A stretch of DNA of 64,000 nucleotides from Lachnospiraceae bacterium. Lineage in GTDB: Bacteria > Bacillota > Clostridia > Lachnospirales > Lachnospiraceae. Numbering within the stretch: the first letter of the stretch is position 1; each line of letters begins with the position of its first letter. The DNA is taken from the NCBI GenBank assembly GCA_017473905.1, contig JAFUJA010000005.1, positions 22,498 to 86,497 on the forward strand, given 5' to 3'. A program made the translations under genes and the position numbers. Shown piece by piece: positions 1 through 64,000 of this stretch. The notes beneath the pieces are model-generated. The model did not search any database, was not told the DNA's origin, and saw only the letters and a list, made by a program, of their open reading frames with translations.

Positions 1-203
1 CCTACGAGAACCGGAGATAATAACAAGCCTGCTCCCAATATGATAAAAATCAGCCAGCCTCCTCCGTTTACATCCTTAAGTGCTTCAATAAAAACCCAAA
101 TTGCTCCGATAATTGCCGAAATCAGAAGCAATACCGTCATCAGATTGGGCAAAGCCATTAATCCGTAAGAAACATTACATAATATTTTGTTTTTCTTCTC
201 CAT
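1..203 (-). CDS. Small membrane protein, 3' end cut by window edge
   Basis: Only the first 67 codons are inside the window. The start ATG is at 201-203. The visible part has two hydrophobic stretches, about residues 8-42 and 48-67, separated by a short KDVNGGG turn, so it is probably a multi-pass membrane protein. The nearest purine-rich ribosome-binding-like sequence (AGGAAGG) lies about 16 nt upstream, which is further than usual, so the start is uncertain. It lies 28 bp after the sirtuin-like gene on the same strand and may be its operon partner. I do not recognise the family. Confidence 0.6.
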   Translation of the reverse strand, partial: MEKKNKILCNVSYGLMALPNLMTVLLLISAIIGAIWVFIEALKDVNGGGWLIFIILGAGLLLSPVLV

Positions 204-231
204 TTAATAATTTACATATCCTTCCTGTCGT

Positions 232-981
232 TTATAATTCATCAACCAGGCGGGGAAGAATTTCATCGGTTCTGCCATATAAAACATAATCAGCATAGCG
301 ATCTGAAAAATGAGGCTTATCATTAATCAATACCAATCTGGAACCTTTATAGTGACCGGTTACATACTGAACCTTTTCACCATACAGATTTGTGCCGAGC
401 ACAATAACCATATCAGCATCTGCACAGGCCTGTGCTGCGGCAGTATAAAGGTCATTTCGAACTCTTTCACCAAACAGGCGGATTCCGGGCCGGATGGCAA
501 CCTTACACTTATTGCACACAGGCACCCCCACAGAATCTCTCACATATTCAGGTGAAAAATTATTTCTGCATTCGGGACAATAATGAGAATGAATATTTCC
601 CTGGATTTCCACTACGTTGTGAAGACCCACTCCATATTCCAAACCATAGATATTCATACTGACGGTCATTTTTAATTTTCCTACATCCTGAAGCTTCTTT
701 AAAGCATAAAACGCCGGTCCGGGTGTAGGTATCTGTGTCAGTGTTTCTTTTTTATAAAAATCGTAGAACTTCTCCTTCTTCGTAGCAAACACACCTGCGG
801 AAAGAAGTTCTTCCGGACTGGCATTATATTCCTTTTCAATCCGGTACAAATTATCCCGGTCCCAAATATCGATTCCACCGGCCTCAACAACGGTACGGAG
901 CCCCGTAACGCAAACGATATTTTGAGATTCCCGTAAATATCTTTTTACATTTTCCAAAACCGCATCCTTTTCATTTCTCAT
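232..981 (-). CDS. Sirtuin-fold (SIR2-like) protein with degenerate active site
   Basis: A 249-residue protein aligned by eye to NAD-dependent SIR2 deacylases. The zinc site is intact (CPEC and CNKC, about residues 136-161), as are the RPGIRLFGE and VLGTNL motifs of the Rossmann core. The catalytic and NAD-handling motifs are altered: GAGIS reads GLRTV, the PDFR region reads IDIWD, QNID reads MNIY, and the catalytic histidine of ELHG is glutamine (EIQG). From family knowledge this argues against normal deacylase activity; a binding or structural role is inferred. I chose the ATG at 979-981, which has a G-rich ribosome binding site 7 nt upstream, over an in-frame start nine codons earlier. It is downstream of the amidase gene on the same strand. 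Confidence 0.8.
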   Translation of the reverse strand: MRNEKDAVLENVKRYLRESQNIVCVTGLRTVVEAGGIDIWDRDNLYRIEKEYNASPEELLSAGVFATKKEKFYDFYKKETLTQIPTPGPAFYALKKLQDVGKLKMTVSMNIYGLEYGVGLHNVVEIQGNIHSHYCPECRNNFSPEYVRDSVGVPVCNKCKVAIRPGIRLFGERVRNDLYTAAAQACADADMVIVLGTNLYGEKVQYVTGHYKGSRLVLINDKPHFSDRYADYVLYGRTDEILPRLVDEL

Positions 982-1054
982 AAGAATTCCCCCCCGGTAA
1001 GCTGACAAAATCTTCCTTCGGTTACTTTTATTCTATAAGCAGTAAACCGAAAAG

Positions 1055-1591
1055 TCAAGCATTCTGCAAGGTCTCAAGAACCCCCTCCGCAATTGCTTCC
1101 GCTGTTTCCGTAAATTTCTTTTCAAACAATTCGTTGTCCCTGTCAGTATTGATAAAACCGATTTCCAGTAATACCGCAGGCATCTCTGTCCGATTCAAAA
1201 CCACAAGATTTTTACGCTCATTTACACCGATATTGATCCAGCCCACTTCTTCCAGTTTTGCATTAATATTCTTTGCAAGTTCTTCGGCTCCGGTTCCCCT
1301 GCTGTAAACAAGTGACTCCACACCGCTGTACTGATTTGGATAAACACTGGAATTCCGGTGGATGGAAATAAAATAATCGCCCCCTGTAAGATTGGCTTCC
1401 TGAGCCCTCTCATAAGGCGATTCATACACATCTCCTACCCTTGTATAATACACTTCTACCCCGGCATCTTCAAGCAGTTCCCCAACTGCAAGCGTCAGCG
1501 TTAATGCATCGTCTTTTTCCCTTCGTCCGCCATACATTGCCCCCGGATTTGCCCCTCCGTGACCTGCATCCAAAATAATTTTATCCGCCAT
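1055..1591 (-). CDS. N-acetylmuramoyl-L-alanine amidase (Amidase_3 family)
   Basis: A 178-residue zinc amidase of the Amidase_3 fold, which cleaves the bond between MurNAc and the peptide stem of peptidoglycan. The motifs are in order: LDAGHGG near the N-terminus (first zinc His), a Glu in the YTRVGD-YESPYERAQEAN region, SIHRNS (second zinc His), and LLEIGFI with the catalytic Glu. There is no signal peptide or cell-wall binding domain, so it is a bare catalytic domain. The start is preceded by AAGGAG with 8-nt spacing. That ribosome binding site overlaps a perfect inverted repeat (1603-1634). CwlD-like spore amidases are a possible relation, but CwlD normally has a signal peptide. Confidence 0.9.
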   Translation of the reverse strand: MADKIILDAGHGGANPGAMYGGRREKDDALTLTLAVGELLEDAGVEVYYTRVGDVYESPYERAQEANLTGGDYFISIHRNSSVYPNQYSGVESLVYSRGTGAEELAKNINAKLEEVGWINIGVNERKNLVVLNRTEMPAVLLEIGFINTDRDNELFEKKFTETAEAIAEGVLETLQNA

Positions 1592-1602
1592 ATAAAAAAC
1601 TC

Positions 1603-1634
1603 CTTATGCATACTCATTATAAAATATGCATAAG
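1603..1634 (-). promoter_or_regulatory. Perfect inverted repeat overlapping the amidase ribosome binding site
   Basis: CTTATGCATA (1603-1612) and TATGCATAAG (1625-1634) form a perfect 10-bp inverted repeat with a 12-nt loop. Read on the minus strand, the loop contains TATAAT and the last arm runs into the AAGGAG ribosome binding site of the amidase. It could be an operator around a -10 box, or an RNA hairpin that hides part of the ribosome binding site. No good -35 was seen at normal spacing. Confidence 0.5.
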
Positions 1635-1673
1635 AAGCTTCTTCGGTTCATTTCAGAATCCCGATTCCTCATT

Positions 1674-2360
1674 TTACACCAAACTCAAATCAAAAGAAAT
1701 CTCTTCCTCCAAAGGTATACCGGTTACAACAGCTGCCTTATATGCGGAATCCGGCATTATGATTTCTTTAAAATACGCAAGAATATTCCCTTCCGGGTCT
1801 CTTACGGTTCCGTCCTCCGGCTTCCCGTAAAAAGATAAAAAGCCCTGCGAAAAACCTTTCCCGGTATACTTCATGTAAGCCTCTTTGATACACCAGAGAA
1901 GAAAAAAAGACTCTTCGGATTGATGATTACGGGCAAAATATGCCTGCTCTTCCGGATGAAATTTACAAATCATCCGCTCCGGAGATGCCGCACGCATCTG
2001 CTGGATATCCATCCCCACATTTCCCGCATCAAATACCGCCGCAACATAGTCTCCGGAATGAGACAGGCTAAAGCATAATTCAGGATAGTCGGGTAAAAAA
2101 GGTTTCCCGTTTTCTCCAATTTCAATATGAATGACAGGACGTCCCTCTTCATCCGTATTCAGTGGTTTTAAGTAATTCTCTTTTACATGATTTTCCAACC
2201 CCTGCTGCAACAAAAGTCCTGCTGCAACGCTGCGCTTCTTCTCCGGTTCATTTTTACATAATTGTGCCTTATGAAGCCGCTCCATACACAACAAGGACAT
2301 CTTATGGTCTAAGATGTCCCTGTCACTATATTCTGTTATGTTTGCCAGATATGCTTTCAT
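1674..2360 (-). CDS. 4'-phosphopantetheinyl transferase, Sfp/EntD superfamily
   Basis: A 228-residue Sfp-type enzyme that moves the phosphopantetheine arm of CoA onto a serine of acyl or peptidyl carrier proteins. It has the two hallmark motifs: GMDIQ in the middle of the chain (normally G-hydrophobic-D-x-E) and WCIKEAYMKYTGKG near residue 160 (the W-x-x-KEA type). The first metal-site motif has Gln in place of the usual Glu, a change tolerated in some members. ENGKPFLP and FSLSHSGDYV, upstream of it, are also typical. A good AGGAGG precedes the ATG. It sits 20 bp after aspS in the same direction. No polyketide or peptide synthetase is in the window, so its carrier protein is unknown. Confidence 0.9.
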   Translation of the reverse strand: MKAYLANITEYSDRDILDHKMSLLCMERLHKAQLCKNEPEKKRSVAAGLLLQQGLENHVKENYLKPLNTDEEGRPVIHIEIGENGKPFLPDYPELCFSLSHSGDYVAAVFDAGNVGMDIQQMRAASPERMICKFHPEEQAYFARNHQSEESFFLLWCIKEAYMKYTGKGFSQGFLSFYGKPEDGTVRDPEGNILAYFKEIIMPDSAYKAAVVTGIPLEEEISFDLSLV

Positions 2361-2380
2361 ATCCTGCCTCCTAACAGATT

Positions 2381-4195
2381 TTATTCTTCTTCCTGTTTCT
2401 CGGGAAGGTCGATTTTAATAAATAATTCCGCAAGCTGCTTGGGATCCACCACATTAGGTGCTTCTGACATAAGACAGGAAGCATCTTTTACCTTGGGGAA
2501 TGCCATTACGTCACGGATGGAATCCGCTTTTACCATAAGCATAATCATACGGTCAAGGCCATATGCCAGACCTGCGTGGGGAGGCACACCGTACTTAAAT
2601 GCATCCAGAAGGAAACCAAACTGGCTCTGGGCCTGTTCCTTGGTAAATCCTAACATTTCAAACATCTTCTCCTGAATGTCACTCTGGTGAATACGAACAC
2701 TACCACCACCTAATTCTGTTCCGTTTAATACGATATCGTATGCCTTGGCACGTACCTTGCCCGGGTCAGTTTCCAAAAGAGGAATATCTTCATCCATAGG
2801 CATGGTGAAGGGGTGATGAACCGCTACAAAACGCTTCTCTTCCTCATCCCACTCAAGAAGAGGGAATTCGGTTACCCAAAGGAAGTTGAACTGGTTTTCA
2901 TCAATGATTTCCATGGTCTTGGCAAGCTCCAGACGAAGTGCGCCAAGCACATCCCAAACCACCTTATTGGAATCAGCTGCGAAGAATAAAAGGTCTCCAG
3001 CCTGTCCATCCATGGCTTTTACAAGGTTAGCAAGTTCTTCTTCCGTCATAAATTTGCTGAAGGAAGATTTATAGCTTCCGTCTTCGTTGATTGCAAGATA
3101 TGCAAGGCCTTTGGCACCATATCCTTTTGCAAATTCAACAAGGGCATCGATTTTCTTTCTGGGCATGCCTGCCTGTCCCTTTGCATTTAAACCGCGTACG
3201 GAACCGCCGTTTGCAAGTGCACCGGTAAATACGGCAAATCCACAGTCTTTTACGATATCGGATACATTCTGAAGTTCCATACCGAAACGCATATCCGGCT
3301 TATCGGAACCGAATCGGTCCATTGCCTCCTGCCATGTAATGCGGGGCAGGGGAAGTGTAACATCCACACCAATAGACTCCTTAAACACCTTCTGTAAAAG
3401 TCTTTCATTTACATCTAAAACATCTTCCACATCCACGAAGGATAATTCCATGTCAATCTGAGTAAACTCAGGCTGTCTGTCGGCACGTAAATCTTCATCA
3501 CGGAAGCACTTTGCCACCTGATAGTAACGGTCGTAACCGGAGCACATAAGAAGCTGCTTAAATAACTGAGGTGACTGGGGAAGCGCATAAAAATTACCGG
3601 GGTGTACACGGCTGGGAACAAGATAATCTCTTGCACCTTCCGGTGTAGACTTCATCAGAATCGGAGTTTCAATTTCCAGAAATCCTTCATCTGCAAGGAA
3701 GTTACGGATTCCGTTTACCACCTTGCTTCTCAAAATCAGATTAGACTGGATATCCGGTCTTCTCAAATCAAGATATCTGTGTTTTAAGCGGAGTTCTTCC
3801 TTTGTTTTGGAATCTGCTTCAATAGGGAAAGGAGGTGTTGCTGCCTCTGATAAAATACGCAGGCTGTTTGCGCGGATTTCAATGGTACCGGTCTTTAAAT
3901 TTTCATTTGCGGCACCGCCTCTTTTTACAACCTTACCCTCAACAGCGATAACAAACTCGCTTCTTAATTTTTCTGCTTTTTCAAAATCTGCCGCAGGAAT
4001 ACAGTCCTCACCATCTCCCTGCTCAAAAATAATCTGTAAAAGGCCGCTTCTGTCACGTAAGTCCGTAAAAATAATACCGCCTTTGTTTCTGCTCTTCTGT
4101 ACCCATCCCATTACGGTAACAATCTGACCTAAGTTTGCTTCGCTTACTTCGGTACAACGATGGGTTCTTTTTAAACCTTTCATTGATTCAGCCAT
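2381..4195 (-). CDS. aspS: Aspartate--tRNA ligase
   Basis: A 604-residue class II synthetase that charges tRNA-Asp. It shows an N-terminal OB-fold anticodon-binding domain (GWVQKSRNKGGIIFTDLRD), motif 2 (CFRDEDLRADRQPEFTQID), a bacterial GAD insertion domain (about residues 290-420) and motif 3 (GLAYGLDRMIML). The length and the insertion match the bacterial-type AspRS. AAAGGAG precedes the ATG. It follows hisS by 78 bp on the same strand, the common Firmicutes hisS-aspS pair, and is probably co-transcribed. No T-box was found before either gene. Confidence 0.98.
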   Translation of the reverse strand: MAESMKGLKRTHRCTEVSEANLGQIVTVMGWVQKSRNKGGIIFTDLRDRSGLLQIIFEQGDGEDCIPAADFEKAEKLRSEFVIAVEGKVVKRGGAANENLKTGTIEIRANSLRILSEAATPPFPIEADSKTKEELRLKHRYLDLRRPDIQSNLILRSKVVNGIRNFLADEGFLEIETPILMKSTPEGARDYLVPSRVHPGNFYALPQSPQLFKQLLMCSGYDRYYQVAKCFRDEDLRADRQPEFTQIDMELSFVDVEDVLDVNERLLQKVFKESIGVDVTLPLPRITWQEAMDRFGSDKPDMRFGMELQNVSDIVKDCGFAVFTGALANGGSVRGLNAKGQAGMPRKKIDALVEFAKGYGAKGLAYLAINEDGSYKSSFSKFMTEEELANLVKAMDGQAGDLLFFAADSNKVVWDVLGALRLELAKTMEIIDENQFNFLWVTEFPLLEWDEEEKRFVAVHHPFTMPMDEDIPLLETDPGKVRAKAYDIVLNGTELGGGSVRIHQSDIQEKMFEMLGFTKEQAQSQFGFLLDAFKYGVPPHAGLAYGLDRMIMLMVKADSIRDVMAFPKVKDASCLMSEAPNVVDPKQLAELFIKIDLPEKQEEE

Positions 4196-4273
4196 CTTAT
4201 TCTCCTTTGACTGCTCATTGCAGTTCTCTGTTTGTTTATTTTTTAGGCAATTTCTAAAAACTGCGCGTTCATC

Positions 4274-5536
4274 TTAATTCTTTAATCCTTCTTTGTAGAA
4301 GTCCTTAAACTCCGTATAACCGTCCTTCATCAGCTGTTCCTTCTGGAACTTCTTATTCTTGTTCATCTTGGCAACAAGGACAATTTTACCTTCTTCACGA
4401 AGTGCCTGTGCTTCTGCAATGATTTCACCGGTTCTTGCAGCATCCATTCCCTTCTCTAAAAGGAATGCAATCTTATTATCAGAATTGGGCACCTTAAAAC
4501 CTCTGTCTAAAAGAATTGTGATAATTCTTTCAAAACCAATGGAGAAACCGCATGCAGGGGTATCGTTTCCGGTAAATTTACCAATCATCTTATCATATCT
4601 TCCGCCGCCTGCCACGCTGCAGTTTAATTCCTTCATTTCGATTTCAAAAATCGTACCGGTATAATAGCTCATACCGCGAACCAGCGTAGGATCAAACATA
4701 ATCTCACAATCAGCCTTTTTTGCCGCTTCCACAGTGGCAAAAATCTCTGCAAGATTATCAGCCACGCCGTCTTCCAGGCAATCGCCAAGTTCGTCTTTTA
4801 AGAATGCAAGCTTATCTTCTGCTGCGTTCATTTTATCAAATAAGGTCATGTACTTCTCAACACATTCCGGTGCAAATTCGCATCCTAAAAGTGCTTCCTT
4901 CACGCCGTCAATGCCGATTTTATCCATTTTATCAAGCTGGATAAACACCTGGTCGTAATCAGCCTCTGCAAAACCGCTGTAAGCCGCCATTGCTTTTAAG
5001 ATTCTTCTTTCATTGATGTGTACCTTGAAGTTCTCGAATCCAAGCTTACCAAGAAGGGTTGTGGTCGCAAGTACTAACTCAATTTCCGCCAAGTTGGAAG
5101 GTTCGCCAAGGATATCGATGTCGCACTGTACGAACTGGCGAAAACGTCCCTTCTGGGGTCTGTCCGCACGCCATACATTACCCATCTGCAACGCCTTAAA
5201 AGGCTGGTTTAAATTTGCAGCGTTGTTGGCATAAAATCTTGCCAAGGGCACGGTTAAATCGTAGCGCAAACCGCTGTCCACCAAATCATTTTCTTCCTTT
5301 GCGGTTTCAAGGCTTAACTTCTCGCCTCTTTTTAACACCTTAAAGATCAGCTTCTCGTTCTCACCGCCCTGCTTACTGCAAAGGTTCTCTATATGCTCCA
5401 CGCAAGGGGTTTCAATGTGTGAGAACCCAAACTTTGCGTAAGTATTTTTGATTTCATCCATTACATAGTCCCTGATTTGCATCTCTTCAGGAAGCATGTC
5501 CTTCATACCGGTAACCGGTTTCTTGATTAAACTCAT
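4274..5536 (-). CDS. hisS: Histidine--tRNA ligase
   Basis: A 420-residue class II synthetase that charges tRNA-His. Motif 2 is seen in GNVWRADRPQKGRFRQFVQCDID, the HisA-type histidine-binding motif in GMSYYTGTIFEI, and GGGRYDKMIGKF and GFSIGFERI follow; the C-terminal anticodon-binding domain is in the last 90 residues. I chose the ATG at 5534-5536, with AAGGAG 7 nt upstream; an upstream in-frame ATG would add 13 residues without a ribosome binding site. It is the first gene of the hisS-aspS unit, with its own promoter and a structured 5' leader of roughly 130 nt. Confidence 0.97.
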   Translation of the reverse strand: MSLIKKPVTGMKDMLPEEMQIRDYVMDEIKNTYAKFGFSHIETPCVEHIENLCSKQGGENEKLIFKVLKRGEKLSLETAKEENDLVDSGLRYDLTVPLARFYANNAANLNQPFKALQMGNVWRADRPQKGRFRQFVQCDIDILGEPSNLAEIELVLATTTLLGKLGFENFKVHINERRILKAMAAYSGFAEADYDQVFIQLDKMDKIGIDGVKEALLGCEFAPECVEKYMTLFDKMNAAEDKLAFLKDELGDCLEDGVADNLAEIFATVEAAKKADCEIMFDPTLVRGMSYYTGTIFEIEMKELNCSVAGGGRYDKMIGKFTGNDTPACGFSIGFERIITILLDRGFKVPNSDNKIAFLLEKGMDAARTGEIIAEAQALREEGKIVLVAKMNKNKKFQKEQLMKDGYTEFKDFYKEGLKN

Positions 5537-5571
5537 GTTATTTCTCCTTAAATTTCTTACCTCGCAAACAC

Positions 5572-5625
5572 CCATAATTCACTTCGTGAAACTATGGTTT
5601 TTACACATATGCCAAATGCCGGCAT
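5572..5625 (-). promoter_or_regulatory. Structured hisS leader: hairpin and palindrome
   Basis: A stem-loop with arms CCATA-TTCAC and GTGAA-TATGG lies at 5572-5597, and a perfect palindrome ATGCCGGCAT at 5616-5625. Both are in the transcribed leader between the hisS promoter and the start codon. There is no T-box consensus (TGGNACCGCG) here. I cannot assign a ligand or protein. Confidence 0.4.
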
Positions 5626-5672
5626 TACCGGCGTGCGGCTTATTGTGTCTGCGTATAATCTACCAAATATCA

Positions 5673-5701
5673 ATTTTACACATTTCACACGGAAATAACA
5701 A
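5673..5701 (-). promoter_or_regulatory. Probable housekeeping promoter of hisS-aspS
   Basis: On the minus strand TTGTTA (5696-5701) is followed after 17 nt by TAAAAT (5673-5678). It lies just after the end of the ACT-MBL gene and 137 nt before the hisS start. Confidence 0.6.
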
Positions 5702-5721
5702 GGTTTTTATGCGTAATATTT

Positions 5722-7158
5722 TCAGATATTAACCGAATAATCTTTTTTATAGCCGTGTGCGCCGAAAATTTGCCAGTTTCCAACACCCAGACGTTGCAAA
5801 ATTGCGTTTCTTTCTTCTTTGCACAGTTCAGGATCCGTATCCACGGAGGTCATTAAAATCGGGGCGTACTGATTATACTCTGCCTGCTCCGGTGTGAGTC
5901 CCCGCATATTGATATAAATATCACCGGTAAAGGCAATATGATGTTTATAATCAATCAGAACAATCTCTCCGGGCAAGTGTCCGCCTTTTCCTTCATAAAC
6001 TTCAAAGTGTAATTCACCGAAATCAAAAAATCCAATCTGTGTCAGGGCTTCCGATAATACTTCCTGATTCTCCCATGGAACTCTTATTTTTTCAGGTTCT
6101 ACAGGCGCATACGAGGTCAAAATTTTGCAAATATTGATGTAAGGCTTATGCAAAGAATTCTGTTCCCTGTAACCGCTGACTCCCTCATATTCATTTCGCA
6201 TACACAGTGCAGATTTCGCGCTTGTAATCACTTCATCAAACAAGGGTAAAAGACCACAGTGATCCACATCCGCATGAGTAAGCAGAACTCTTTTTTTCAT
6301 GCTGTCAAACTCCGGAAGAATTTTTCGGAGCAGGGACAACATTTCCTCCTTGTAACAGGCATATCCTGTGTCCACAAACAGCACTTCTCCGTTACTTTTT
6401 ATGATAATAACATTACTGCCGCAAGGGGGTTCCACGATGGTAATATCCGTGCAATCCGTTATCTTATGATTGGTAACTCTGGGTAAAAATGCCTCTCCTT
6501 TGGATAAAGATAACAATTCTGCAAATTTACTGATGCTGTCAAAAGTACGATACGGGGATAAACCCTGTTCATCCAGAGTTTGCATCGCCAGATTCACATG
6601 AACAAGAAGCTCCTGCTTTACTTTCTCCGTAAGTCCCATCATTCCTGCAAGTCCCGATACATAATTCTGGTAAAAAATACTGTTATCATACACTTTTTCG
6701 GTACTGTTATAATCAATCACCCGTACCTTGCACAATTTCTTTGCATCCTCTAAAAATCGTGTAATCTTGTCCGGTTCATCCACGTATAACCCCATTTTAA
6801 AAAGCTGGTAATCCGTGCCGTTTTCCTGGGAACTGATATAGGATATATTAAAATTAAAATCATTGATTAAACTAAGGATTGCGGTTACACTGCCCGGAAT
6901 ATCTTTTAATTTAAATTCCAGCAAAACAATACTGTTTTTTTCCTTATCATTCTGCAGATAACCTATTTTTTCAAGTTCAGCATCTGCTTTCTTTAACTGC
7001 TCTGCACTGCCTTCCGCATCAATGAATAATGTATGGGAATCCACTGCCTTATTATAACTTACGCGTGTGATATTAATCCCTAACGCCGAAAAACATTTGC
7101 TTGCTTTTAAAAATGCACCGATATGGTTCGGCATAGATGTTACATAGGTCTTTTTCAT
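5722..7158 (-). CDS. ACT-ACT-metallo-beta-lactamase fusion protein
   Basis: A 478-residue protein. Residues 1-70 and 75-150 read as two ACT-type small-molecule-binding domains (YVTSMPNHIGAFLKA; FKLKDIPGSVTAILSLI). A helical linker follows, then a metallo-beta-lactamase domain from about residue 240: HADVDH at 295-300, a later GGH, TGD and a final GAHG. The usual HxHxDH is HxDxDH here, so the metal site is modified. The reaction is unknown. The ribosome binding site GGAGG overlaps the end of the histidine kinase gene and there are only 3 bp between the two genes, so it is almost surely translated as part of the two-component/ABC operon. Its link with that exporter is unexplained. Confidence 0.8.
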   Translation of the reverse strand: MKKTYVTSMPNHIGAFLKASKCFSALGINITRVSYNKAVDSHTLFIDAEGSAEQLKKADAELEKIGYLQNDKEKNSIVLLEFKLKDIPGSVTAILSLINDFNFNISYISSQENGTDYQLFKMGLYVDEPDKITRFLEDAKKLCKVRVIDYNSTEKVYDNSIFYQNYVSGLAGMMGLTEKVKQELLVHVNLAMQTLDEQGLSPYRTFDSISKFAELLSLSKGEAFLPRVTNHKITDCTDITIVEPPCGSNVIIIKSNGEVLFVDTGYACYKEEMLSLLRKILPEFDSMKKRVLLTHADVDHCGLLPLFDEVITSAKSALCMRNEYEGVSGYREQNSLHKPYINICKILTSYAPVEPEKIRVPWENQEVLSEALTQIGFFDFGELHFEVYEGKGGHLPGEIVLIDYKHHIAFTGDIYINMRGLTPEQAEYNQYAPILMTSVDTDPELCKEERNAILQRLGVGNWQIFGAHGYKKDYSVNI

Positions 7159-7161
7159 TGT

Positions 7162-8055
7162 TTATACCTCCAAATTGGCAGAATCAAATTTCAGGATAAT
7201 ATAGAGCTTTCCTTTCTCATACTCTGCACGGATTGTTCCATTCATACTCTCCGTAAGATGTTTGGCAATGGAAAGTCCCAAACCTGTAGAATTGCGGCTG
7301 TTTTCCACGGTATAAAAACGGTCAAAAAGTTTCTCCGTCATAACCGGGTCCAGACCGGTCGCAGTATTGGAAAATACAATTTCTCCGTTTTCTTTTAATT
7401 CTGCCTTAAAATCCGCTTCGCTATACTTAACGGCATTGCTTATAATGTTAGAAAAAATTCTGGTCATTGCCGTAACATCCGCCCGACGAATCACCGGTTT
7501 TTCCGGCATAATGATTTCAGGTTCAATCCCCTTTTGTTTAAAAGTCCCATAAAAAGAAAGCAGCGCATCCGTTAATACGCGGCTTAAATCAACGTCGGTA
7601 AATTCTAAATCATTGGAAGAAAGCACAATCGAATACCGGAACAATTCTTCCGTAAGAACCTTCATATTTTCCACACGGTCCGCTATAATCGATAAGTACC
7701 GTTCCACATCCTCCGACTTGTCTTTCTGCTCCAGCAAATCCATATATCCGCTGATGGCGGTCAAAGGAGTGCGAAGGTCATGTGACAAATTCAGGACGGC
7801 ACCTTTCAATTCGGAATCTCCCTGTCTGTAACGGATTTTCTCTTCCCGTAGTCTCTGCAATTCCCTATTTATTTCATTTGCGAGTTTACGCATATATTTA
7901 TCGGAAGATGAAATATCAATCAGTGTATTGGTATCCATTTCCATCCACTCTGACACTCCCCGGGCTATTTCACCGGCAGACTTACGTAAATAATAAATTT
8001 TTATGCAAAGTAATAAGATTACAATAACTAAAATAACAATGATTACGTAAGTCAA
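7162..8055 (-). CDS. Sensor histidine kinase, single membrane segment
   Basis: A 297-residue membrane kinase. One transmembrane helix (residues 2-22) is followed by a short cytoplasmic linker, a HisKA dimerisation domain with LSHDLRTPL (His92 is the phospho-acceptor), and an HATPase domain with the N box (NIISNAVKYS), F box (LFDRFY) and G box (STGLGLSIAKHL). It has no extracellular sensing domain, which fits the intramembrane-sensing kinases tied to peptide-antibiotic ABC transporters. I favour a TTG start at 8053-8055 because AAGGAGG lies 7 nt upstream. It follows the two permease genes closely and is the partner of the response regulator at 10586-11242. Confidence 0.92.
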   Translation of the reverse strand: MTYVIIVILVIVILLLCIKIYYLRKSAGEIARGVSEWMEMDTNTLIDISSSDKYMRKLANEINRELQRLREEKIRYRQGDSELKGAVLNLSHDLRTPLTAISGYMDLLEQKDKSEDVERYLSIIADRVENMKVLTEELFRYSIVLSSNDLEFTDVDLSRVLTDALLSFYGTFKQKGIEPEIIMPEKPVIRRADVTAMTRIFSNIISNAVKYSEADFKAELKENGEIVFSNTATGLDPVMTEKLFDRFYTVENSRNSTGLGLSIAKHLTESMNGTIRAEYEKGKLYIILKFDSANLEV

Positions 8056-8067
8056 ACCGACACCTCC

Positions 8068-8820
8068 TTATTTTAATTCTTTTACCCTGAATATTTTTAT
8101 ACTAAGCAAAACGATACCCGCTATCAACACTGCAGACAATATCAGCTGAATCCATACCGACACCGGTTCCACCGGCAAAAGCCCGGTCAACAGCATCCAC
8201 TGTCCCATAGGAAAACAGGTGATTAAAAATGTTACTATTTTCTTACCGATTCCCATGTTTTCGATTATTACAATGCCCATCAATGGAATCATAAGAGAAA
8301 CGCGGGCAAATTCAAGTTCTAAAATCACCGCAAGGGCTTTGCTGTGCACTGCAATACTAATCAGCAAAAGCAGGGTTGTAAAGGCTGCGCTGAAGAATAC
8401 TGCCGTAAAAGCTATTTTTAAAAACCTGATTCCGTCAAACTCTGTTCCTGCCGCAATAAAAGCAGAAACCGTTCCCAAAAGCCATGCCGCAAATAAAATG
8501 CCCATGGCAATATAAAGAGTGAAAAGGTAAGACAGATATACCTCTTTTCTGGTATGTCCTACGATTAACTTATTGCGAATGGTTTTATCGGAATATTCCT
8601 TTCCTACAAAAAAGCCCGTAAAAAGCGTGAGAAATGCGGGAATCATTCCCACAATAAAAGCAGTATAATCCATTGCATCCGTTCCGGGCTGATGTATCCC
8701 CATCACACCGGACCCGATACAAATATACCACACGGTAATCAAATACATAGCTGCCGTATAAATCCAAAGACTTTTACTTTTCATCAATCTGATGCAATTA
8801 GCTGATAATAATTTTTTCAT
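8068..8820 (-). CDS. ABC-2 type permease of bacitracin/lantibiotic-type exporter
   Basis: A 250-residue membrane protein with about six hydrophobic segments. It carries the FFVGKEYSDKTIRNKLIVGHTR stretch, typical of LanE/LanG and BcrB-like permeases, which hand substrate to an associated ATPase. It is similar in layout to the preceding permease gene (GLFIGDEYSDKTLRNKLIGG), so the two probably form a heterodimer. AAAAGGAG precedes the ATG. The gene lies between the first permease and the kinase with gaps of 12 bp each. The substrate is not visible from sequence; self-protection against a lantibiotic or bacitracin-like compound is inferred from the arrangement. Confidence 0.88.
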   Translation of the reverse strand: MKKLLSANCIRLMKSKSLWIYTAAMYLITVWYICIGSGVMGIHQPGTDAMDYTAFIVGMIPAFLTLFTGFFVGKEYSDKTIRNKLIVGHTRKEVYLSYLFTLYIAMGILFAAWLLGTVSAFIAAGTEFDGIRFLKIAFTAVFFSAAFTTLLLLISIAVHSKALAVILELEFARVSLMIPLMGIVIIENMGIGKKIVTFLITCFPMGQWMLLTGLLPVEPVSVWIQLILSAVLIAGIVLLSIKIFRVKELK

Positions 8821-8832
8821 TTTCTTCTCCTT

Positions 8833-9591
8833 TTATCGGATATCCCTGTAACGGAAAATAACTGCGCCCGTTACAAGAAATACCAAACACACACATATAC
8901 AACCGACAGGAAATGAAATTTCCGTCAGGCACTCGTTCACAACCAGATCCTCATAAGACCTGATTTGATACAGATATGCCTCCGGCCAGAAATTTACCCA
9001 CAACGAATTCTTGATTTCGTGGGTAATCAGCATCCCGATAATGCCATTTCCTCCAAAAGCAAGGCAGGTTGCTAAACAATTGCCAATACCGCAACCGATT
9101 GCCTTATTTTGTACAAATACCATTATGCAAAGACTTATTCCGCACATGGCCGCAATCGGAAACAGGCTGTAAAAAGTATGTTTGAACAGTAAAGAAAATG
9201 AAATTGTCAAAGACCCTATAAAAATGCGCCCAAATACATATCCTGTCAACATGGCAGCGATATGACAAATCACCGTAGCCGTAAATACAACAATATAGTA
9301 ACTGAAAAAAACCGTCACACGATTGTATCCGCCAATCAGTTTATTCCGCAGCGTTTTATCACTATATTCATCCCCGATAAACAATCCCACCAGAATTGCT
9401 GCTGCGATTCCGATAAACAGAGTATGATTAAAAAGAATTGCTCCCGGCGTCTGTTCCTGAAACAACTCCGTAATCTGCCTGCGGTTCACCAGACCCATGT
9501 AAACATTCAATAAAGAAACAATAATAAAAACACCCCAAAAATATAAGCTTTTAAAAATTCTTATAAAGCCTGCTGCCAGAAGATTAAACAT
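8833..9591 (-). CDS. ABC-2 type permease, first of the pair
   Basis: A 252-residue membrane protein with six predicted membrane segments and the conserved GDEYSDKTLRNKLIGGYNR motif. I chose the ATG at 9589-9591: it overlaps the end of the ATPase gene by 8 bp, which suggests translational coupling, and a longer reading of the frame would intrude 80 nt into that gene. It is a likely partner of the ATPase upstream and the permease downstream in an exporter of the LanFEG/BcrAB class. Confidence 0.88.
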   Translation of the reverse strand: MFNLLAAGFIRIFKSLYFWGVFIIVSLLNVYMGLVNRRQITELFQEQTPGAILFNHTLFIGIAAAILVGLFIGDEYSDKTLRNKLIGGYNRVTVFFSYYIVVFTATVICHIAAMLTGYVFGRIFIGSLTISFSLLFKHTFYSLFPIAAMCGISLCIMVFVQNKAIGCGIGNCLATCLAFGGNGIIGMLITHEIKNSLWVNFWPEAYLYQIRSYEDLVVNECLTEISFPVGCICVCLVFLVTGAVIFRYRDIR

Positions 9592-10498
9592 TACCCTGTC
9601 CTCCCAGCAAACTGATATAAAAGCTTTCCAGACTCTCGCTGTGTTCTTCCAAAGAAAGAATCTCACATTTTTCTTTGTCTAAAGCCAGAGTCAGCTGTGT
9701 AATGTTAACCTTCGCATAAATTTCCGCTGTTTTATCTGATATTATTTTATAATCCTGCTTTGTTTCCTCCAAAACCCTGGCAAGAATTCCGGTATCCGAA
9801 ACTTCAATTCTTGTATATTTTTTACAGGATTTTTCAAGTTCTTCCGCACTCATTTCTTTTACAATGCGTCCCTTATCAATGAAACCGTAGTGGGTTGCCA
9901 GTTTGGATAATTCGTCCAGAATATGACTGGAAATCAATACCGTAATCTGCTTCTCGCGATTCAGTTTCAAAATCAATTCACGCATCTCAATAATCCCCTG
10001 AGGGTCAAGACCGTTTGTCGGTTCGTCCAATACAAGAAAATCCGGATTTCCGGCAAGTGCGATGGCAATTCCCAACCGCTGGCGCATACCCAGGGAAAAA
10101 TTCTTCGCTTTCTTTTTGCCGGCATCGGAAAGTCCTACCAGGGAAAGCAATTCCCGGATTCCTTCATCACTTGGAATTCCAAGAATCCTGTATTGCTGTT
10201 TTACATTATCCTCTGCAGTCATGTCGCCGTAAATTGCAGGAGTTTCCACAACTGCTCCTATTCTGCGTCGTGCCCGGCAGATGTTTTTATCTTTATCGGA
10301 AATCCCGTATAGACTAAATTCACCCGCAGTGGGTTTCTGAAGTCCGCATAAAAGCCGGATTAACGTCGTTTTACCGGAACCGTTTTTACCCACGAATCCA
10401 TAAATTGCTCCTTTGGGAACCTGCATATCTAACCGGTCCAGTGCCTTAAAATTTCTATATTGTTTTGTCAAAGAATCTGTTTTAAAAATATATTCCAT
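9584..10498 (-). CDS. ABC transporter ATP-binding protein, BcrA/LanF type
   Basis: A 304-residue ATPase with Walker A GKNGSGKTT, the Q-loop region IGAVVETPAIY, signature FSLGMRQRLGIA, Walker B FLVLDEPTNGLDP and the H-loop ISSHIL. FSLGMRQRLGIA and the GAVVE-P element are characteristic of the bacitracin/lantibiotic resistance branch. The C-terminal 80 residues form an extra domain common to this group. It is preceded by AAGGAGG and by a promoter-like region with four direct repeats (10526-10585), so it probably starts the regulated transcript that continues through both permeases, the kinase and the ACT-MBL gene. Confidence 0.93.
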   Translation of the reverse strand: MEYIFKTDSLTKQYRNFKALDRLDMQVPKGAIYGFVGKNGSGKTTLIRLLCGLQKPTAGEFSLYGISDKDKNICRARRRIGAVVETPAIYGDMTAEDNVKQQYRILGIPSDEGIRELLSLVGLSDAGKKKAKNFSLGMRQRLGIAIALAGNPDFLVLDEPTNGLDPQGIIEMRELILKLNREKQITVLISSHILDELSKLATHYGFIDKGRIVKEMSAEELEKSCKKYTRIEVSDTGILARVLEETKQDYKIISDKTAEIYAKVNITQLTLALDKEKCEILSLEEHSESLESFYISLLGGQGNV

Positions 10499-10525
10499 TC
10501 CCGTTTCCTCCTTTTCTTTATACCC

Positions 10526-10585
10526 AGTATATCTTTAAAAAGTAAAGAAACCGATAAAGAAAAGTGTAAAGAAATCGTAAAGATT
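10526..10585 (-). promoter_or_regulatory. ABC operon promoter with four TAAAGAAA direct repeats
   Basis: Read on the plus strand, TAAAGAAA occurs at 10543, 10555 and 10567, with a fourth variant TAAAGATT at 10578. The spacing is 12, 12 and 11 bp, about one helical turn each. On the minus strand the array ends just upstream of a TATACT -10 box (10526-10531) that has no good -35. This is the layout expected for an activator-dependent promoter bound by an OmpR-family regulator, here most likely the product of the adjacent gene (inference). Confidence 0.65.
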
Positions 10586-11242
10586 TCAGACAATGAATCG
10601 GAATCCGATTCCCCATACCGCTTCAATGTAGTCCGTTCCGTTTACTTCCCGGAGTTTCTTTCGCAGATTGCTGACATGCTGCTTTAAGGAACTGTCCGTG
10701 CAGTCCGGAGTATCCATACTGATACTGTCTAAAATAGTATTCTTGGAAATCACCTGATTGGCATTCTGCATCAGTATTTTAAGAATGGCATATTCCGTTT
10801 TGGTCAGTTTAACAGATACATGATTTACGGACACCTCATGCATATTCAGGTCCAAAACCAGGTCTCCGGCACAAAGCTGCTTTTTATTTGTCCTCACCGG
10901 TCGCAGATGTATCTTAATGCGGGCAAGTAACTCGCCGGTATCAAAAGGTTTCGTCACATAATCACAGGCACCGTTTAACAACAGATTTACTTTATTGGTC
11001 ATATCCATCTTGGCACTTACAATCATTACCGGAATATCCTGAATATGAGGCAAAACCTCTTCTCCGTTTAATCCCGGAAGCATTAAATCCAAAAGAATCA
11101 GATCCGGTTCATTCCGGGATAAAAGGAAAAGCGCCTCTGTACCGGAATATGCACGTAAAGTGGCATACCCTTCCTGCTGCAACAGTTCTTCCAGCATATT
11201 CCCAATATGAATATCATCATCAATAATAGCTATTGTTTTCAT
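10586..11242 (-). CDS. OmpR/PhoB-family response regulator
   Basis: A 218-residue regulator. The receiver domain (residues 1-115) has the acidic pocket IIDDD, phospho-acceptor Asp52 in LLDLMLPGLNG, the switch residue in VSAK and the lysine in VTKPF. The C-terminal winged helix (about 125-218) contains LTKTEYAILKILMQN and the VSNLRKKL recognition region, ending VWGIGFRF. Its gene lies immediately upstream of the repeat-bearing ABC promoter and has the kinase at 7162-8055 as likely partner. The 44-bp gap before it has no clear promoter, so it may be read from the hemZ side. Confidence 0.93.
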   Translation of the reverse strand: MKTIAIIDDDIHIGNMLEELLQQEGYATLRAYSGTEALFLLSRNEPDLILLDLMLPGLNGEEVLPHIQDIPVMIVSAKMDMTNKVNLLLNGACDYVTKPFDTGELLARIKIHLRPVRTNKKQLCAGDLVLDLNMHEVSVNHVSVKLTKTEYAILKILMQNANQVISKNTILDSISMDTPDCTDSSLKQHVSNLRKKLREVNGTDYIEAVWGIGFRFIV

Positions 11243-11286
11243 AAATGTACCGATAAACTTTTTTATCCGATCCTTTCTAAAAATAA

Positions 11287-12729
11287 CTAAAGTTCTGCTT
11301 TTTCAAACTCCAGAAGTTTCTTCCGCCGTTCCACCATTTCATCAATACGGGATAAATACTGCTCCACGTCTTTTACATTATCGGAACGCTCAATACGGTT
11401 ATTGGGCAAAACAAGCTTGGTAATACTTCCCGCTCCTACAGCGGCAATGGTCTGTTTCTCTTCCATAATCAGCACGTTGTAAATACCGTCTTTCCCGTTT
11501 CTTGCAAAACCGACATTTTCAAGATTTCCCGCCATGTTTTTCTGACGATAGAGATAGTATGCCTCCATATCCATTGCCTTTGCACACGTTCCTGCAATTT
11601 CCATCATGTCACTTGTATCATTCAAGGCTTCCCTGCCGTTCTTTTCAATCCACTCTCCCAATTTAGAAGCCCTTTTAATTGCAAGGGAATGCACGGTCAG
11701 ACTGTCCGGATTCATCTTTTTAATTTCTTCCAAAGTCTTTGCAACCATTTCTGCATTTTCTCCGGGAAGACCTAAAATAATATCCATATTAATATTGTCG
11801 AACCCAACTTCTCTCGCCAAAGCAAAAGCTTCTTTGGTCTGTTCCGTACTATGGCATCTTCCGATCAAATCAAGGGTTTCCTGATTCATGGTTTGAGGAT
11901 TTACGGAAATTCTCGTAACACCAAGCTTATATAAAACCTCCAGTTTTTCCCTTGTAATACTATCCGGCCGGCCCGCTTCCACGGTAAATTCCTGCAAATA
12001 AGATAAATCAAATTTCTCCTTCACATAAGAAATTAACTCCTCCAGCTGCTCTGCAGATAAAGAAGTCGGTGTACCGCCGCCGATATAAACCGTATTCAAT
12101 GGTCTGTCCTGATACGCAACACTCCAGAAATCCAGTTCTTTTTTCATGGCATCCAAATATTCCTGCATGCGATTCTTCCACTTAAAAACAGGATTTGACG
12201 TAAAAGAACAATACAGACAGGTTGTAGGACAAAACGGAATTCCGATATAAAGACTGTATCCTTTTACACAATCCAGCTTTTCCAGAAGTTTTTTCTCATG
12301 TTTTGCAATTGTGGTAGAAAGCTTGATTTTTTCCTCACTGACACAATGCTTATGTTTTAGAAACTCCTCAATTTCATCATCCCGTTTTCCCTGTTCCAAA
12401 AGTTGCATGGCAATCTTGGTGGGACGAATTCCGGTCAGATTTCCCCAGGGAAGCTCTTTTCCGGTCTCAGCCTGTAATACTCTGTATAAAAACAGTTTAA
12501 ACTGGTTTTTGGGAGTATCCCCGTCCGTAGCAAAAATGCATTCCTTAGGTTCGGAATCGCCTAATATAACAATAGCCCCGGTCTCCATAATCGTTACCTT
12601 AACCGTTGCTTTTTCTTCACTGTCATCCTCTCCGCTTCTTTTAAAACTGATTTCGCTCTCAGGATAAAAAGCTTTTATAAGCGAATGCAGGTCATATTCA
12701 TAATCTTCTCTGTTACATATGATTTCCAT
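11287..12729 (-). CDS. hemZ: Radical SAM coproporphyrinogen dehydrogenase-like protein HemZ
   Basis: A 480-residue radical SAM protein of the oxygen-independent coproporphyrinogen III oxidase family, HemZ branch. The 4Fe-4S ligands are in CPTTCLYCSF (CxxxCxxC), preceded by a family N-terminal domain of about 160 residues that opens with MEIICNREDYEYDL, and followed by YIGGGTPTSLS and the HemN-like C-terminal region. I chose the ATG at 12727-12729 because HemZ proteins start close to the DYEYD motif and because a hairpin separates it from the preceding gene; the ribosome binding site is weak, so the start is not certain. The 61-bp gap after the hydrolase gene suggests loose co-transcription. 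Confidence 0.85.
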   Translation of the reverse strand: MEIICNREDYEYDLHSLIKAFYPESEISFKRSGEDDSEEKATVKVTIMETGAIVILGDSEPKECIFATDGDTPKNQFKLFLYRVLQAETGKELPWGNLTGIRPTKIAMQLLEQGKRDDEIEEFLKHKHCVSEEKIKLSTTIAKHEKKLLEKLDCVKGYSLYIGIPFCPTTCLYCSFTSNPVFKWKNRMQEYLDAMKKELDFWSVAYQDRPLNTVYIGGGTPTSLSAEQLEELISYVKEKFDLSYLQEFTVEAGRPDSITREKLEVLYKLGVTRISVNPQTMNQETLDLIGRCHSTEQTKEAFALAREVGFDNINMDIILGLPGENAEMVAKTLEEIKKMNPDSLTVHSLAIKRASKLGEWIEKNGREALNDTSDMMEIAGTCAKAMDMEAYYLYRQKNMAGNLENVGFARNGKDGIYNVLIMEEKQTIAAVGAGSITKLVLPNNRIERSDNVKDVEQYLSRIDEMVERRKKLLEFEKAEL

Positions 12730-12741
12730 ATACGTATAAAA

Positions 12742-12766
12742 GGGGAATCCGGTATCCGGACTCCCC
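12742..12766 (-). terminator. Hairpin between MBL hydrolase gene and hemZ
   Basis: GGGGAATCCGG and CCGGACTCCCC form an 11-bp stem with one mismatch and a 3-nt loop. On the minus strand it is followed by only TTTTA, so it is a weak or partial terminator. Confidence 0.45.
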
Positions 12767-12790
12767 ATCCTTTCTTGTTTTCCGTTTTCT

Positions 12791-13435
12791 TTACTGCAAT
12801 TCACAGCAATAAGGATTATATTCTTTTTCATGTCCGATGGAAGTAAAATCTCCGTGTCCGGGATATACCGCAGTATCATTGGGAAGCTTCCATAACTTTT
12901 CGCTGATGGATGTTCTCAAATCGCCTGCACTTCCGGTAGGGAAATCCGTTCTTCCCACAGATTCAAAGAAAAGAGTATCTCCGCTGATTAAAACATTATC
13001 TTCTTCAAAATAATAACAACAACTTCCCACGGAATGACCGGGAGTTTCTATCATGCGAAACTTCATACCGGAAATCTCAGCTTCATCGCCATCGGAAAGA
13101 AGCACATCTGCATTCACCTTATATTCTTTGCCGATAAGACGGGAATGATTTAAGGAAGGATCCGTAAGCAGGGGAATTTCTTTTTTGGATGCATACACAG
13201 TTGCACCTTCGCAGATTTCTTTTAATTCATTTACGCCCATAATATGGTCAAAATGACCATGGGTCAGCAGTATTGCTTTTACGGTAAGACCTTTTTCCAT
13301 CAACGTCACATGGATTTGATCAGCGTGAAGAGGAGGGTCCACCACAATGGCTTCACTTCCGCCTTCCCGATACAAATAATAACAATTTGTTTCCAGCCTT
13401 CCTAAAACAATACATCCCACAACCAGCTTATTCAT
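12791..13435 (-). CDS. Metallo-beta-lactamase fold hydrolase, glyoxalase II-like
   Basis: A 214-residue hydrolase of the YcbL/glyoxalase-II-like group, which uses two zinc or iron ions. The motif LLTHGHFDHIMG gives HxHxDH; further ligands are in ETPGHSVGSCCYY, SGDTLF and YPGHGD. The length matches single-domain thioester hydrolases without the C-terminal substrate domain of true glyoxalase II. Its ATG overlaps the stop codon of the Rel gene (TAATG), so the two are translationally coupled. The physiological substrate is unknown. Confidence 0.9.
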   Translation of the reverse strand: MNKLVVGCIVLGRLETNCYYLYREGGSEAIVVDPPLHADQIHVTLMEKGLTVKAILLTHGHFDHIMGVNELKEICEGATVYASKKEIPLLTDPSLNHSRLIGKEYKVNADVLLSDGDEAEISGMKFRMIETPGHSVGSCCYYFEEDNVLISGDTLFFESVGRTDFPTGSAGDLRTSISEKLWKLPNDTAVYPGHGDFTSIGHEKEYNPYCCELQ

Positions 13436-15723
13436 TAGCTACTCGTCCTTTCGATATCAATTACCTGATTTACGGTCTTAATCTTGGCCACAATACGTTC
13501 CAATTCCTCTTTATTGGCAATTTCAAAGGATGTTTTCAAGGTGGTAATACCTTTTTTACTAATCTTGGTAGAAAGGCTTACGATATCAATATCCTTTTCC
13601 GTAAGTGCCTTGGCAATATCTGCCAGAAGACCGTTTCTGTTATATGCATAAATAATAATTTCCGCAAGATATTTGTTGGATTTCACCTGCTGCCAATGGG
13701 CACTCAAAACCCTCTTTCTGTCCTCGGGCAACAAATTAATGATATTGACGCAATCCACACGATGGATGGACACGCCTCTTCCTCTGGTTGTAAAGGCAAC
13801 AATGTCATCTCCGGGAATCGGACTGCAGCATTTACCGAAACGCATGGCTACGCCGTCAATTCCGTCTACTACAACACCATCCATATTTTTGCGGCCTGAG
13901 GATTTTTCATTCTTTTCCGCAGATTCGCTGACAGCATCCATAACCTGGGCATCCGTAACGGCTTTTTTATGTTCCTGGTCAAAAAGTTCTTTCATCTTGT
14001 TGATGATCTGACCTTCTTTTAAACCACCGTGACCAATAGCTGCAAGAATGGAATCCCAATCGTTGAAGCCGTACTTACGCATTACAAATTCCGTATAAGC
14101 AGGTTTCATCAGGTCGGAAAGAACAACACCTTTTGACTTACAATATGCAAGAAGCATTTCCTTTCCTTTTTCAATGTTTTCAACCTTATATTCGTTTTTG
14201 TACCACTGGTTAATTTTATTTCTGGCAAGGGTACTCTTCGCAATACTCAGCCAGTCTCTGCTGGGACCGTTTGAATTATTGGAGGTAATAATCTGAATGA
14301 CATCGCCGTTTTTAATGACATAATCCAGACTCACAAGTTTACCGCTTACTTTGGCACCTACCATTCGGTTACCCACGGCACTATGAATTGCATATGCAAA
14401 GTCAATGGGGGTTGAGCCGGAAGGAAGCTGTTTTACATCACCGCTGGGGGTAAAACAGTATACGCTGTCGGAGAACAAATCCAAATCGCTCTTCAACAGG
14501 TTCATGAATTCCTTGTTATCGGACTCTTTCTGCCATTCAAGAATCTGACGAAGCCAGGTAAGCTTCGCTTCTTCTCCTCCAACGGTTTTCTTTCCGTCAG
14601 ACATTTCCTTGTATTTCCAATGGGCAGCAATACCATATTCTGCCGTTCTGTGCATTTCTCTGGTACGAATCTGCACCTCAAAAGGCTGACCTGCAGAACC
14701 GATTAAGGTTGTATGAAGAGACTGATACATATTGCCCTTCGGCATTGCAATATAGTCTTTTACACGGCCGGGAATCGGTTTATAAATTTCGTGGATAACA
14801 CCAAGAACCGCATAACAGTCTTTTACGGAATCCACAATAATACGAACCGCAAACAAATCATAAATTTCTTCCAATGACTTATTCTGGTTTTTCATTTTAC
14901 GGTAAATACTGAAGAAGTGTTTTACACGGCCGTCAATGACAGCCTTGATTCCGGCAGCCTCAATATGACTGCTGACTTCATCAACAATACTCTGGACATA
15001 TTTCTCACGTTCTGCCTTTTTGCTGGAAATCTTATCCACAAGCTCATAATAAGCTTCCGGCTCCAGATATTTTAAGGACAAATCATCCAGTTCCACCTTA
15101 ATACGTGAAATACCCAGACGCTGGGCAATCGGAGAATAAATATCCAAGGTTTCTCTTGCCTTCTCCTGCTGTTTGTTGGGAGGCATATGTTTTAAAGTTC
15201 TCATGTTATGCAGACGGTCTGCAAGTTTAATCATGATTACTCTGATATCCTTGGCCATGGCAAGGAACATTTTACGCAGATTTTCTGCCTGTTCTTCCAG
15301 CTTGTCTCCGCCGGCATATTCCAGACAGCCTAATTTTGTAACACCGTCCACCAAAGCAGCCACTTCAGAGCCAAATTCTTTCTCTATTTCTTCATATGTC
15401 ATAATGGTATCTTCCACAACATCATGAAGAATTCCCGCTGCAATGGTTTCTTTGTCCATTTCCAAATCCGCAAGCACAATGGCAACGCACAAGGGATGAA
15501 TAATATAAGGTTCACCGGATTTACGCAACTGGTCCTTATGTGCCTCAAAGGCAATTTTATATGCTTTTTCAATCAGGGTAATATCATCAGAAGGATGATA
15601 TTTTTTTACACGCAAAATAAGATCGTCATAAAGCTGTTCAGGGGGAACAAACTCCTTCTGCTTTTCGATACGACCGTCATCAATAACAAATTCATGTTGG
15701 ATTTTCGCTGCTTTCTCTTCCAT
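13435..15723 (-). CDS. relA: Bifunctional (p)ppGpp synthetase/hydrolase Rel
   Basis: A 762-residue long Rel enzyme that makes and degrades the stringent alarmone. Domains in order: HD hydrolase (about 50-200; HPLCVAIVLADLE, ILHDVVEDT, LADRLHNMRTL), synthetase (about 240-380; GRVKHFFSIYRKMKNQN, FAVRIIVDSVKDCY, GNMYQSLHTTL, EVQIRTREMH), TGS (about 410-470), a helical and zinc-finger-like region with CCSPIPGDDIV, and a C-terminal ACT domain. The HD motif is intact, so hydrolase activity is expected. It is followed directly by the hydrolase gene, and a small alarmone synthetase lies 37 kb away (52540-53217). Confidence 0.97.
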   Translation of the reverse strand: MEEKAAKIQHEFVIDDGRIEKQKEFVPPEQLYDDLILRVKKYHPSDDITLIEKAYKIAFEAHKDQLRKSGEPYIIHPLCVAIVLADLEMDKETIAAGILHDVVEDTIMTYEEIEKEFGSEVAALVDGVTKLGCLEYAGGDKLEEQAENLRKMFLAMAKDIRVIMIKLADRLHNMRTLKHMPPNKQQEKARETLDIYSPIAQRLGISRIKVELDDLSLKYLEPEAYYELVDKISSKKAEREKYVQSIVDEVSSHIEAAGIKAVIDGRVKHFFSIYRKMKNQNKSLEEIYDLFAVRIIVDSVKDCYAVLGVIHEIYKPIPGRVKDYIAMPKGNMYQSLHTTLIGSAGQPFEVQIRTREMHRTAEYGIAAHWKYKEMSDGKKTVGGEEAKLTWLRQILEWQKESDNKEFMNLLKSDLDLFSDSVYCFTPSGDVKQLPSGSTPIDFAYAIHSAVGNRMVGAKVSGKLVSLDYVIKNGDVIQIITSNNSNGPSRDWLSIAKSTLARNKINQWYKNEYKVENIEKGKEMLLAYCKSKGVVLSDLMKPAYTEFVMRKYGFNDWDSILAAIGHGGLKEGQIINKMKELFDQEHKKAVTDAQVMDAVSESAEKNEKSSGRKNMDGVVVDGIDGVAMRFGKCCSPIPGDDIVAFTTRGRGVSIHRVDCVNIINLLPEDRKRVLSAHWQQVKSNKYLAEIIIYAYNRNGLLADIAKALTEKDIDIVSLSTKISKKGITTLKTSFEIANKEELERIVAKIKTVNQVIDIERTSS

Positions 15724-15772
15724 GATAAACCTTCTGTTTCTTTTTATGATAAAAATTGTAAAATGAAGCTTT

Positions 15773-16651
15773 TTACCAGTTAGTAAGTTTTATAACCGGC
15801 TTAAAACCCTGTGTTTTATTAAATTTCATGTTATGCTCGAAATTACTGAAACAATCGGAAGGATCTACACCTTCCAGATTCAGTGATTCAAAAGTTTCCC
15901 GGTCAAAGATAACGGAAATCAAAGTAAGTTCTTCCTTGTTACCGGTAGCGGTATTAACCATATCATCTACCGCATGGACAATTACCTTGTCAACGGGAAG
16001 AAGGGCAAATAAATCCCTTGCGAGACGAAGAGTTACACTGCAGGCATAGTCCTGAAGCAAAAGATTATAAGTGGATTTACTCATTTCTTTCTCTGATACT
16101 TTGCCTGTTTTCGTAAGGGTTATTTCCGTTTCGGGAATGATTTCTTCCTGTTTGATGTTAAATTCAGCTGCAATATATTCCGGAGCATCGGTTCCGATTT
16201 CGAACTCACTTCCGAACAAACGAAGCTCATCAAAAGGCTCTTCCTTTTCGATTACTTCATAATATGCATCGATATCACCGGCGAGCACCTTTTCCTGTAA
16301 GGAGGAAAGTTTGCGGGGAATGGTTTCCACTCTGTTCCAGTCAATTGCATCTACGCCGGTACAGTGAATCCGGATCAGTTCTTCTACGGATTCGTTAAAC
16401 TCTTCTACCTTCTTGGTGTTTACCTTGGTTTCCTTCGCTTTTTCTTTCTCACTCTTTCCCTTTTTGGTTCCGAATGTTTTGGTATATGAAAGTCCGGTTC
16501 CCGGAATGCCGATGGTTGCTCTTCTGGTTCCGTTGGTACTTACGGAATATCTTGCACCTTTTACACCGAAACTGATGCCTGCGCTTTTCTTGCCGAGATT
16601 AATCTTTGCAAGCTTACCTAATGAAATACTTTTTCTGAAATTCAATCCCAT
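15773..16651 (-). CDS. DUF4236 domain-containing protein
   Basis: A 292-residue protein. The first 60 residues are the DUF4236 motif: MGLNFRKSISLG, then KINLGKKSAGISFGVKG, ARYSVSTNGTRRATIGIPGTGLSYTK. This N-terminal module is widespread and its function is unknown. The rest has no motif I recognise; it contains acidic stretches and a final FNKTQGFKPVIKL. I chose the ATG at 16649-16651, which puts the conserved domain at the N-terminus and has AGAGAGG upstream. It has its own extended -10 promoter and lies 49 bp ahead of the Rel gene. Confidence 0.85.
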   Translation of the reverse strand: MGLNFRKSISLGKLAKINLGKKSAGISFGVKGARYSVSTNGTRRATIGIPGTGLSYTKTFGTKKGKSEKEKAKETKVNTKKVEEFNESVEELIRIHCTGVDAIDWNRVETIPRKLSSLQEKVLAGDIDAYYEVIEKEEPFDELRLFGSEFEIGTDAPEYIAAEFNIKQEEIIPETEITLTKTGKVSEKEMSKSTYNLLLQDYACSVTLRLARDLFALLPVDKVIVHAVDDMVNTATGNKEELTLISVIFDRETFESLNLEGVDPSDCFSNFEHNMKFNKTQGFKPVIKLTNW

Positions 16652-16734
16652 ACACAATACCTCTCTGCTTTCCTGTATTTTGCCCCGCGGGAATTTCCCG
16701 AGCAACAAAAGAACCGGGCAAAATCTTAACGGAT

Positions 16735-16743
16735 ATTATAACA
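16735..16743 (-). promoter_or_regulatory. Extended -10 promoter of the DUF4236 gene
   Basis: The minus strand reads TGTTATAAT, an extended -10 (TGn-TATAAT), 84 nt before the start codon. No strong -35 is visible, which is acceptable for this promoter class. Confidence 0.5.
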
Positions 16744-16795
16744 TATTTCGACATAACAGAAAAGAGAAAAAAATAAAAACCTGCTTGGAACCAAG

Positions 16796-16834
16796 AAGAA
16801 CAAAGAATGTTTCAGAAAGCCATTCTTTGTTCTT
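16796..16834 (-). terminator. Strong terminator hairpin after mntP
   Basis: AAGAACAAAGAATG (16796-16809) pairs perfectly with CATTCTTTGTTCTT (16821-16834), an 11-nt loop between them. It lies directly after the mntP stop. The U-rich run is better on the plus side (TTTTATTT), so it may also stop antisense transcription. Confidence 0.75.
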
Positions 16835-16838
16835 TTAT

Positions 16839-17423
16839 TTAAAAGATACCCGTAACAAAAATTTCTATGCCGATAAAAATCAGAATCAATCCTCCGAAAA
16901 TGGTTGCCTTATTCGCAAATTTTGTACCGAACTTTTTGCCGATTGCAAGACCGCACATACATATCACAAAGGTTACTGCAGCAATAATCAGCGCACATAC
17001 CAATGCCATTATCAATCCGTATTCTGCAATGGTAAAACCTACGGACAAAGCATCTATAGATGTAGCGACTCCCTGAATCAGAAGGGCGGCAAATCCAACC
17101 TTTGTGCCTTCCCCTTCCTCATTTTTATTTCTGATTCCTTCTATCAGCATTTTACCGCCGATAAAAAGAAGAAGAATCAGGGCAATCCAGGGAATAAACT
17201 TCTCAAACACTTTAAAATATTGCAAAATCGTATGAACGCAAACCCATCCAAGCATTGGCATCAACGCCTGAAAGAATGCGAAAACACCGGCAATGCCGCA
17301 CATTTTACCGGCTTTCATTTTAGATTCCTGCAAGCCGTTTGCAAGGGACACTGAAAACGCATCCATGGCGAGCCCCACACCAAGAAGGGCACTATTGAAA
17401 AAAAACACCAGATTCCAATCCAT
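16839..17423 (-). CDS. mntP: MntP-family manganese efflux pump
   Basis: A 194-residue membrane protein of the MntP family, which exports Mn(II). It has six hydrophobic segments in two repeats of three. The paired metal-binding motifs are visible as GLAMDAFSVSLANGL in the first repeat and GVATSIDALSVGFTI in the second, each with the conserved Asp. GGAGG precedes the ATG. No yybP-ykoY manganese riboswitch is present upstream: the 30 bp between the preceding gene's hairpin and the start codon leave no room for a leader. Confidence 0.93.
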   Translation of the reverse strand: MDWNLVFFFNSALLGVGLAMDAFSVSLANGLQESKMKAGKMCGIAGVFAFFQALMPMLGWVCVHTILQYFKVFEKFIPWIALILLLFIGGKMLIEGIRNKNEEGEGTKVGFAALLIQGVATSIDALSVGFTIAEYGLIMALVCALIIAAVTFVICMCGLAIGKKFGTKFANKATIFGGLILIFIGIEIFVTGIF

Positions 17424-17453
17424 GATACATACCTCCTAAAATAAGTAGCAGAA

Positions 17454-17480
17454 AGTCCGCTCTCCGATTGAGAGCGGACT
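17454..17480 (-). terminator. Hairpin between the acyl-CoA ligase gene and mntP
   Basis: AGTCCGCTCTC and GAGAGCGGACT form a perfect 11-bp stem with a 5-nt loop. On the minus strand it is followed by TTTCTGCTACTT, a weak U tract, and then by the mntP ribosome binding site. It may be leaky. Confidence 0.6.
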
Positions 17481-17491
17481 GTAATCCTGTG

Positions 17492-19798
17492 TTATTTTTT
17501 CTCGCCTCTTAATTCAACTCTGCGGACCTTACCGCTAATGGTTTTGGGCAGTTCATCCATAAATTCCACAATTCTGGGATATTTATAAGGTGCTGTACGA
17601 TTTTTAACGTATACCTGAATTTCTTTCTTCAGTTCATCAGAAGCCTCGGTACCCTTGGTCAATACAATGTTTGCTTTTACAACCTGACCTCTTACTTCAT
17701 CCGGAGCCGCAACAACCGCACACTCAAGAACATAGGGAAGTTCCATGATAACGCTTTCGATTTCGAAGGGTCCGATACGATAACCGGAGGACTTGATTAA
17801 GTCATCCACACGTCCCACGTACCAGAAGAATCCGTCTTCATCCTTCCATGCGGTATCACCAGTGTGGTAATAGCCGTCATGCCAAGCTGCCTTTGTTTTC
17901 TCCTCATCAAGGTAATATCCTTCATAAAGACCGTTGGGAACACCGTTTTCCGTACAAATTACGATTTCACCGACTTCACCCACACCGGCAGGTTTGCCGT
18001 CAGCCAACTGAATGTCCACGTTGTATAAAGGACTGGGTTTACCCATGGAACCGATCTTATTGTTCTCGCCAACGAAGTTTGCGATGGTAAGAGTGGTTTC
18101 GGTCTGACCAAAACCTTCCATAATACGGATACCGGTAGCTTTTAAGAACTGGTTATAAACCTCAGGGTTCATTGCCTCACCTGCTACGGTAGCGTACTTA
18201 ATGGAACTCAAATCATAATTATTCAAATCTTCTTTGATGAAGAAACGATACATGGTTGTAGGTGCACAGAATGTAGTAATTTTATGTTCTGCAAACATAG
18301 GAAGAATATCATGTGCATCAAAACGGTCAAAGTCATATACAAAGGTTGCTGCCTCGCATAACCACTGACCGTAAAGTTTACCCCAGAGGGCCTTACCCCA
18401 TCCGGTATCGGAAATGGTAAAGTGTAAACCGTTGGGATCTACATTGTGCCAGTATTTTGCAGTCAGGAAATGTCCCAAAGGATATTTGTGGTTATGTGCT
18501 GCAATTCTGGGATAACCTGTGGTTCCTGATGTAAACAGCATAAGCATGGTATCGGTTCCGCAAGCTGCATCTGCAGGTCTTTCAAATACATCATCATACT
18601 TAGGAAGGTCTGCATTGAAGTTCTCCCAGCCTTCTTTTACACGACCGCAGATTACTTTGGTTTTTAAGGTAGGACAGTTGAGAACTGCCTTATCTACTTC
18701 CTCCGCCACATCACCGTCACCTGTACAGATGATTGCGCTGACGCCGGCTGCGTTGAAACGATATTCAAAGTCATGATCCTTTAACTGATTGGTTGCAGGA
18801 ATTACGATTGCACCTAATTTATGTAATGCAAGGATGGAGAACCAGAACTGGTAATGTCTCTTTAAAACAAGCATTACCCTGTCACCCTTTTTAATTCCCA
18901 AATCAGCGAAATAATTAGCAGTCTGGGATGAATATCGGCTGAGTTCCGCAAAAGTAAATCTTCTGGTCACCTTATCATTTGATACATGAATCATTGCTGT
19001 TTTGCTGGGTGCTTTTCTTGCCAGTTCATCCACAACATCAAAGGCAAAATTGAACTTATCATCATTCTTAAATTTAACGGAATTAACAACACCCTTTTCA
19101 TCCACTGTGGTTTCCACGTATTTTTCATATACGGGTGCCTTTAAGTTAGCAAGATCAACATTGGTGGTTGTAAAAGTTTTAACCCTTTCTTTGTACTCTG
19201 CAACACCATGTTTCTCAGGATTCATTACAATTGCATAGATTTCACAATCTTCTCCGCCGAGTGCGATTTCATTGTGAGGAGTGGAGCTGTCGTAGTAAAT
19301 GCAATCACCTTCATGAAGAATCTCGGTTCTTTCACCAATCATCATCTTAAGGCTTCCCTTGATAACGATATCCATTTCCTGTCCAACGTGGGTGGAAAAA
19401 CTGTAGGGAGGATTTAACGCTTCCTCTGAGTAAGGGATTTTTACATAAAATGGCTCTGCCAGTTTGTTTTTAAACTTTGCAGCAAGACGGTTGTACACAA
19501 AACCTTCACGTCTTACGATGGGCATCTCTTCCCCTCTTCTTGTAACGGTATATTCCGTAAGGCTGGGACTCTCACCTTCCATAAGTTCGGTAATTTCCAC
19601 GCCGCACACATGAGCAATTTTGTAAATAAAGGTAAAGCTGAAATCTTCTGCTCCGGATTCCAGTCTGGCATATTCTTCCTCGGTAAGACCGATTTTCTTT
19701 GCCATAGCCTTCTGGGTCATGTTCATGTCTTCGCGTAACGCACGGATACGCTGGGCTACCGCCTCAATTCTTTGTTCCACATTGATGTTTGAACTCAT
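17492..19798 (-). CDS. XRE-cupin-acyl-CoA ligase (AMP-binding) fusion
   Basis: A 768-residue fusion. Residues 5-75 are an XRE-type helix-turn-helix (RIRALREDMNMTQKAMAKKI, then LTEEEYARLESG). Residues 90-200 are a cupin (STHVGQEMDIVIKGSLKMMI, GDCIYYDSSTPHNE). Residues from 245 on form an adenylate-forming ligase of the medium-chain acyl-CoA synthetase group: LMLFTSGTTGYPR, GFGQTET, GYYHTGDTAW, and the C-terminal catalytic Lys in KTISGKVRR. It should activate a carboxylic acid to acyl-AMP and then acyl-CoA. The XRE-cupin part is the layout of a metabolite-sensing regulator. The ribosome binding site is AGGAGG. A T-box leader lies about 110 nt upstream. The acid substrate is not visible from sequence. 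Confidence 0.9.
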   Translation of the reverse strand: MSSNINVEQRIEAVAQRIRALREDMNMTQKAMAKKIGLTEEEYARLESGAEDFSFTFIYKIAHVCGVEITELMEGESPSLTEYTVTRRGEEMPIVRREGFVYNRLAAKFKNKLAEPFYVKIPYSEEALNPPYSFSTHVGQEMDIVIKGSLKMMIGERTEILHEGDCIYYDSSTPHNEIALGGEDCEIYAIVMNPEKHGVAEYKERVKTFTTTNVDLANLKAPVYEKYVETTVDEKGVVNSVKFKNDDKFNFAFDVVDELARKAPSKTAMIHVSNDKVTRRFTFAELSRYSSQTANYFADLGIKKGDRVMLVLKRHYQFWFSILALHKLGAIVIPATNQLKDHDFEYRFNAAGVSAIICTGDGDVAEEVDKAVLNCPTLKTKVICGRVKEGWENFNADLPKYDDVFERPADAACGTDTMLMLFTSGTTGYPRIAAHNHKYPLGHFLTAKYWHNVDPNGLHFTISDTGWGKALWGKLYGQWLCEAATFVYDFDRFDAHDILPMFAEHKITTFCAPTTMYRFFIKEDLNNYDLSSIKYATVAGEAMNPEVYNQFLKATGIRIMEGFGQTETTLTIANFVGENNKIGSMGKPSPLYNVDIQLADGKPAGVGEVGEIVICTENGVPNGLYEGYYLDEEKTKAAWHDGYYHTGDTAWKDEDGFFWYVGRVDDLIKSSGYRIGPFEIESVIMELPYVLECAVVAAPDEVRGQVVKANIVLTKGTEASDELKKEIQVYVKNRTAPYKYPRIVEFMDELPKTISGKVRRVELRGEKK

Positions 19799-19912
19799 TT
19801 CTTTTTCCTCCTAAAAATCATAAAATATGTCTGCTTGAAGGATTTACCGTTTATTATACGAACGGCCGCTTGCCATAACAGAGACGAGATACGCTTGCCT
19901 CGCTGCCATAAC

Positions 19913-20179
19913 AAAAAAAATCGCCTCAAAGAAACCATTCTTTGAGACGAGTTAAAATTCTACCCGCGGTACCACTCAAATTGTGTGTATTCACACCTCT
20001 CGCAGACTCCATCAAGTCTTTTGTCTTAACGCGACATCACGTGAACCGTCTACTTGCTTGCGCTTTCGGGGTTCCGGCTCGGAAGGGATAGTTCCTGGCA
20101 AATTCAATTACTGTCTCACACCAGCCGACAGCTCTCTGAAAATGAAGTTCACCGAACCTTCTTCGTCATAGCTTTTACA
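19913..20179 (-). ncRNA. T-box leader (tRNA-sensing riboswitch)
   Basis: Read on the minus strand, the leader has the T-box core TGGTACCGCGGGT (plus strand about 19962-19974), an upstream stem I with AGAGAGCTG and the GGTGTGAGACAG region, a stem II with GAACC/GGTTC arms, and an intrinsic terminator at 19913-19950 (CTCAAAGAA/TTCTTTGAG stem then eight T). The bulge TGGT should pair with a tRNA ending ACCA, so the discriminator base is A. The specifier lies in GGAACTATCCC; AUC (Ile), UAU (Tyr) or ACU (Thr) are all possible by eye. The first gene downstream is the acyl-CoA ligase, not a synthetase or transporter. Confidence 0.88.
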
Positions 20180-20180
20180 A

Positions 20181-20214
20181 GTGATAAATTATCACTGTTT
20201 TGCAGGATTGTCAA
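20181..20214 (-). promoter_or_regulatory. T-box promoter with palindrome on the -10 box
   Basis: On the minus strand TTGACA (20209-20214) and TAATTT (20186-20191) are 17 nt apart, a near-consensus promoter. The -10 is inside a perfect palindrome, GTGATAA-A-TTATCAC (20181-20195), which looks like an operator. It starts 17 bp after the stop of the amino acid transporter ATPase gene. Confidence 0.7.
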
Positions 20215-20231
20215 TTACTTTTTTTAAAATT

Positions 20232-20987
20232 TTATAAAACTTTTGCCAGGAAGCTTTGAAGTCTCTCTGTTTTGGGATTTTCAAAGAACTCTTCCGGTGC
20301 AGCTTCCTCAAGAATAACGCCGCCGTCCATAAAAATCACACGACTGGCTACTTCTTTGGCAAATGCCATTTCATGGGTTACTACAACCATGGTCATCTTT
20401 TCCTCTGCCAAATCACGCATTACGGAAAGAACTTCACCTACCATTTCCGGATCCAGTGCTGAGGTCGGCTCATCAAAGAGCATAACATCCGGCTTCATAC
20501 AAAGGGCACGAACAATGGCGATACGCTGCTTCTGCCCGCCGGAAAGCTGATTGGGATATGCATTTGCACGATCCGCAAGACCGACACGCTCCAAAAGTCT
20601 CATTGCTTCTGCTTTCGCTTCCTCAAAAGACTTCTTCTGGAGTTTCATGGGACCAATGGTTAAATTTTTCAAAATGGTCATATGGGGAAACAGATTAAAC
20701 TGCTGAAAAACCATCCCCATTTTCTGACGATGAATGTTAATGTTTGTTTTAGAATCCGTAATATCGGTGCCCTCAAAAAGGATTGTTCCTTCCGTAGGTT
20801 CCTCCAACAGATTCAGGCACCTTAAAAAGGTACTTTTACCGGAACCGGAAGGTCCTACTACAAACACAACATCCCCTTGATGAATATCAATATCAATACC
20901 ATTCAAAGCATTCAATTCTTTGAAATGCTTTTTTAAGCCTCTTACCTGAATAAGGGCCTCCGTACTTTTATTCTCATTAGTGTTCAC
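20232..20987 (-). CDS. Polar amino acid ABC transporter ATP-binding protein
   Basis: A 251-residue ATPase of the GlnQ/PAAT family. It shows Walker [10 protein letters not shown], the Q-loop [13 protein letters not shown] (diagnostic of amino acid importers), signature [11 protein letters not shown], Walker [17 protein letters not shown] and the H-loop VVTHEM. A GTG start at 20985-20987 is likely, with GGAGG 10 nt upstream; it overlaps the end of the permease gene by 11 bp. It is the last gene of a three-gene importer operon; the T-box promoter follows directly. Confidence 0.95.
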
Positions 20988-21708
20988 TGTTTCGTAACCT
21001 CCTTTCCAGCTTCTTAATCAGGAAGGATAATAACATTACCACTGACAGGTAAATCACTGCTACCGCAAGCAAAGGCATGAGTGGCGAATAGGTTTCGCTT
21101 CGTATAATATCTCCTGCCTTTGTTAAATCCTGTAAAGCAATATAGCCTGCCACGGAGGTTTCCTTCAGCAACACAATAAATTCATTACCCAACGCAGGAA
21201 GTACGTTTTTTAATGCCTGGGGTAAAATTACATATACCATGGTCTGGATATAATTAAAGCCCAGACTGCGTCCTGCTTCAAACTGTCCCTTATCAATGGA
21301 CATAATACCGCTTCGTACGATTTCCGCCACATACGCACCGGAATTAATACCGAAAGCGATAACCGCAACAACCACCTTATCGATACGCACGCTTCCGAAA
21401 ATAACGAAATAAATAATCAAAAGCTGTACAACAACAGGGGTTCCGCGGATTACCGTAAGGTAAAGGTTACAAATAAAATTCAGGAACTTTAATTTGCCTG
21501 TTTTATCATGTGTGGAGCGGATAATCGCTACAATAAAGCCTAAAAGAATACCCACAATAACCGCAAAAAAAGTCACTTCAAGGGTAACACCTAAGCCTTT
21601 TACGATATACTCCCATCTGTTATCTTTTATGAAATTCAGATAAAAGGAATCTCCTATCCCCAGGAAAAAGAGTAAAATCTTATCCCAAATCACTGATAAA
21701 AAGTTCAT
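20977..21708 (-). CDS. Polar amino acid ABC transporter permease
   Basis: A 243-residue inner-membrane protein of the HisM/GlnP family. It has about five membrane segments and the EAA loop ([28 protein letters not shown]) that docks on the ATPase, together with [20 protein letters not shown] prefer the ATG at 21706-21708 (GAGG 5 nt upstream) to a GTG two codons earlier. It lies between the binding protein and the ATPase genes. Confidence 0.94.
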
Positions 21709-21739
21709 AACCACCTCAAAAATTTCTCTTTAAAAGAGT

Positions 21740-22468
21740 TTATTCTGCCGTAATATACTTGTCGATAATTGCTTTCAATTCGCCGGATTCTTCCAGTTCT
21801 GCAATTGCTGCGTTAACTTCTTCCAAAAGCTCTGTATTGTCTTTTGCAATGGCAATTGCATATTCTTCGTAAGTAAATGCTTCGTCAACAATTACAATGC
21901 CCTCGTTCTGGGAAACAAATACCTTTGCGGGTTCAGAGTCAATCATAACTGCATCTACTTTATCCTGAAGAAGAGCCTGAACAGCTTCATGACCCTTGTT
22001 GTAACGTTCTACAACAACACCTTCAATGTCTCCAACATACGCATCACCGGTAGTACCAAGCTGAACGCCTACTCTCTTGCCCACAAGGTCATCGGGAGTC
22101 GCAATTTCACTGCCTTCTTTTACGATAATAACCTGAGCTGCGGTGGTGTAAGCTATTGAGAAGTTAACAGATTCCAGTCTGTCGGGTTTTACGGTAAGCC
22201 CCGCAACACCGATATCTGCTTTACCGGACTGAACAGCCATAATAATGGAATCAAATGCCATATCCTCAATTACAAGTTCTCTTCCGAGCTTATCTGCAAT
22301 TGCCTGTGCGATTTCAACGTCAATCCCTACGATTGCGTCTCCTTCATGATACTCATAGGGAGGGAACTCCGCATTGGTTGCCATAACCAGTTCCTTATCA
22401 GAACCTGAACATGCACAAAGTGACACCGCCATCATTGCGGCACATAATAAAGCTACAATTTTTTTCAT
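21740..22468 (-). CDS. Amino acid ABC transporter substrate-binding lipoprotein
   Basis: A 242-residue SBP_bac_3 family protein. It begins with a lipoprotein signal (MKKIVALLCAAMMAVS-LCAC, Cys19 lipidated), followed by ELVMATNAEFPPYEYHEGD and GIDVEIAQAIADKLG, the ligand-binding lobe motifs of polar amino acid binding proteins, and a later GVAGLTVKPDRLESVNFS. It delivers an amino acid to the permease encoded next. The specificity (for example cystine, glutamine, histidine or arginine) cannot be read from sequence. A clear AGGAGG precedes the ATG; the gene follows the groEL terminator and must have its own promoter in 22469-22560. Confidence 0.94.
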   Translation of the reverse strand: MKKIVALLCAAMMAVSLCACSGSDKELVMATNAEFPPYEYHEGDAIVGIDVEIAQAIADKLGRELVIEDMAFDSIIMAVQSGKADIGVAGLTVKPDRLESVNFSIAYTTAAQVIIVKEGSEIATPDDLVGKRVGVQLGTTGDAYVGDIEGVVVERYNKGHEAVQALLQDKVDAVMIDSEPAKVFVSQNEGIVIVDEAFTYEEYAIAIAKDNTELLEEVNAAIAELEESGELKAIIDKYITAE

Positions 22469-22567
22469 TTTTATTTCCTCCTTTGGTCACCTTTATTCTT
22501 CAAGTAACCTGTTTGTAAATTAATAAACACATTATCTTTTATGATATAGTTTAATTTTCTATACCTA

Positions 22568-22607
22568 AAAAGGTGATATGCAAGTACAGTCAAGCATACC
22601 ACCTTTT
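22568..22607 (-). terminator. groESL terminator
   Basis: AAAAGGTGATATGC and GCATACCACCTTTT form a 14-bp stem with one mismatch and a 12-nt loop, 18 bp after the groEL stop, followed on the minus strand by a T run. Confidence 0.75.
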
Positions 22608-22625
22608 AAGGTTTTCGTCAATGAA

Positions 22626-24567
<1,942 letters not shown>

Positions 24568-24621
24568 GTGATAAAGCCTCCTTTTTATTTCTATATTCTA
24601 TCTTTCATCTCAAGTGGTTTG

Positions 24622-24648
24622 TTAGCACTCTTTGCGTTTGAGTGCTAA
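24622..24648. promoter_or_regulatory. CIRCE operator (HrcA binding site)
   Basis: TTAGCACTC-N9-GAGTGCTAA, a perfect match to the CIRCE inverted repeat bound by the heat-shock repressor HrcA. It lies between the groES promoter and start codon, so groESL should be repressed by HrcA and induced by heat. Confidence 0.97.
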
Positions 24649-24659
24649 TCACGGTTTTT

Positions 24660-24688
24660 ATAATAATTTTTTATGTGTTTCCTTGCAA
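24660..24688 (-). promoter_or_regulatory. groESL promoter
   Basis: On the minus strand TTGCAA (24683-24688) and TATTAT (24660-24665) are separated by 17 nt, immediately upstream of CIRCE. Confidence 0.65.
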
Positions 24689-24724
24689 GCAGATAGCAAG
24701 TTGTATTTTCTTGTTTTTCTTTTA

Positions 24725-24764
24725 TTATCTCTTATTTTCTCATTTTATCTCTTGTTTTCTCTAT
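24725..24764. repeat. Tandem 20-bp pyrimidine-rich repeat
   Basis: Two adjacent 20-bp units, TTATCTCTTATTTTCTCATT and a copy with about three changes, lie inside a longer T/C-rich tract (about 24708-24778). They occupy the 328-bp gap between groES and the diguanylate cyclase gene, upstream of the groESL promoter. No gene was seen in this gap. Confidence 0.55.
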
Positions 24765-24895
24765 TTTTCTTTTTTCAATGTTTTGCACAATTTATCAGAT
24801 TTGTTTTTAAATGTAAAAACATTTCAAAAAAATGCTTTAACTTGTAAAAAAATAGTGTTAAACTGTACATAATTATTCTGTATGAGGTTAGGGTT

Positions 24896-26011
24896 ATGCT
24901 TACTATCTTAAAAAATATGGTTACCTACGTCAGAAATCTAATCAATGGGGATGAATATATTTCTGACAGAACCAAAATCACATATGTGCTTACATACACA
25001 TCCGTTATCCATGTTCTGTGTGCGGTTTTCTTTGCCTATTACGGCCTGTTATTGCTGGCCATTTATAATATCGGAGCATTCTTCGTACACCAGTTTCTTA
25101 TCGGAATGGCGAAGAAAAAGATTTTTCTCCCCGCCATGACACTTTCCTGCGTGGAAATTATGGTCTTTTCCATACTGACAACCTTATGTATCGGAAATTT
25201 CCTAAATTTTAATTTGTATTGCTTCTGTATCATTCCGGCAATCTATTATGTAACTTCCACAGTGAAAGATTTCAAAAAAAATTCCGGTTTTGCTTTCGGT
25301 TTTTCTGTCCTGGCGCTGATTACTTACATCACAACCCTGCTTTTGGACTACTACGCAGAACCCTGGTTTTATATCAATTTAACCCATAGCATTTTATCTC
25401 TGCTTGTGGAGTCCATTAACGGAGTCATGGTAATCGGTATGATGGTTATCTTCTCCCTGCTTTTTACATGGGAAGTTAAAAATGACACCGACACCCTTGA
25501 GAAACGTAACCAGAAGCTTCTAGATTTTGCAAACAAGGATCCTCTTACCAGACTTCCCAACAGACGAAGCATGATGCAGGTTCTGAATGTTTCCATGCAT
25601 CAGGTACAGATTGGTGCATCCGCTTTTAGCATTATCCTGGGGGATATTGATAATTTTAAAAAAATTAACGACAACTACGGACACGATATGGGCGATAAGG
25701 TTCTTGTTTCCGTAGCAAACCAGATTACCTCCCAGTTACGTGACGGGGATGCGGTATGCCGCTGGGGCGGTGAGGAAATACTGATTCTTGTCCGTGGAGA
25801 TTTGGACACTGCCATCTCCATTGCGGAGCGGATTCGCGGAGCCATTCAGGAAACTGACGTTACCCACAACAATTCCACCGTACGTGTTACCATGACTTTC
25901 GGTGTCGCAGAAGCGGAAAAAGGATATCGTATCGAACAGCTCATCCAGCAGGCGGATAACCGTCTCTATTACGGAAAAGAACACGGAAAAAACCAAACAG
26001 TTTCTGCATAA
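24896..26011 (+). CDS. Membrane diguanylate cyclase (GGDEF)
   Basis: A 371-residue enzyme that makes cyclic di-GMP. The N-terminal half (residues 25-200) has about six hydrophobic segments and no recognisable soluble sensor. The C-terminal GGDEF domain starts near residue 215 (NKDPLTRLPNRRSMMQVL). Its active site is RWGGEE, a permitted variant of GGDEF, and an inhibitory I-site RDGD lies five residues before it, so product feedback is expected. GAGG lies upstream of the ATG. It is followed by a strong terminator and is therefore a single-gene unit. Confidence 0.93.
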   Translation: MLTILKNMVTYVRNLINGDEYISDRTKITYVLTYTSVIHVLCAVFFAYYGLLLLAIYNIGAFFVHQFLIGMAKKKIFLPAMTLSCVEIMVFSILTTLCIGNFLNFNLYCFCIIPAIYYVTSTVKDFKKNSGFAFGFSVLALITYITTLLLDYYAEPWFYINLTHSILSLLVESINGVMVIGMMVIFSLLFTWEVKNDTDTLEKRNQKLLDFANKDPLTRLPNRRSMMQVLNVSMHQVQIGASAFSIILGDIDNFKKINDNYGHDMGDKVLVSVANQITSQLRDGDAVCRWGGEEILILVRGDLDTAISIAERIRGAIQETDVTHNNSTVRVTMTFGVAEAEKGYRIEQLIQQADNRLYYGKEHGKNQTVSA

Positions 26012-26015
26012 CAGG

Positions 26016-26042
26016 GTGCAGTCCGCCGGGACTGCACTTTTT
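26016..26042 (+). terminator. Terminator after the diguanylate cyclase gene
   Basis: GTGCAGTCC-GCCG-GGACTGCAC, a perfect 9-bp stem with a 4-nt loop, is followed by TTTTTC. It begins 4 bp after the stop codon. Confidence 0.9.
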
Positions 26043-26054
26043 CTTTGTTTATTC

Positions 26055-26082
26055 TTGCTTTTTTCCCGAATTCATGTAAAAT
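26055..26082 (+). promoter_or_regulatory. Promoter of the ABC-F gene
   Basis: TTGCTT (26055-26060) and TAAAAT (26077-26082) with a 16-nt spacer. The transcript would start near 26090 and include the hairpin at 26110-26141. Confidence 0.5.
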
Positions 26083-26109
26083 GTGAAGTGATGCGCAAAA
26101 ATTAGTAAT

Positions 26110-26141
26110 GATTCCCTTACTTCTTCGTTAAAGAGGGAATC
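26110..26141 (+). promoter_or_regulatory. Leader hairpin before the ABC-F gene
   Basis: GATTCCCT and AGGGAATC, an 8-bp stem with a 16-nt loop, lie 28 nt before the ABC-F start codon, just upstream of the AAGGAGG ribosome binding site. There is no proper U tract, so it is not a standard terminator. Confidence 0.35.
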
Positions 26142-26169
26142 CCACAGTTGTTTTTCAAGGAGGTTTCTC

Positions 26170-27807
26170 ATGATTAGTGCAAATAATGTCTCACTGCGTT
26201 TTGGTAAAAAAGCGCTTTTTGAGGAAGTAAATATTAAGTTTACGGAAGGAAACTGCTATGGTTTAATCGGTGCAAACGGTGCCGGCAAATCCACATTTTT
26301 AAAGCTTCTTTCCGGCGAACTGGAAACAACAACCGGTGATATTGTTATCACACCCGGACAGCGTCTCTCCGTACTGGAGCAGGACCACTTTAAATATGAT
26401 GAATATACCGTTATGGATACGGTTATTATGGGTAATCCCCGCTTATATGAAGTCATGAAGGAAAAAGAAGCCATTTATGCGAAAGAAGATTTTTCCGACG
26501 AAGACGGTATCCGTGCCAGTGAACTGGAAGGCGAATTTGCCGAAATGGACGGTTGGGAGGCTGAATCCAATGCAGCCAATCTTTTAAACGGTCTTGGCAT
26601 TCCTACCGAAGTTCATTACTCTCTTATGAGCGATTTGACAGGTAACGAAAAGGTTAAAATCCTGCTTGCGAAGGCACTCTTCGGTAATCCGGACGTACTG
26701 CTTCTCGACGAGCCTACCAACCATTTGGATCTGGATGCCATTGCCTGGTTAGAAGAATTCCTGATTAACTTTGACAATACCGTAATTGTTGTATCCCACG
26801 ACCGTTATTTCCTGAATAAGGTATGTACCCATACTGCTGATATCGACTACGGTAAAATCCAGTTATATGCCGGAAACTACGATTTCTGGTATGAATCCAG
26901 TCAGTTGCTTATTAAGCAGATGAAGGAAGCAAATAAAAAGAAGGAAGAAAAAATCAAAGAATTACAGGAATTTATCTCCCGTTTCTCCGCGAATGCTTCC
27001 AAATCCAAACAGGCAACTTCCCGTAAGCGTGCCCTTGAAAAAATCGAGTTGGATACTATTAAGCCTTCCAGCAGAAAATACCCTTATATCGATTTCCGTC
27101 CCGAACGTGAAATCGGTAACGAAGTTCTTTCCGTGGAAGGAATTTCCAAAACCATTAACGGTGAAAAAGTCCTTGATAATATTTCTTTTATTTTAGGACA
27201 TGATGATAAAGTAGCCTTTGTCGGCAGCAACGAAATTGCAAAAACCACTCTCTTTAAGATTCTTACCGGAGAAATGGAACCGGACGAAGGAACCTACAAG
27301 TGGGGCGTTACCACTTCCCAGGCATACTTCCCCAAGGATAATACCCAGGAATTTGATAACGACTTAACCATCGCCGACTGGCTCATGGGATATTCTCCCG
27401 TAAAAGACATTACCTATGTCCGCGGTTTCTTAGGCAGAATGCTTTTTGCCGGCGAAGACGGTGTAAAAAAAGTACGTGTACTTTCCGGTGGTGAAAAAGT
27501 ACGTTGTCTTTTAAGTAAAATGATGATCAGCGGTGCAAACTGCTTAATCCTTGACGAACCCACCAACCATCTGGACATGGAATCCATTACCGCATTAAAT
27601 AACGGTTTGATTAAATTCAGCGGAGTTGCACTCTTCTCCTGCCATGACCATCAGTTCGTTCAGACAACCGCAAACAGAATCATGGAAATCCTTCCCAACG
27701 GAACCATGATTGACAAGATTACAACCTACGACGAATATCTTGCCAGCGACGAAATGGCAAGAAAGCGTACCATTTATTCCGTAAATAAGGAAGACGACAA
27801 CAACTAA
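26170..27807 (+). CDS. ABC-F family ATPase (YbiT/YkpA-like)
   Basis: A 545-residue soluble protein with two ABC domains and no membrane part; ABC-F proteins act on the ribosome. Domain 1 has Walker A GANGAGKST (residues 34-42), signature LTGNEKVKILLAKAL and Walker B LLLDEPTNHLDLDA. The inter-domain linker (about 240-290) is charged and Lys-rich. Domain 2 has LSGGEKVRCLLSKMM and LILDEPTNHLDMES, but its Walker A reads GSNEIAKTT, missing the usual glycines. The SGGE signature of domain 1 is altered to LTGNE. Both changes resemble the YkpA/YbiT subgroup. Housekeeping translation or antibiotic protection cannot be distinguished here. Confidence 0.9.
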   Translation: MISANNVSLRFGKKALFEEVNIKFTEGNCYGLIGANGAGKSTFLKLLSGELETTTGDIVITPGQRLSVLEQDHFKYDEYTVMDTVIMGNPRLYEVMKEKEAIYAKEDFSDEDGIRASELEGEFAEMDGWEAESNAANLLNGLGIPTEVHYSLMSDLTGNEKVKILLAKALFGNPDVLLLDEPTNHLDLDAIAWLEEFLINFDNTVIVVSHDRYFLNKVCTHTADIDYGKIQLYAGNYDFWYESSQLLIKQMKEANKKKEEKIKELQEFISRFSANASKSKQATSRKRALEKIELDTIKPSSRKYPYIDFRPEREIGNEVLSVEGISKTINGEKVLDNISFILGHDDKVAFVGSNEIAKTTLFKILTGEMEPDEGTYKWGVTTSQAYFPKDNTQEFDNDLTIADWLMGYSPVKDITYVRGFLGRMLFAGEDGVKKVRVLSGGEKVRCLLSKMMISGANCLILDEPTNHLDMESITALNNGLIKFSGVALFSCHDHQFVQTTANRIMEILPNGTMIDKITTYDEYLASDEMARKRTIYSVNKEDDNN

Positions 27808-27822
27808 AACAAAGGAGGCACA

Positions 27823-29493
27823 ATGAGGGGAATAGATTTACACGTTCACTCCACCTGTTCAGACGGAACCAATACTCCCGCGGAGCTTGTGGAACTTGCA
27901 CTTGCCAAAAATCTAAAAGCCATCGCTCTCACCGACCACGATACCATTGACGGTCTGGATGAGATTCTTTCCTGTGCCAAAAATAAAGATTTGGAAATTG
28001 TTCCCGGAATTGAGCTTTCCACGGAATATTTCGGCCGTGACATCCATATGCTGGGGCTTTATATCAATCCCTGTCATCCGGAATTTCTTGCTCATCTGGA
28101 AAAATTCCGGGAATCCAGAGACAATCGTAACCGTAAAATGTGCGAGTTACTGGCACAACAGGGAATTGATATCACATATGAATCCCTTGTTGCAGAATTT
28201 CCCGATTCCGTTTTAACCCGCTCCCATTATGCCTGCTATCTGCTCTCACATGGTTATGTAAAAAGCAGAAAAGAAGCATTTGAGCGTTATGTCGGAGACC
28301 ATTGCAAAGCATTTGTTCCCAGAGAAAAAATAACTCCCATGGATGCAATCCGTCTGATTCGTGTTGCAGGAGGAATTCCCGTACTTGCCCATCCTATTTT
28401 ATACCGGTTATCCGATGCAACTTTGGATAAAATGGTTGCAGAATTAAAAGAAGCCGGTCTCATGGGCATCGAAGGAGTATACAGCACTTATGCTCCCAGC
28501 GAGGAACGTTACATCAAGCGTCTGGCGGCAAAGTATGATTTGCTGGTAACCGGCGGCTCCGACTATCACGGTGGCAACAAACCGGACATTCAGTTAGGAA
28601 ACGGACGAGGCAGCCTTTTTGTACCGGAAGAACTTCTGGACCGTTTAAAGGAGGCTTATCTTTCAAAATACAACAATCCGAAAGCCAATTCTGCCATACT
28701 CTTTTTCGATTTGGACGGGACACTTTTAAATGACGAGAAAACCATTTCTCCGTTAACCAGAGAAACTCTGGAAAACTGCGTAAAAGCAGGACACAGATTC
28801 GCCATTTCCTCCGGACGTCCTCTCGCCAGCATCCGTAAGCTGGTGGACAGACTGCATTTGGAGGACTTAAATCCCTTGGCATCCTCCTTTAACGGAAGTC
28901 TGGTATACGACTATGAAACCGGTAAAAATCTGATGGAATGCCGCCTTTCAACGGATATTGTTGAAAAGGTCCGCAATTTGATTTCCCCTCAGGGAATCCA
29001 TTGCCATTCCTACTCTGAATCGGAGATTTTATCCGAAAAAGAAACACCGGAGCTTTTATTTTATGCAAAATATGTAAATCTTCCCTACCGGCTGGTGGAC
29101 AATCTGTCCGCTCCCGGGGAAGAACCTTATAAAATGCTTATTGTCACTCTGGATAACCGGCAGCTTCTGGAGGATCTGAAAATACAGCTGGAGGAAATTC
29201 TCGGAGACAGGGTACAATGCCTGCTCTCCAATGATATGTTTCTTGAAGTATTGCCTGCAAATTCCGGCAAGGGAGCTGCACTTACCTTCCTGTGTGAGCA
29301 CTACGGAATCAGCAAAGAACATTCCTTTGCTTTTGCAGATGCGGAAAATGACATTTCCATGTTACGGGAAGCAAGATACGGCGTATGTCTTTTAAACGGG
29401 CAGAAAAATGCCCTGGCAGCAGCCGACTATGTTACCTTTACGGACAATAACCACGAAGGACTGGTTCCTTATCTGAAAAAACTGCTTCCTTAA
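27823..29493 (+). CDS. PHP phosphoesterase-HAD hydrolase fusion
   Basis: A 556-residue two-domain protein. Residues 1-285 are a PHP phosphoesterase with its metal ligands: DLHVHS (5-10), DG at 14, ALTDHD (35-40), Glu64, and SDYHG (246-250). Residues 290-556 are a Cof-type HAD hydrolase: FFDLDGTLL (294-302) with the nucleophile Asp296, SSGRP (motif II) and FADAENDISML (motif IV). The PHP part resembles RNase AM/nucleoside 3',5'-bisphosphate phosphatase-like enzymes and the HAD part sugar-phosphate or flavin phosphatases. Two sequential dephosphorylations are possible (inference). It is 15 bp after the ABC-F gene with an AAAGGAGG site. Confidence 0.9.
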   Translation: MRGIDLHVHSTCSDGTNTPAELVELALAKNLKAIALTDHDTIDGLDEILSCAKNKDLEIVPGIELSTEYFGRDIHMLGLYINPCHPEFLAHLEKFRESRDNRNRKMCELLAQQGIDITYESLVAEFPDSVLTRSHYACYLLSHGYVKSRKEAFERYVGDHCKAFVPREKITPMDAIRLIRVAGGIPVLAHPILYRLSDATLDKMVAELKEAGLMGIEGVYSTYAPSEERYIKRLAAKYDLLVTGGSDYHGGNKPDIQLGNGRGSLFVPEELLDRLKEAYLSKYNNPKANSAILFFDLDGTLLNDEKTISPLTRETLENCVKAGHRFAISSGRPLASIRKLVDRLHLEDLNPLASSFNGSLVYDYETGKNLMECRLSTDIVEKVRNLISPQGIHCHSYSESEILSEKETPELLFYAKYVNLPYRLVDNLSAPGEEPYKMLIVTLDNRQLLEDLKIQLEEILGDRVQCLLSNDMFLEVLPANSGKGAALTFLCEHYGISKEHSFAFADAENDISMLREARYGVCLLNGQKNALAAADYVTFTDNNHEGLVPYLKKLLP

Positions 29494-29616
29494 CACAGAA
29501 TATCCGAATTTTCTTTTTTTTCTTCAAAAAAAAAATTGAAAGTTTATGTATAATATGCTAAATTACTCATGGAGCGTTGATTTTCGACCTTACTAAATCA
29601 AAGAAGGGACAAAAAA

Positions 29617-30300
29617 ATGAACAAAATTTATGAAGGTAAAACAAAAGATGTTTACAGCCTTGAAAATGGCAATGTAATGTTAAAATTCAAAGATGACTGT
29701 ACCGGAAAAGACGGTGTATTCGATCCCGGTGAAAATTCCGTAGGTCTTACAATTGAAGGAATCGGTAAAGCAAACTTACAGTCTTCCATTCACTACTTTG
29801 AATTATTAAAAGCAGCAGGTATTAAGACACACTATGTAAGTGCAAACTTAGAGGAAGCTACCATGGAAGTTCTTCCTGCAAAAGTTTTCGGACACGGTCT
29901 TGAAGTTATCTGCCGTCTTGTTGCTACAGGAAGTTTTATCCGCAGATACGGTGAGTATATTGAAAACGGTACCGTTTTAGAAGGCGGTTATGTAGAATGT
30001 ACCTTCAAGAATGATGCATTGGGCGATCCCCTTGTAACAGGCGAAGGACTCGCAGCTCTTGGAATTATGACTCCCGAAATGTTTGAAAGCATGAAAGAGC
30101 AGACCTTAAAGATTACTAAAATCGTTGCTGATGACTTAAAGTCCATCGGTCTTGATCTTTGGGACATCAAATTTGAATTTGGTTACAACAACAACGAAGT
30201 TATCTTAATCGATGAAATCGCTTCCGGTAACATGCGTGTATACAAGGACGGCACCATTGTTGATCCCGTTGAATTAACCAAGCTTATCAATAACAGATAA
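29617..30300 (+). CDS. purC: Phosphoribosylaminoimidazole-succinocarboxamide synthase
   Basis: A 227-residue SAICAR synthetase, the purine-pathway enzyme that joins aspartate to CAIR using ATP. Signatures: [18 protein letters not shown] at the start, [18 protein letters not shown] and [11 protein letters not shown] followed by [15 protein letters not shown]. Length is normal for the bacterial form. AGAAGGGA precedes the ATG. It is alone here rather than in a pur operon and is followed by a terminator. Confidence 0.97.
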
Positions 30301-30320
30301 TTTAGTTACTTATTCATAAA

Positions 30321-30354
30321 AAAACAGTATCGCACCCGCGATACTGTTTTTTTT
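30321..30354. terminator. Bidirectional terminator, purC / PilZ gene
   Basis: AAAACAGTATCGC-ACCC-GCGATACTGTTTT, a perfect 13-bp stem flanked by A and T runs, lies between the convergent purC and PilZ genes and can serve both. Confidence 0.92.
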
Positions 30355-30364
30355 ACTTATATTT

Positions 30365-31015
30365 TTATACTTGTTTCTTTGTCTTATTTAACCTTGTTTC
30401 CAACTGCTTATTTGCAATAAATCGGCTTACCAAAGGATTTTCTTTGATAAGACGGCATCCGTATAAGGTATATTTATCCATTGCATTGATTCTCACAACT
30501 CTTCCGTTTAAAACGAAAGGCACTCCGCCGATGGAATCATAAAACTCCAAAAGCACCAACTCATTTTTCGGAATTTTTATCTCCGAGGTAATATCCAGTA
30601 AAATAGCAAATCCGCTTTCACTGATATCTTTTACTACCACATCAAAAGGTTTTGTTTTACCGGGTATGGATGCTTTCCCGTCAATTCCGAGGAAAACCCT
30701 GAAATTGTCTCTACGGTTGATGCGGACCCCGGGCACATCGCTTGTAATAACATGATACTGTATACCATCCACAATTTCCCGGTGTACCCTTACTACCTGC
30801 CACAGAAACGGCACCTTTTCTTCCTGATAAGCTATCATGGAAATAGCAATTCCGTCCGAATCAAAATTCAGAATTACACCATTGTGTTCAAAGGGCTCCA
30901 CATAAAGCTTATTATTCTGGACAAAAACAATATTCGAATTCAGCGTAACATTGGAACGCTGATTGGATATGGTAATACTCATTTTGTAGGAATCCGTAAT
31001 CTCTCTAATTTCCAT
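30365..31015 (-). CDS. PilZ domain protein, YcgR-like
   Basis: A 216-residue putative cyclic di-GMP receptor. The N-terminal half is a YcgR-type beta-barrel. The C-terminal PilZ domain has the ligand-binding motif RINRRDNFR (RxxxR) and DISESGFAI (the D/N-x-S-x-x-G motif), so binding is expected. GGAAGG precedes the ATG. It is the last gene of the polyphosphate operon, which hints at a link between cyclic di-GMP and polyphosphate metabolism, but that is only inferred from position. Confidence 0.9.
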   Translation of the reverse strand: MEIREITDSYKMSITISNQRSNVTLNSNIVFVQNNKLYVEPFEHNGVILNFDSDGIAISMIAYQEEKVPFLWQVVRVHREIVDGIQYHVITSDVPGVRINRRDNFRVFLGIDGKASIPGKTKPFDVVVKDISESGFAILLDITSEIKIPKNELVLLEFYDSIGGVPFVLNGRVVRINAMDKYTLYGCRLIKENPLVSRFIANKQLETRLNKTKKQV

Positions 31016-31084
31016 AAGCCGATTTCCTTCCGGGGTGTCTTTTGTACAGGGTCAACGGGTTCTTTTAATCATTATACCACAAAT

Positions 31085-31345
31085 TTAAGCTTCTACAATC
31101 AAATATCTTCCGTCGCCGATTTCAAATACTTCTTCGGCCTCTAAAATGCTGTTTTCATCCAACTCCTCCAAATCAAGACCGGATTCATCGAAGTACTCCC
31201 ATACTTCTTTCGCGGAATTAACCACTACAGCCATACATTCATCCAGAAAATCAGCTGCTTCTTCCTCTGTTTCCGCAACCTTTTCTGCAAATAACTGAAG
31301 CTGTTTCTCCAAAAATGCCTGTAAAACAATTTTATCAAATTCCAT
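31085..31345 (-). CDS. Small acidic hypothetical protein
   Basis: An 86-residue protein with a perfect AAGGAGG ribosome binding site. It is rich in Glu and Asp (for example AETEEEAADFLDE and LDLEELDENS), probably mostly helical, and ends in a short beta-like GDGRYLIVEA. No signal peptide or membrane segment. I do not recognise the family. It is placed between maf and the PilZ gene with short gaps and should be co-transcribed with ppk1. Confidence 0.75.
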   Translation of the reverse strand: MEFDKIVLQAFLEKQLQLFAEKVAETEEEAADFLDECMAVVVNSAKEVWEYFDESGLDLEELDENSILEAEEVFEIGDGRYLIVEA

Positions 31346-31384
31346 ACTATTATCCTCCTTATTGAAAGCGGGATATACGAAGTT

Positions 31385-31993
31385 CTATTCTCTCCAACGG
31401 ATTCCCATCTTTTTTAATTCATAACAAATACGTGCTACAGGAAGCCCGACAACGGATGCATATTCTCCCTGAATGCTTTTAATATATGCGGCACAAAGTC
31501 CCTGGATTGCATACGAACCGGCTTTATCTCTGCACTCGCCGCTGGAAACATAATCTTTTATATCTTCCTCTGTCATATCATACATGGTAACATCCGTTTT
31601 CTCATAAAAGGTATTACGCTCCAGCCTTCCGTTTCTGAAACAAAACAGGGTTACGCCGGTATACACCTGGTGGGTATTTCCCGCCAGTTTGCGAAGCATC
31701 CTTGCCGCATCTTCATCATCAACAGGCTTTCCCATGATTTCCCCTTCTGCTGCTACCACCGTGTCGGAACCAATCACCACAAAATCCTGATCAATTCCGG
31801 GCGCATCGTACATTACGGGAATCTTGCCTGCAACATCTTCCGCTTTCAGGAAAGATAACTGCATCACATATTCAGCAGGATCCGTTGTATCCGCCGACTC
31901 CTCTGCCTCACTGACCTGCACCGTAAAATTCATTCCGATTTGTGTCAGTAATTCCTTTCGTCTGGGAGATGCGGATGCCAATATGAATTTCAT
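31385..31993 (-). CDS. maf: Maf-family nucleoside triphosphate pyrophosphatase
   Basis: A 202-residue enzyme that hydrolyses non-canonical or bulk NTPs (dTTP/UTP-type or modified nucleotides) to the monophosphate. It has the N-terminal LASASPRRKELL motif, VVIGSDTVV with the catalytic Asp, GKPVDDEDAARMLRKL, HQVYTGV and the GKAGSYAIQG-type motif (here DKAGSYAIQGLCA). The ATG is immediately after the ppk1 stop codon, with GAGG inside ppk1, so translation is coupled. Confidence 0.95.
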   Translation of the reverse strand: MKFILASASPRRKELLTQIGMNFTVQVSEAEESADTTDPAEYVMQLSFLKAEDVAGKIPVMYDAPGIDQDFVVIGSDTVVAAEGEIMGKPVDDEDAARMLRKLAGNTHQVYTGVTLFCFRNGRLERNTFYEKTDVTMYDMTEEDIKDYVSSGECRDKAGSYAIQGLCAAYIKSIQGEYASVVGLPVARICYELKKMGIRWRE

Positions 31994-34138
31994 TTATTCT
32001 TCCTCCCCGTATTCAGGTTTCTTTTCAGGAATAAAAACTCTTGCATCATATGCATCTTTTTTATTCTTCCGGGCATGTTTACGGGCTTCTTCCATAAAAT
32101 AATTCTGGGAGCCGAATAAAACCTTGCCTCTTTTGTCTATTTTATCATAAGTACCGTCAGGTTTCAAATACTGGGCTTTTAAAGTGTCACGAAGCTGGCA
32201 ATCCAAAATTTCGCCGACCTTCTTCTGCAACGCCGGTTCCGAAACAGGGAATAAAATCTCCACGCGACGCTCCAGGTTTCTGGGCATCCAGTCTGCACTA
32301 CTTAAATAGTACTCTTCTTCTCCGCCGTTCTCAAAGTAATAAATACGGCTGTGCTCCAGGAAATTTCCTACGATAGAACGTACGGTAATATTATCACTGA
32401 TGCCGGGAATCCCGGGACGCAGACAACAAATACCGCGTACTATCAAATCAATTTTAACACCGGCCTGACTTGCCTGATATAGAGCCACAATTACATCCCT
32501 GTCGCAAAGGGAATTCATCTTGGCAATAATTCTGCCGTTCTGACCGGCCAGGGCATTCTTGGTTTCACGTTCAATTAAGAACAGGAAACGCTCCTTCATC
32601 CACAAAGGTGCCAGAGACAGACAATTCCAGTTTAGCGGCTCCGAATAGCCGGACAACATATTAAAGACCGCCGTTGCATCCTCTCCCACAGGCTCTTTAC
32701 AGGTAAAGAGTCCAAGGTCTGTATACAGCTTGGCAGTGGCATCATTATAGTTGCCGGTAGCCAGATGCACATATCTTCTGATACCGTCACTTTCACGACG
32801 AACCACCAAAGTGATTTTACTGTGAGTTTTAAGACCTACAAGTCCGTAAATTACATGGCATCCCGCTTTTTCAAGTTTCCTTGCCCAGACAATGTTATTT
32901 TCTTCATCAAAACGGGCTTTTAATTCTACCAGAACAGTAACCTGCTTTCCGTTTTCTGCTGCCTGTGCAAGAGCCGCAATAATAGGGGAATTACCGCTGA
33001 CACGGTACAACGTCTGTTTAATCGCCAGCACATCCTTATCCCTTGCCGCCTGTCTGATAAAATCCACGACCGGCTCAAAACTCTGATAGGGATGATGCAT
33101 CAAAATATCCTGTTTGCTGATGGCATCAAAAACAGAATCTTCTTCCGCAAACTCCTCTACGGCAACGGGAACAAAGGGTTCATTTTTTAAATGTGTAAAA
33201 CCTTCCAGCCCGTATACTTTCATTAATACGGTAAGGTCCAACGGTCCTTTTATCTTAAAAATATCTTCGTCTTCGATTTCCAGTTCATGCGTAATAATAT
33301 CGAGAAGCTCCTTGTTAATTCCCGCTTCCACTTCCAGTCGGATGGCTTCTCCCCACTGGCGTTTTTTCACCTGACGCTCGATTTCTTTTAAAAGATCTTC
33401 TGCCTCGTCTTCGTCAATGGAAAGGTCTGCATTACGCATGATTCGGAAAGGATGAGCACAGAGTACTTCATAATTCAGGAAAAGTTTGGGCATATTCCGC
33501 TCAATCACTTCTTCTAAGAGGATGATGGTTCTGCTGCCTTCCTCCCCCGGCACCTCCACGATACGGTTCAAAACGCTGGGAACCTGTACCGTTGCGAATT
33601 CGGATTCCTGCGTTTCCCCTTTTTTACGGAGAAGTGCTCCGATATTAAGAGACTTGTTCCGAATCAGCGGAAACGGTCTGGAAGAATCCACCGCCATAGG
33701 CGTTAAAACCGGATATACATTCTCTTCAAAATACCGGTCAACATACTTTTTCTGTTCTTTATTTAAGTCCTCGTGGGACTCTACCACATGCAAACCATTC
33801 TGATCCAGCAAGGGAAGCAGCGAACGGTTATAGGTGGAATATTGCAGATTTACAAGAGCATGCGTTGCCTCACTTACCCTTTTTAACTGCTCCTTCGGCT
33901 TCATTCCCGCAATATCTTCTTTATCGTAACCGGCTTCCACCATATCTTTTAAAGAAGCTACCCGCACCATAAAAAACTCATCCAGATTGGAAGCTGTAAT
34001 ACTTAAAAATTTGATTCGCTCAAAAAGAGGAATACTTTTATCTCTTGCTTCTCCTAAAATTCTTTCGTTAAATGCCAGCCAGGACAGTTCTCTGTTCAGA
34101 AAATATTCCGGTCTGGTGAAATCTTTCTTTTTCTGCAT
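31994..34138 (-). CDS. ppk1: Polyphosphate kinase 1
   Basis: A 714-residue enzyme that reversibly makes inorganic polyphosphate from ATP. The N-terminal domain starts with YFLNRELSWLAFNERIL. The catalytic domains include the autophosphorylated His in HHPYQSF / THSKITLVVRRE and HLATGNYND, and a C-terminal DWMPRNLERRVEILFPV. Length and layout match full PPK1. The ribosome binding site is CAGGAG. The gene follows the exopolyphosphatase gene by 21 bp. Confidence 0.97.
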   Translation of the reverse strand: MQKKKDFTRPEYFLNRELSWLAFNERILGEARDKSIPLFERIKFLSITASNLDEFFMVRVASLKDMVEAGYDKEDIAGMKPKEQLKRVSEATHALVNLQYSTYNRSLLPLLDQNGLHVVESHEDLNKEQKKYVDRYFEENVYPVLTPMAVDSSRPFPLIRNKSLNIGALLRKKGETQESEFATVQVPSVLNRIVEVPGEEGSRTIILLEEVIERNMPKLFLNYEVLCAHPFRIMRNADLSIDEDEAEDLLKEIERQVKKRQWGEAIRLEVEAGINKELLDIITHELEIEDEDIFKIKGPLDLTVLMKVYGLEGFTHLKNEPFVPVAVEEFAEEDSVFDAISKQDILMHHPYQSFEPVVDFIRQAARDKDVLAIKQTLYRVSGNSPIIAALAQAAENGKQVTVLVELKARFDEENNIVWARKLEKAGCHVIYGLVGLKTHSKITLVVRRESDGIRRYVHLATGNYNDATAKLYTDLGLFTCKEPVGEDATAVFNMLSGYSEPLNWNCLSLAPLWMKERFLFLIERETKNALAGQNGRIIAKMNSLCDRDVIVALYQASQAGVKIDLIVRGICCLRPGIPGISDNITVRSIVGNFLEHSRIYYFENGGEEEYYLSSADWMPRNLERRVEILFPVSEPALQKKVGEILDCQLRDTLKAQYLKPDGTYDKIDKRGKVLFGSQNYFMEEARKHARKNKKDAYDARVFIPEKKPEYGEEE

Positions 34139-34159
34139 GTTTCTCTCCTGTTTTATCCG

Positions 34160-35704
34160 TTAAAAAGTTTTCTTCTGCTTTAATATGGGACGGATGCTGT
34201 AAACTTCTTCAAAAAACATACCGTTTTCCTGAAAAAGTCCTTTCTCCATCTCAATACTTTCAAGTGCTTCCACCTGCACCCAAAGTTCATTTTCATGAAG
34301 GGAAGCTTTTACCGAAGTAAATTTCTTTTTATGACTTCTGTCCAAGCCGCAGGCAAGACGGAGAATTGCTGTAAGTTTGGCTATTTTTAAATAATCTTCC
34401 CTGTCAATGCCCCCAACCTTGGCGATTTCTTCATAGTATGCAAAATCCGTCTGATTGTACTTCACCACATTTGCAACAATTTCTCTTTCCAAATGGGACA
34501 ATCCGATGATTTCCGTACGCATGATAATATGGTAAGAACATTCACTTACCGCCGAAAGGCTGATGTATTTACCGCAATCATATAAAAGTGCCGCAATCCG
34601 CAGTAAAAGCCGTTCCCTTGCCCCCATGCCATGAATTTTTCTGGTACTGTCAAAGATGGTAAGTGCAATGCTTTCCAATGCCTCGCTTCTCTGTCTGCTT
34701 CCCTGGTATCTACGGTTGGTACTTCTGGCACAGGAAAGGATGTCCTGCTCGAAATCATGACTCTGTTTTAACAGTTTATTCTGCTCCGCGTAATCATATG
34801 CAATACCGTCGCAAAGAGTAACCCCCGGCGCCCAGATCTGCACAGCACCCGTAATTTCCAGAATTCCTTTTAACAATAGACCCGCAATAACGTAAAGAAG
34901 TACGTTTTCTTCCGGAACATCAAGCTCTTTTGCCATGGTCTTCAAACCGGCATTCTCCCAGTTTTCCATTTTCTTCATAAAAGCATTGGCGCTCATGAAA
35001 CCTTTTTTTTCATTTCCTTTTTGATACCGGTTAATAATATTGGAAATATAATCATCCACCACAATCAGGTTTTTATATTCTTTTTCTTTTAAATAAAGCT
35101 TCTTGAATTCATTCAGGCGGGTATGAATCACTTCGTCCAGAATTCCGCGTATCTGACCGGAGCGGGGTGAAATTCTTTTAATCTGCTCATGGAGTCTCAA
35201 GATACCAAGATTCATGTTCTGGGTAGCAAAAAGACTTCCGTTGTCGAAAAGAGACACCTGAATACTGCCGCCGCCCATATCTAAAATTGCTGTTTTTTCC
35301 TGAATGATGGTTTCAAATGCCTCGCCTTTGGCCGCAATGGATTTATAATCCAGAAAACGCTGCTCGGAATTACTTAAAACGCTCATATCAAGGCCGGTAC
35401 GGCTTTTAATCCGGTCCAGAACAATCATGGTATTTTCCAGTTCCCTGATTGCACTGGTACCAAAAGTTCTGTACTCCGTTACCTTATAGGCTTCCATTAT
35501 CCCCGCATATTCTTTTAAAACACGGCAAAGTTCCTCCATCCTGTCATAGGAAAGCTTTCCGGTTTTATAAGATTCCGTCCCCAGATCCAGACGATGTCTG
35601 ATGTGGTCGATTTCTTTCAAACCGCTTTGGGAAGAAATCTCAAATATTTTCATTGCAAGTTCGAAGGAACCTACATCAATTGCCGCAAATAACTTCTTTT
35701 TCAT
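34160..35704 (-). CDS. ppx: Ppx/GppA exopolyphosphatase family protein
   Basis: A 514-residue protein of the ASKHA-fold Ppx/GppA family, which removes phosphate from polyphosphate ends or from pppGpp. It has AAIDVGSFELAMKIF (phosphate 1 motif, altered from DxGSNS), ILDMGGGSIQVSLF (phosphate 2 motif), and an HD-like C-terminal region (LLYDCGKYIS; MRTEIIGLSHLEREIVANV). I use the ATG at 35702-35704, placed after a G-rich site, rather than one five codons earlier. It opens the operon ppx-ppk1-maf. Confidence 0.92.
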   Translation of the reverse strand: MKKKLFAAIDVGSFELAMKIFEISSQSGLKEIDHIRHRLDLGTESYKTGKLSYDRMEELCRVLKEYAGIMEAYKVTEYRTFGTSAIRELENTMIVLDRIKSRTGLDMSVLSNSEQRFLDYKSIAAKGEAFETIIQEKTAILDMGGGSIQVSLFDNGSLFATQNMNLGILRLHEQIKRISPRSGQIRGILDEVIHTRLNEFKKLYLKEKEYKNLIVVDDYISNIINRYQKGNEKKGFMSANAFMKKMENWENAGLKTMAKELDVPEENVLLYVIAGLLLKGILEITGAVQIWAPGVTLCDGIAYDYAEQNKLLKQSHDFEQDILSCARSTNRRYQGSRQRSEALESIALTIFDSTRKIHGMGARERLLLRIAALLYDCGKYISLSAVSECSYHIIMRTEIIGLSHLEREIVANVVKYNQTDFAYYEEIAKVGGIDREDYLKIAKLTAILRLACGLDRSHKKKFTSVKASLHENELWVQVEALESIEMEKGLFQENGMFFEEVYSIRPILKQKKTF

Positions 35705-35816
35705 TTGCCACGCCCCCATTTAAGTGCCTTTTACGGACACGAATTACTTGTATCTATTCTACTTGATTATGCGGTGTTTCTCAACCTAAAATGCAGAAAG
35801 TTTTTTTAAAAATCTA

Positions 35817-35845
35817 TTGATTTTACCATCGCAAAAAGGCATACT
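35817..35845 (+). promoter_or_regulatory. Promoter of the DUF5050 gene
   Basis: TTGATT (35817-35822) and CATACT (35840-35845) with a 17-nt spacer, 75 nt before the start codon. Confidence 0.45.
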
Positions 35846-35920
35846 TTTATTAGTATCCTTATCTAAAACTTTCATACAAAGGGGAAAGTCTGCAATTACA
35901 AAACAGACGATATAAAAAAG

Positions 35921-36955
35921 ATGAAAAAAGGACTCACGGCTACATTAATCATATTGGGAATGGTACTGGTGGTAATCGGCGCCGCCTTTGCCAGCCATTT
36001 CTTAAATAAGGTCCCTTCCAACCCGGAAGGAACCATCGGAAATACCGCAGGGAATTTAAACAACGGAGGATACTTCTGTGAAGACTCCGACGGCAAAGTG
36101 TTTTTTTCAAACTCATATGACAACGGTGCCCTGTATTCCATGAATGCGGACGAAACAAAAATCAAAAAACTTTCTTCTTCTGCAGTAAGTTCTTTAAATA
36201 CCGGCGGAAACTATATTTATTATTATCTGGAAGATTCCTCCGCCGCCAGCGGACTTGGCTTCGTACGAAGAGTTATCGGTGTATACCGCTCTAAAAAGAA
36301 CGGAAATGCCGTAGCCACATTAAGCCGGGAACCGGCAGACACGCTTGTGCTTGCAGGGAATCAAATTTATTTCCAGAATTACCCCAACGGCAAAGTCTGG
36401 GAATTTTCTAAAATGACCACGGAAGGAAAAGATTTAACCGTTCTCGAAAAAAATTATATTAACCCTTCCTCCGTTTACGGAAATTATATTTATTATAACG
36501 GAATGGAAAACGAACATTTTCTGTACCGCTATAATATGATTACCCATGAAAAACAGCTGCTTTTAAAATATAACGTATGGCAGCCGGTTTGCACCGGAGA
36601 GTATGTTTATTTCATGGATATTGAAAATGACTACCGATTATGTCGTTACAGCCTCGCATCCGAAGAAGTGGAAGTTGTAATTTCTGACCGTTTAGACTGT
36701 TACAACATTACCGACTATTATATTTACTATCAAATCTCCGACGGGGACAATTCTGCACTCATGCGCTCAGACCTTGACGGTAGTAATACGGAAGTTGTTG
36801 CCTACGGTACTTACCGGGATTTGAACGCAACTTCACAGTACTTATACTTCCGCGAATTCGGCAACGACATTGCCACATATCGCACTCCCGTAGACGGTAT
36901 CGTTGACGTAAAAGAATTTAATGCTGCATTTGAAGCAATCAAAAAGGAAGATTAG
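35921..36955 (+). CDS. DUF5050-type membrane-anchored beta-propeller protein
   Basis: A 344-residue protein with one N-terminal membrane helix (residues 5-25) and a repetitive beta-rich exported part. Repeats of the type GNYIYYY / GNYIYYNGM / GEYVYFMD / DYYIYYQIS about every 45 residues, with YRYN and CRYS elements, are the pattern of DUF5050 propeller-like proteins of Clostridia. It is probably anchored outside the membrane; its function is unknown. The ribosome binding site is weak (AAAAAAG). It is a single-gene unit between a promoter and a terminator. Confidence 0.78.
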   Translation: MKKGLTATLIILGMVLVVIGAAFASHFLNKVPSNPEGTIGNTAGNLNNGGYFCEDSDGKVFFSNSYDNGALYSMNADETKIKKLSSSAVSSLNTGGNYIYYYLEDSSAASGLGFVRRVIGVYRSKKNGNAVATLSREPADTLVLAGNQIYFQNYPNGKVWEFSKMTTEGKDLTVLEKNYINPSSVYGNYIYYNGMENEHFLYRYNMITHEKQLLLKYNVWQPVCTGEYVYFMDIENDYRLCRYSLASEEVEVVISDRLDCYNITDYYIYYQISDGDNSALMRSDLDGSNTEVVAYGTYRDLNATSQYLYFREFGNDIATYRTPVDGIVDVKEFNAAFEAIKKED

Positions 36956-36980
36956 GGTGAAGGCCCTATCTTCCTTTTAT
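36942..36980. terminator. Bidirectional terminator, DUF5050 / MBL genes
   Basis: AAAAGGAAGATTAGGG and CCCTATCTTCCTTTT form a long stem with a one-base bulge and a short loop, overlapping the end of the DUF5050 gene and the end of the convergent hydrolase gene. Confidence 0.8.
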
Positions 36981-37796
36981 TTCTATTCTGTCTAAAATCC
37001 CCTGCACGCCCACGTTCTGATGGGTAAGATACATTCTGCAAACATCCTGCACAAATTGGGGATCTTTTTTCAGTTTTAAAGCAATGACATCAATACTTAC
37101 ACCCTTATCAATGTATTTTATTATTTTCTCAACATCTTTATAAATCCGGCTGTTTTTCTGCGTTGGACAAACCGTTGTTTTCTTATATTGCAGAACATGT
37201 TCCGCTTCTGTCCCATTACAAACATAACTTCTTGCGTGTCCATAATAGATTTTCTTCGGAGAACGTTTCATAATCGCTCTCCAGCTTTCCCAAACAGTCT
37301 CTTCTTCATGAGATTTCAACTCATAAAAAGGATACAAATCCCCAACGAAAACTTCGCCCGAATCCAGACACAGTGAAATGCTGTCATCACTATGTCCGGG
37401 AGTTGGAATAATCTCACCCTCCGTACCGAGACTTTTTAAAAAGGCTCTGCTTTCTGCAAAAGAAAGCACCTTAACGTTAGCATTCTCAATGGGAACAAAA
37501 CCGCCTCTTTTATCCTTCTTTAGAATCTCGTCCGCAGCGTGGATATATGAAACCTGGTTCTCCATAACAACCGGAACAATCTCATGCTGCGTCAATTCCC
37601 CTGCCAGTCCCATGTGATCCGGATGAAAATGTGAAATCATCAGATATTGTACACTCTGTAGCTTTAAACCTTTCTCCCCTAACTCACGACACAAACGTGG
37701 AAAGGAACCGGCCCATCCTGTATCAAACAGAATGGCCCGGTTATCGGTTTCAATGAAATAGGTATTCGTATTATCGTAATGTAGTTCATGAATCAT
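36966..37796 (-). CDS. Metallo-beta-lactamase fold hydrolase
   Basis: A 276-residue hydrolase with the HFHPDH (HxHxDH) motif near residue 57, PTPGHSDDSISL, VGDLYP and YYGHAR as further metal ligands. The last 60 residues (KIIKYIDKGVSIDVIALKLK) look like a small helical, HTH-type add-on. The reaction is not assignable. AGGTAG lies upstream of the ATG. The neighbouring lipoprotein gene ends 11 bp upstream on the same strand, so the two are probably co-transcribed. Confidence 0.85.
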   Translation of the reverse strand: MIHELHYDNTNTYFIETDNRAILFDTGWAGSFPRLCRELGEKGLKLQSVQYLMISHFHPDHMGLAGELTQHEIVPVVMENQVSYIHAADEILKKDKRGGFVPIENANVKVLSFAESRAFLKSLGTEGEIIPTPGHSDDSISLCLDSGEVFVGDLYPFYELKSHEEETVWESWRAIMKRSPKKIYYGHARSYVCNGTEAEHVLQYKKTTVCPTQKNSRIYKDVEKIIKYIDKGVSIDVIALKLKKDPQFVQDVCRMYLTHQNVGVQGILDRIEIKGR

Positions 37797-37807
37797 GTTA
37801 ATTCTAC

Positions 37808-38704
37808 CTAAAACCGTGTCAAATTATAATACCAATCAGAACCTGCAATGGCCGCATAGGGAACATAGACCTGCAAATTACCCTCTGTATCCAAATACAT
37901 GGGAAGGTTTACATCTGCATGCTCATTCACATTTGAAATATAACGGTTAATCATTTCAGGATCTGTCATGGGATTCGGCCAGTTTTTTGCAAGTTCTGTA
38001 AAAGCCTCCTTCTGAAGACGACACACCTCTGTTACAAAGGATTCTTCCGTCATCCCCTTCATTGCAATCAGCTCTGTATTGGTCACTTCCTTATGCTGCT
38101 CAAAATCGTAGGTATATGCCATATAATCTATAAAATCTGTTCCGTAATCTATCGCCACAACGATCGAGGCAAGATTTCCATACTCAAATACATCATATGT
38201 AACCCAATGTACCCAAAGAGAAACGCCTGACGCCATACACTCTGCCTCATCTTCGATTACTTCACTTAATTCCTCATCAATTCTTTTATTTAAAGTAACT
38301 GCACTTTCGGAATCATCATAAAACTGGGGAATCTGATAATGATAGGCTTCTTCGCCGAATCCATCTGAATATGTGCCTGAAGCATTAAGCAATTCCGCAA
38401 TGCGGGGATTATCCGTTTGTTTTAATTCTTTTACAAAAAAAGATTCTGTGGAGGGTTTCTCCGAAGATACTTCCTCCGAAGAAGCGTTTTCTTTGTTCTC
38501 GCCTGTGAATTCTTCCTGTCTTTCCTCCGTCACCGCTTTCTCTATATTTTCTGTCGTTTCTTCCGTTTTTTCTTCCTCTGTTTCCTTCTCTTCCGTCACC
38601 GTAACTTCCTTTTCCGTAGGACGTTCCGTAACATCTTTCGAAACCATACAGCCTGTCATGGAAACAACGGCAGCAATGGCCATACACAAAACTATTTTTT
38701 TCAT
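37808..38704 (-). CDS. Lipoprotein with Glu/Thr-rich linker, function unknown
   Basis: A 298-residue protein. MKKIVLCMAIAAVVSMTGC is a lipoprotein signal with the lipidated Cys at 19. Residues 25-95 are a low-complexity linker rich in Glu, Thr, Ser and Lys. The C-terminal 190 residues form a folded domain with motifs YHYQIPQF, VTLNKRIDEEL and YVPYAAIAGSDWYYN that recall DUF3298/RsiV-like surface domains, but I cannot confirm the family. I chose the ATG at 38702-38704 (GGGAGG upstream), because it places the signal at the N-terminus; an upstream start would add 18 hydrophilic residues. Confidence 0.75.
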   Translation of the reverse strand: MKKIVLCMAIAAVVSMTGCMVSKDVTERPTEKEVTVTEEKETEEEKTEETTENIEKAVTEERQEEFTGENKENASSEEVSSEKPSTESFFVKELKQTDNPRIAELLNASGTYSDGFGEEAYHYQIPQFYDDSESAVTLNKRIDEELSEVIEDEAECMASGVSLWVHWVTYDVFEYGNLASIVVAIDYGTDFIDYMAYTYDFEQHKEVTNTELIAMKGMTEESFVTEVCRLQKEAFTELAKNWPNPMTDPEMINRYISNVNEHADVNLPMYLDTEGNLQVYVPYAAIAGSDWYYNLTRF

Positions 38705-38865
38705 TTTACATCCTCCCGACACTCCTATGGGAATGTCATCTCGTTGGTTATTATTCATTTCATACTAAGCATACATCATTCGGTGCAGATTGTAAAGTAG
38801 CTTTTTAATACTTTCTGTATTTATAGATAATTTTTTTCGCATAGGAATTTCCTCTGCATCAAAAA

Positions 38866-38901
38866 GAGCCCTTGCGTTACTCCCCGGCAACGCAAAAGCT
38901 C
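38866..38901 (-). terminator. Folate operon terminator
   Basis: GAGC..TTGCGTT and AACGCAA..GCTC form an interrupted stem with a 10-nt loop, 14 bp after the folBK stop, followed on the minus strand by TTTTTG. Confidence 0.8.
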
Positions 38902-38914
38902 CTTACACTCATTA

Positions 38915-39751
38915 TTACTGTTTGTTTGTCACATAACTGTCTTTTAATCTCTTCAGCATTTCCTTGGTGGTCGCCCCAATAAGAGGGTGTCTCTTATAAG
39001 GTGCAATCTCATTCAAGGGAATTAAAACGAAATCCCTGTTCTGAATATCCACATGAGGAATAGACAAGTACTCAGTCTGAACAATATCATCATCATAATA
39101 TAAAATATCCAGATCCAAAGTTCTGGGACCCCAATGTACGGTTTTTTCCCTTCCTGCGTGACGCTCTTCCGCCTTTAAAAACTCCAGAAGTTCCTTTGCA
39201 TCGTAAAGGGTTCTGAGTTCCAGAGCTCCGTTATAAAAGCTATCCTGGTCTACGCCGCCGTAAGGCTTGCTTTCAACAATTTTAGATACCTTCTTTACTT
39301 CGCAACAACGGTCCGCAGTAAGAGATTCAATCGCACCGCTGATGTTAGCAAGACGGTCTCCCAGATTAGAACCGAAAGCTATGTACGCCGTATGCCAGCT
39401 TCTGTGAATCTTCACGGAAACGGTTTCAAAAGGCATGGGAATCGGTGCAGAGGGCTTCTCAATTTCCAAGGTTACCGCCTCCAAAAGGGGATAGGTCATC
39501 AAAAGCTTTCTTGCAAGACAGTTTGCTACCGACTCCAGAAGATTCATTCTGTTTTTTGTCATAAAATCATTAATGAGAAGACATACCTTACCGTAATCCA
39601 CGGAATCCGATAATTCATCCGTACGGCTGGATTTGGTAGTATCCATATGAAGGGTGGCATTTACCACAAACTTCTGTCCCTTCTCCTGCTCTTCCTTAAA
39701 AACACCGTGCCAGGCATAAATTTCCAGGCCCTTAATAATAATCTGATCCAT
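38915..39751 (-). CDS. folBK: Bifunctional dihydroneopterin aldolase / HPPK
   Basis: A 278-residue fusion of two folate enzymes. Residues 1-117 are FolB (MDQIIIKGLEIYAWHGVFKEEQEKGQKF), which makes 6-hydroxymethyl-dihydropterin. Residues 121-278 are FolK, the pyrophosphokinase (TAYIAFGSNLGDRLANI, and WGPRTLDLDILYYDD). The fused arrangement is known in several Firmicutes. It is the last gene of the folate operon, 11 bp after folP. Confidence 0.96.
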   Translation of the reverse strand: MDQIIIKGLEIYAWHGVFKEEQEKGQKFVVNATLHMDTTKSSRTDELSDSVDYGKVCLLINDFMTKNRMNLLESVANCLARKLLMTYPLLEAVTLEIEKPSAPIPMPFETVSVKIHRSWHTAYIAFGSNLGDRLANISGAIESLTADRCCEVKKVSKIVESKPYGGVDQDSFYNGALELRTLYDAKELLEFLKAEERHAGREKTVHWGPRTLDLDILYYDDDIVQTEYLSIPHVDIQNRDFVLIPLNEIAPYKRHPLIGATTKEMLKRLKDSYVTNKQ

Positions 39752-39762
39752 ACTTTTTTCCT

Positions 39763-40572
39763 TTACCTTTTACCCAAAACTGCCTCTGTCATGCGGATAA
39801 CCCTGACGTTTTCCTTAACGTCATGTACCCGGACAAAAGCGCATCCTTTTATAACGCCCAATACCGTAGTGGCCAGAGTCCCTTCCAGCCGTTCTTCCAC
39901 GGGCAAATCAAGTGCATATCCGATAACGGATTTCCTTGATGTTCCCAGCAAAACAGGACAGGACAACTCAGAAAGCTGTTCCAGATGATTTAAAAGAAGC
40001 AAATTTTCTTCCGGTGTTTTGGCAAAGCCGATTCCGGGATCCACCAGAATCTTATCCCTTGCAATGCCTCGCTCCGTTCCGTAGGCAATACTTCTTTTCA
40101 AATCTGATACTACATTTTCCACAAGATTGTCATAGTGTCCGTTTTCTCTGTTATGCATGATGACACACGCCGCATTGTACTCCGAAATTACAGCTGCCAT
40201 GTCTTTATCCTTTTGAAGCCCCCAGATATCATTAATCATATCCGCTCCGGCTTCCAGTGCCTCTTTTGCTACCGCTGCCTTCCATGTATCCACGGAAACA
40301 GGCACATCGAAGCGCTCTTTTATTGCTTTTATAATGGGGATAACCCTTGCAATTTCTTCTTTAACATCAACCGGTGTATGCCCCGGTCTTGTAGATTCTC
40401 CGCCAATATCCAGAATGTCTGCACCTTCCGAAAGCATGCGTTCCGTCTGCCGTATGGCATCCTCGATGTGATTCCATTTACCCCCGTCAGAAAAAGAATC
40501 CGGTGTCACATTGAGAATTCCCATCACATATGTCTTTTTACCGATTTCAAACTGACGATTTCCTATCTGCAC
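39763..40572 (-). CDS. folP: Dihydropteroate synthase
   Basis: A 269-residue TIM-barrel enzyme that joins p-aminobenzoate to hydroxymethyl-dihydropterin pyrophosphate, the sulfonamide target. Motifs: GILNVTPDSFSDGG, DIGGESTRPGHTPV, VDTWKAAVAKEAL, IMHN, DPGIGFAKT, LLGTSRKSVI and VRVHDV near the end. A GTG start at 40570-40572 with AAGGAG upstream is used. It lies between the HD gene and folBK. Confidence 0.97.
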   Translation of the reverse strand: MQIGNRQFEIGKKTYVMGILNVTPDSFSDGGKWNHIEDAIRQTERMLSEGADILDIGGESTRPGHTPVDVKEEIARVIPIIKAIKERFDVPVSVDTWKAAVAKEALEAGADMINDIWGLQKDKDMAAVISEYNAACVIMHNRENGHYDNLVENVVSDLKRSIAYGTERGIARDKILVDPGIGFAKTPEENLLLLNHLEQLSELSCPVLLGTSRKSVIGYALDLPVEERLEGTLATTVLGVIKGCAFVRVHDVKENVRVIRMTEAVLGKR

Positions 40573-40593
40573 GATGCAAACTCCTTCAATTGG

Positions 40594-41076
40594 TTAATAC
40601 CGTAAAAAATCTGTTTTCTTTTCAGGCTTCCTGTCACACAACTCATAAGAAGCACAGTAAAAGCATTCCCGGCTTAATTTATCCGCTCTGTAAATAAGCT
40701 CTGAAAGTGGCTCCGTATACGCCTCTTCTTTATTGCGATGCATCCGAATGGCCCGAAGGATCATTTCACTCTCTCCCGGGTCAAATCCACAGTCTGCAAG
40801 GATGCCTTCTGCAATTTCACCGCTTGCAATTTCATGAGGGGTACCGTTTTCGTACTGAATGTGTCTGCCGCAATCATGAAGCAATGCTGCCGCATAAATA
40901 TACTCTTTTGCCACGGCTTTGTTTTCTTCCAGATTCAGAATGATGGCAATACGGGCAACATCCATAAAATGCCGCATATTATGCCTGCAGAAAATCCGGT
41001 CCGCTTCCTTTTCTTCTATCAGCCGTAAAGCTTCCAAATATGTCCGGTGTTTTAAAATACGATTTACACGTTCCAT
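40594..41076 (-). CDS. HD-domain hydrolase in the folate operon
   Basis: A 160-residue HD-superfamily phosphohydrolase: HNMRHFMDVARIA gives the first His, ALLHDCGRHIQ the HD pair, and later residues (HEIASGEIAEGIL, RAIRMHR, LIYRADKLSR) complete the site. It lies between folE and folP, where a pathway gap exists: no enzyme here removes pyrophosphate and phosphate from dihydroneopterin triphosphate. HD enzymes are possible candidates for that step, but the substrate is not proven by sequence. AAAAGGGTG precedes the ATG. Confidence 0.88.
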   Translation of the reverse strand: MERVNRILKHRTYLEALRLIEEKEADRIFCRHNMRHFMDVARIAIILNLEENKAVAKEYIYAAALLHDCGRHIQYENGTPHEIASGEIAEGILADCGFDPGESEMILRAIRMHRNKEEAYTEPLSELIYRADKLSRECFYCASYELCDRKPEKKTDFLRY

Positions 41077-41095
41077 TTATGCACCCTTTTCCGGC

Positions 41096-41653
41096 TTATT
41101 TCCCAAGCATCTGAAAAAACAAATTCTTCATGGCAGGGTCCGTTTCAAATACACCTCTGGTGGCTACGGTCACGGTTTTACTTCCCGGCTTTTTAACCCC
41201 TCTCATGGTCATACACATGTGCTCTGCTTCCATAACAACCATAACACCCTTGGGATTTAAATTCTCCATAATGGCATCCGCCACCTGGGAAGATAACTGT
41301 TCCTGAAGCTGCAAACGTTTGGCAAATACCTCCACGGTCCTTGCAAGCTTACTCAAACCAACCACCTCACCATTGGGAATATATGCAATATGTGCCTTTC
41401 CATAAAAAGGCATCAGATGATGCTCGCACATGGAATAAAAAACAATATCCTTTTCCAGCACCATTTCACTGTTATCCACTTTAAATCTTTTAGATAAAAC
41501 CTCTGCCGCCGATTCTTCTTTACCGGAAAGAATTTCCGTATACATTCTGGCAATCCGGTCAGGTGTCTCTACCAGACCTTCTCTTTTTACATCCTCGCCC
41601 ATTCCTTCCAAAAGCAGGGTTATGGCTTCCCGGATTTTATTTTCGTCTGTCAT
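41096..41653 (-). CDS. folE: GTP cyclohydrolase I
   Basis: A 185-residue zinc enzyme that starts folate synthesis by turning GTP into dihydroneopterin triphosphate. Motifs: [20 protein letters not shown] with zinc Cys and His residues, [18 protein letters not shown], and [16 protein letters not shown] with the third zinc ligand. Its ATG overlaps the folC stop by 4 bp (ATGA), indicating coupling; AAAGGAGG precedes it. Confidence 0.97.
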
Positions 41654-42960
41654 TTTATGCCTCCTTTATTCCTTTCCCTGTTTTCGCAAGCAGTTCTGAA
41701 TGCTCCGAGATAAGAAAGGGAACCGAATGCAAGTACCACGCCTTCCGGTCCTGCCAGAAGCGTAGCCATTTCCAGGGCCTCCTCAATGGAATCCGCCGCG
41801 GTTACATTCGGGTGATACTTCCGTATCTCTCCTGCCAGTTCAAATGCAGGCAGGGCGCGATGACGGATTGGCGGTGTCACGGTTACGATATACTCCGCCA
41901 TATCACAGGAATCCTGTATCATACAGGAATAATCTTTGTCTTTCAGTACTCCCATTATATAAACAATTCGCTGATTTGTAAAATGGAAACGAAGGGTCTC
42001 CATCAATTTTTTCACCGCTGCCTCATTATGGGCACCGTCAGCGATTATATAAGGTTTTTTGCCCAGTATTTCAAATCTTCCCGGCCATTTTGCATTCATA
42101 AAACCGGCAAGAATTTTATCATCTTTCAAAGCTACGCCCAGTTCTTTTAACACACGAAAAGCAAGCAGGGCAAGGATTGCATTTTCTCTCTGATGTGCCC
42201 CTAAAAGAGGAATCTTTACATTCTGATATACATCATAGGAAAACTGCTCACTTTTTAAAGTACTTTTTATTTTTTTCGCAGATAAGGGGTCCGCAAAATG
42301 AGGGGTAATTCCCAGATTACCGCAAGCCTTGGCAAGAACCTGCGCAACCTCTTCTGTCTGCTTGGCACTTACCATGGCAGTTCCGGGTTTTAAGATGCCT
42401 GATTTTACCATTGCAATCTTTTCCGGTGTATCTCCCAGAATTGCTTCATGGTCCATACTGATTTCCGTAAAAACACAAAGCTTTGGAGACGGAATCACGT
42501 TGGTCGCATCTTCTGCACCACCCATGCCGCATTCCAAAACGACATAATCACATTTTTTATCTCTAAAATAAGCAAATGCCATGGCGGTTTCCAGTTCAAA
42601 TGCAGTAGGATGGGCAAAACCTTCCGCCTCCATCTCTTTGGAAATCCGAAAAAGCTCCGTCAGGCAGTCCGCCACAAAAGTTTTGGTCACATGCTTATTA
42701 TTTACCTGAATTTTCTCCCTGTAATCCGTGATGACAGGTGAAATATACCGTCCTATTTTATAACCATTCGCCATAAGACCTTCCGCGAGAAAGGTAGAAA
42801 CGGAACCTTTTCCGTTGGTTCCCGCCACATGAATAAATTGCAGGGTTTCCTGTGGATTTCCCATGCGCCGGAGCAGTTCCCGTATGGTTACAAGTCCCAT
42901 AACACTGCCCAACTTATTCACATTTATCTCTAAATAGTCCAGTACTTCTTCATACTTCAT
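41650..42960 (-). CDS. folC: Folylpolyglutamate / dihydrofolate synthase
   Basis: A 436-residue Mur-ligase-like enzyme that adds glutamate to dihydropteroate and folates. It shows the ATP-binding [56 protein letters not shown] and [13 protein letters not shown]. It is the first gene of the folate operon, preceded by AGAGGA. It lies 33 bp after the PH-domain gene, so that gene's promoter may also serve the operon. Confidence 0.96.
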
Positions 42961-42993
42961 GTTTCTGTTTTTTCCTCTGAACTTTCCATTCTT

Positions 42994-43464
42994 TTAGACA
43001 TCTCCGTCAATTGCCGCATCAATGTTTAAGGTATTGATGGTACGTCTTTTCAGTCTCGCTTCCTCGGAAAACTTCAGGATAAAATCCTTTGCATCCTGGG
43101 AATGTCTGATATTTTTAAGTATAAGCTGCTGATGGGTGGAATCTCCGGTATAACAAATCACGTCTCCCAACCCGAACCAGCGCTGAAAAAATCCTCTTTC
43201 AAGTCGGACATCCTGAATTTTGTACATATAACAGTCGTTCTGTACCTTCTTAAAAAATCCGCTGTCGATGGTAAGTACATCTTCCTTCAGAGTATATCTG
43301 GTAAAAGTAAACGGCAGTCCCAGAAAAGCCCAACGCTTACGCTCTGTTAATACAAAAGTTCCCCTTGTCGTACTCGGTTCCCTATCCTCTCTGACCGGTT
43401 TTTCATCCGGTTCGGACACTGTCACATTCTTCATTTCTTCGGTTATATTTGCTTTATCTTCCAT
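42994..43464 (-). CDS. Bacterial PH-domain protein
   Basis: A 156-residue protein. The core (about residues 45-125) is a bPH2-type domain: FTFTRYTLKEDVLTIDSGFF, YKIQDVRLERGFFQRWFGLGD and a final LKNIRHSQDAKDFILK. The N-terminal 40 residues are charged and likely disordered. Unlike many relatives (YdbS/YdbT) there is no membrane helix pair. Function is unknown. It has its own promoter and lies upstream of folC on the same strand. Confidence 0.83.
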   Translation of the reverse strand: MEDKANITEEMKNVTVSEPDEKPVREDREPSTTRGTFVLTERKRWAFLGLPFTFTRYTLKEDVLTIDSGFFKKVQNDCYMYKIQDVRLERGFFQRWFGLGDVICYTGDSTHQQLILKNIRHSQDAKDFILKFSEEARLKRRTINTLNIDAAIDGDV

Positions 43465-43508
43465 ACTTCCCCTCCCATTTCTTCAGGCCAAGTTCGCATA
43501 CCACATAT

Positions 43509-43537
43509 ATTTTACCATTTTATCCTCATTCAAACAA
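43509..43537 (-). promoter_or_regulatory. Promoter of the PH-domain gene and possibly the folate operon
   Basis: On the minus strand TTGTTT (43532-43537) and TAAAAT (43509-43514) are separated by 17 nt. Confidence 0.6.
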
Positions 43538-43571
43538 CCTAAAAATACATTCCGATACACACATTATTCAC

Positions 43572-43601
43572 TTGCCTGTCCCCCCTGCCATGTGTTATCA
43601 T
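43572..43601 (+). promoter_or_regulatory. pyrBI promoter
   Basis: TTGCCT (43572-43577) and TATCAT (43596-43601) with an 18-nt spacer. The expected start is near 43608, leaving a leader of only about 30 nt, too short for a PyrR-type attenuator. Confidence 0.55.
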
Positions 43602-43638
43602 TATTCTGGTTTCAGATGATAAAAGAAAGGAGTCAGTT

Positions 43639-44553
43639 ATGCGACATTTAATGAGCCCTCTCGATTTTACGGTAGAAGAATTGGACAAATTGTTCGATCT
43701 TGCAAACGACATCGAGAAAAACCCCAGCAAATATGCTCACAGCTGTGACGGAAAGACTCTTGCCACCTGCTTTTATGAGCCCAGTACCAGAACACGTCTT
43801 AGTTTTGAGGCAGCCATGATTAATCTTGGCGGCAGCGTTCTCGGATTTTCCAGTGCAAACGCATCCTCTGCTGCAAAAGGAGAAAGTGTTTCTGACACAA
43901 TTCGTACAATTTCCTGCTATTCAGATATTTGTGCAATGCGTCATCCCAAGGAAGGTGCCCCCATGGTTGCGGCAGCCAAATCAGGCATTCCCGTAATCAA
44001 TGCCGGCGATGGCGGACATCAGCATCCCACACAGACCCTTACGGATTTACTTACCATCCGTTCCCTTAAAGGGCGCTTAAACAATTTCACCATCGGTCTT
44101 TGCGGTGATTTAAAATTCGGGCGTACCGTACATTCTTTGATTAACGCCCTGATTCGATACGACAATATTTCCTTCATTTTTATTTCTCCTGAGGAATTGC
44201 GTATTCCCGACTACATCACAGAAAAATTGAAGGAATTAAATATTCCTTATGAAGAAGTGATTCGTTTAGAGGATGTAATGCCTAATCTGGACCTTTTATA
44301 CATGACAAGAGTTCAGCGTGAAAGATTCTTCAACGAAGAAGATTACATCCGTTTAAAAGACTTCTATATCCTGAACAAAGATAAAATGGCATTGGCTAAG
44401 GATGATATGCTTGTGCTTCATCCCCTTCCCCGTGTCAACGAAATTTCCGTCGAAGTGGACGATGACCCGAGAGCCGCTTATTTCAGACAGGTTCAGTACG
44501 GTGTATATGTGCGTATGGCACTGATTCTGACACTTTTGGAAATCGAAGTTTAG
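43639..44553 (+). CDS. pyrB: Aspartate carbamoyltransferase catalytic subunit
   Basis: A 304-residue transcarbamoylase that makes carbamoyl-aspartate in pyrimidine synthesis. The carbamoyl phosphate site is [13 protein letters not shown], followed by [29 protein letters not shown] and [18 protein letters not shown] precedes the ATG. The partner regulatory subunit is encoded 15 bp downstream, so the enzyme is the allosteric PyrBI type rather than the free trimer. Confidence 0.98.
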
Positions 44554-44568
44554 GAAGGAGGAAACAAC

Positions 44569-45021
44569 ATGCTTAACATCGGTAAAATCGAAGAAGGATT
44601 TGTTTTAGACCATATCAAAGCCGGTAAAAGCCTTTCCATCTACCATCATCTTCAGTTAGATCAGAAAGACTGTACCGTTGCCATTATTAAAAATGCTAAA
44701 AGTAATAAAATGGGTAAAAAAGACATTCTGAAAGTAGAATGTGATATCAGCCAGCTTGACATGGATGTACTTGCGGTAATCGACCACGATATTACCATAA
44801 ATGTAATCCAGGGCGGAGAAATCGTTGCAAAACAGGAACTTTCTCTCCCCAAAGAAGTCCGTGACATTTACAAGTGCAAAAATCCCCGTTGCATTACTTC
44901 TATTGAACAGGAGCTTCCTCATATCTTCTGTCTTTCCGACGAAGCCAAAGGACTCTACCGTTGCAAATACTGTGAAGAGAAATGCACGGATGTTATCGGA
45001 GACAGTTTTCTGTTCCGTTAA
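44569..45021 (+). CDS. pyrI: Aspartate carbamoyltransferase regulatory subunit
   Basis: A 150-residue subunit that binds nucleotide effectors and a zinc ion. The nucleotide domain spans about residues 1-95, and the zinc domain has four Cys in CKNPRC and CKYC. ATCase with PyrI is known in enterobacteria, archaea and some Clostridia; the effector response here cannot be predicted. AAGGAGG precedes the ATG, and the operon ends with a terminator. Confidence 0.97.
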   Translation: MLNIGKIEEGFVLDHIKAGKSLSIYHHLQLDQKDCTVAIIKNAKSNKMGKKDILKVECDISQLDMDVLAVIDHDITINVIQGGEIVAKQELSLPKEVRDIYKCKNPRCITSIEQELPHIFCLSDEAKGLYRCKYCEEKCTDVIGDSFLFR

Positions 45022-45037
45022 AAAGACTCAAACAATA

Positions 45038-45075
45038 AAAAGCTACGATAAAATTTTTATCGTAGCTTTCTCTTT
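45038..45075. terminator. Bidirectional terminator, pyrBI / AAA+ operon
   Basis: AAAGCTACGATAAAA and TTTTATCGTAGCTTT form a perfect stem with a very small loop, followed by CTCTTTTAT. It lies between the convergent pyrI and AAA+ genes. Confidence 0.88.
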
Positions 45076-45103
45076 TATAACATGATATTTATGTACGGTT
45101 AAT

Positions 45104-46498
45104 TTACTGTATATCGCACATTTTTACGTCTGCAAGTGTTAATGCTCTCAAATCATCTACTGTTGCATTTGGAAGCTCTACCACACGACATGCCTGATTG
45201 GAAACAGCCTGTTCCAGGAAATTACGTACATCTCTGGCATTTGCATGTTCTGCCTTGGGATCCTGCAAGCGTTTTGCAAAGAATTCTTTTACGTATTCCT
45301 TGGCATTCTCCTTCAAATAGTATTCCTGATTCTCAAGCATTTTCTCCATAATGAGTATATGTTCTTCCGGAGAATAATTATCAAAGGTAATAAATTTATT
45401 AAATCTGGATTTAAGACCCGGGTTAGATGCAAGGAATTCCTGCATCTGTTTGGGATATCCGGCTACAATTACCACGAAATCCTCTCTATGATCTTCCATT
45501 TCTTTCAAAAGGGAATCAATGGCTTCCGTACCGAAATCCCCTTCACTTTTATTTACGACAAGAGAATATGCTTCATCAATAAAAAGCACTCCGCCCATAG
45601 CCTCTTCCACAACCTCTTTTACACGGGCTGCCGTCTGACCTACATAGCCTTTTACCAGGCCGGCACGGTCAGTTTCCACAAGGGTTCCTTTGGATAAAAC
45701 TCCCATATACTGATAAATCTTTGCTACAACTCTGGCAACCGTTGTTTTACCGGTTCCGGGGTTCCCTAAGAATACCATATGTTTGGAAATATCTATGGTT
45801 TTGATTCCCATCTTTTCACGCATCTGCTGAACCTTCATCAAGCTCACAAGACTGTGAATTTCCTGTTTAACACCCTGAAGTCCAATCATGCCGTCAAGCT
45901 CCTGTAAGGCTTCTTCCAGAAGTTTCGGATCCATGGTAGCTTCTTCTTTTTTAGGCATCAGCTGGCGAATCAGACGTTTTTCAACAGGAATAAATACACC
46001 CCTGTCACGCAACGTGTTTTCAATCATTTTATTATAGCAGGCGAGCCTTCCTACCGATTCCGGGGATGCATCTTTATTAACGGACAGAATCCTCTCTCCG
46101 AACATACGGATAAAATCCGCGATAATTTGCGCCTTCTGTTCACAATAAATATCATTGGGCAGGGTATGGGAAAAATCCGCACGTATAGCACACTGAAGCG
46201 CCACGGGAACATTCATTAAAATGTTTTCATCAATATGATCCCGCATTTTCATAATACGCATATCACGTACGGAAGGACAAGTGGTAAAAAATCTGCGCAC
46301 CACTTCCCTCTCGGTCTCTGAAATTTCTCCGTCTGCATCTGCAATATAAATTGCCAGGGAAATCATGGAGTACTGAAAACTGCTCTTTAGATCCCTGGGA
46401 ATCATACTGTTGTCCGCAGGAATTCCTGCTTCCGTAAGACGGGTACAGATATCCTCCACTATTGCCATATATTCTTCCGGGGTTTTTTCTACTGCCAT
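45104..46498 (-). CDS. TerB-like / CbxX-type AAA+ ATPase
   Basis: A 464-residue protein. The N-terminal part (about 25-150) resembles a TerB/DnaJ-like helical metal-binding module (LAIYIADADGEISETEREVV). The C-terminal AAA+ domain (about 215-464) is of the CbxX/SpoVK family: DGMIGLQGVKQEIHSLVSL, Walker A GNPGTGKTTVARVVA, Walker B GVLFIDEAYSLV, sensor-like VIVAGYPKQMQEFL, and arginine-finger NPGLKSRF. CbxX-type ATPases remodel partner proteins. It closes the Suf/COG0523 operon 12 bp after the second GTPase, which suggests that it acts on those metal proteins (inference). Confidence 0.9.
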   Translation of the reverse strand: MAVEKTPEEYMAIVEDICTRLTEAGIPADNSMIPRDLKSSFQYSMISLAIYIADADGEISETEREVVRRFFTTCPSVRDMRIMKMRDHIDENILMNVPVALQCAIRADFSHTLPNDIYCEQKAQIIADFIRMFGERILSVNKDASPESVGRLACYNKMIENTLRDRGVFIPVEKRLIRQLMPKKEEATMDPKLLEEALQELDGMIGLQGVKQEIHSLVSLMKVQQMREKMGIKTIDISKHMVFLGNPGTGKTTVARVVAKIYQYMGVLSKGTLVETDRAGLVKGYVGQTAARVKEVVEEAMGGVLFIDEAYSLVVNKSEGDFGTEAIDSLLKEMEDHREDFVVIVAGYPKQMQEFLASNPGLKSRFNKFITFDNYSPEEHILIMEKMLENQEYYLKENAKEYVKEFFAKRLQDPKAEHANARDVRNFLEQAVSNQACRVVELPNATVDDLRALTLADVKMCDIQ

Positions 46499-46510
46499 CG
46501 CATCACCTCG

Positions 46511-47440
46511 TTAAACAAGATTCAAAACCTCTTCCTTGGGTGCCTTCGCCGAAGTTACTTCCGTTGCATATAAAACAGGACCAACTCCGTTATAATCCGC
46601 CCAATACTCATGTTTTACAACTGCCGTAACCGTTACCCAGTCACCGCTTTTATACTGCTTTGCATCCTTCCATTTGGATACAAATCCCAAAAATGCAATA
46701 TCATCCGCACAACAGGTCATTGCGCTTCTGCCGGGTACAAAATGTCCCTCAGGGAAGCCATCCGGCTTCACTACCGTTGCAAGGAATTTAACCACCTTAC
46801 CCTCATACCGGTCAGGCGTATCCAACATATCAAAAAACCAGATTGCATAGCTTTTTTCGGTTAATTCAATCACATCTGCATTTACGTCATAAGGAAGTTC
46901 TTCTTCCATGGTTGCGGATACTTCGCCGTCTTTGTCCTCAAATACAATTTCCGCACTCCGGTTCAATGCCATCATGTTCCTTTTATAACTTGCCAGGTCT
47001 TTGATACCGTCACAACGGTTAAAAATAATGAGTTCTGACTTACGAACCATATCTCCTATCATGGAACGCATATTGTTATAATACATCGGGAATGTGGATG
47101 CATCGATAACCGTTACCTGCTGGCCGATTTTCCAGTGCCAGGGAAGCTTTAAATCCTTATAAGGCCACATACCGTTATACTCAATAATGATTCGCTCCGG
47201 TTTATGTTTTTTCTCAAGTTCCAACAGATGGGAAGAATTAAAATCTTCTTTTTCTTCTATGATTTCAAGTACGGTATTGGTCTGTTTTAAAAGTGCCTCA
47301 TCATATTCATTTTCACCCTCTTCGCAAAGCAGAAGAAGTGTCTTTCCTTTGGTCTGAAAATAAGGCTGCTGCATTGTAAACGTAATGAATTCCGTTTTAC
47401 CGCTCTCTAAAAATCCGTTTATAATATAAACTGCTTTCAC
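46511..47440 (-). CDS. CobW-like P-loop GTPase fused to DUF1980-like domain
   Basis: A 309-residue fusion. The N-terminal half is a COG0523-like P-loop domain: VYIINGFLESGKTEF is the Walker A, with RIIIEYNGMWP and IIFNRCDGI as later GTPase motifs. It lacks the GCxCC metal motif of the family. The C-terminal third, with KVVKFLATVVKPDGFPEGHF and PGRSAMTCCADDIAFLGF, resembles the OB-like DUF1980 region of TIGR03943/YcgQ proteins, which are tied to zinc-starvation operons. A GTG start at 47438-47440 (AGGAGG 6 nt upstream) is preferred to a longer frame that overlaps the previous gene. Confidence 0.8.
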   Translation of the reverse strand: MKAVYIINGFLESGKTEFITFTMQQPYFQTKGKTLLLLCEEGENEYDEALLKQTNTVLEIIEEKEDFNSSHLLELEKKHKPERIIIEYNGMWPYKDLKLPWHWKIGQQVTVIDASTFPMYYNNMRSMIGDMVRKSELIIFNRCDGIKDLASYKRNMMALNRSAEIVFEDKDGEVSATMEEELPYDVNADVIELTEKSYAIWFFDMLDTPDRYEGKVVKFLATVVKPDGFPEGHFVPGRSAMTCCADDIAFLGFVSKWKDAKQYKSGDWVTVTAVVKHEYWADYNGVGPVLYATEVTSAKAPKEEVLNLV

Positions 47441-47459
47441 TGACTGCCTCCTACGGCTC

Positions 47460-48698
47460 CTATACACCAAAAAGTGTCTTCAGATTTTCTTCTGAAATAT
47501 TAGAACCGATTACACAAATTTTACCTGTAACATCGGGAATTCCCTTGCGGACATTCTTTTCTTCCGGAACATAATCAAAGTAAATAAAATCTCCGTCAGA
47601 ACCGGGCACCATACCTTTGGCACGAAGTACAAGACCATATTTACCCACATTTTCGATTTCTTCCAGAATTTCACTGATTTCATCTTCAGTAAAGCACTTA
47701 GGTGTCTCAAATCCACAACTTGTAAACACTTCATCTGCATGATGATGGTGATGATGGTCATGACAACCGCAGGTACACTCTTCGTCATGGTCATGATGAT
47801 GATGTTCATGATGTTCATGATGATGCTCATGGTCATGATCGTGACAACCGCAATCGCAGTCTTCATCATGGTCATGATGATGCTCGTGATGATGATGTTC
47901 GTGTTCATGATCGTGACAACCGCAGTCACAGTCTTCGTCATGATCGTGATGATGCTCGTGATGATGATGTTCATGCTCATGGTCATGATCGTGACAACCG
48001 CAATCGCAGTCTTCATCATGGTCATGGTGATGTTCATGATGATGTTCACGTGCCTTGCTGAACTCCTCTAAAAGCTCCTCTTCGAGAGATTTACCCTTCT
48101 CCATGGTTGCAAGAATCTGTTCTCCGGAAATCTTATCCCAGGGAGTGGTAATAATGGTTGCCTTATCGTTATGTTTACGAAGCAATTCCACTGCTTCTTC
48201 CAGTTTTTCCTGTTTAACATTCTGGGTTCTGCTTAAAACGATAGTACCGGCATGCTCAATCTGGTTGATAAAAAATTCACCGAAGTTTTTGATATACATC
48301 TTACATTTTGATACATCCACAACAGCCACGGCTGCATTTAAGGATACATCCTTCATGTCTTCCTTACCAACTTCCAGGTCTGCAACTGCCTTAATAACAT
48401 CAGAAAGTTTTCCTACACCTGAAGGTTCAATAAGAATGCGTTCCGGCTTATACGTATCGATTACTTCTTTCAAAGCGGTTCCGAAATCTCCTACCAGGGA
48501 ACAGCAGATGCATCCGGAGTTCATTTCTTTAATCTCGATACCCGCATCTTTTAAAAAACCGCCGTCAATACCGATTTCACCGAATTCGTTTTCAATTAAA
48601 ACTACCTTCTCTTTGTGAAGTACATCCTTAAGCATTTTTTGAATAAAAGTTGTTTTTCCGGCACCTAAAAAACCGGAAATAATATCAATTTTAGTCAT
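47460..48698 (-). CDS. COG0523 (CobW/P47K) GTPase with His/Cys-rich metal tract
   Basis: A 412-residue GTPase of the metal-chaperone family. Residues 1-195 are the GTPase: GFLGAGKTT (9-17), the metal motif GCICC (62-66), LIEPSGVG (89-96) and SRTQN (156-160). Residues 218-320 are a tract of four imperfect repeats around CDCGC, CDCGC, CDCGC and CTCGC, with 50 His and 12 Cys by my count. Residues 325-412 are the CobW C-terminal domain. His-rich insertions are known in this family, but CDCGC repeats of this size are striking. The bound metal is unknown; zinc, nickel, cobalt or copper(I) are options. AAAGGA precedes the ATG. Confidence 0.93.
   Translation of the reverse strand: MTKIDIISGFLGAGKTTFIQKMLKDVLHKEKVVLIENEFGEIGIDGGFLKDAGIEIKEMNSGCICCSLVGDFGTALKEVIDTYKPERILIEPSGVGKLSDVIKAVADLEVGKEDMKDVSLNAAVAVVDVSKCKMYIKNFGEFFINQIEHAGTIVLSRTQNVKQEKLEEAVELLRKHNDKATIITTPWDKISGEQILATMEKGKSLEEELLEEFSKAREHHHEHHHDHDEDCDCGCHDHDHEHEHHHHEHHHDHDEDCDCGCHDHEHEHHHHEHHHDHDEDCDCGCHDHDHEHHHEHHEHHHHDHDEECTCGCHDHHHHHHADEVFTSCGFETPKCFTEDEISEILEEIENVGKYGLVLRAKGMVPGSDGDFIYFDYVPEEKNVRKGIPDVTGKICVIGSNISEENLKTLFGV
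47739..48047. repeat. Coding tandem repeats of the His/Cys tract
   Basis: Four imperfect units of 72-81 bp encode the pattern HDHDEDCDCGCHDHDHEHEHHHH with variants. The CDCGC cores start at residues 231, 257 and 281, and the CTCGC variant at 308. Synonymous codons differ between copies, so the repeats are not a very recent duplication. Confidence 0.9.
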
Positions 48699-48723
48699 TT
48701 TACACGATCCTTTCTTCTGCTGC

Positions 48724-49641
48724 CTACTTCAAAAATCCATTGACAATCTGAGCTTCCGCTTCTTCCTCCGTCAGGCCCAGCGTCATTAATTTGATTAACT
48801 GCTCGCCCGCAATTTTACCAATGGCTGCCTCATGAATCAGGCTTGCATCAATATGATTAGCCGTAATCTCAGGCACAGCCCGTACACTTGCTTCGTCCAT
48901 AATAATGGCATCACATTCCGTATGACCGTTACAACGGTTATTTCCGTTGATTTTAGATAAAAACAACTGTCTGGAATGGTCCTTGGCCACGGAACGGGAA
49001 ATAACATTGGCACCGCAATCTTCACCATCTAAGTCTACGGTAAAATCCGTTTCGGCAACCTGATTGTCATGGGTCATGATTTTTTCCTTAATAACGAGTG
49101 TTGCTTTATCTCCCAGTTTCGCATTGGTTACACGCTTGGTGGAATCTACACCTTCAATCTGTACGGTGTCCATTTCCATATAAGCGCCTTCTTTTAATTC
49201 GATAATGGTAACCGGGTTCATGATGCGCTCTCCGGTTCCCTCACCGCTTCCGTAATGCTTCTCCACATATTTTACTTTGGAATTGGCACCGACTACGAAA
49301 CTGTGAATACCGCTGTGCTCCGTGCCTTCTTTGCCACCGTTGTGAATGCCGCAACCTGCAATAATGGTTACGTCACAATCCTCTCCGATTACAAAATCAT
49401 TGTAAACAGATTCTTTTAAACCGGTCTGGGTTAAAAGCACCGGAATATGAAGACTTTCATTTTTGGTTCCGGGTTTAATAATAATATCAATTCCCGGCTT
49501 ATCTTCCTTGGTAATAATATCTATATTTGCTGTGGTGTTGCGTCCCGCAAGTCCTCCGTTTGTACGGATGTTATATGCACCTGTAGGAATTTCATGAAGA
49601 CCTGCAACCTGCTCCAACAGCGTTTTCTGTATTGCGTCCAT
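48724..49641 (-). CDS. SufB/SufD-like Fe-S assembly scaffold, short form
   Basis: A 305-residue SufBD-family protein. It has the beta-helix core (SVYNDFVIGEDCDVTIIAGCGIHNGG, HYGSGEGTGERIMNPVTIIELK) and the conserved C-terminal core (SRSVAKDHSRQLFLSKINGNNRCNGHTECDAIIMDE, then AVPEITANHIDASLIHEAAIGKI). It is shorter than SufB of the SUF pathway and is encoded directly with a SufC ATPase, without SufD, SufS or SufU nearby. This matches the minimal two-gene SmsCB-type machinery known in anaerobes. Fe-S scaffold function is inferred from family. Confidence 0.9.
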   Translation of the reverse strand: MDAIQKTLLEQVAGLHEIPTGAYNIRTNGGLAGRNTTANIDIITKEDKPGIDIIIKPGTKNESLHIPVLLTQTGLKESVYNDFVIGEDCDVTIIAGCGIHNGGKEGTEHSGIHSFVVGANSKVKYVEKHYGSGEGTGERIMNPVTIIELKEGAYMEMDTVQIEGVDSTKRVTNAKLGDKATLVIKEKIMTHDNQVAETDFTVDLDGEDCGANVISRSVAKDHSRQLFLSKINGNNRCNGHTECDAIIMDEASVRAVPEITANHIDASLIHEAAIGKIAGEQLIKLMTLGLTEEEAEAQIVNGFLK

Positions 49642-49688
49642 TTTTCTGTCCTGCTTTCTATATCAATTTCTTTCTAAAAGAGAGCTTA

Positions 49689-50417
49689 CTACTTATCCAT
49701 TTTGGATAAAAGGGTTTTACAGCCTGCGTTTTCGCAGAGTAAATCCGGAAGGATATCTTCCTTTTTGCCTCTGTTTTTTAATTCACCGTTGGCAATCACC
49801 AGAATTTCATCTGCAATATTCAGGATACGCTCCTGATGGGAAATAATCAGAATGGAGCCGCCTGATTTTTCATGCATGTTTTCAAACACACGGATTAAGC
49901 TTTGGAAACTCCATAAATCGATTCCCGCCTCCGGCTCATCGAACACGGAAAGCTTGGTTCCACGGGCCATAATCATGGCAATCTCAATTCTTTTTAACTC
50001 ACCGCCGGAAAGGCTGGCATTTACTTCACGATTGATATATTCTCTGGCGCACAACCCCACTTCTGACAAATAAGCGCAGGCTTCCGTCGTAGAAATGTTT
50101 TTGCCTGCTGCCAGGGTAATCAAATCTTTTACGGTAATTCCCTTAAAACGTACCGGCTGTTGAAATGCGTAGCTGATTCCCATCTGTGCTCTTTCCGTGA
50201 CGGTTTTATGGGTAATGTCCTCTCCGTCCAGAAAAATCTGTCCTTCCGTAGGTGTAATAATTCCGGCAATCAGTTTGGCAAGCGTAGACTTACCGCCTCC
50301 GTTAGGGCCTGTAATCGCAACAAACCGCTGTTCGGTTTTAAAACTGACATTCTTAATAATCTCCTTCAGATTGTTATCATCCTGAACCTGATAGGATACG
50401 TTTCTTAACTCCAGCAT
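49689..50417 (-). CDS. sufC: SufC-type ATPase
   Basis: A 242-residue ABC-type ATPase that works with the SufB-like scaffold encoded 47 bp downstream. Walker A GPNGGGKST, YAFQQPVRFKGI, signature LSGGELKRIEIAMIMA, Walker B LSVFDEPEAGIDLWSF and ISHQERIL are visible. DEPEAGID (in place of the DEIDSGLD of classic SufC) marks the short SmsC-like type. The ATG at 50415-50417 with AGAGG upstream is chosen; the gene begins 30 bp after the GGDEF gene. Confidence 0.93.
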   Translation of the reverse strand: MLELRNVSYQVQDDNNLKEIIKNVSFKTEQRFVAITGPNGGGKSTLAKLIAGIITPTEGQIFLDGEDITHKTVTERAQMGISYAFQQPVRFKGITVKDLITLAAGKNISTTEACAYLSEVGLCAREYINREVNASLSGGELKRIEIAMIMARGTKLSVFDEPEAGIDLWSFQSLIRVFENMHEKSGGSILIISHQERILNIADEILVIANGELKNRGKKEDILPDLLCENAGCKTLLSKMDK

Positions 50418-50447
50418 TTTAATCCTCTTTCTGCACCTCAAGCACTT

Positions 50448-51701
50448 TTATTCGCTGAAAGTATGCGTATTCTTTCCGCTGCGCTTGATTTTATATAAAT
50501 TCTGATCCGCTTTGTCAAAAAGCTTCTTGTAGGTAGTTCCGTCCTGAGGGGAAATTGCAACACCCACACTTGCTTTTACAACATAACGGTCTTTCAATCC
50601 GATTGGATTGTTTGCAAAACAATCAAAAAGATTTGCAAGGCGTTCTTTAATAACAGTCATTTCAAGCATATCCCGGCAGAATACAAGATATTCATCTCCG
50701 CCGATTCTTCCGATGATATCATCTTCACCGAAGCAGTCCGTGAGCATGTCCGCCACTTCTTTGATTACCTTATCCCCGAAGCGATGACCGTATGTATCAT
50801 TAACCATTTTAAAATCATCTAAGTCCACTACTACAAGGGCATTGGTTTTCTCTTTGCCGCCTTCATCCAGATATGCTTCAATCTGCGCCCGAACCGCATT
50901 ATTGTTGTACAAGCCGGTAAGGGAGTCTCTTTCTGCTTTTTTCTTCCAGAGCAGGGTTTTCTGCTTGCTTTCGTTGATGTTACGGATAACACCGATGGAC
51001 ATATACGGCTTACCGTCATCATCCAAAACAAGGGAGCCTAAAAATTCCACCCAAATGTATTCCTTGGACTTTTTACCGGAAAGCATACGAATTTCCATAC
51101 TTTTATATTCTTTTCCTTTCCAAAGAGGATATAAAAGCATGATATCTTCATTATGCACATAACCGTTTTCAACTGCAACAGACGAAAAATTCTCCAGTTC
51201 AAACCAGACCTCATCTTTATTCAGGTCATTATTATTGGCAGAATCATAAATTATCATTTTGTCATCGGCAATGAAATATTCATACACCACATCACCCGTG
51301 GAACGCATTGCATTCCGGAATCGGCGCTGCTCCTCCCGCAGACGCATCTGCATTTCACGCATTTCGGTAATATCCGTAATACTGCACAGGAAATAATCTC
51401 CGTCATTACGGTGAGAGGTGTTTGCCTCACAGCTTGTATATAATTTTTTGCCTTCCTTGGTGGTAAGCTGCAGAGACTGTTTTACACAGGTATCCGTTCC
51501 GTTTGCTTCCCGCAGCTGTTCACGCAACAGCAAAACATCTTTTTCATCCAGCAAAACACGAAAATCCGTGTTCATAATGTCTGCAATTTCTTCTTCCGTA
51601 TATCCGACCATTGCACGAAAACGATTGTTACACATAAAATTGGGTTTGCCAATTGTATTTACCAGCATACACGCTGCCGGAAAACGATTAAACATTTCCA
51701 T
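50448..51701 (-). CDS. PAS-GGDEF diguanylate cyclase, soluble
   Basis: A 417-residue cytoplasmic protein. PAS-like sensor domains (residues 1-125 and about 130-250) precede a GGDEF domain (about 255-417) with LTGLYNNNAVRAQIEAYL, VDLDDFKMVNDTYGHRFGD and the active site IGGDEYLVF. There is no RxxD inhibitory site before GGDE (the residues are EDDI), so feedback inhibition is not expected by that route. It is the first gene of the Suf/COG0523/AAA+ operon, with a promoter divergent from that of the HD gene. Whether it senses redox or a metal is not shown. Confidence 0.9.
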   Translation of the reverse strand: MEMFNRFPAACMLVNTIGKPNFMCNNRFRAMVGYTEEEIADIMNTDFRVLLDEKDVLLLREQLREANGTDTCVKQSLQLTTKEGKKLYTSCEANTSHRNDGDYFLCSITDITEMREMQMRLREEQRRFRNAMRSTGDVVYEYFIADDKMIIYDSANNNDLNKDEVWFELENFSSVAVENGYVHNEDIMLLYPLWKGKEYKSMEIRMLSGKKSKEYIWVEFLGSLVLDDDGKPYMSIGVIRNINESKQKTLLWKKKAERDSLTGLYNNNAVRAQIEAYLDEGGKEKTNALVVVDLDDFKMVNDTYGHRFGDKVIKEVADMLTDCFGEDDIIGRIGGDEYLVFCRDMLEMTVIKERLANLFDCFANNPIGLKDRYVVKASVGVAISPQDGTTYKKLFDKADQNLYKIKRSGKNTHTFSE

Positions 51702-51779
51702 ACAGTCTTCTCTCCTCTCAGGAATTCCTAAAAATCCGATGCAAAAACCGAACTTCCCATATTACCTTTAAACCATATC

Positions 51780-51808
51780 ATTTTATCATATATTAAGATA
51801 AAAAGAAA
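51780..51808 (-). promoter_or_regulatory. Promoter of the GGDEF-Suf operon
   Basis: On the minus strand TTTCTT (51803-51808), a 17-nt spacer, and TAAAAT (51780-51785) preceded by TGA, giving an extended -10. Confidence 0.5.
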
Positions 51809-51809
51809 G

Positions 51810-51838
51810 TTTATTTTAGATGGCAAATATGGTAAAAT
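51810..51838 (+). promoter_or_regulatory. Promoter of the HD-alarmone synthetase pair
   Basis: TTTATT (51810-51815), a 17-nt spacer and TAAAAT (51833-51838). It lies back to back with the promoter of the GGDEF operon, so the two may affect each other. Confidence 0.5.
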
Positions 51839-51843
51839 GTAAA

Positions 51844-51886
51844 TGAGTTTATTACAAACTCACTATGCCCTAAAGGGGTTCGGGCA
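51844..51886 (+). promoter_or_regulatory. Two hairpins in the HD gene leader
   Basis: TGAGTTT-attac-AAACTCA (51844-51862) is directly followed by TGCCC..GGGCA (51866-51886), near the expected transcript start and before the AAAGGAG site. No known riboswitch was recognised. Confidence 0.4.
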
Positions 51887-51906
51887 AAGGAAAGGAGTTG
51901 GGGTTT

Positions 51907-52509
51907 ATGGGTACAACAATTGAGAAACTTTTTACGGAAATGCCGGCAGAATTTGCTCCGGTTTTAAGCAAATTACGTAATTGGGACAAATGGCCGCTTT
52001 TTTATCATTACGTGCAGACCCTGAACAGGGACGCGCTTTATACAAGCCGGATTCACGGCTATGCCCACATCGAAAGAGTGATTCTTTACGGCGGTCTGAT
52101 TGCATTGCACGAAGGATGTAACGAAGAAGATATCAAATTGCTTCTTACTTCCTGTTCCTACCACGATATCGGTCGCATCAATGATATGGTTGATGACAGT
52201 CACGGTGCCCGCTCTGCGGAAAAAGTCCCTTCACTGGTTGATTTTACGGGAGAAGACCTTGCCATTATACAGGCTTCCATTAAGGCACATTCCGTAGATG
52301 ATTCCCTGATAGATAAAATCATAAAAGATTTTAACATTTCAGACACAAAAAGAGCACAATTGATTGCTAAAATGTTAAAAGATGCAGATGCACTGGACAG
52401 AGTACGGGTAAATGCCCTCGACCCTTCCTATCTGCGCTTCGAATACAGCCGGCAATACATTGATTTTTCCGTTGCATTGTGCAAATACTATGCATCATTA
52501 AATGAGTAA
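51907..52509 (+). CDS. HD-domain phosphohydrolase
   Basis: A 200-residue HD-superfamily protein: HGYAHIERVILYGGLIALHEG gives the first His, SCSYHDIGRINDM the HD pair, DDSHGARSAEKV the third His, and KDADALDRVRVN a further Asp. I use the ATG at 51907-51909, with AAAGGAG 9 nt upstream. It is encoded 30 bp before a small alarmone synthetase, so a nucleotide or alarmone substrate is possible, but the motif is not the Mesh1/Rel-type and the activity is unproven. Confidence 0.87.
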   Translation: MGTTIEKLFTEMPAEFAPVLSKLRNWDKWPLFYHYVQTLNRDALYTSRIHGYAHIERVILYGGLIALHEGCNEEDIKLLLTSCSYHDIGRINDMVDDSHGARSAEKVPSLVDFTGEDLAIIQASIKAHSVDDSLIDKIIKDFNISDTKRAQLIAKMLKDADALDRVRVNALDPSYLRFEYSRQYIDFSVALCKYYASLNE

Positions 52510-52539
52510 GCCCGGTAACAGAAAGGAATTATTAAACAC

Positions 52540-53217
52540 ATGATGGAAAACGAACAGCTTCTTTTGCTGGAACAGCTCTCCCGTCAGATTGACCCCGAAC
52601 AGGTTCCGGCACTGGTGGCAGACTACCATAAAATGATTACAAAGTACAATTGCGCCCTTCGCGAGGTGCGCACCAAATTCGAAGTATTAAACGATGAATT
52701 GTCCATAAAAAGTAACCGGAATCCCATTCATGCAATACATACCAGAATCAAAAATCCCAAAAGCATCATGGACAAGCTGGCAAGAAAAAATCTGCCGTTT
52801 TCCCTGACCGCGGTACAAAATGAGCTAAACGACGTGGCGGGAATCCGTGTCATCTGTGACTTTGTAGATGACATCTACGAAATCGCAGAAATGCTTTTAA
52901 AGCAGGACGATATCCGCCTGATTCAATGCAAGGATTATATCCGCAATCCCAAACCCAACGGATACCGGAGTTATCATATGATTATTGAAATTCCGGTTTT
53001 CTTCTCCGACGGCAAAGAACTTTTGAAAGTGGAAGTCCAGCTTCGTACCATTGCCATGGATTTCTGGGCCAGCCTTGAACATGAGATGAAATATAAAAAA
53101 GACCTGCCCCCGGAAGAAAGTGCTTCCATCAGCAACAATCTTCTGGAATGTGCAACCACCATTGCAAAAATGGATGCCAATATGCAGGAAATCAAAAACA
53201 AAATATATCCGAGATAA
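52540..53217 (+). CDS. Small alarmone synthetase (RelA_SpoT domain)
   Basis: A 225-residue single-domain (p)ppGpp synthetase of the YjbM/YwaC class. It has KNPKSIMDKLARKNLPF, the catalytic DVAGIRVICDFVDDIY, NPKPNGYRSYHMIIE (substrate motif) and KVEVQLRTIAMDFWASLEH. It lacks HD, TGS and ACT domains, so it only synthesises. It starts after the HD gene at an ATG-ATG with AAAGGA upstream. The long Rel enzyme is encoded at 13435-15723. Confidence 0.93.
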   Translation: MMENEQLLLLEQLSRQIDPEQVPALVADYHKMITKYNCALREVRTKFEVLNDELSIKSNRNPIHAIHTRIKNPKSIMDKLARKNLPFSLTAVQNELNDVAGIRVICDFVDDIYEIAEMLLKQDDIRLIQCKDYIRNPKPNGYRSYHMIIEIPVFFSDGKELLKVEVQLRTIAMDFWASLEHEMKYKKDLPPEESASISNNLLECATTIAKMDANMQEIKNKIYPR

Positions 53218-53249
53218 TCCGGAAGGGAGGAAACACATTCCTCCCCTTT

Positions 53250-53837
53250 TTATTTTTTCTCATAGGGAATCAAAACCGGCTGAAGCTGTTTTCCTTCCAT
53301 TGCCGCTTCTGCCGTTTCCAAAATCATATCCATATGGGCAACCAGAGAACAGGGTTTCTTTACCCAGTCATCCTGACCGAAGGGAACAAAATAGATATTT
53401 TTAACATTCATTAAAAGCCCTATATTCTTCATATTCATGCTCAAAGCATCGTTGGTGGACACGGCAAGCACCAAGGGTTTTTCGTTCCGGATATGAGCCT
53501 TTGCGGCCATTAAAACAGGGGTATCCGTAATGCCGTTTGCAAGTTTTGCAAGGGTATTTCCGGTACAAGGGGCAATTACCATAACATCCAGATGATTTTT
53601 AGGGCCGATGGGTTCAGCCTCCTGAATGGTAAAAATCCCCTGTCTTCCGGTAATTTCCTGCACTTTGGCAATAAATTCCGTCGCCCGCCAGAATCTGTTA
53701 TCCATCTCAGCCACATGGTCCGAAAATACCGGATACAAATCCACACCTTTTTCCACCAGTTCTTCTAACACCTTAACAATCTTGGTAAAAGTACAAAATG
53801 AACCGGTAAAACCGATTCCCATTTTTATATCTTTCAT
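53250..53837 (-). CDS. spoVFB: Dipicolinate synthase subunit B
   Basis: A 195-residue flavoprotein-like subunit (HFCD family) that works with subunit A to oxidise a lysine-pathway intermediate to dipicolinic acid for the spore core. Features: GIGFTGSFCTF at the start, PCTGNTLAKLANGITD (FMN phosphate loop) and PLVLAVSTNDALSMNMKNIG. Its presence with a spore protein gene indicates an endospore former. AAAGGAG precedes the ATG, and the gene lies 20 bp after subunit A. Confidence 0.95.
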   Translation of the reverse strand: MKDIKMGIGFTGSFCTFTKIVKVLEELVEKGVDLYPVFSDHVAEMDNRFWRATEFIAKVQEITGRQGIFTIQEAEPIGPKNHLDVMVIAPCTGNTLAKLANGITDTPVLMAAKAHIRNEKPLVLAVSTNDALSMNMKNIGLLMNVKNIYFVPFGQDDWVKKPCSLVAHMDMILETAEAAMEGKQLQPVLIPYEKK

Positions 53838-53856
53838 AACCCGCTCCTTTTTAGAC

Positions 53857-54687
53857 TTATTCCGGCTTCACAATTTTTAAAAATGCATCTGCAAGTATTT
53901 CTCCCGAAGATGCCGGCGAGTAAATTCCCGGCAATCCGGAGCAAAGTTTTGCTTTAATTCCGTGCTTTTCACAGTAGGAAAAATCTGTTCCCCCGGGAGC
54001 GCCGGCAATATCGATAATAACGCAGTCCCTGCTTACTCTTTCCAGCCTGTTTTCTCCAAAGACCGGCTCCGGAACCGTATTAAAAATAAAACGATATTCC
54101 TCTCCCGGCTTAACCGTAAAATCCGCGGTTTCATATCCCAGAGCTTCCGCCAAGGCACGCACTTCAGGTTTTCTTGCCATAATTGTCACCCTTGCATTAA
54201 GACCTTTTAATTTATCTGCAAGAATTTTTCCGCATCTCCCGTAGCCGGCAACAAGACAGCTTTTTCCGTGAAGATTATAGTGACTTAACTTCACGGCCTC
54301 AGCAACCGCACCCTCTGCTGTTGCTATGCCGTTATAGAGAGCCACCTCTTCCATTTCCATAAAATCAAGACATTCTACCCCATTTTCTTCAAGGCAGCGA
54401 CGGAATTCCTTCGGAAAAACACCGGCAAAAACCTTTGTTCCCGAAGTAACGCTTTCCTTGATTTCATCTAAAAGAAACCTGCTTTCTCCACCGCCTTTCA
54501 GGTGTGTCCCGTCACCGGTGACCGGTATCGGTAAAATCAGTAACGGACTTGTTTTGATCCGTTTCCGGAGCGCCTCTTCCCCTACTTCTTCTTTGTCTTT
54601 ATAGTGAGACACCTGAAAACCCTTTTCTCTCAGTTTCTCTGCCAGATATACCTGACGTAAATCCCCTCCCAGAATCAGTACCTGCAT
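53857..54687 (-). CDS. spoVFA: Dipicolinate synthase subunit A
   Basis: A 276-residue dehydrogenase-like subunit with an N-terminal VLILGGDLRQVYLAEKL and a second Rossmann motif VAGYGRCGKILADKLKGL. It catalyses the final step to dipicolinic acid with subunit B. I chose the ATG at 54685-54687, with AAAGGAG 7 nt upstream, over an in-frame start 21 codons earlier. It begins just after the truA terminator, so its promoter has to overlap that element. Confidence 0.94.
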   Translation of the reverse strand: MQVLILGGDLRQVYLAEKLREKGFQVSHYKDKEEVGEEALRKRIKTSPLLILPIPVTGDGTHLKGGGESRFLLDEIKESVTSGTKVFAGVFPKEFRRCLEENGVECLDFMEMEEVALYNGIATAEGAVAEAVKLSHYNLHGKSCLVAGYGRCGKILADKLKGLNARVTIMARKPEVRALAEALGYETADFTVKPGEEYRFIFNTVPEPVFGENRLERVSRDCVIIDIAGAPGGTDFSYCEKHGIKAKLCSGLPGIYSPASSGEILADAFLKIVKPE

Positions 54688-54717
54688 ACATACTCCTTTC
54701 TCCGATCTGCGAATGAT

Positions 54718-54755
54718 AAAAAGTGCCGCATACACTAAGATATGCGGCACTTTTT
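54718..54755 (-). terminator. truA terminator
   Basis: AAAAAGTGCCGCATA and TATGCGGCACTTTTT form a perfect 15-bp stem with an 8-nt loop, followed by a T run on the minus strand, 17 bp after the truA stop. Confidence 0.9.
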
Positions 54756-54763
54756 GTCCCTGT
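54736..54763 (-). promoter_or_regulatory. Candidate SigK-type promoter inside the truA terminator
   Basis: On the minus strand CATATCTTA (54736-54744) fits the SigK -10 consensus CATAnnnTA, and AC (54762-54763) lies 17 nt upstream as the -35. The start would be 40-50 nt before spoVFA, with no other room for a promoter. Bacillus spoVF is SigK dependent. Confidence 0.5.
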
Positions 54764-54772
54764 TTCTTTTAT

Positions 54773-55513
54773 TTATTCATACCATACTTCTTCCAGGCAC
54801 AACCCCTGGGCCGGTACAAGCATTCCGGCTCTTGAACGTTCCTTAGAAGATATAATATCCGGTATTTCTTCCGGTTTTCTCTCTCCCTGACCGATTTCAA
54901 CCAGTGTTCCGGTAAGGATTCTAACCATGTGATACAGAAAACCGTCTCCCGTATATTCCAGAATCAATTCCTCCGGTGTTTCTTTTATTTCAATCCGTAT
55001 GGAACGGACCGTGGATTTTTTGATCCTGTGATTGGATGTAAAAGCCTTAAAATCATGGGTTCCGCTTAAAAGCTCCGCCCCTTTTCTCATAGCATCCACA
55101 TCAAGAGTCTGTCCCAGATGATACACATACCGGCGCTCAAATACATCCTGCAAAGGAGAGGTTCTGATGCGGTAACGGTAGTGCTTTCCCGTAGCATTCA
55201 ATCTGGCATGAAACCTGTTTCCTGCCACAGTCAGCCTTGTAACTGCAATATCCTCCGGCAGATAGCGGTTTATATAGTCTCTTATTTCCTCCGGTGTTTT
55301 ATCCGTATCAATCATAAAACTGGCTGTCTGTCCTCTGGAATGCACACCTGCATCCGTTCTTCCGGCGCCGTCTATTTCCACTTTTTTATCACACATTTTA
55401 GAAAGAATTTCTTCTAGTTTCCCCTGAATGGTATTACCCGTGGATGTCTGGCGCTGCCAGCCCTGATAACGGGTTCCGTCATACTGGATTGTCATTCTGT
55501 AATTCTGCATCAT
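54773..55513 (-). CDS. truA: tRNA pseudouridine synthase A
   Basis: A 246-residue enzyme that makes pseudouridine at positions 38-40 of tRNA anticodon arms. It opens with NYRMTIQYDGTRYQGWQRQ, carries GRTDAGVHSRGQTASF with the catalytic Asp, and GDGFLYHMVRILTGTLVEIGQG near the C-terminus. It overlaps the end of engB by 35 bp, with GGAG before an ATG-ATG start. It is the last gene of the tig-clpP-clpX-lon-engB-truA cluster. Confidence 0.97.
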   Translation of the reverse strand: MMQNYRMTIQYDGTRYQGWQRQTSTGNTIQGKLEEILSKMCDKKVEIDGAGRTDAGVHSRGQTASFMIDTDKTPEEIRDYINRYLPEDIAVTRLTVAGNRFHARLNATGKHYRYRIRTSPLQDVFERRYVYHLGQTLDVDAMRKGAELLSGTHDFKAFTSNHRIKKSTVRSIRIEIKETPEELILEYTGDGFLYHMVRILTGTLVEIGQGERKPEEIPDIISSKERSRAGMLVPAQGLCLEEVWYE

Positions 55514-56093
55514 TTAAAAAACTCTCCATTACTTCATAAACCTGCTCAAGCCCGTTTTTATTCTGGGCTGAGAAAGGAATCATCATGGTTCCGGGGCGTA
55601 CTTTCAGTTTCGTACGGATTACTTTTAAATGCTTATCAATCTGTCCCCTGCTGATTTTATCCGACTTCGTGGCAATGATAACCGGCTGAAATCCGTTGTG
55701 TACAATCCAGTCATACATATCGCAGTCATTGGCAGAAGGCTCATGACGGATATCAATCAAAAGGAATACGGCTTTCAGCTGCTTGGAACGCTGCAAATAC
55801 CGTTCTATCATTTTTCCCCACTTTGCCTTGGTTTCCTGAGAAACCTTGGCATAGCCGTATCCGGGAAGATCCACAAGATACAATTCATCATTCACATTAT
55901 AAAAATTGATGGTCTGGGTTTTACCCGGCTGGGCACTTGTTCTTGCATAGGATTTACGATTCATGATTGCATTAATCAGAGAGGATTTGCCCACGTTACT
56001 TTTTCCGGCAAAAGCAAACTCCGGATGAATGTTTTCCGGTAATGTACTGGTAATTCCTACTACAGTTTCAAGGTTAACACTTTTTATTTTCAT
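55479..56093 (-). CDS. engB: Ribosome biogenesis GTP-binding protein EngB
   Basis: A 204-residue GTPase (YihA/YsxC) needed for large-subunit assembly. It has G1 AGKSNVGKSS, G2 KTQT, G3 VDLPGYG, G4 ATKSDKI and G5 FSAQNK. I use the ATG at 56091-56093, after GGAAAGGA; it overlaps the end of lon by 20 bp, the usual arrangement in Firmicutes. Confidence 0.97.
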   Translation of the reverse strand: MKIKSVNLETVVGITSTLPENIHPEFAFAGKSNVGKSSLINAIMNRKSYARTSAQPGKTQTINFYNVNDELYLVDLPGYGYAKVSQETKAKWGKMIERYLQRSKQLKAVFLLIDIRHEPSANDCDMYDWIVHNGFQPVIIATKSDKISRGQIDKHLKVIRTKLKVRPGTMMIPFSAQNKNGLEQVYEVMESFLNDAELQNDNPV

Positions 56094-58428
56094 TCTTTTT
56101 TCCTTTCCCTGTGGCAAAAGCATGTTTTTTTACATCGTCCATATTTTCCACATAAAAAAGTTCAATACCGTTTACTACTTCCTCTTCCAGTTCACGAATA
56201 TCCTTTTCATTGCCTGCCGGAACCAAAACTTTTCGAATGCCGCCGTTTTTGGCCGCAAGAATCTTTTCTTTCAAGCCTCCTACGGGAAGTACTTTTCCGC
56301 GCAAGGTTATCTCTCCGGTCATAGCAACATTTCCTTTTACCGGAATCTCTTTGATTGCAGACAACATGGCGCATGCCATGGTAATTCCTGCAGAGGGACC
56401 ATCCTTGGGTACGGCACCTTCCGGAATATGGATATGTATGTCGTGTTCTTTGAAAAAGGTTTCGGGAATATTTTCTTCCTCTCCCTTGGAACGGATATAA
56501 CTCAAACCGATACCTGCGGATTCTTTCATGACATCACCCATCTGTCCGGTAAGAATCACCTCACCTTTTCCGGGCATGACATTTACTTCAATTCCCAGAA
56601 TACTGCCACCCACACTTGTCCATGCCAGACCGTGCACAATGCCTATTTCATCCTTTTTACCGGCTTTTTCCTTTACATATCTTGGCTTGCCAAGATAGTT
56701 TTCCAGATTTTTATCCGTGATTTTTACACTCGTAGCATCATGCTGTAAAATTTCCCGGGCAGTTTTACGGCAAAGCGTACCGATTTTACGCTCCAGTTCA
56801 CGCACACCTGCTTCCTTCGTATACTCCTGAATCAGCTTGCGCAAGCCGGAATCGCTTATTGTTAATTGCTTTCCGGTCAGACCGTTTTTCTTCAACTGTT
56901 TTTTCCAAAGATGCTTCTTCCCGATATGGAATTTTTCCTGAGAAGTGTAACTGTTCACTTCAATGACTTCCATACGGTCTAAAAGCGGTCTTGGAATTGT
57001 TGCCACATTATTGGCAGTTGCAATGAAACAAACCTTTGATAAATCCAGGGGAATTTCCAGATAATGGTCTCTGAAAGCTTTGTTTTGATGGGAATCCAGC
57101 ACTTCTAAAAGTGCTGATGCAGGGTCTCCTTTATAATCCGAAGCCAACTTATCAATTTCATCCAGAAGCATAAGCGGGTTATTTTCTCCCACCTGTTTTA
57201 ATGCCTCGGCAATTCTGCCCGGCATCGCTCCGATATAGGTTCTTCTGTGTCCCCGGATTTCTGCCTCATCACGCACACCTCCCAGGCAGATACGCACATA
57301 CTTTTTATTCAATGCTTCCGCAACGGATTGGGCAATGGAAGTTTTACCGGTTCCCGGAGGACCCGCAAGACAAATTATCGTACTTTCGCTTTCTTTGGTC
57401 AAAGCACGTACAGCCAGATATTCAAGAATTCTCTCTTTGACCTTTTCAAGTCCGTAATGATCCCTTTCAAGAATCGCTTCCGCCCGGTCCAGATCAGTGG
57501 TATCCTCTCCCGCCTTATTCCATGGCATGGAAAGCAGGGTCTCAATATATACCCTCTGGTTAGCACTTTCGGAACTGCTTCCCTCTACATTGCGAAGTCT
57601 TACAATTTCCTTATTGATTTTTTCTTTTACATGGTCCGGTGCATCAAGGTTTTCCAATTCCTTTTTAAAGGCTTCCGCATCGGGGATTTCATCTTCCTTC
57701 CCCAACTCTTTTCGGATAAAATGCATCTGTTCCCGTAAAATATATTCTTTTTGATTTTTGCTCACCTGCTCTTTTAACTGCCGGTTTAAATCATTTTTAA
57801 TCTTGAGAACTTCTATTTCGTTTAACAAATCCTCACGCAGCAGCTCATACAGGGATTCTTCGTCTTCCACCTCTAAATACCGTTGTCTGGCAGTATGCGC
57901 AAGAGGCAACTGTGCCGCAAAAACATGAATAATTTCCGACAAATCCCCTGCATTGCTTGCCACTGTAAGCATTTCCTTGGAAACATTCGTCTGCAGGGTC
58001 AGATAACTTCCCAATGCTTCCCGTAAAATACGGCTTCTTGCTTCCTGTTCGGAGGCATTCCATGAATGAGGAATCAAAACATAAGGTGCATGCTCTGCCT
58101 GATAAAAGGTTTCCGTACTGCCTTCAAGTCCGTATATTCTGCTTCTGCATTTCCCCTGAACAATAACCCTTGTTACCTTATTGGGCAACTGGGTTACCTG
58201 TATGATGCTTACAACACATCCCACGGAAAAAACAGTTTCTTCCGTAACCTCTTCCGTTTCAAATCTTTTCTGGGTTACCGCAAGAAACATTTTACTCTCT
58301 TTTAAAGCCTCGTTTAAGGCATTTAAAGATTGTTTACGGTTAATATCAACATGAGTGATCAGACCGGGGGTAATGCACAGCCCGCGCAAAGCTATGACCG
58401 GAAGCATATTTCTGTTCTGCTGGTCCAT
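56074..58428 (-). CDS. lon: ATP-dependent protease Lon
   Basis: A 784-residue LonA protease. The N-terminal LAN domain ([15 protein letters not shown]) is followed by coiled coil (about 190-250), an AAA+ domain with Walker [10 protein letters not shown], Walker [11 protein letters not shown] and sensor ATANNV, and a C-terminal serine-lysine protease domain with [15 protein letters not shown] (Ser) and [17 protein letters not shown] (Lys). It degrades damaged and regulatory proteins. It sits after a hairpin following clpX, so it may have lower read-through or its own start. Confidence 0.98.
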
Positions 58429-58451
58429 TGCTGTTCTCCTTCTACAACAAA

Positions 58452-58470
58452 CGCCGCCAAAAAGGCGGCG
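58452..58470 (-). terminator. Hairpin between clpX and lon
   Basis: CGCCGCC-AAAAA-GGCGGCG, a perfect 7-bp GC stem, followed on the minus strand by TTTGTTGT. It is probably a partial terminator between the clpX stop and the lon ribosome binding site. Confidence 0.6.
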
Positions 58471-58476
58471 CTAATG

Positions 58477-59745
58477 TTATTTCTTTTCTTTTTTCTTTTT
58501 GGAACCTGCATGAATTTCCTGAGGTTTTTCGGTTCCTTCTACGGATGCCTTTGTCACAACACATGCTTCAATGGTTTCATCTGAAGGAATACGGAACATC
58601 AAATCCATCATGACTTTTTCCACAATGGAGCGAAGACCTCTCGCACCGGTTTTGCGTTCCCATGCTTCATGAGCAATTTCTTTTACCGCATCCGGCTCAA
58701 ATTCAAGTTCCACATTATCAAGTTCAAACAGCTTTTTATACTGTTTTACAAGGGCATTTTTAGGCTCTGTCATAATACGAACAAGTGCATCTTCGTCAAG
58801 TCCGTCCAAAGTCACGTTAATAGGCACACGGCCTACAAACTCGGGAATCAAACCGAACTTCACAAGATCCTGAGGTGTTACTTCTTTGAGAAGTTCACTC
58901 AAAGCCTTATCACCCTTCTGGGTAATTTCAGCATTAAAGCCGATTGATTTACGATTCAGTCTGTTTTCGATAATCTTCTCCAAACCATCAAAAGCACCAC
59001 CACAGATAAAAAGAATATTAGAGGTGTCAATCTGAATCAGTTCCTGATGAGGATGCTTTCTTCCGCCCTGAGGAGGCACGGAAGCGATAGTTCCCTCAAC
59101 AATTTTTAAGAGAGCCTGCTGAACGCCTTCACCGGATACATCACGGGTAATGGAAACGTTCTCACTCTTCTTGGTTATTTTATCAATTTCATCGATGTAA
59201 ACAATACCATACTGGGCTCTTTCAGTATCATAATCTGCCGCCTGTATGAGCTTAAGCAGGATATTCTCCACATCTTCGCCTACGTAACCGGCTTCGGTTA
59301 AAGTTGTTGCATCTGCAATGGCAAAAGGTACATTGATGATCTTTGCCAGCGTCTGTGCAAGGTACGTTTTACCGGAACCTGTAGGTCCAATCATAATGAT
59401 GTTGCTTTTCTGTAACTCAACATCAATATTCTTCGGTGCCATAATTCTTTTATAATGATTATAGACCGCAACCGACAGAACTTTCTTAGCCTCGTCCTGT
59501 CCAATTACATAATCATCCAAAAACGCCTTGATTTCCAAGGGTTTTAAAAGGTTGATGTCCAAATCACTTTCATCGTCTCCCTCGTAGGATTCCATGAATT
59601 CATCTTCAATGATTTCACTGCACACATCAACGCACTCGTTACAGATGTACGTTTTAGACGGGCCGGCTATCATTTTACGAACTTCTTCCTGGGTTTTCCC
59701 ACAAAAGGAGCATCTTACTTTACCGTCAGATCCTTTATTTGCCAT
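58477..59745 (-). CDS. clpX: ClpX unfoldase
   Basis: A 422-residue AAA+ unfoldase. The N-terminal zinc-binding domain has CSFC and CNEC. It carries Walker A GPTGSGKT, Walker [11 protein letters not shown], the pore loop YVGEDVE and the ClpP-binding loop [18 protein letters not shown] region. It unfolds substrates for ClpP, encoded 27 bp upstream. The C-terminal tail is Lys-rich (GSKKKKEKK). Confidence 0.98.
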
Positions 59746-59772
59746 AGTTATCTCCGCTTCTATCCAAGTCTT

Positions 59773-60372
59773 TTACTTTGCTTCCAGATCTGCACGGGAA
59801 GTGATAACACTGTCAATGAGGCCGTATTCCATGGCTTCCTTTGCAGTTTTCCAGTTGTCACGTTCCGTATCTGCTGCAATCACGTCATAAGGCTGACCAC
59901 AGTTTTCAGCAAGAATTTTATTTAATTTTTCCTTGGTATGAAGGATATGCTTTGCAGCAATTTCAATTTCGGTTGCCTGACCCTGAGCACCGCCAAGAGG
60001 CTGGTGAATCATGATTTCCGCATTGGGAAGTGCCATTCTCTTGCCCTTGGTACCGCCTGCAAGCAGGAATGCACCCATGCTGGCAGCCATACCGATACAA
60101 ATTGTAGACACATCACACTTAATGTACTGCATGGTATCGTAGATTGCCATACCTGCAGTAACAGAGCCGCCGGGGCTGTTAATATAAAGCTGTATATCCT
60201 TATCAGGATCTTCAGACTCCAGGAAAAGAAGCTGGGCAACTACAAGGCTTGCAGTTACTTCATTTACTTCTTCTCCAAGGAAAATAATTCTTTCTTCTAA
60301 AAGTCTGGAATAAATATCGTAGGATCTTTCTCCGCGGCTTGTTTGTTTTACGACATAAGGTACTAAGCTCAT
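59773..60372 (-). CDS. clpP: ClpP protease subunit
   Basis: A 199-residue serine protease that forms the tetradecameric barrel. The catalytic triad is visible: Ser in [11 protein letters not shown], His in MIHQPLGG, and Asp in [15 protein letters not shown] precedes the ATG. It lies between tig and clpX in one transcript. Confidence 0.98.
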
Positions 60373-60419
60373 TTGAATTCCTCCTTTTTACATATCATTT
60401 ATTCTCAGTATATCCGAAT

Positions 60420-61748
60420 TTAGTCTTCTTTAACTTCCTTCGCTTCTTTTGCTTTCTTTTCTTTCTTTTCTTTTGCTTCGGAAACAATGAAGTCTACTGC
60501 CTTCTGGATTGCAAGGTCTTTCTTCATTTCCTTCTCACGTTCTTCGTCCATGAGTTCTTTTACCTGCTCAAGTTCCATCTGGTATGCACTTGCAATCTTA
60601 CCAAGTTCTTCTTCGTATTCAGCATCTGAAACTTCAATCTTTTCAGCTTCTGCAATTGCTTCAAGAACAAGTCTGGATTTGATTCTTTCTTCTGCCTGAG
60701 GTTTTACCTGTTCCATCATGGAATTAGCAGTCTGACCGGTAAACTGGAGATACTGCTCCATGGTAAGACCCTGCATGGTAATTCTCTGGGAGAATTCTTC
60801 CATCATCTGTCTCTGGGTTGTTAAAATCATAGCGTCGGGAATTTCCATTTCAGCAGCTGCTACAACTGCTTCAACAACTGCAGCTTCCTTCGCATTCTTA
60901 GCGTCAGCTTCCTTCTTTTCCGTAAGGTTCTTCTTAACGCTTTCTTTATATTCTGCAAGAGTATCGTATGCACTTACTTCGCTTGCGAATTCATCATCAA
61001 GCTCAGGAAGCTGATTCTCTTTGATTTCATGAATGGTAACCTTAAATAATGCAGGCTTTCCTTTTAATTCTTCTGCATGATAATCCTCAGGGAAGGTTAC
61101 ATTTACTTCTACTTCTTCACCGATGGACTTACCAACAAGCTGGTCTTCGAAAGTATCGATGAAGGAATGAGAACCAAGTGTTAAGGAGTAGTTGTCTCCC
61201 TTACCGCCGTCAAATGCAACGCCATCAACAAAACCTTCAAAATCGATTACAACGGTATCGCCATCTTTTGCAGGTCTGTCTTCTACAGTAATGGTTCTTG
61301 CACTGTTCTTTCTTTCACGTTCGATTGCTTCGTTGATTTCTTCTTCAGTTACTTCTACGCTGATTTTTTCAACGGAAACACCTTTATACTTACCTAACTT
61401 CACTGCAGGCTTTAATGCAACTTCTGCGGTGAAAATAAAAGGCTTACCAGCTTCAAGCTGGGTAACATCGATTACGGGAGAAGAAACGATTTCTTCTTCA
61501 CATTCATCGTAAGCTTTGCCATATGCTTCGGGAATGATTTCGTTTGCAGCATCCTCATAGAATACTTCTTTACCATACATCTGCTCAATCATCTTACGGG
61601 GAGCTTTTCCTTTACGGAATCCCTGAATCTGAATTTTGTTCTTATTCTTCTGGTATGCTTTCTCGATGGCCTTTTCAAACTCTTCAGCAGGAACTTCGAT
61701 AGTAAGCTTCGCCATGTTCTTTTCTAATTTTTCGATTGTAAAACTCAT
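60420..61748 (-). CDS. tig: Trigger factor
   Basis: A 442-residue ribosome-bound chaperone and peptidyl-prolyl isomerase. The N-terminal ribosome-binding signature (IQGFRKGKAPRKMIE), a FKBP-type domain (about 150-240; DGDTVVIDFEGFVDG, LVGKSIGEEVEVNVTFPEDY) and the C-terminal arm domain are present. It ends in a Lys/Glu-rich tail. It is the first gene of the cluster with its own extended -10 promoter and AAGGAGG. Confidence 0.97.
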   Translation of the reverse strand: MSFTIEKLEKNMAKLTIEVPAEEFEKAIEKAYQKNKNKIQIQGFRKGKAPRKMIEQMYGKEVFYEDAANEIIPEAYGKAYDECEEEIVSSPVIDVTQLEAGKPFIFTAEVALKPAVKLGKYKGVSVEKISVEVTEEEINEAIERERKNSARTITVEDRPAKDGDTVVIDFEGFVDGVAFDGGKGDNYSLTLGSHSFIDTFEDQLVGKSIGEEVEVNVTFPEDYHAEELKGKPALFKVTIHEIKENQLPELDDEFASEVSAYDTLAEYKESVKKNLTEKKEADAKNAKEAAVVEAVVAAAEMEIPDAMILTTQRQMMEEFSQRITMQGLTMEQYLQFTGQTANSMMEQVKPQAEERIKSRLVLEAIAEAEKIEVSDAEYEEELGKIASAYQMELEQVKELMDEEREKEMKKDLAIQKAVDFIVSEAKEKKEKKAKEAKEVKED

Positions 61749-61806
61749 TTTATATCCTCCTTATATATGCGCATCTTTTCATGCGACCATACTTTTCTTT
61801 TCTTGC

Positions 61807-61843
61807 GTAAGTACATACTTACAGTCATTTTACGATTATATCA
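61807..61843 (-). promoter_or_regulatory. tig promoter with downstream palindrome
   Basis: On the minus strand TGATATAAT (61835-61843) is an extended -10. A palindrome GTAAGTA-CA-TACTTAC (61807-61822) lies just after the expected start site; it could be an operator or leader hairpin. No CtsR-type site was seen. Confidence 0.5.
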
Positions 61844-61876
61844 CAAGTTTTTATAAAAGAAAAGCAACAAATTACC

Positions 61877-61906
61877 AACATAAAACCCGAAATTCCTCAC
61901 ATACTA
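61877..61906 (+). promoter_or_regulatory. Candidate SigG/SigF promoter of the spore protein gene
   Basis: AACATA (61877-61882), a 17-nt spacer and CATACTA (61900-61906), close to the forespore consensus (-35 GnATA, -10 CATnnTA). It lies 66 nt before the spore protein start codon. Confidence 0.45.
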
Positions 61907-61971
61907 ACATCAAGATAAGCGATAACTTATCTGAAAAAAGACACACTGAAAAGAATTTGGAGGAAACAACA

Positions 61972-62172
61972 ATGACTAATGGTTCTAACAAGAAAGCATC
62001 AAACAATGTAAACAAGGCAGCTTTAGATCGTTTTAAGAACGAAGTTGCAAGCGAATTAGGTATCAACTTAAAGGAAGGTTACAATGGTGACCTCTCTTCT
62101 AAGGAAGCCGGTTCTATCGGTGGCGAAATGGTTCGTAGAATGATCAAGCGTCAGGAAGAATCCATGAAATAA
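61972..62172 (+). CDS. Alpha/beta-type small acid-soluble spore protein
   Basis: A 66-residue DNA-binding spore protein. It has the germination-protease-type region FKNEVASELGINLKEGYNGD and the C-terminal GGEMVRRMIKRQEESM seen across the SASP family, with an Asn/Lys-rich N-terminus. It coats spore DNA and is degraded at germination. The ATG at 61972 has GGAGG upstream. It is a single-gene unit between a sporulation-type promoter and a terminator. Confidence 0.95.
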   Translation: MTNGSNKKASNNVNKAALDRFKNEVASELGINLKEGYNGDLSSKEAGSIGGEMVRRMIKRQEESMK

Positions 62173-62244
62173 TCCTGCAACATTAGTTTGCACCGGATGA
62201 TTTGATGGTATTACTTTACTGAAAAAGTAAATAAGGTACAACGA

Positions 62245-62276
62245 AAAAGCCCTGCGTAATGCGGGGCTTTTTCTTA
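62245..62276 (+). terminator. Terminator after the spore protein gene
   Basis: AAAAGCCCTGC and GCGGGGCTTTT form an 11-bp stem with one G-T pair and a short loop, followed by TTCTTAATT. Confidence 0.85.
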
Positions 62277-62414
62277 ATTCTGCATTGTAGGGCGAAATCG
62301 TTATGATTGTTTTGTCTATTCTGCTTTATTTTCTTTGCTGATTTTTATGGGATTCTGTGAATGGATAGATTTAGAATTCTTCGGTATCGTGTGTTGTCAA
62401 GAAAGGAGGCTCGA

Positions 62415-62705
62415 ATGATGATAAACATCGACATTTTTCAATTATTTCTCAATTACCTAACAGAACGGCATCATAACAATATCTATCAAAACATTCAGCA
62501 GGACACTGATTATCTGAAAGCCACAATAGAAGAGAATGAACTTAACGAGCAATACAAGAAACTGGATTTATCTGATGAACAGCGAAAAATCATAATGCAG
62601 TGGATAGATGCCATTCAGGCACAGGAATCTGCTTACACCGCAGTTGTCTTCCGCATGGGCATGCAATTATGTTTTTCCCTACTAATGCAACTGGCTGACT
62701 TGTAA
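62415..62705 (+). CDS. DUF6809-like hypothetical protein
   Basis: A 96-residue protein starting at an ATG-ATG with AAAGGAGG. It is probably all helical: a Tyr/Asn/Gln-rich N-terminal half and a C-terminal VVFRMGMQLCFSLLMQLADL. The overall length and the C-terminal helix resemble DUF6809 proteins common in Firmicute accessory regions; this match is by eye. It is followed by an inverted repeat that looks like its terminator. Confidence 0.65.
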   Translation: MMINIDIFQLFLNYLTERHHNNIYQNIQQDTDYLKATIEENELNEQYKKLDLSDEQRKIIMQWIDAIQAQESAYTAVVFRMGMQLCFSLLMQLADL

Positions 62706-62718
62706 AAATGGACAGAAA

Positions 62719-62775
62719 ATCAGCGGTATTTCATAACATTTTAGTGTCTTAGGAATACCGCTGATATTGTGTTTT
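62719..62775 (+). terminator. Inverted repeat / terminator after the DUF6809-like gene
   Basis: ATCAGCGGTATT (62719-62730) and AATACCGCTGAT (62754-62765) are a perfect 12-bp inverted repeat with a 23-nt loop, followed by ATTGTGTTTTATTT. Confidence 0.6.
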
Positions 62776-62888
62776 ATTTAGTTGTGAAAGGAATTTTCTT
62801 TCCCCCTTATACCCCCCTGGTGAGTGCAGATCGTCAAGGGGAAATGTCATGAGTTCATTACGTTTCTTTTCATTCGTTTAACAGTGTA

Positions 62889-63431
62889 TTATTCCTGTTC
62901 ACTATCCCAAACCAATTTAAATTTAAAGCCTAATAAGTTATTCTTCTCCGCAGTTTGCTTAAACTCATCTGAAACAAATGCATATCTTGTTTTTTCATCT
63001 GAAATTTTGAATATGGAAACATTCTCAATTACATTTGGTAAAAAAACATACTTCTTAAATGCCATAATTCTTTTTCCATCCCTATATGTTTTATAAATTG
63101 ATTTTTCATAATCTATGGCATCCAAAACAGTAAGAATATTTATCCCTAAATATTCTTTTTCATTAAAATCTAATGGTAATATTTCTACATTTTTACTTAT
63201 CAGTGGCTCTAAACATTCCAATGCTCTTCTACTAAATACTGGAAATGTAAATCCAGGCGCATCACTTAACTCAAGCCCCTTCTCTGGTTCCATTCTTTTG
63301 ACCTGAATGGGCTTCCATTGACTCAAATGACTTCTACCATCAAAAGATTGAATTTCCTCAACTGTAAAATCTCTTATGGGTATTAAATTGTCATATTCAT
63401 CTAGTTCGAAATTTAATTGCCATATTTTCAT
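62889..63431 (-). CDS. Imm11-like immunity protein (DUF1629 type)
   Basis: A 180-residue protein directly downstream of an AHH nuclease toxin end. The N-terminus MKIWQLNFELDEYDNL, the central FPVFSRRALECLEPLI and the late YAFVSDEFKQTAEKNNLLG fit the Imm11/DUF1629 family of immunity proteins for polymorphic toxins. AGGAGAG precedes the ATG, 11 bp after the toxin stop. Codon choice is AT-rich compared with the rest of the window, in line with an accessory origin. The family call is by eye. Confidence 0.75.
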   Translation of the reverse strand: MKIWQLNFELDEYDNLIPIRDFTVEEIQSFDGRSHLSQWKPIQVKRMEPEKGLELSDAPGFTFPVFSRRALECLEPLISKNVEILPLDFNEKEYLGINILTVLDAIDYEKSIYKTYRDGKRIMAFKKYVFLPNVIENVSIFKISDEKTRYAFVSDEFKQTAEKNNLLGFKFKLVWDSEQE

Positions 63432-63442
63432 ATTTTTCTCTC

Positions 63443-64000
63443 CTATTGCATAAATGTTCCACTACTCAATTCATCACCAATAAATTCTAAAATATCAAGA
63501 ACATCTTCTTTGCAAGTTGCTTCACTTAACAATTTATTAATTTTATCATAATATGCATTCGTATGTAAACTCGGATGATATGCTCCTTCTGCCACATCTT
63601 TGACTGTTGGTAAAAATGTTCCATTTGCTGCGTCATTAATATCAACACCATATTTTTGCAAGATTGCTCTTGCTTCTGCCGCTTTAGGTGAACTTCCTGC
63701 AACTATATGGTGAGCCGCATTAGGATAATCAGGAACTTCTACACCTGCATCTATCAGATTTTGGCGTAATACCTTTGAACTTGGTGTTGACAAAGTATCT
63801 AAACCACCCTCTATATCATCAACAACACCTAAACTATTCTTATTTGTAATAACATCTAGCCCATCATCCAACTTCGTCAGATCCGAAACCTCATCCACAT
63901 TGGTTATCCCCTGCTTTACCAGCTTCGGATCATCAAAGAGAGTAACCTTACCAATCGGACTTTTCGTCAACATGGACAAGCCCTTCGTGTAAAGGAATCC
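63443..64000 (-). CDS. AHH nuclease domain, C-terminus of a polymorphic toxin (cut by window edge)
   Basis: The frame is open to the right edge of the window, so only the last 185 residues are seen. The toxin domain starts near DAGVEVPDYPNAAHHIV and holds the AHH motif, then EARAILQKYGVDINDAANGTFLP and the second metal-site region HPSLHTNAYYDKI, the AHH branch of HNH/ENDO VII-like nucleases. The upstream part seen (LTKSPIGKVTLFDDP) should connect to a delivery domain such as an RHS or LXG protein outside the window. The paired immunity gene follows at once. Confidence 0.82.
   Translation of the reverse strand, partial: GFLYTKGLSMLTKSPIGKVTLFDDPKLVKQGITNVDEVSDLTKLDDGLDVITNKNSLGVVDDIEGGLDTLSTPSSKVLRQNLIDAGVEVPDYPNAAHHIVAGSSPKAAEARAILQKYGVDINDAANGTFLPTVKDVAEGAYHPSLHTNAYYDKINKLLSEATCKEDVLDILEFIGDELSSGTFMQ

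Follow-up and report, generated by a model that had tools for sequence, protein, structure and literature searches.

The window analysed here, the whole 64,000-nucleotide stretch of a Lachnospiraceae genome, contains a row of six minus-strand genes that the initial annotation took for a dedicated metal or Fe–S loading system. Is the row one unit and, if it is not, which part of it is constant, and what might that part do? The features concerned, in gene order, are as follows.

50448–51701, minus: PAS-GGDEF protein, 417 aa (PF13426, E 1e-12; PF00990, E 8.1e-36; motif GGDEY)
49689–50417, minus: SufC/SmsC-type ABC ATPase (ABC_tran; C-terminus ...LLCENAGC...)
48724–49641, minus: short SufB (SmsB-type) scaffold, 305 aa (SUFBD_core, E 4.2e-25)
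47460–48698, minus: COG0523-like GTPase (cobW, E 4.5e-36; GAGKT, CICC, EPSG, and SRTQ at G4)
47745–48062, minus: His/Cys/Asp/Glu tract of the COG0523-like protein, residues 213–318
46511–47440, minus: GTP2, a P-loop GTPase joined to DUF1980_C (cobW, E 1.5e-11; DUF1980_C, E 4.4e-23)
45104–46498, minus: AAA+ ATPase of the CbxX/SpoVK/EccA kind (AAA and AAA_lid_6), with a weak TerB-like N-terminal region
45037–45071, both strands: terminator-like stem, 16 pairs read on the minus strand and 14 on the plus, where the pyrI and AAA genes converge

All six reading frames stood as annotated, with gaps of 12–47 bp after start correction (30, 47, 25, 19 and 12 bp in gene order). The probable start of GTP2 is GTG 47440, not the TTG 47470 of the ORF finder, because its relatives begin at the former in alignments. 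In-frame stops seen in some of those relatives were mostly judged to reflect a false upstream extension of the query, which had begun at TTG 47470, several matches starting at query residues 4–5. For SufC, ATG 50417 is probably the start, being likelier than the listed TTG 50441; the former leaves a gap of 30 bp (by subtraction) and the latter one of 6 bp. The stem behind the AAA gene has T-tails on both strands, and a terminator scan of 44500–52600, weak in that it returned 11 sites against 6.9 in shuffles, listed no further minus-strand site. A single transcript for the row is a plausible candidate. No Rfam match reached gathering scores between 43000 and 54000, and hence no known riboswitch is placed there. 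Domain matches confirmed the PAS-GGDEF protein, SufC, the short SufB, the COG0523 protein with its His/Cys tract and the GTPase–DUF1980 fusion; of the proposed TerB–AAA+ protein, AAA and AAA_lid_6 were upheld, whereas TerB was weak (E 0.005, below its own cut-off).

As a whole, the row is not conserved. All six genes lie together in 2/31 genomes of the window's genus, one of them with a 3.8 kb insert, an outcome of the kind that the initial annotation had named as refuting its proposal; a dedicated six-gene Fe–S loading system is not supported. The constant unit is the two-GTPase pair alone. In two overlapping sets of loci, a COG0523 partner lies upstream of GTP2 in 101/111 (census) and 75/80 (named) cases, bearing out the annotated pairing; seven of the ten census misses and all five named misses fall at contig ends, and three census loci with room on the contig have no partner. 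GTP2 was present in 131/150 Lachnospiraceae genomes and in 4/249 genomes of the phylum (the window's own counted), all four being Lachnospiraceae; the pair also occurs in Kineothrix alysoides (L083).

The two members of the pair differ in their motifs. Partners carry CxCC in the form C[IV]CC (101/101 census, 75/75 named) and the Walker B glutamate in EPSG (176/176, the sum of these overlapping sets). NKxD, stated as a COG0523/G3E feature in PMC2770081, is absent from them in intact form, [ST]R standing at the aligned place in 176/176. In the window, the partner's tract packs 48 His, 12 Cys and 36 Asp/Glu into 106 residues and includes four C[DT]CGCH repeats. GTP2, by comparison, has C.CC in 0/128 sequences, MTCC in 124/128, and a conserved C-E-x-G; it scored 75.8 on TIGR03943 against a cut-off of 88.8, its C-terminal part alone matching. 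In two other families of the same order the parts of GTP2 are separate adjacent genes: locus L063 runs COG0523, cobW fused to an ArsP_1 predicted permease, then a true TIGR03943 protein, and L064 has TIGR03943, COG0523 and cobW as neighbouring genes. The L063 permease resembles a Cu/Zn efflux family, but with a score under the cut-off. Among the papers listed from one open-licence library, no function for DUF1980 was found and, by title and abstract, none dealt with the GTPase pair.

A metal role for the GTPases, as first annotated, fits their neighbourhoods. Zinc importer genes lie near the pair in 12/111 census and 14/80 named loci, compared with 0/15 in a small control set, and are not in reach in the other 99/111 and 66/80. 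They are ZnuABC or ZIP genes, in several lineages, with FeoB/DtxR beside the pair in one clade; examples are ZnuA-ZnuC-ZnuB-COG0523-GTP2 (L215), COG0523-GTP2-ZnuA-ZnuC-ZnuB-AAA+ (L104) and ZnuACB-FeoB-Fur-DtxR-COG0523-GTP2 (L210), so that Znu genes stand on either side of the pair, depending on lineage. ZnuA lies within 8 kb of GTP2 in 8/84 genomes with both, against about 0.65 expected, a crude figure for which genes are placed at random in genomes of 3 Mb and genera are treated as independent. The Znu-linked loci belong largely to few clades on the tree, and counting independent clades only, the excess is a weak one (P 0.13 with two clades, 0.03 with three). ZnuA was not found in the window's metagenome-assembled genome (MAG, 71% complete) or in G068, two genomes that have SmsB linked to the pair. 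Searches of 85 upstream stretches for exact inverted repeats and by Gibbs sampling gave no Zur-like box shared upstream of the pair, the motifs recovered being ribosome-binding-site-like or gene-like, with no shared palindrome.

A frequent neighbour suggests one zinc client. The pair might mainly load zinc into PyrI, the aspartate transcarbamoylase regulatory chain, whose PyrI_C domain binds metal: of the 104 census loci in which a GTP2 ORF was identified, 11 have PyrI and PyrB no more than 7 kb away, and pyrB occurs in 53/121 loci of a closer set, 13 of which have it immediately downstream and in the same orientation. However, 93/104 census loci have no pyrBI nearby, and because pyrBI is part of a wider syntenic block with bPH and folC, in varying orientation to the pair, its linkage is explained by descent. 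The PyrI client is accordingly set aside as highly improbable.

The annotated likeness of the SufBC genes to SmsCB was upheld, the best solved matches of the window proteins being MJ0034 SmsB (9h7y/9h78) and MJ0035 SmsC (E 5.4e-42). SmsC and SmsB are adjacent, C then B, with no sufD, sufS or sufE beside them, and the window SmsB is the only SUFBD_core match in the MAG. The SufC model TIGR01978 matched below its cut-off (E 7.8e-35). On NF052511, SmsB scored 57.9 bits against a cut-off of 650; as this model (445 positions) is longer than both the window scaffold and MJ0034 (316 aa), we took it to describe a longer SmsB type and call the scaffold SMS-type only.

How closely is this scaffold tied to the pair? 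SmsC-SmsB-COG0523-GTP2 occurs in the same order and strand in 11/31 genus genomes, and in G178, where a 161 aa ORF separates SmsB from COG0523; G068 has SmsB-COG0523-GTP2 near a contig end, and the genes that come next on that strand encode MetN/MetQ-like transporters and a NifS cysteine desulfurase. Among the 70 genera with both, SmsB and the pair are neighbours in three, about 0.03 being expected on the same crude random placement, and the linkage requires three label changes on the GTP2 tree, the order having arisen on two to three branches. One could suppose from this that the pair is a source of ferrous iron for SmsCB or shields it from zinc, the AAA+ ATPase resetting the complex, which would come near the loading system first annotated; FeoB in 3/111 census loci would agree, and no iron donor was seen in the concluding section of the paper on SMS (PMC12192291). 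Yet the pair works without SmsB in many genomes, since 131/150 have GTP2 but 78 this SmsB; in 67/71 genomes with both, SmsB and GTP2 were not seen to be adjacent, SmsB and the pair are apart in 13/31 genus genomes as far as contigs show (contigs end between the modules in four genomes), and FeoB neighbours the pair less often than zinc importers do. Such a donor or guard is unlikely. Also improbable, and slightly more so, is a near family-specific two-GTPase metal machine, not described in the papers listed, in which one member of an obligate, asymmetric pair would bind metal (CxCC and tract) and the other would supply a second nucleotide switch joined to DUF1980_C; it would descend from a membrane set linked to a permease, and in some lineages would be hard-wired to the ancestral SMS scaffold as metal donor or anti-zinc guard, with the AAA+ protein as remodeller.

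The two outer genes, GGDEF and AAA, come and go among genomes of one genus. GGDEF-SmsC-SmsB forms a separate string in 8/31 genus genomes, where the GGDEF ortholog (E ≤ 1e-90) is spaced for SufC before SufB, the order being read in four; outside the genus, 2/15 loci (L187, L188) have no more than a GGDEF-domain match (33–34%) at up to 1.5 kb from SmsCB. No RxxD was present just before the GGDEY motif in the stretch examined. The AAA gene adjoins the pair in 2/40 genomes with both, and lies directly behind GTP2 in three lineages (the window's genus; L113 and L178; L148). Such turnover, and the frequent position of the pair elsewhere among housekeeping genes (ylmH, pyrBI and further genes identified by sequence only), would suit neutral co-location, in which rearrangement of a readily reshuffled region left the genes with at most a promoter in common. 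Against this, the SmsCB-pair order on separate branches, the recurrent AAA gene behind GTP2 and the Znu genes on both sides exceed the crude random-placement estimate, and neutral co-location, although likelier than the donor or guard, is unlikely. Since the SmsCB-pair and AAA-pair links recur above that expectation, the annotated tie of Fe–S assembly to the pair survives in a weaker form, whereas the conserved six-gene unit does not.

The reading that we favour, with somewhat better than even confidence, is that the row is a lineage-specific composite, its core a family-wide pair for allocating zinc (or another transition metal), joined here to a minimal Fe–S scaffold. The COG0523-like partner would collect a transition metal, which we infer to be most likely Zn(II), on CxCC and the His/Cys/acid tract; against zinc, FeoB and SmsCB neighbours fit iron equally. 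GTP2 would act with this partner, perhaps as an asymmetric heterodimer (predicted from motifs only), and the metal may be passed on in a nucleotide-gated step. The module is wired to ZnuACB, ZIP or FeoB/DtxR in some other genera; beyond the family it is joined to a predicted permease and to DUF1980 as a protein of its own. In the window's lineage the pair follows the SMS-type scaffold, so that metal sorting and Fe–S assembly would be made together, plausibly by co-transcription; a partner or client would be remodelled by the AAA+ protein, whereas the PAS-GGDEF protein is part of the GGDEF-SmsC-SmsB string of the genus. A constant pair in a large gut family, one member with the metal motif and one without, offers a concrete system for studying how such GTPases choose clients, and beside SmsCB it is a candidate metal supply of a minimal Fe–S system. 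The GTPase fusion beside zinc importers also suggests a function for DUF1980.

COG0523 proteins have mostly been studied as single proteins. With the zinc metallochaperones YciC/ZagA and ZigA (Haas et al. 2009, PMC2770081; review, PMC9164220), the window partner shares Walker A, CxCC, the Walker B glutamate and a His-rich stretch, and the pair, like them, is co-located with znu genes in some genomes; in contrast to them, the partner has [ST]R rather than NK at G4 and almost always has behind it another GTPase, which lacks CxCC and carries DUF1980_C as a fusion. CobW_C falls under the cut-off in the window partner and over it in L104 and L215. The AAA+ protein shares the AAA core and AAA_lid_6 with the CbxX/SpoVK/EccA family but reaches the equivalog cut-off of none of the three (CbxX, 249.4 against 459.25 bits; SpoVK, TIGR02881, 299.7 against 422.95), its TerB-like N-terminal region being weak. 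Another relative is the DUF1980/TIGR03943 protein with a permease partner, as in YcgQ/YcgR, of which we take YcgQ to be the DUF1980 protein. This couple, equated with ScfB/ScfA (PMC5584981), has the C-terminal DUF1980_C in common with GTP2, whereas in the window and in Lachnospiraceae that domain is fused to a P-loop GTPase. Finally, the SMS system of Methanocaldococcus jannaschii (SmsC MJ0035, SmsB MJ0034; PMC12192291) has the same two-gene C-B order and short scaffold, and cysteine likewise occurs in the C-terminal region of SmsC; the cluster site in that region has three in M. jannaschii, their number and spacing being described there as variable. The window SmsC differs in having Ala where MJ0035 has the Cys of LICAG, and two cysteines (C-x4-C) at its C-terminus, which are candidates for such a site; at least one was present in all 37 rows compared, some genomes being repeated, and most relatives have one.

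The six-gene row on the minus strand of the window stands as initially annotated, on the evidence of the gene list and domain searches: a PAS-GGDEF protein, SufC, SufB (SMS-type, hence SmsC and SmsB), a COG0523-like GTPase, a second P-loop GTPase fused to DUF1980_C (GTP2) and an AAA+ ATPase, with intergenic gaps, after correction of starts, of 30, 47, 25, 19 and 12 bp in gene order (30 by subtraction from the SufC ATG). On its left pyrB-pyrI converges on the row, with a terminator-like stem in between; on its right two genes diverge from it (51898-53217), one with an HD domain and the other, small alarmone synthetase-like, with a RelA/SpoT domain. A RelA-like gene lay near the GTPase pair in 15/121 loci of a closer set, the block of folC, a bPH-domain gene, pyrB and pyrI (41650-45021) is a frequent neighbour of the pair, and long ORFs called on either strand at 47510-48071 are spurious shadows of the His tract. 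The window's MAG (1.72 Mb, 33 contigs, 71% complete) yielded one SUFBD_core match, two strong cobW matches, both within the row, two marginal ones at other places, and no NifU_N match, the last being weak evidence at 71% completeness.

The proposal that the row forms one dedicated metal or Fe-S loading system did not survive neighbourhood comparison, the very test that the note had named for refuting it. Judged by gene positions in 31 genomes of the genus, the window's own included, the six genes are rarely together, being so in only two (G000, the window's own, and G019). SmsB was present in 28/31 (not found in G012, G017 and G023), but lay upstream of the pair, on the same strand and within 4 kb, in only 11:

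G000, G001, G004, G006, G013, G015, G019, G020, G025, G026, G028 (G025 has GTP2 on a different contig, and what follows SmsB there is a COG0523-like match)

SmsB and the pair were separate in 13/31, as far as contigs show, and their placement was hidden by contig ends in 4/31 (G002, G018, G022, G029). A close ortholog of the GGDEF gene (E ≤ 1e-90) was found in 8/31, always far enough from SufB for SufC to fit between them. In four of the eight (the window, G010, G019, G027) GGDEF-SufC-SufB was read as the actual gene order, and in 6/8 the pair was on a different contig. The ATPase gene followed GTP2 in G000, G019 and G020. SufB and COG0523 of G019 are separated by a 3.8 kb insert (L036:7600-11300), which contains repeated small membrane- or lipoprotein-like ORFs. 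Since genomes of the genus carry GGDEF, SmsB, the pair and the ATPase in differing combinations, the row is a stack of modules with separate histories.

GGDEF-domain genes are numerous per genome, which weakens any link between cyclic di-GMP and SmsCB. Such a link is nevertheless kept as a possibility because genes of this kind (33–34% identity) lay within 1.5 kb of SmsCB in 2/15 other genera examined:

L187:6736-10390, GGDEF-domain gene near SmsCB
L188:8872-12340, GGDEF-domain gene near SmsCB

Among solved proteins, SmsB MJ0034 and SmsC MJ0035 came nearest to SufB and SufC of the window, respectively. According to PMC12192291, SmsCB of Methanocaldococcus jannaschii can use sulfide and binds a [4Fe-4S] cluster through C-terminal cysteines of SmsC. 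At least one such cysteine was present in 37/37 SmsC rows compared (two in the window), and SmsB C97, C237, C243, H270 and E271 were conserved in 95% or more of the 41 SmsB rows. An Fe-S role for the window's SmsCB is put forward conditionally, because Methanosarcina acetivorans lacking both sufCB loci had unchanged total Fe-S content (PMC10500019).

Across the family (150 Lachnospiraceae genomes, nearly all one per genus), GTP2 was found in 131, window-type SmsB in 78, the ATPase (E ≤ 1e-60) in 42 and ZnuA in 97. SmsB adjoined GTP2 in 4/71 genomes with both, or 3/70 genera (the window's, G068 and G178), and the ATPase did so in 2/40 (G000, G166). A second set of GTP2 loci, the best 80 of at least 593 and overlapping the census loci, placed SmsB beside the pair in four (L076, L077 and L086, of the window's genus, and L152, where SmsB is two matched pieces close to a contig end) and the ATPase directly after GTP2 in two (L113, L148). 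Three ATPase-protein matches in succession lie upstream of the pair at L093:2635-5070. The G068 string (L177:4106-11408; one strand, near a contig end) has SmsB-COG0523-GTP2 followed by MetN/MetQ-like genes and by a NifS scoring above its cut-off, and that of G178 continues into a polar amino-acid ABC transporter; these downstream genes would suit Fe-S assembly. In a 30-row SufB tree G068 and G178 were sisters (96/92) and the sampled window genus formed its own clade (98/98), so the SmsCB-pair order had at least two origins or underwent widespread loss.

What remains is more general than a six-gene system: the metal GTPase pair itself, nearly family-wide and with no description found in the literature searched, which several lineages link to zinc import and a few, the window's included, to a minimal Fe-S scaffold. 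A COG0523-like gene preceded GTP2 in 101/111 census loci (the window and 110 other stretches, out of 131 with GTP2) and in 75/80 of the second set, with 7/10 and 5/5 of the exceptions located at contig ends. Fused GTP2 occurred in 4/249 phylum genomes, the window's own included, all Lachnospiraceae; full-length relatives were present in G037 and G043, which represent two further families within the order.

Zinc is our best guess for the metal, with iron an admissible alternative. Zinc importer genes (ZnuA/ZnuB or ZIP) lay near the pair in 12/111 census and 14/80 second-set loci, FeoB in 3/111 and 0/80, and DtxR-like genes in 3/111 and 1/80; the 15 control loci, taken around SmsCB not linked to the pair, had none of the three. 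ZnuA was within 8 kb of GTP2 in 8/84 genomes with both (expected ~0.65), an excess that is weak when counted by independent clades; a quick 128-row GTP2 tree required seven label changes for Znu, three for SmsB and four for the ATPase. Znu placement varies among lineages, from ZnuA-ZnuC-ZnuB-COG0523-GTP2 (L213, L215, L218, L223) to COG0523-GTP2-ZnuA-ZnuC-ZnuB-ATPase (L104, the one locus of the 80 with the ATPase after Znu genes), and iron genes join zinc genes in the same-strand string ZnuA-ZnuC-ZnuB-FeoB-Fur-DtxR-COG0523-GTP2 (L210:9642-18478). Two genes judged from sequence to be TrkH/TrkA potassium system-like lie between ZnuB and COG0523 at L220:6352-8392.

In other families of the order the component parts of GTP2 adjoin as separate genes, which supports their joint function. 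G037, which additionally carries the fused form (L061), has COG0523, a cobW GTPase-ArsP_1 predicted permease fusion and, as a gene of its own, a DUF1980_C-bearing TIGR03943 protein (L063:6957-10333), and G041 has TIGR03943, COG0523 and an unfused GTPase in one row (L064). These relatives point to a membrane step; the L063 permease resembles a Cu/Zn efflux family only weakly, scoring below that family's cut-off.

Because motifs are split across a constant pair, the two GTPases may form an asymmetric heterodimer. GTP2 had C.CC in 0/128 rows and MTCC in 124/128, and its G4 position read N-R in all 107 rows displayed out of the 111 census rows, with the final D in 54 of those 107. Its partners retained GAGKT, C[IV]CC and EPSG in 176/176 cases (both sets, overlapping), and all 176 had [ST]R, not NK, at G4, although an intact NKXD is among the marks of the G3E family according to PMC2770081.
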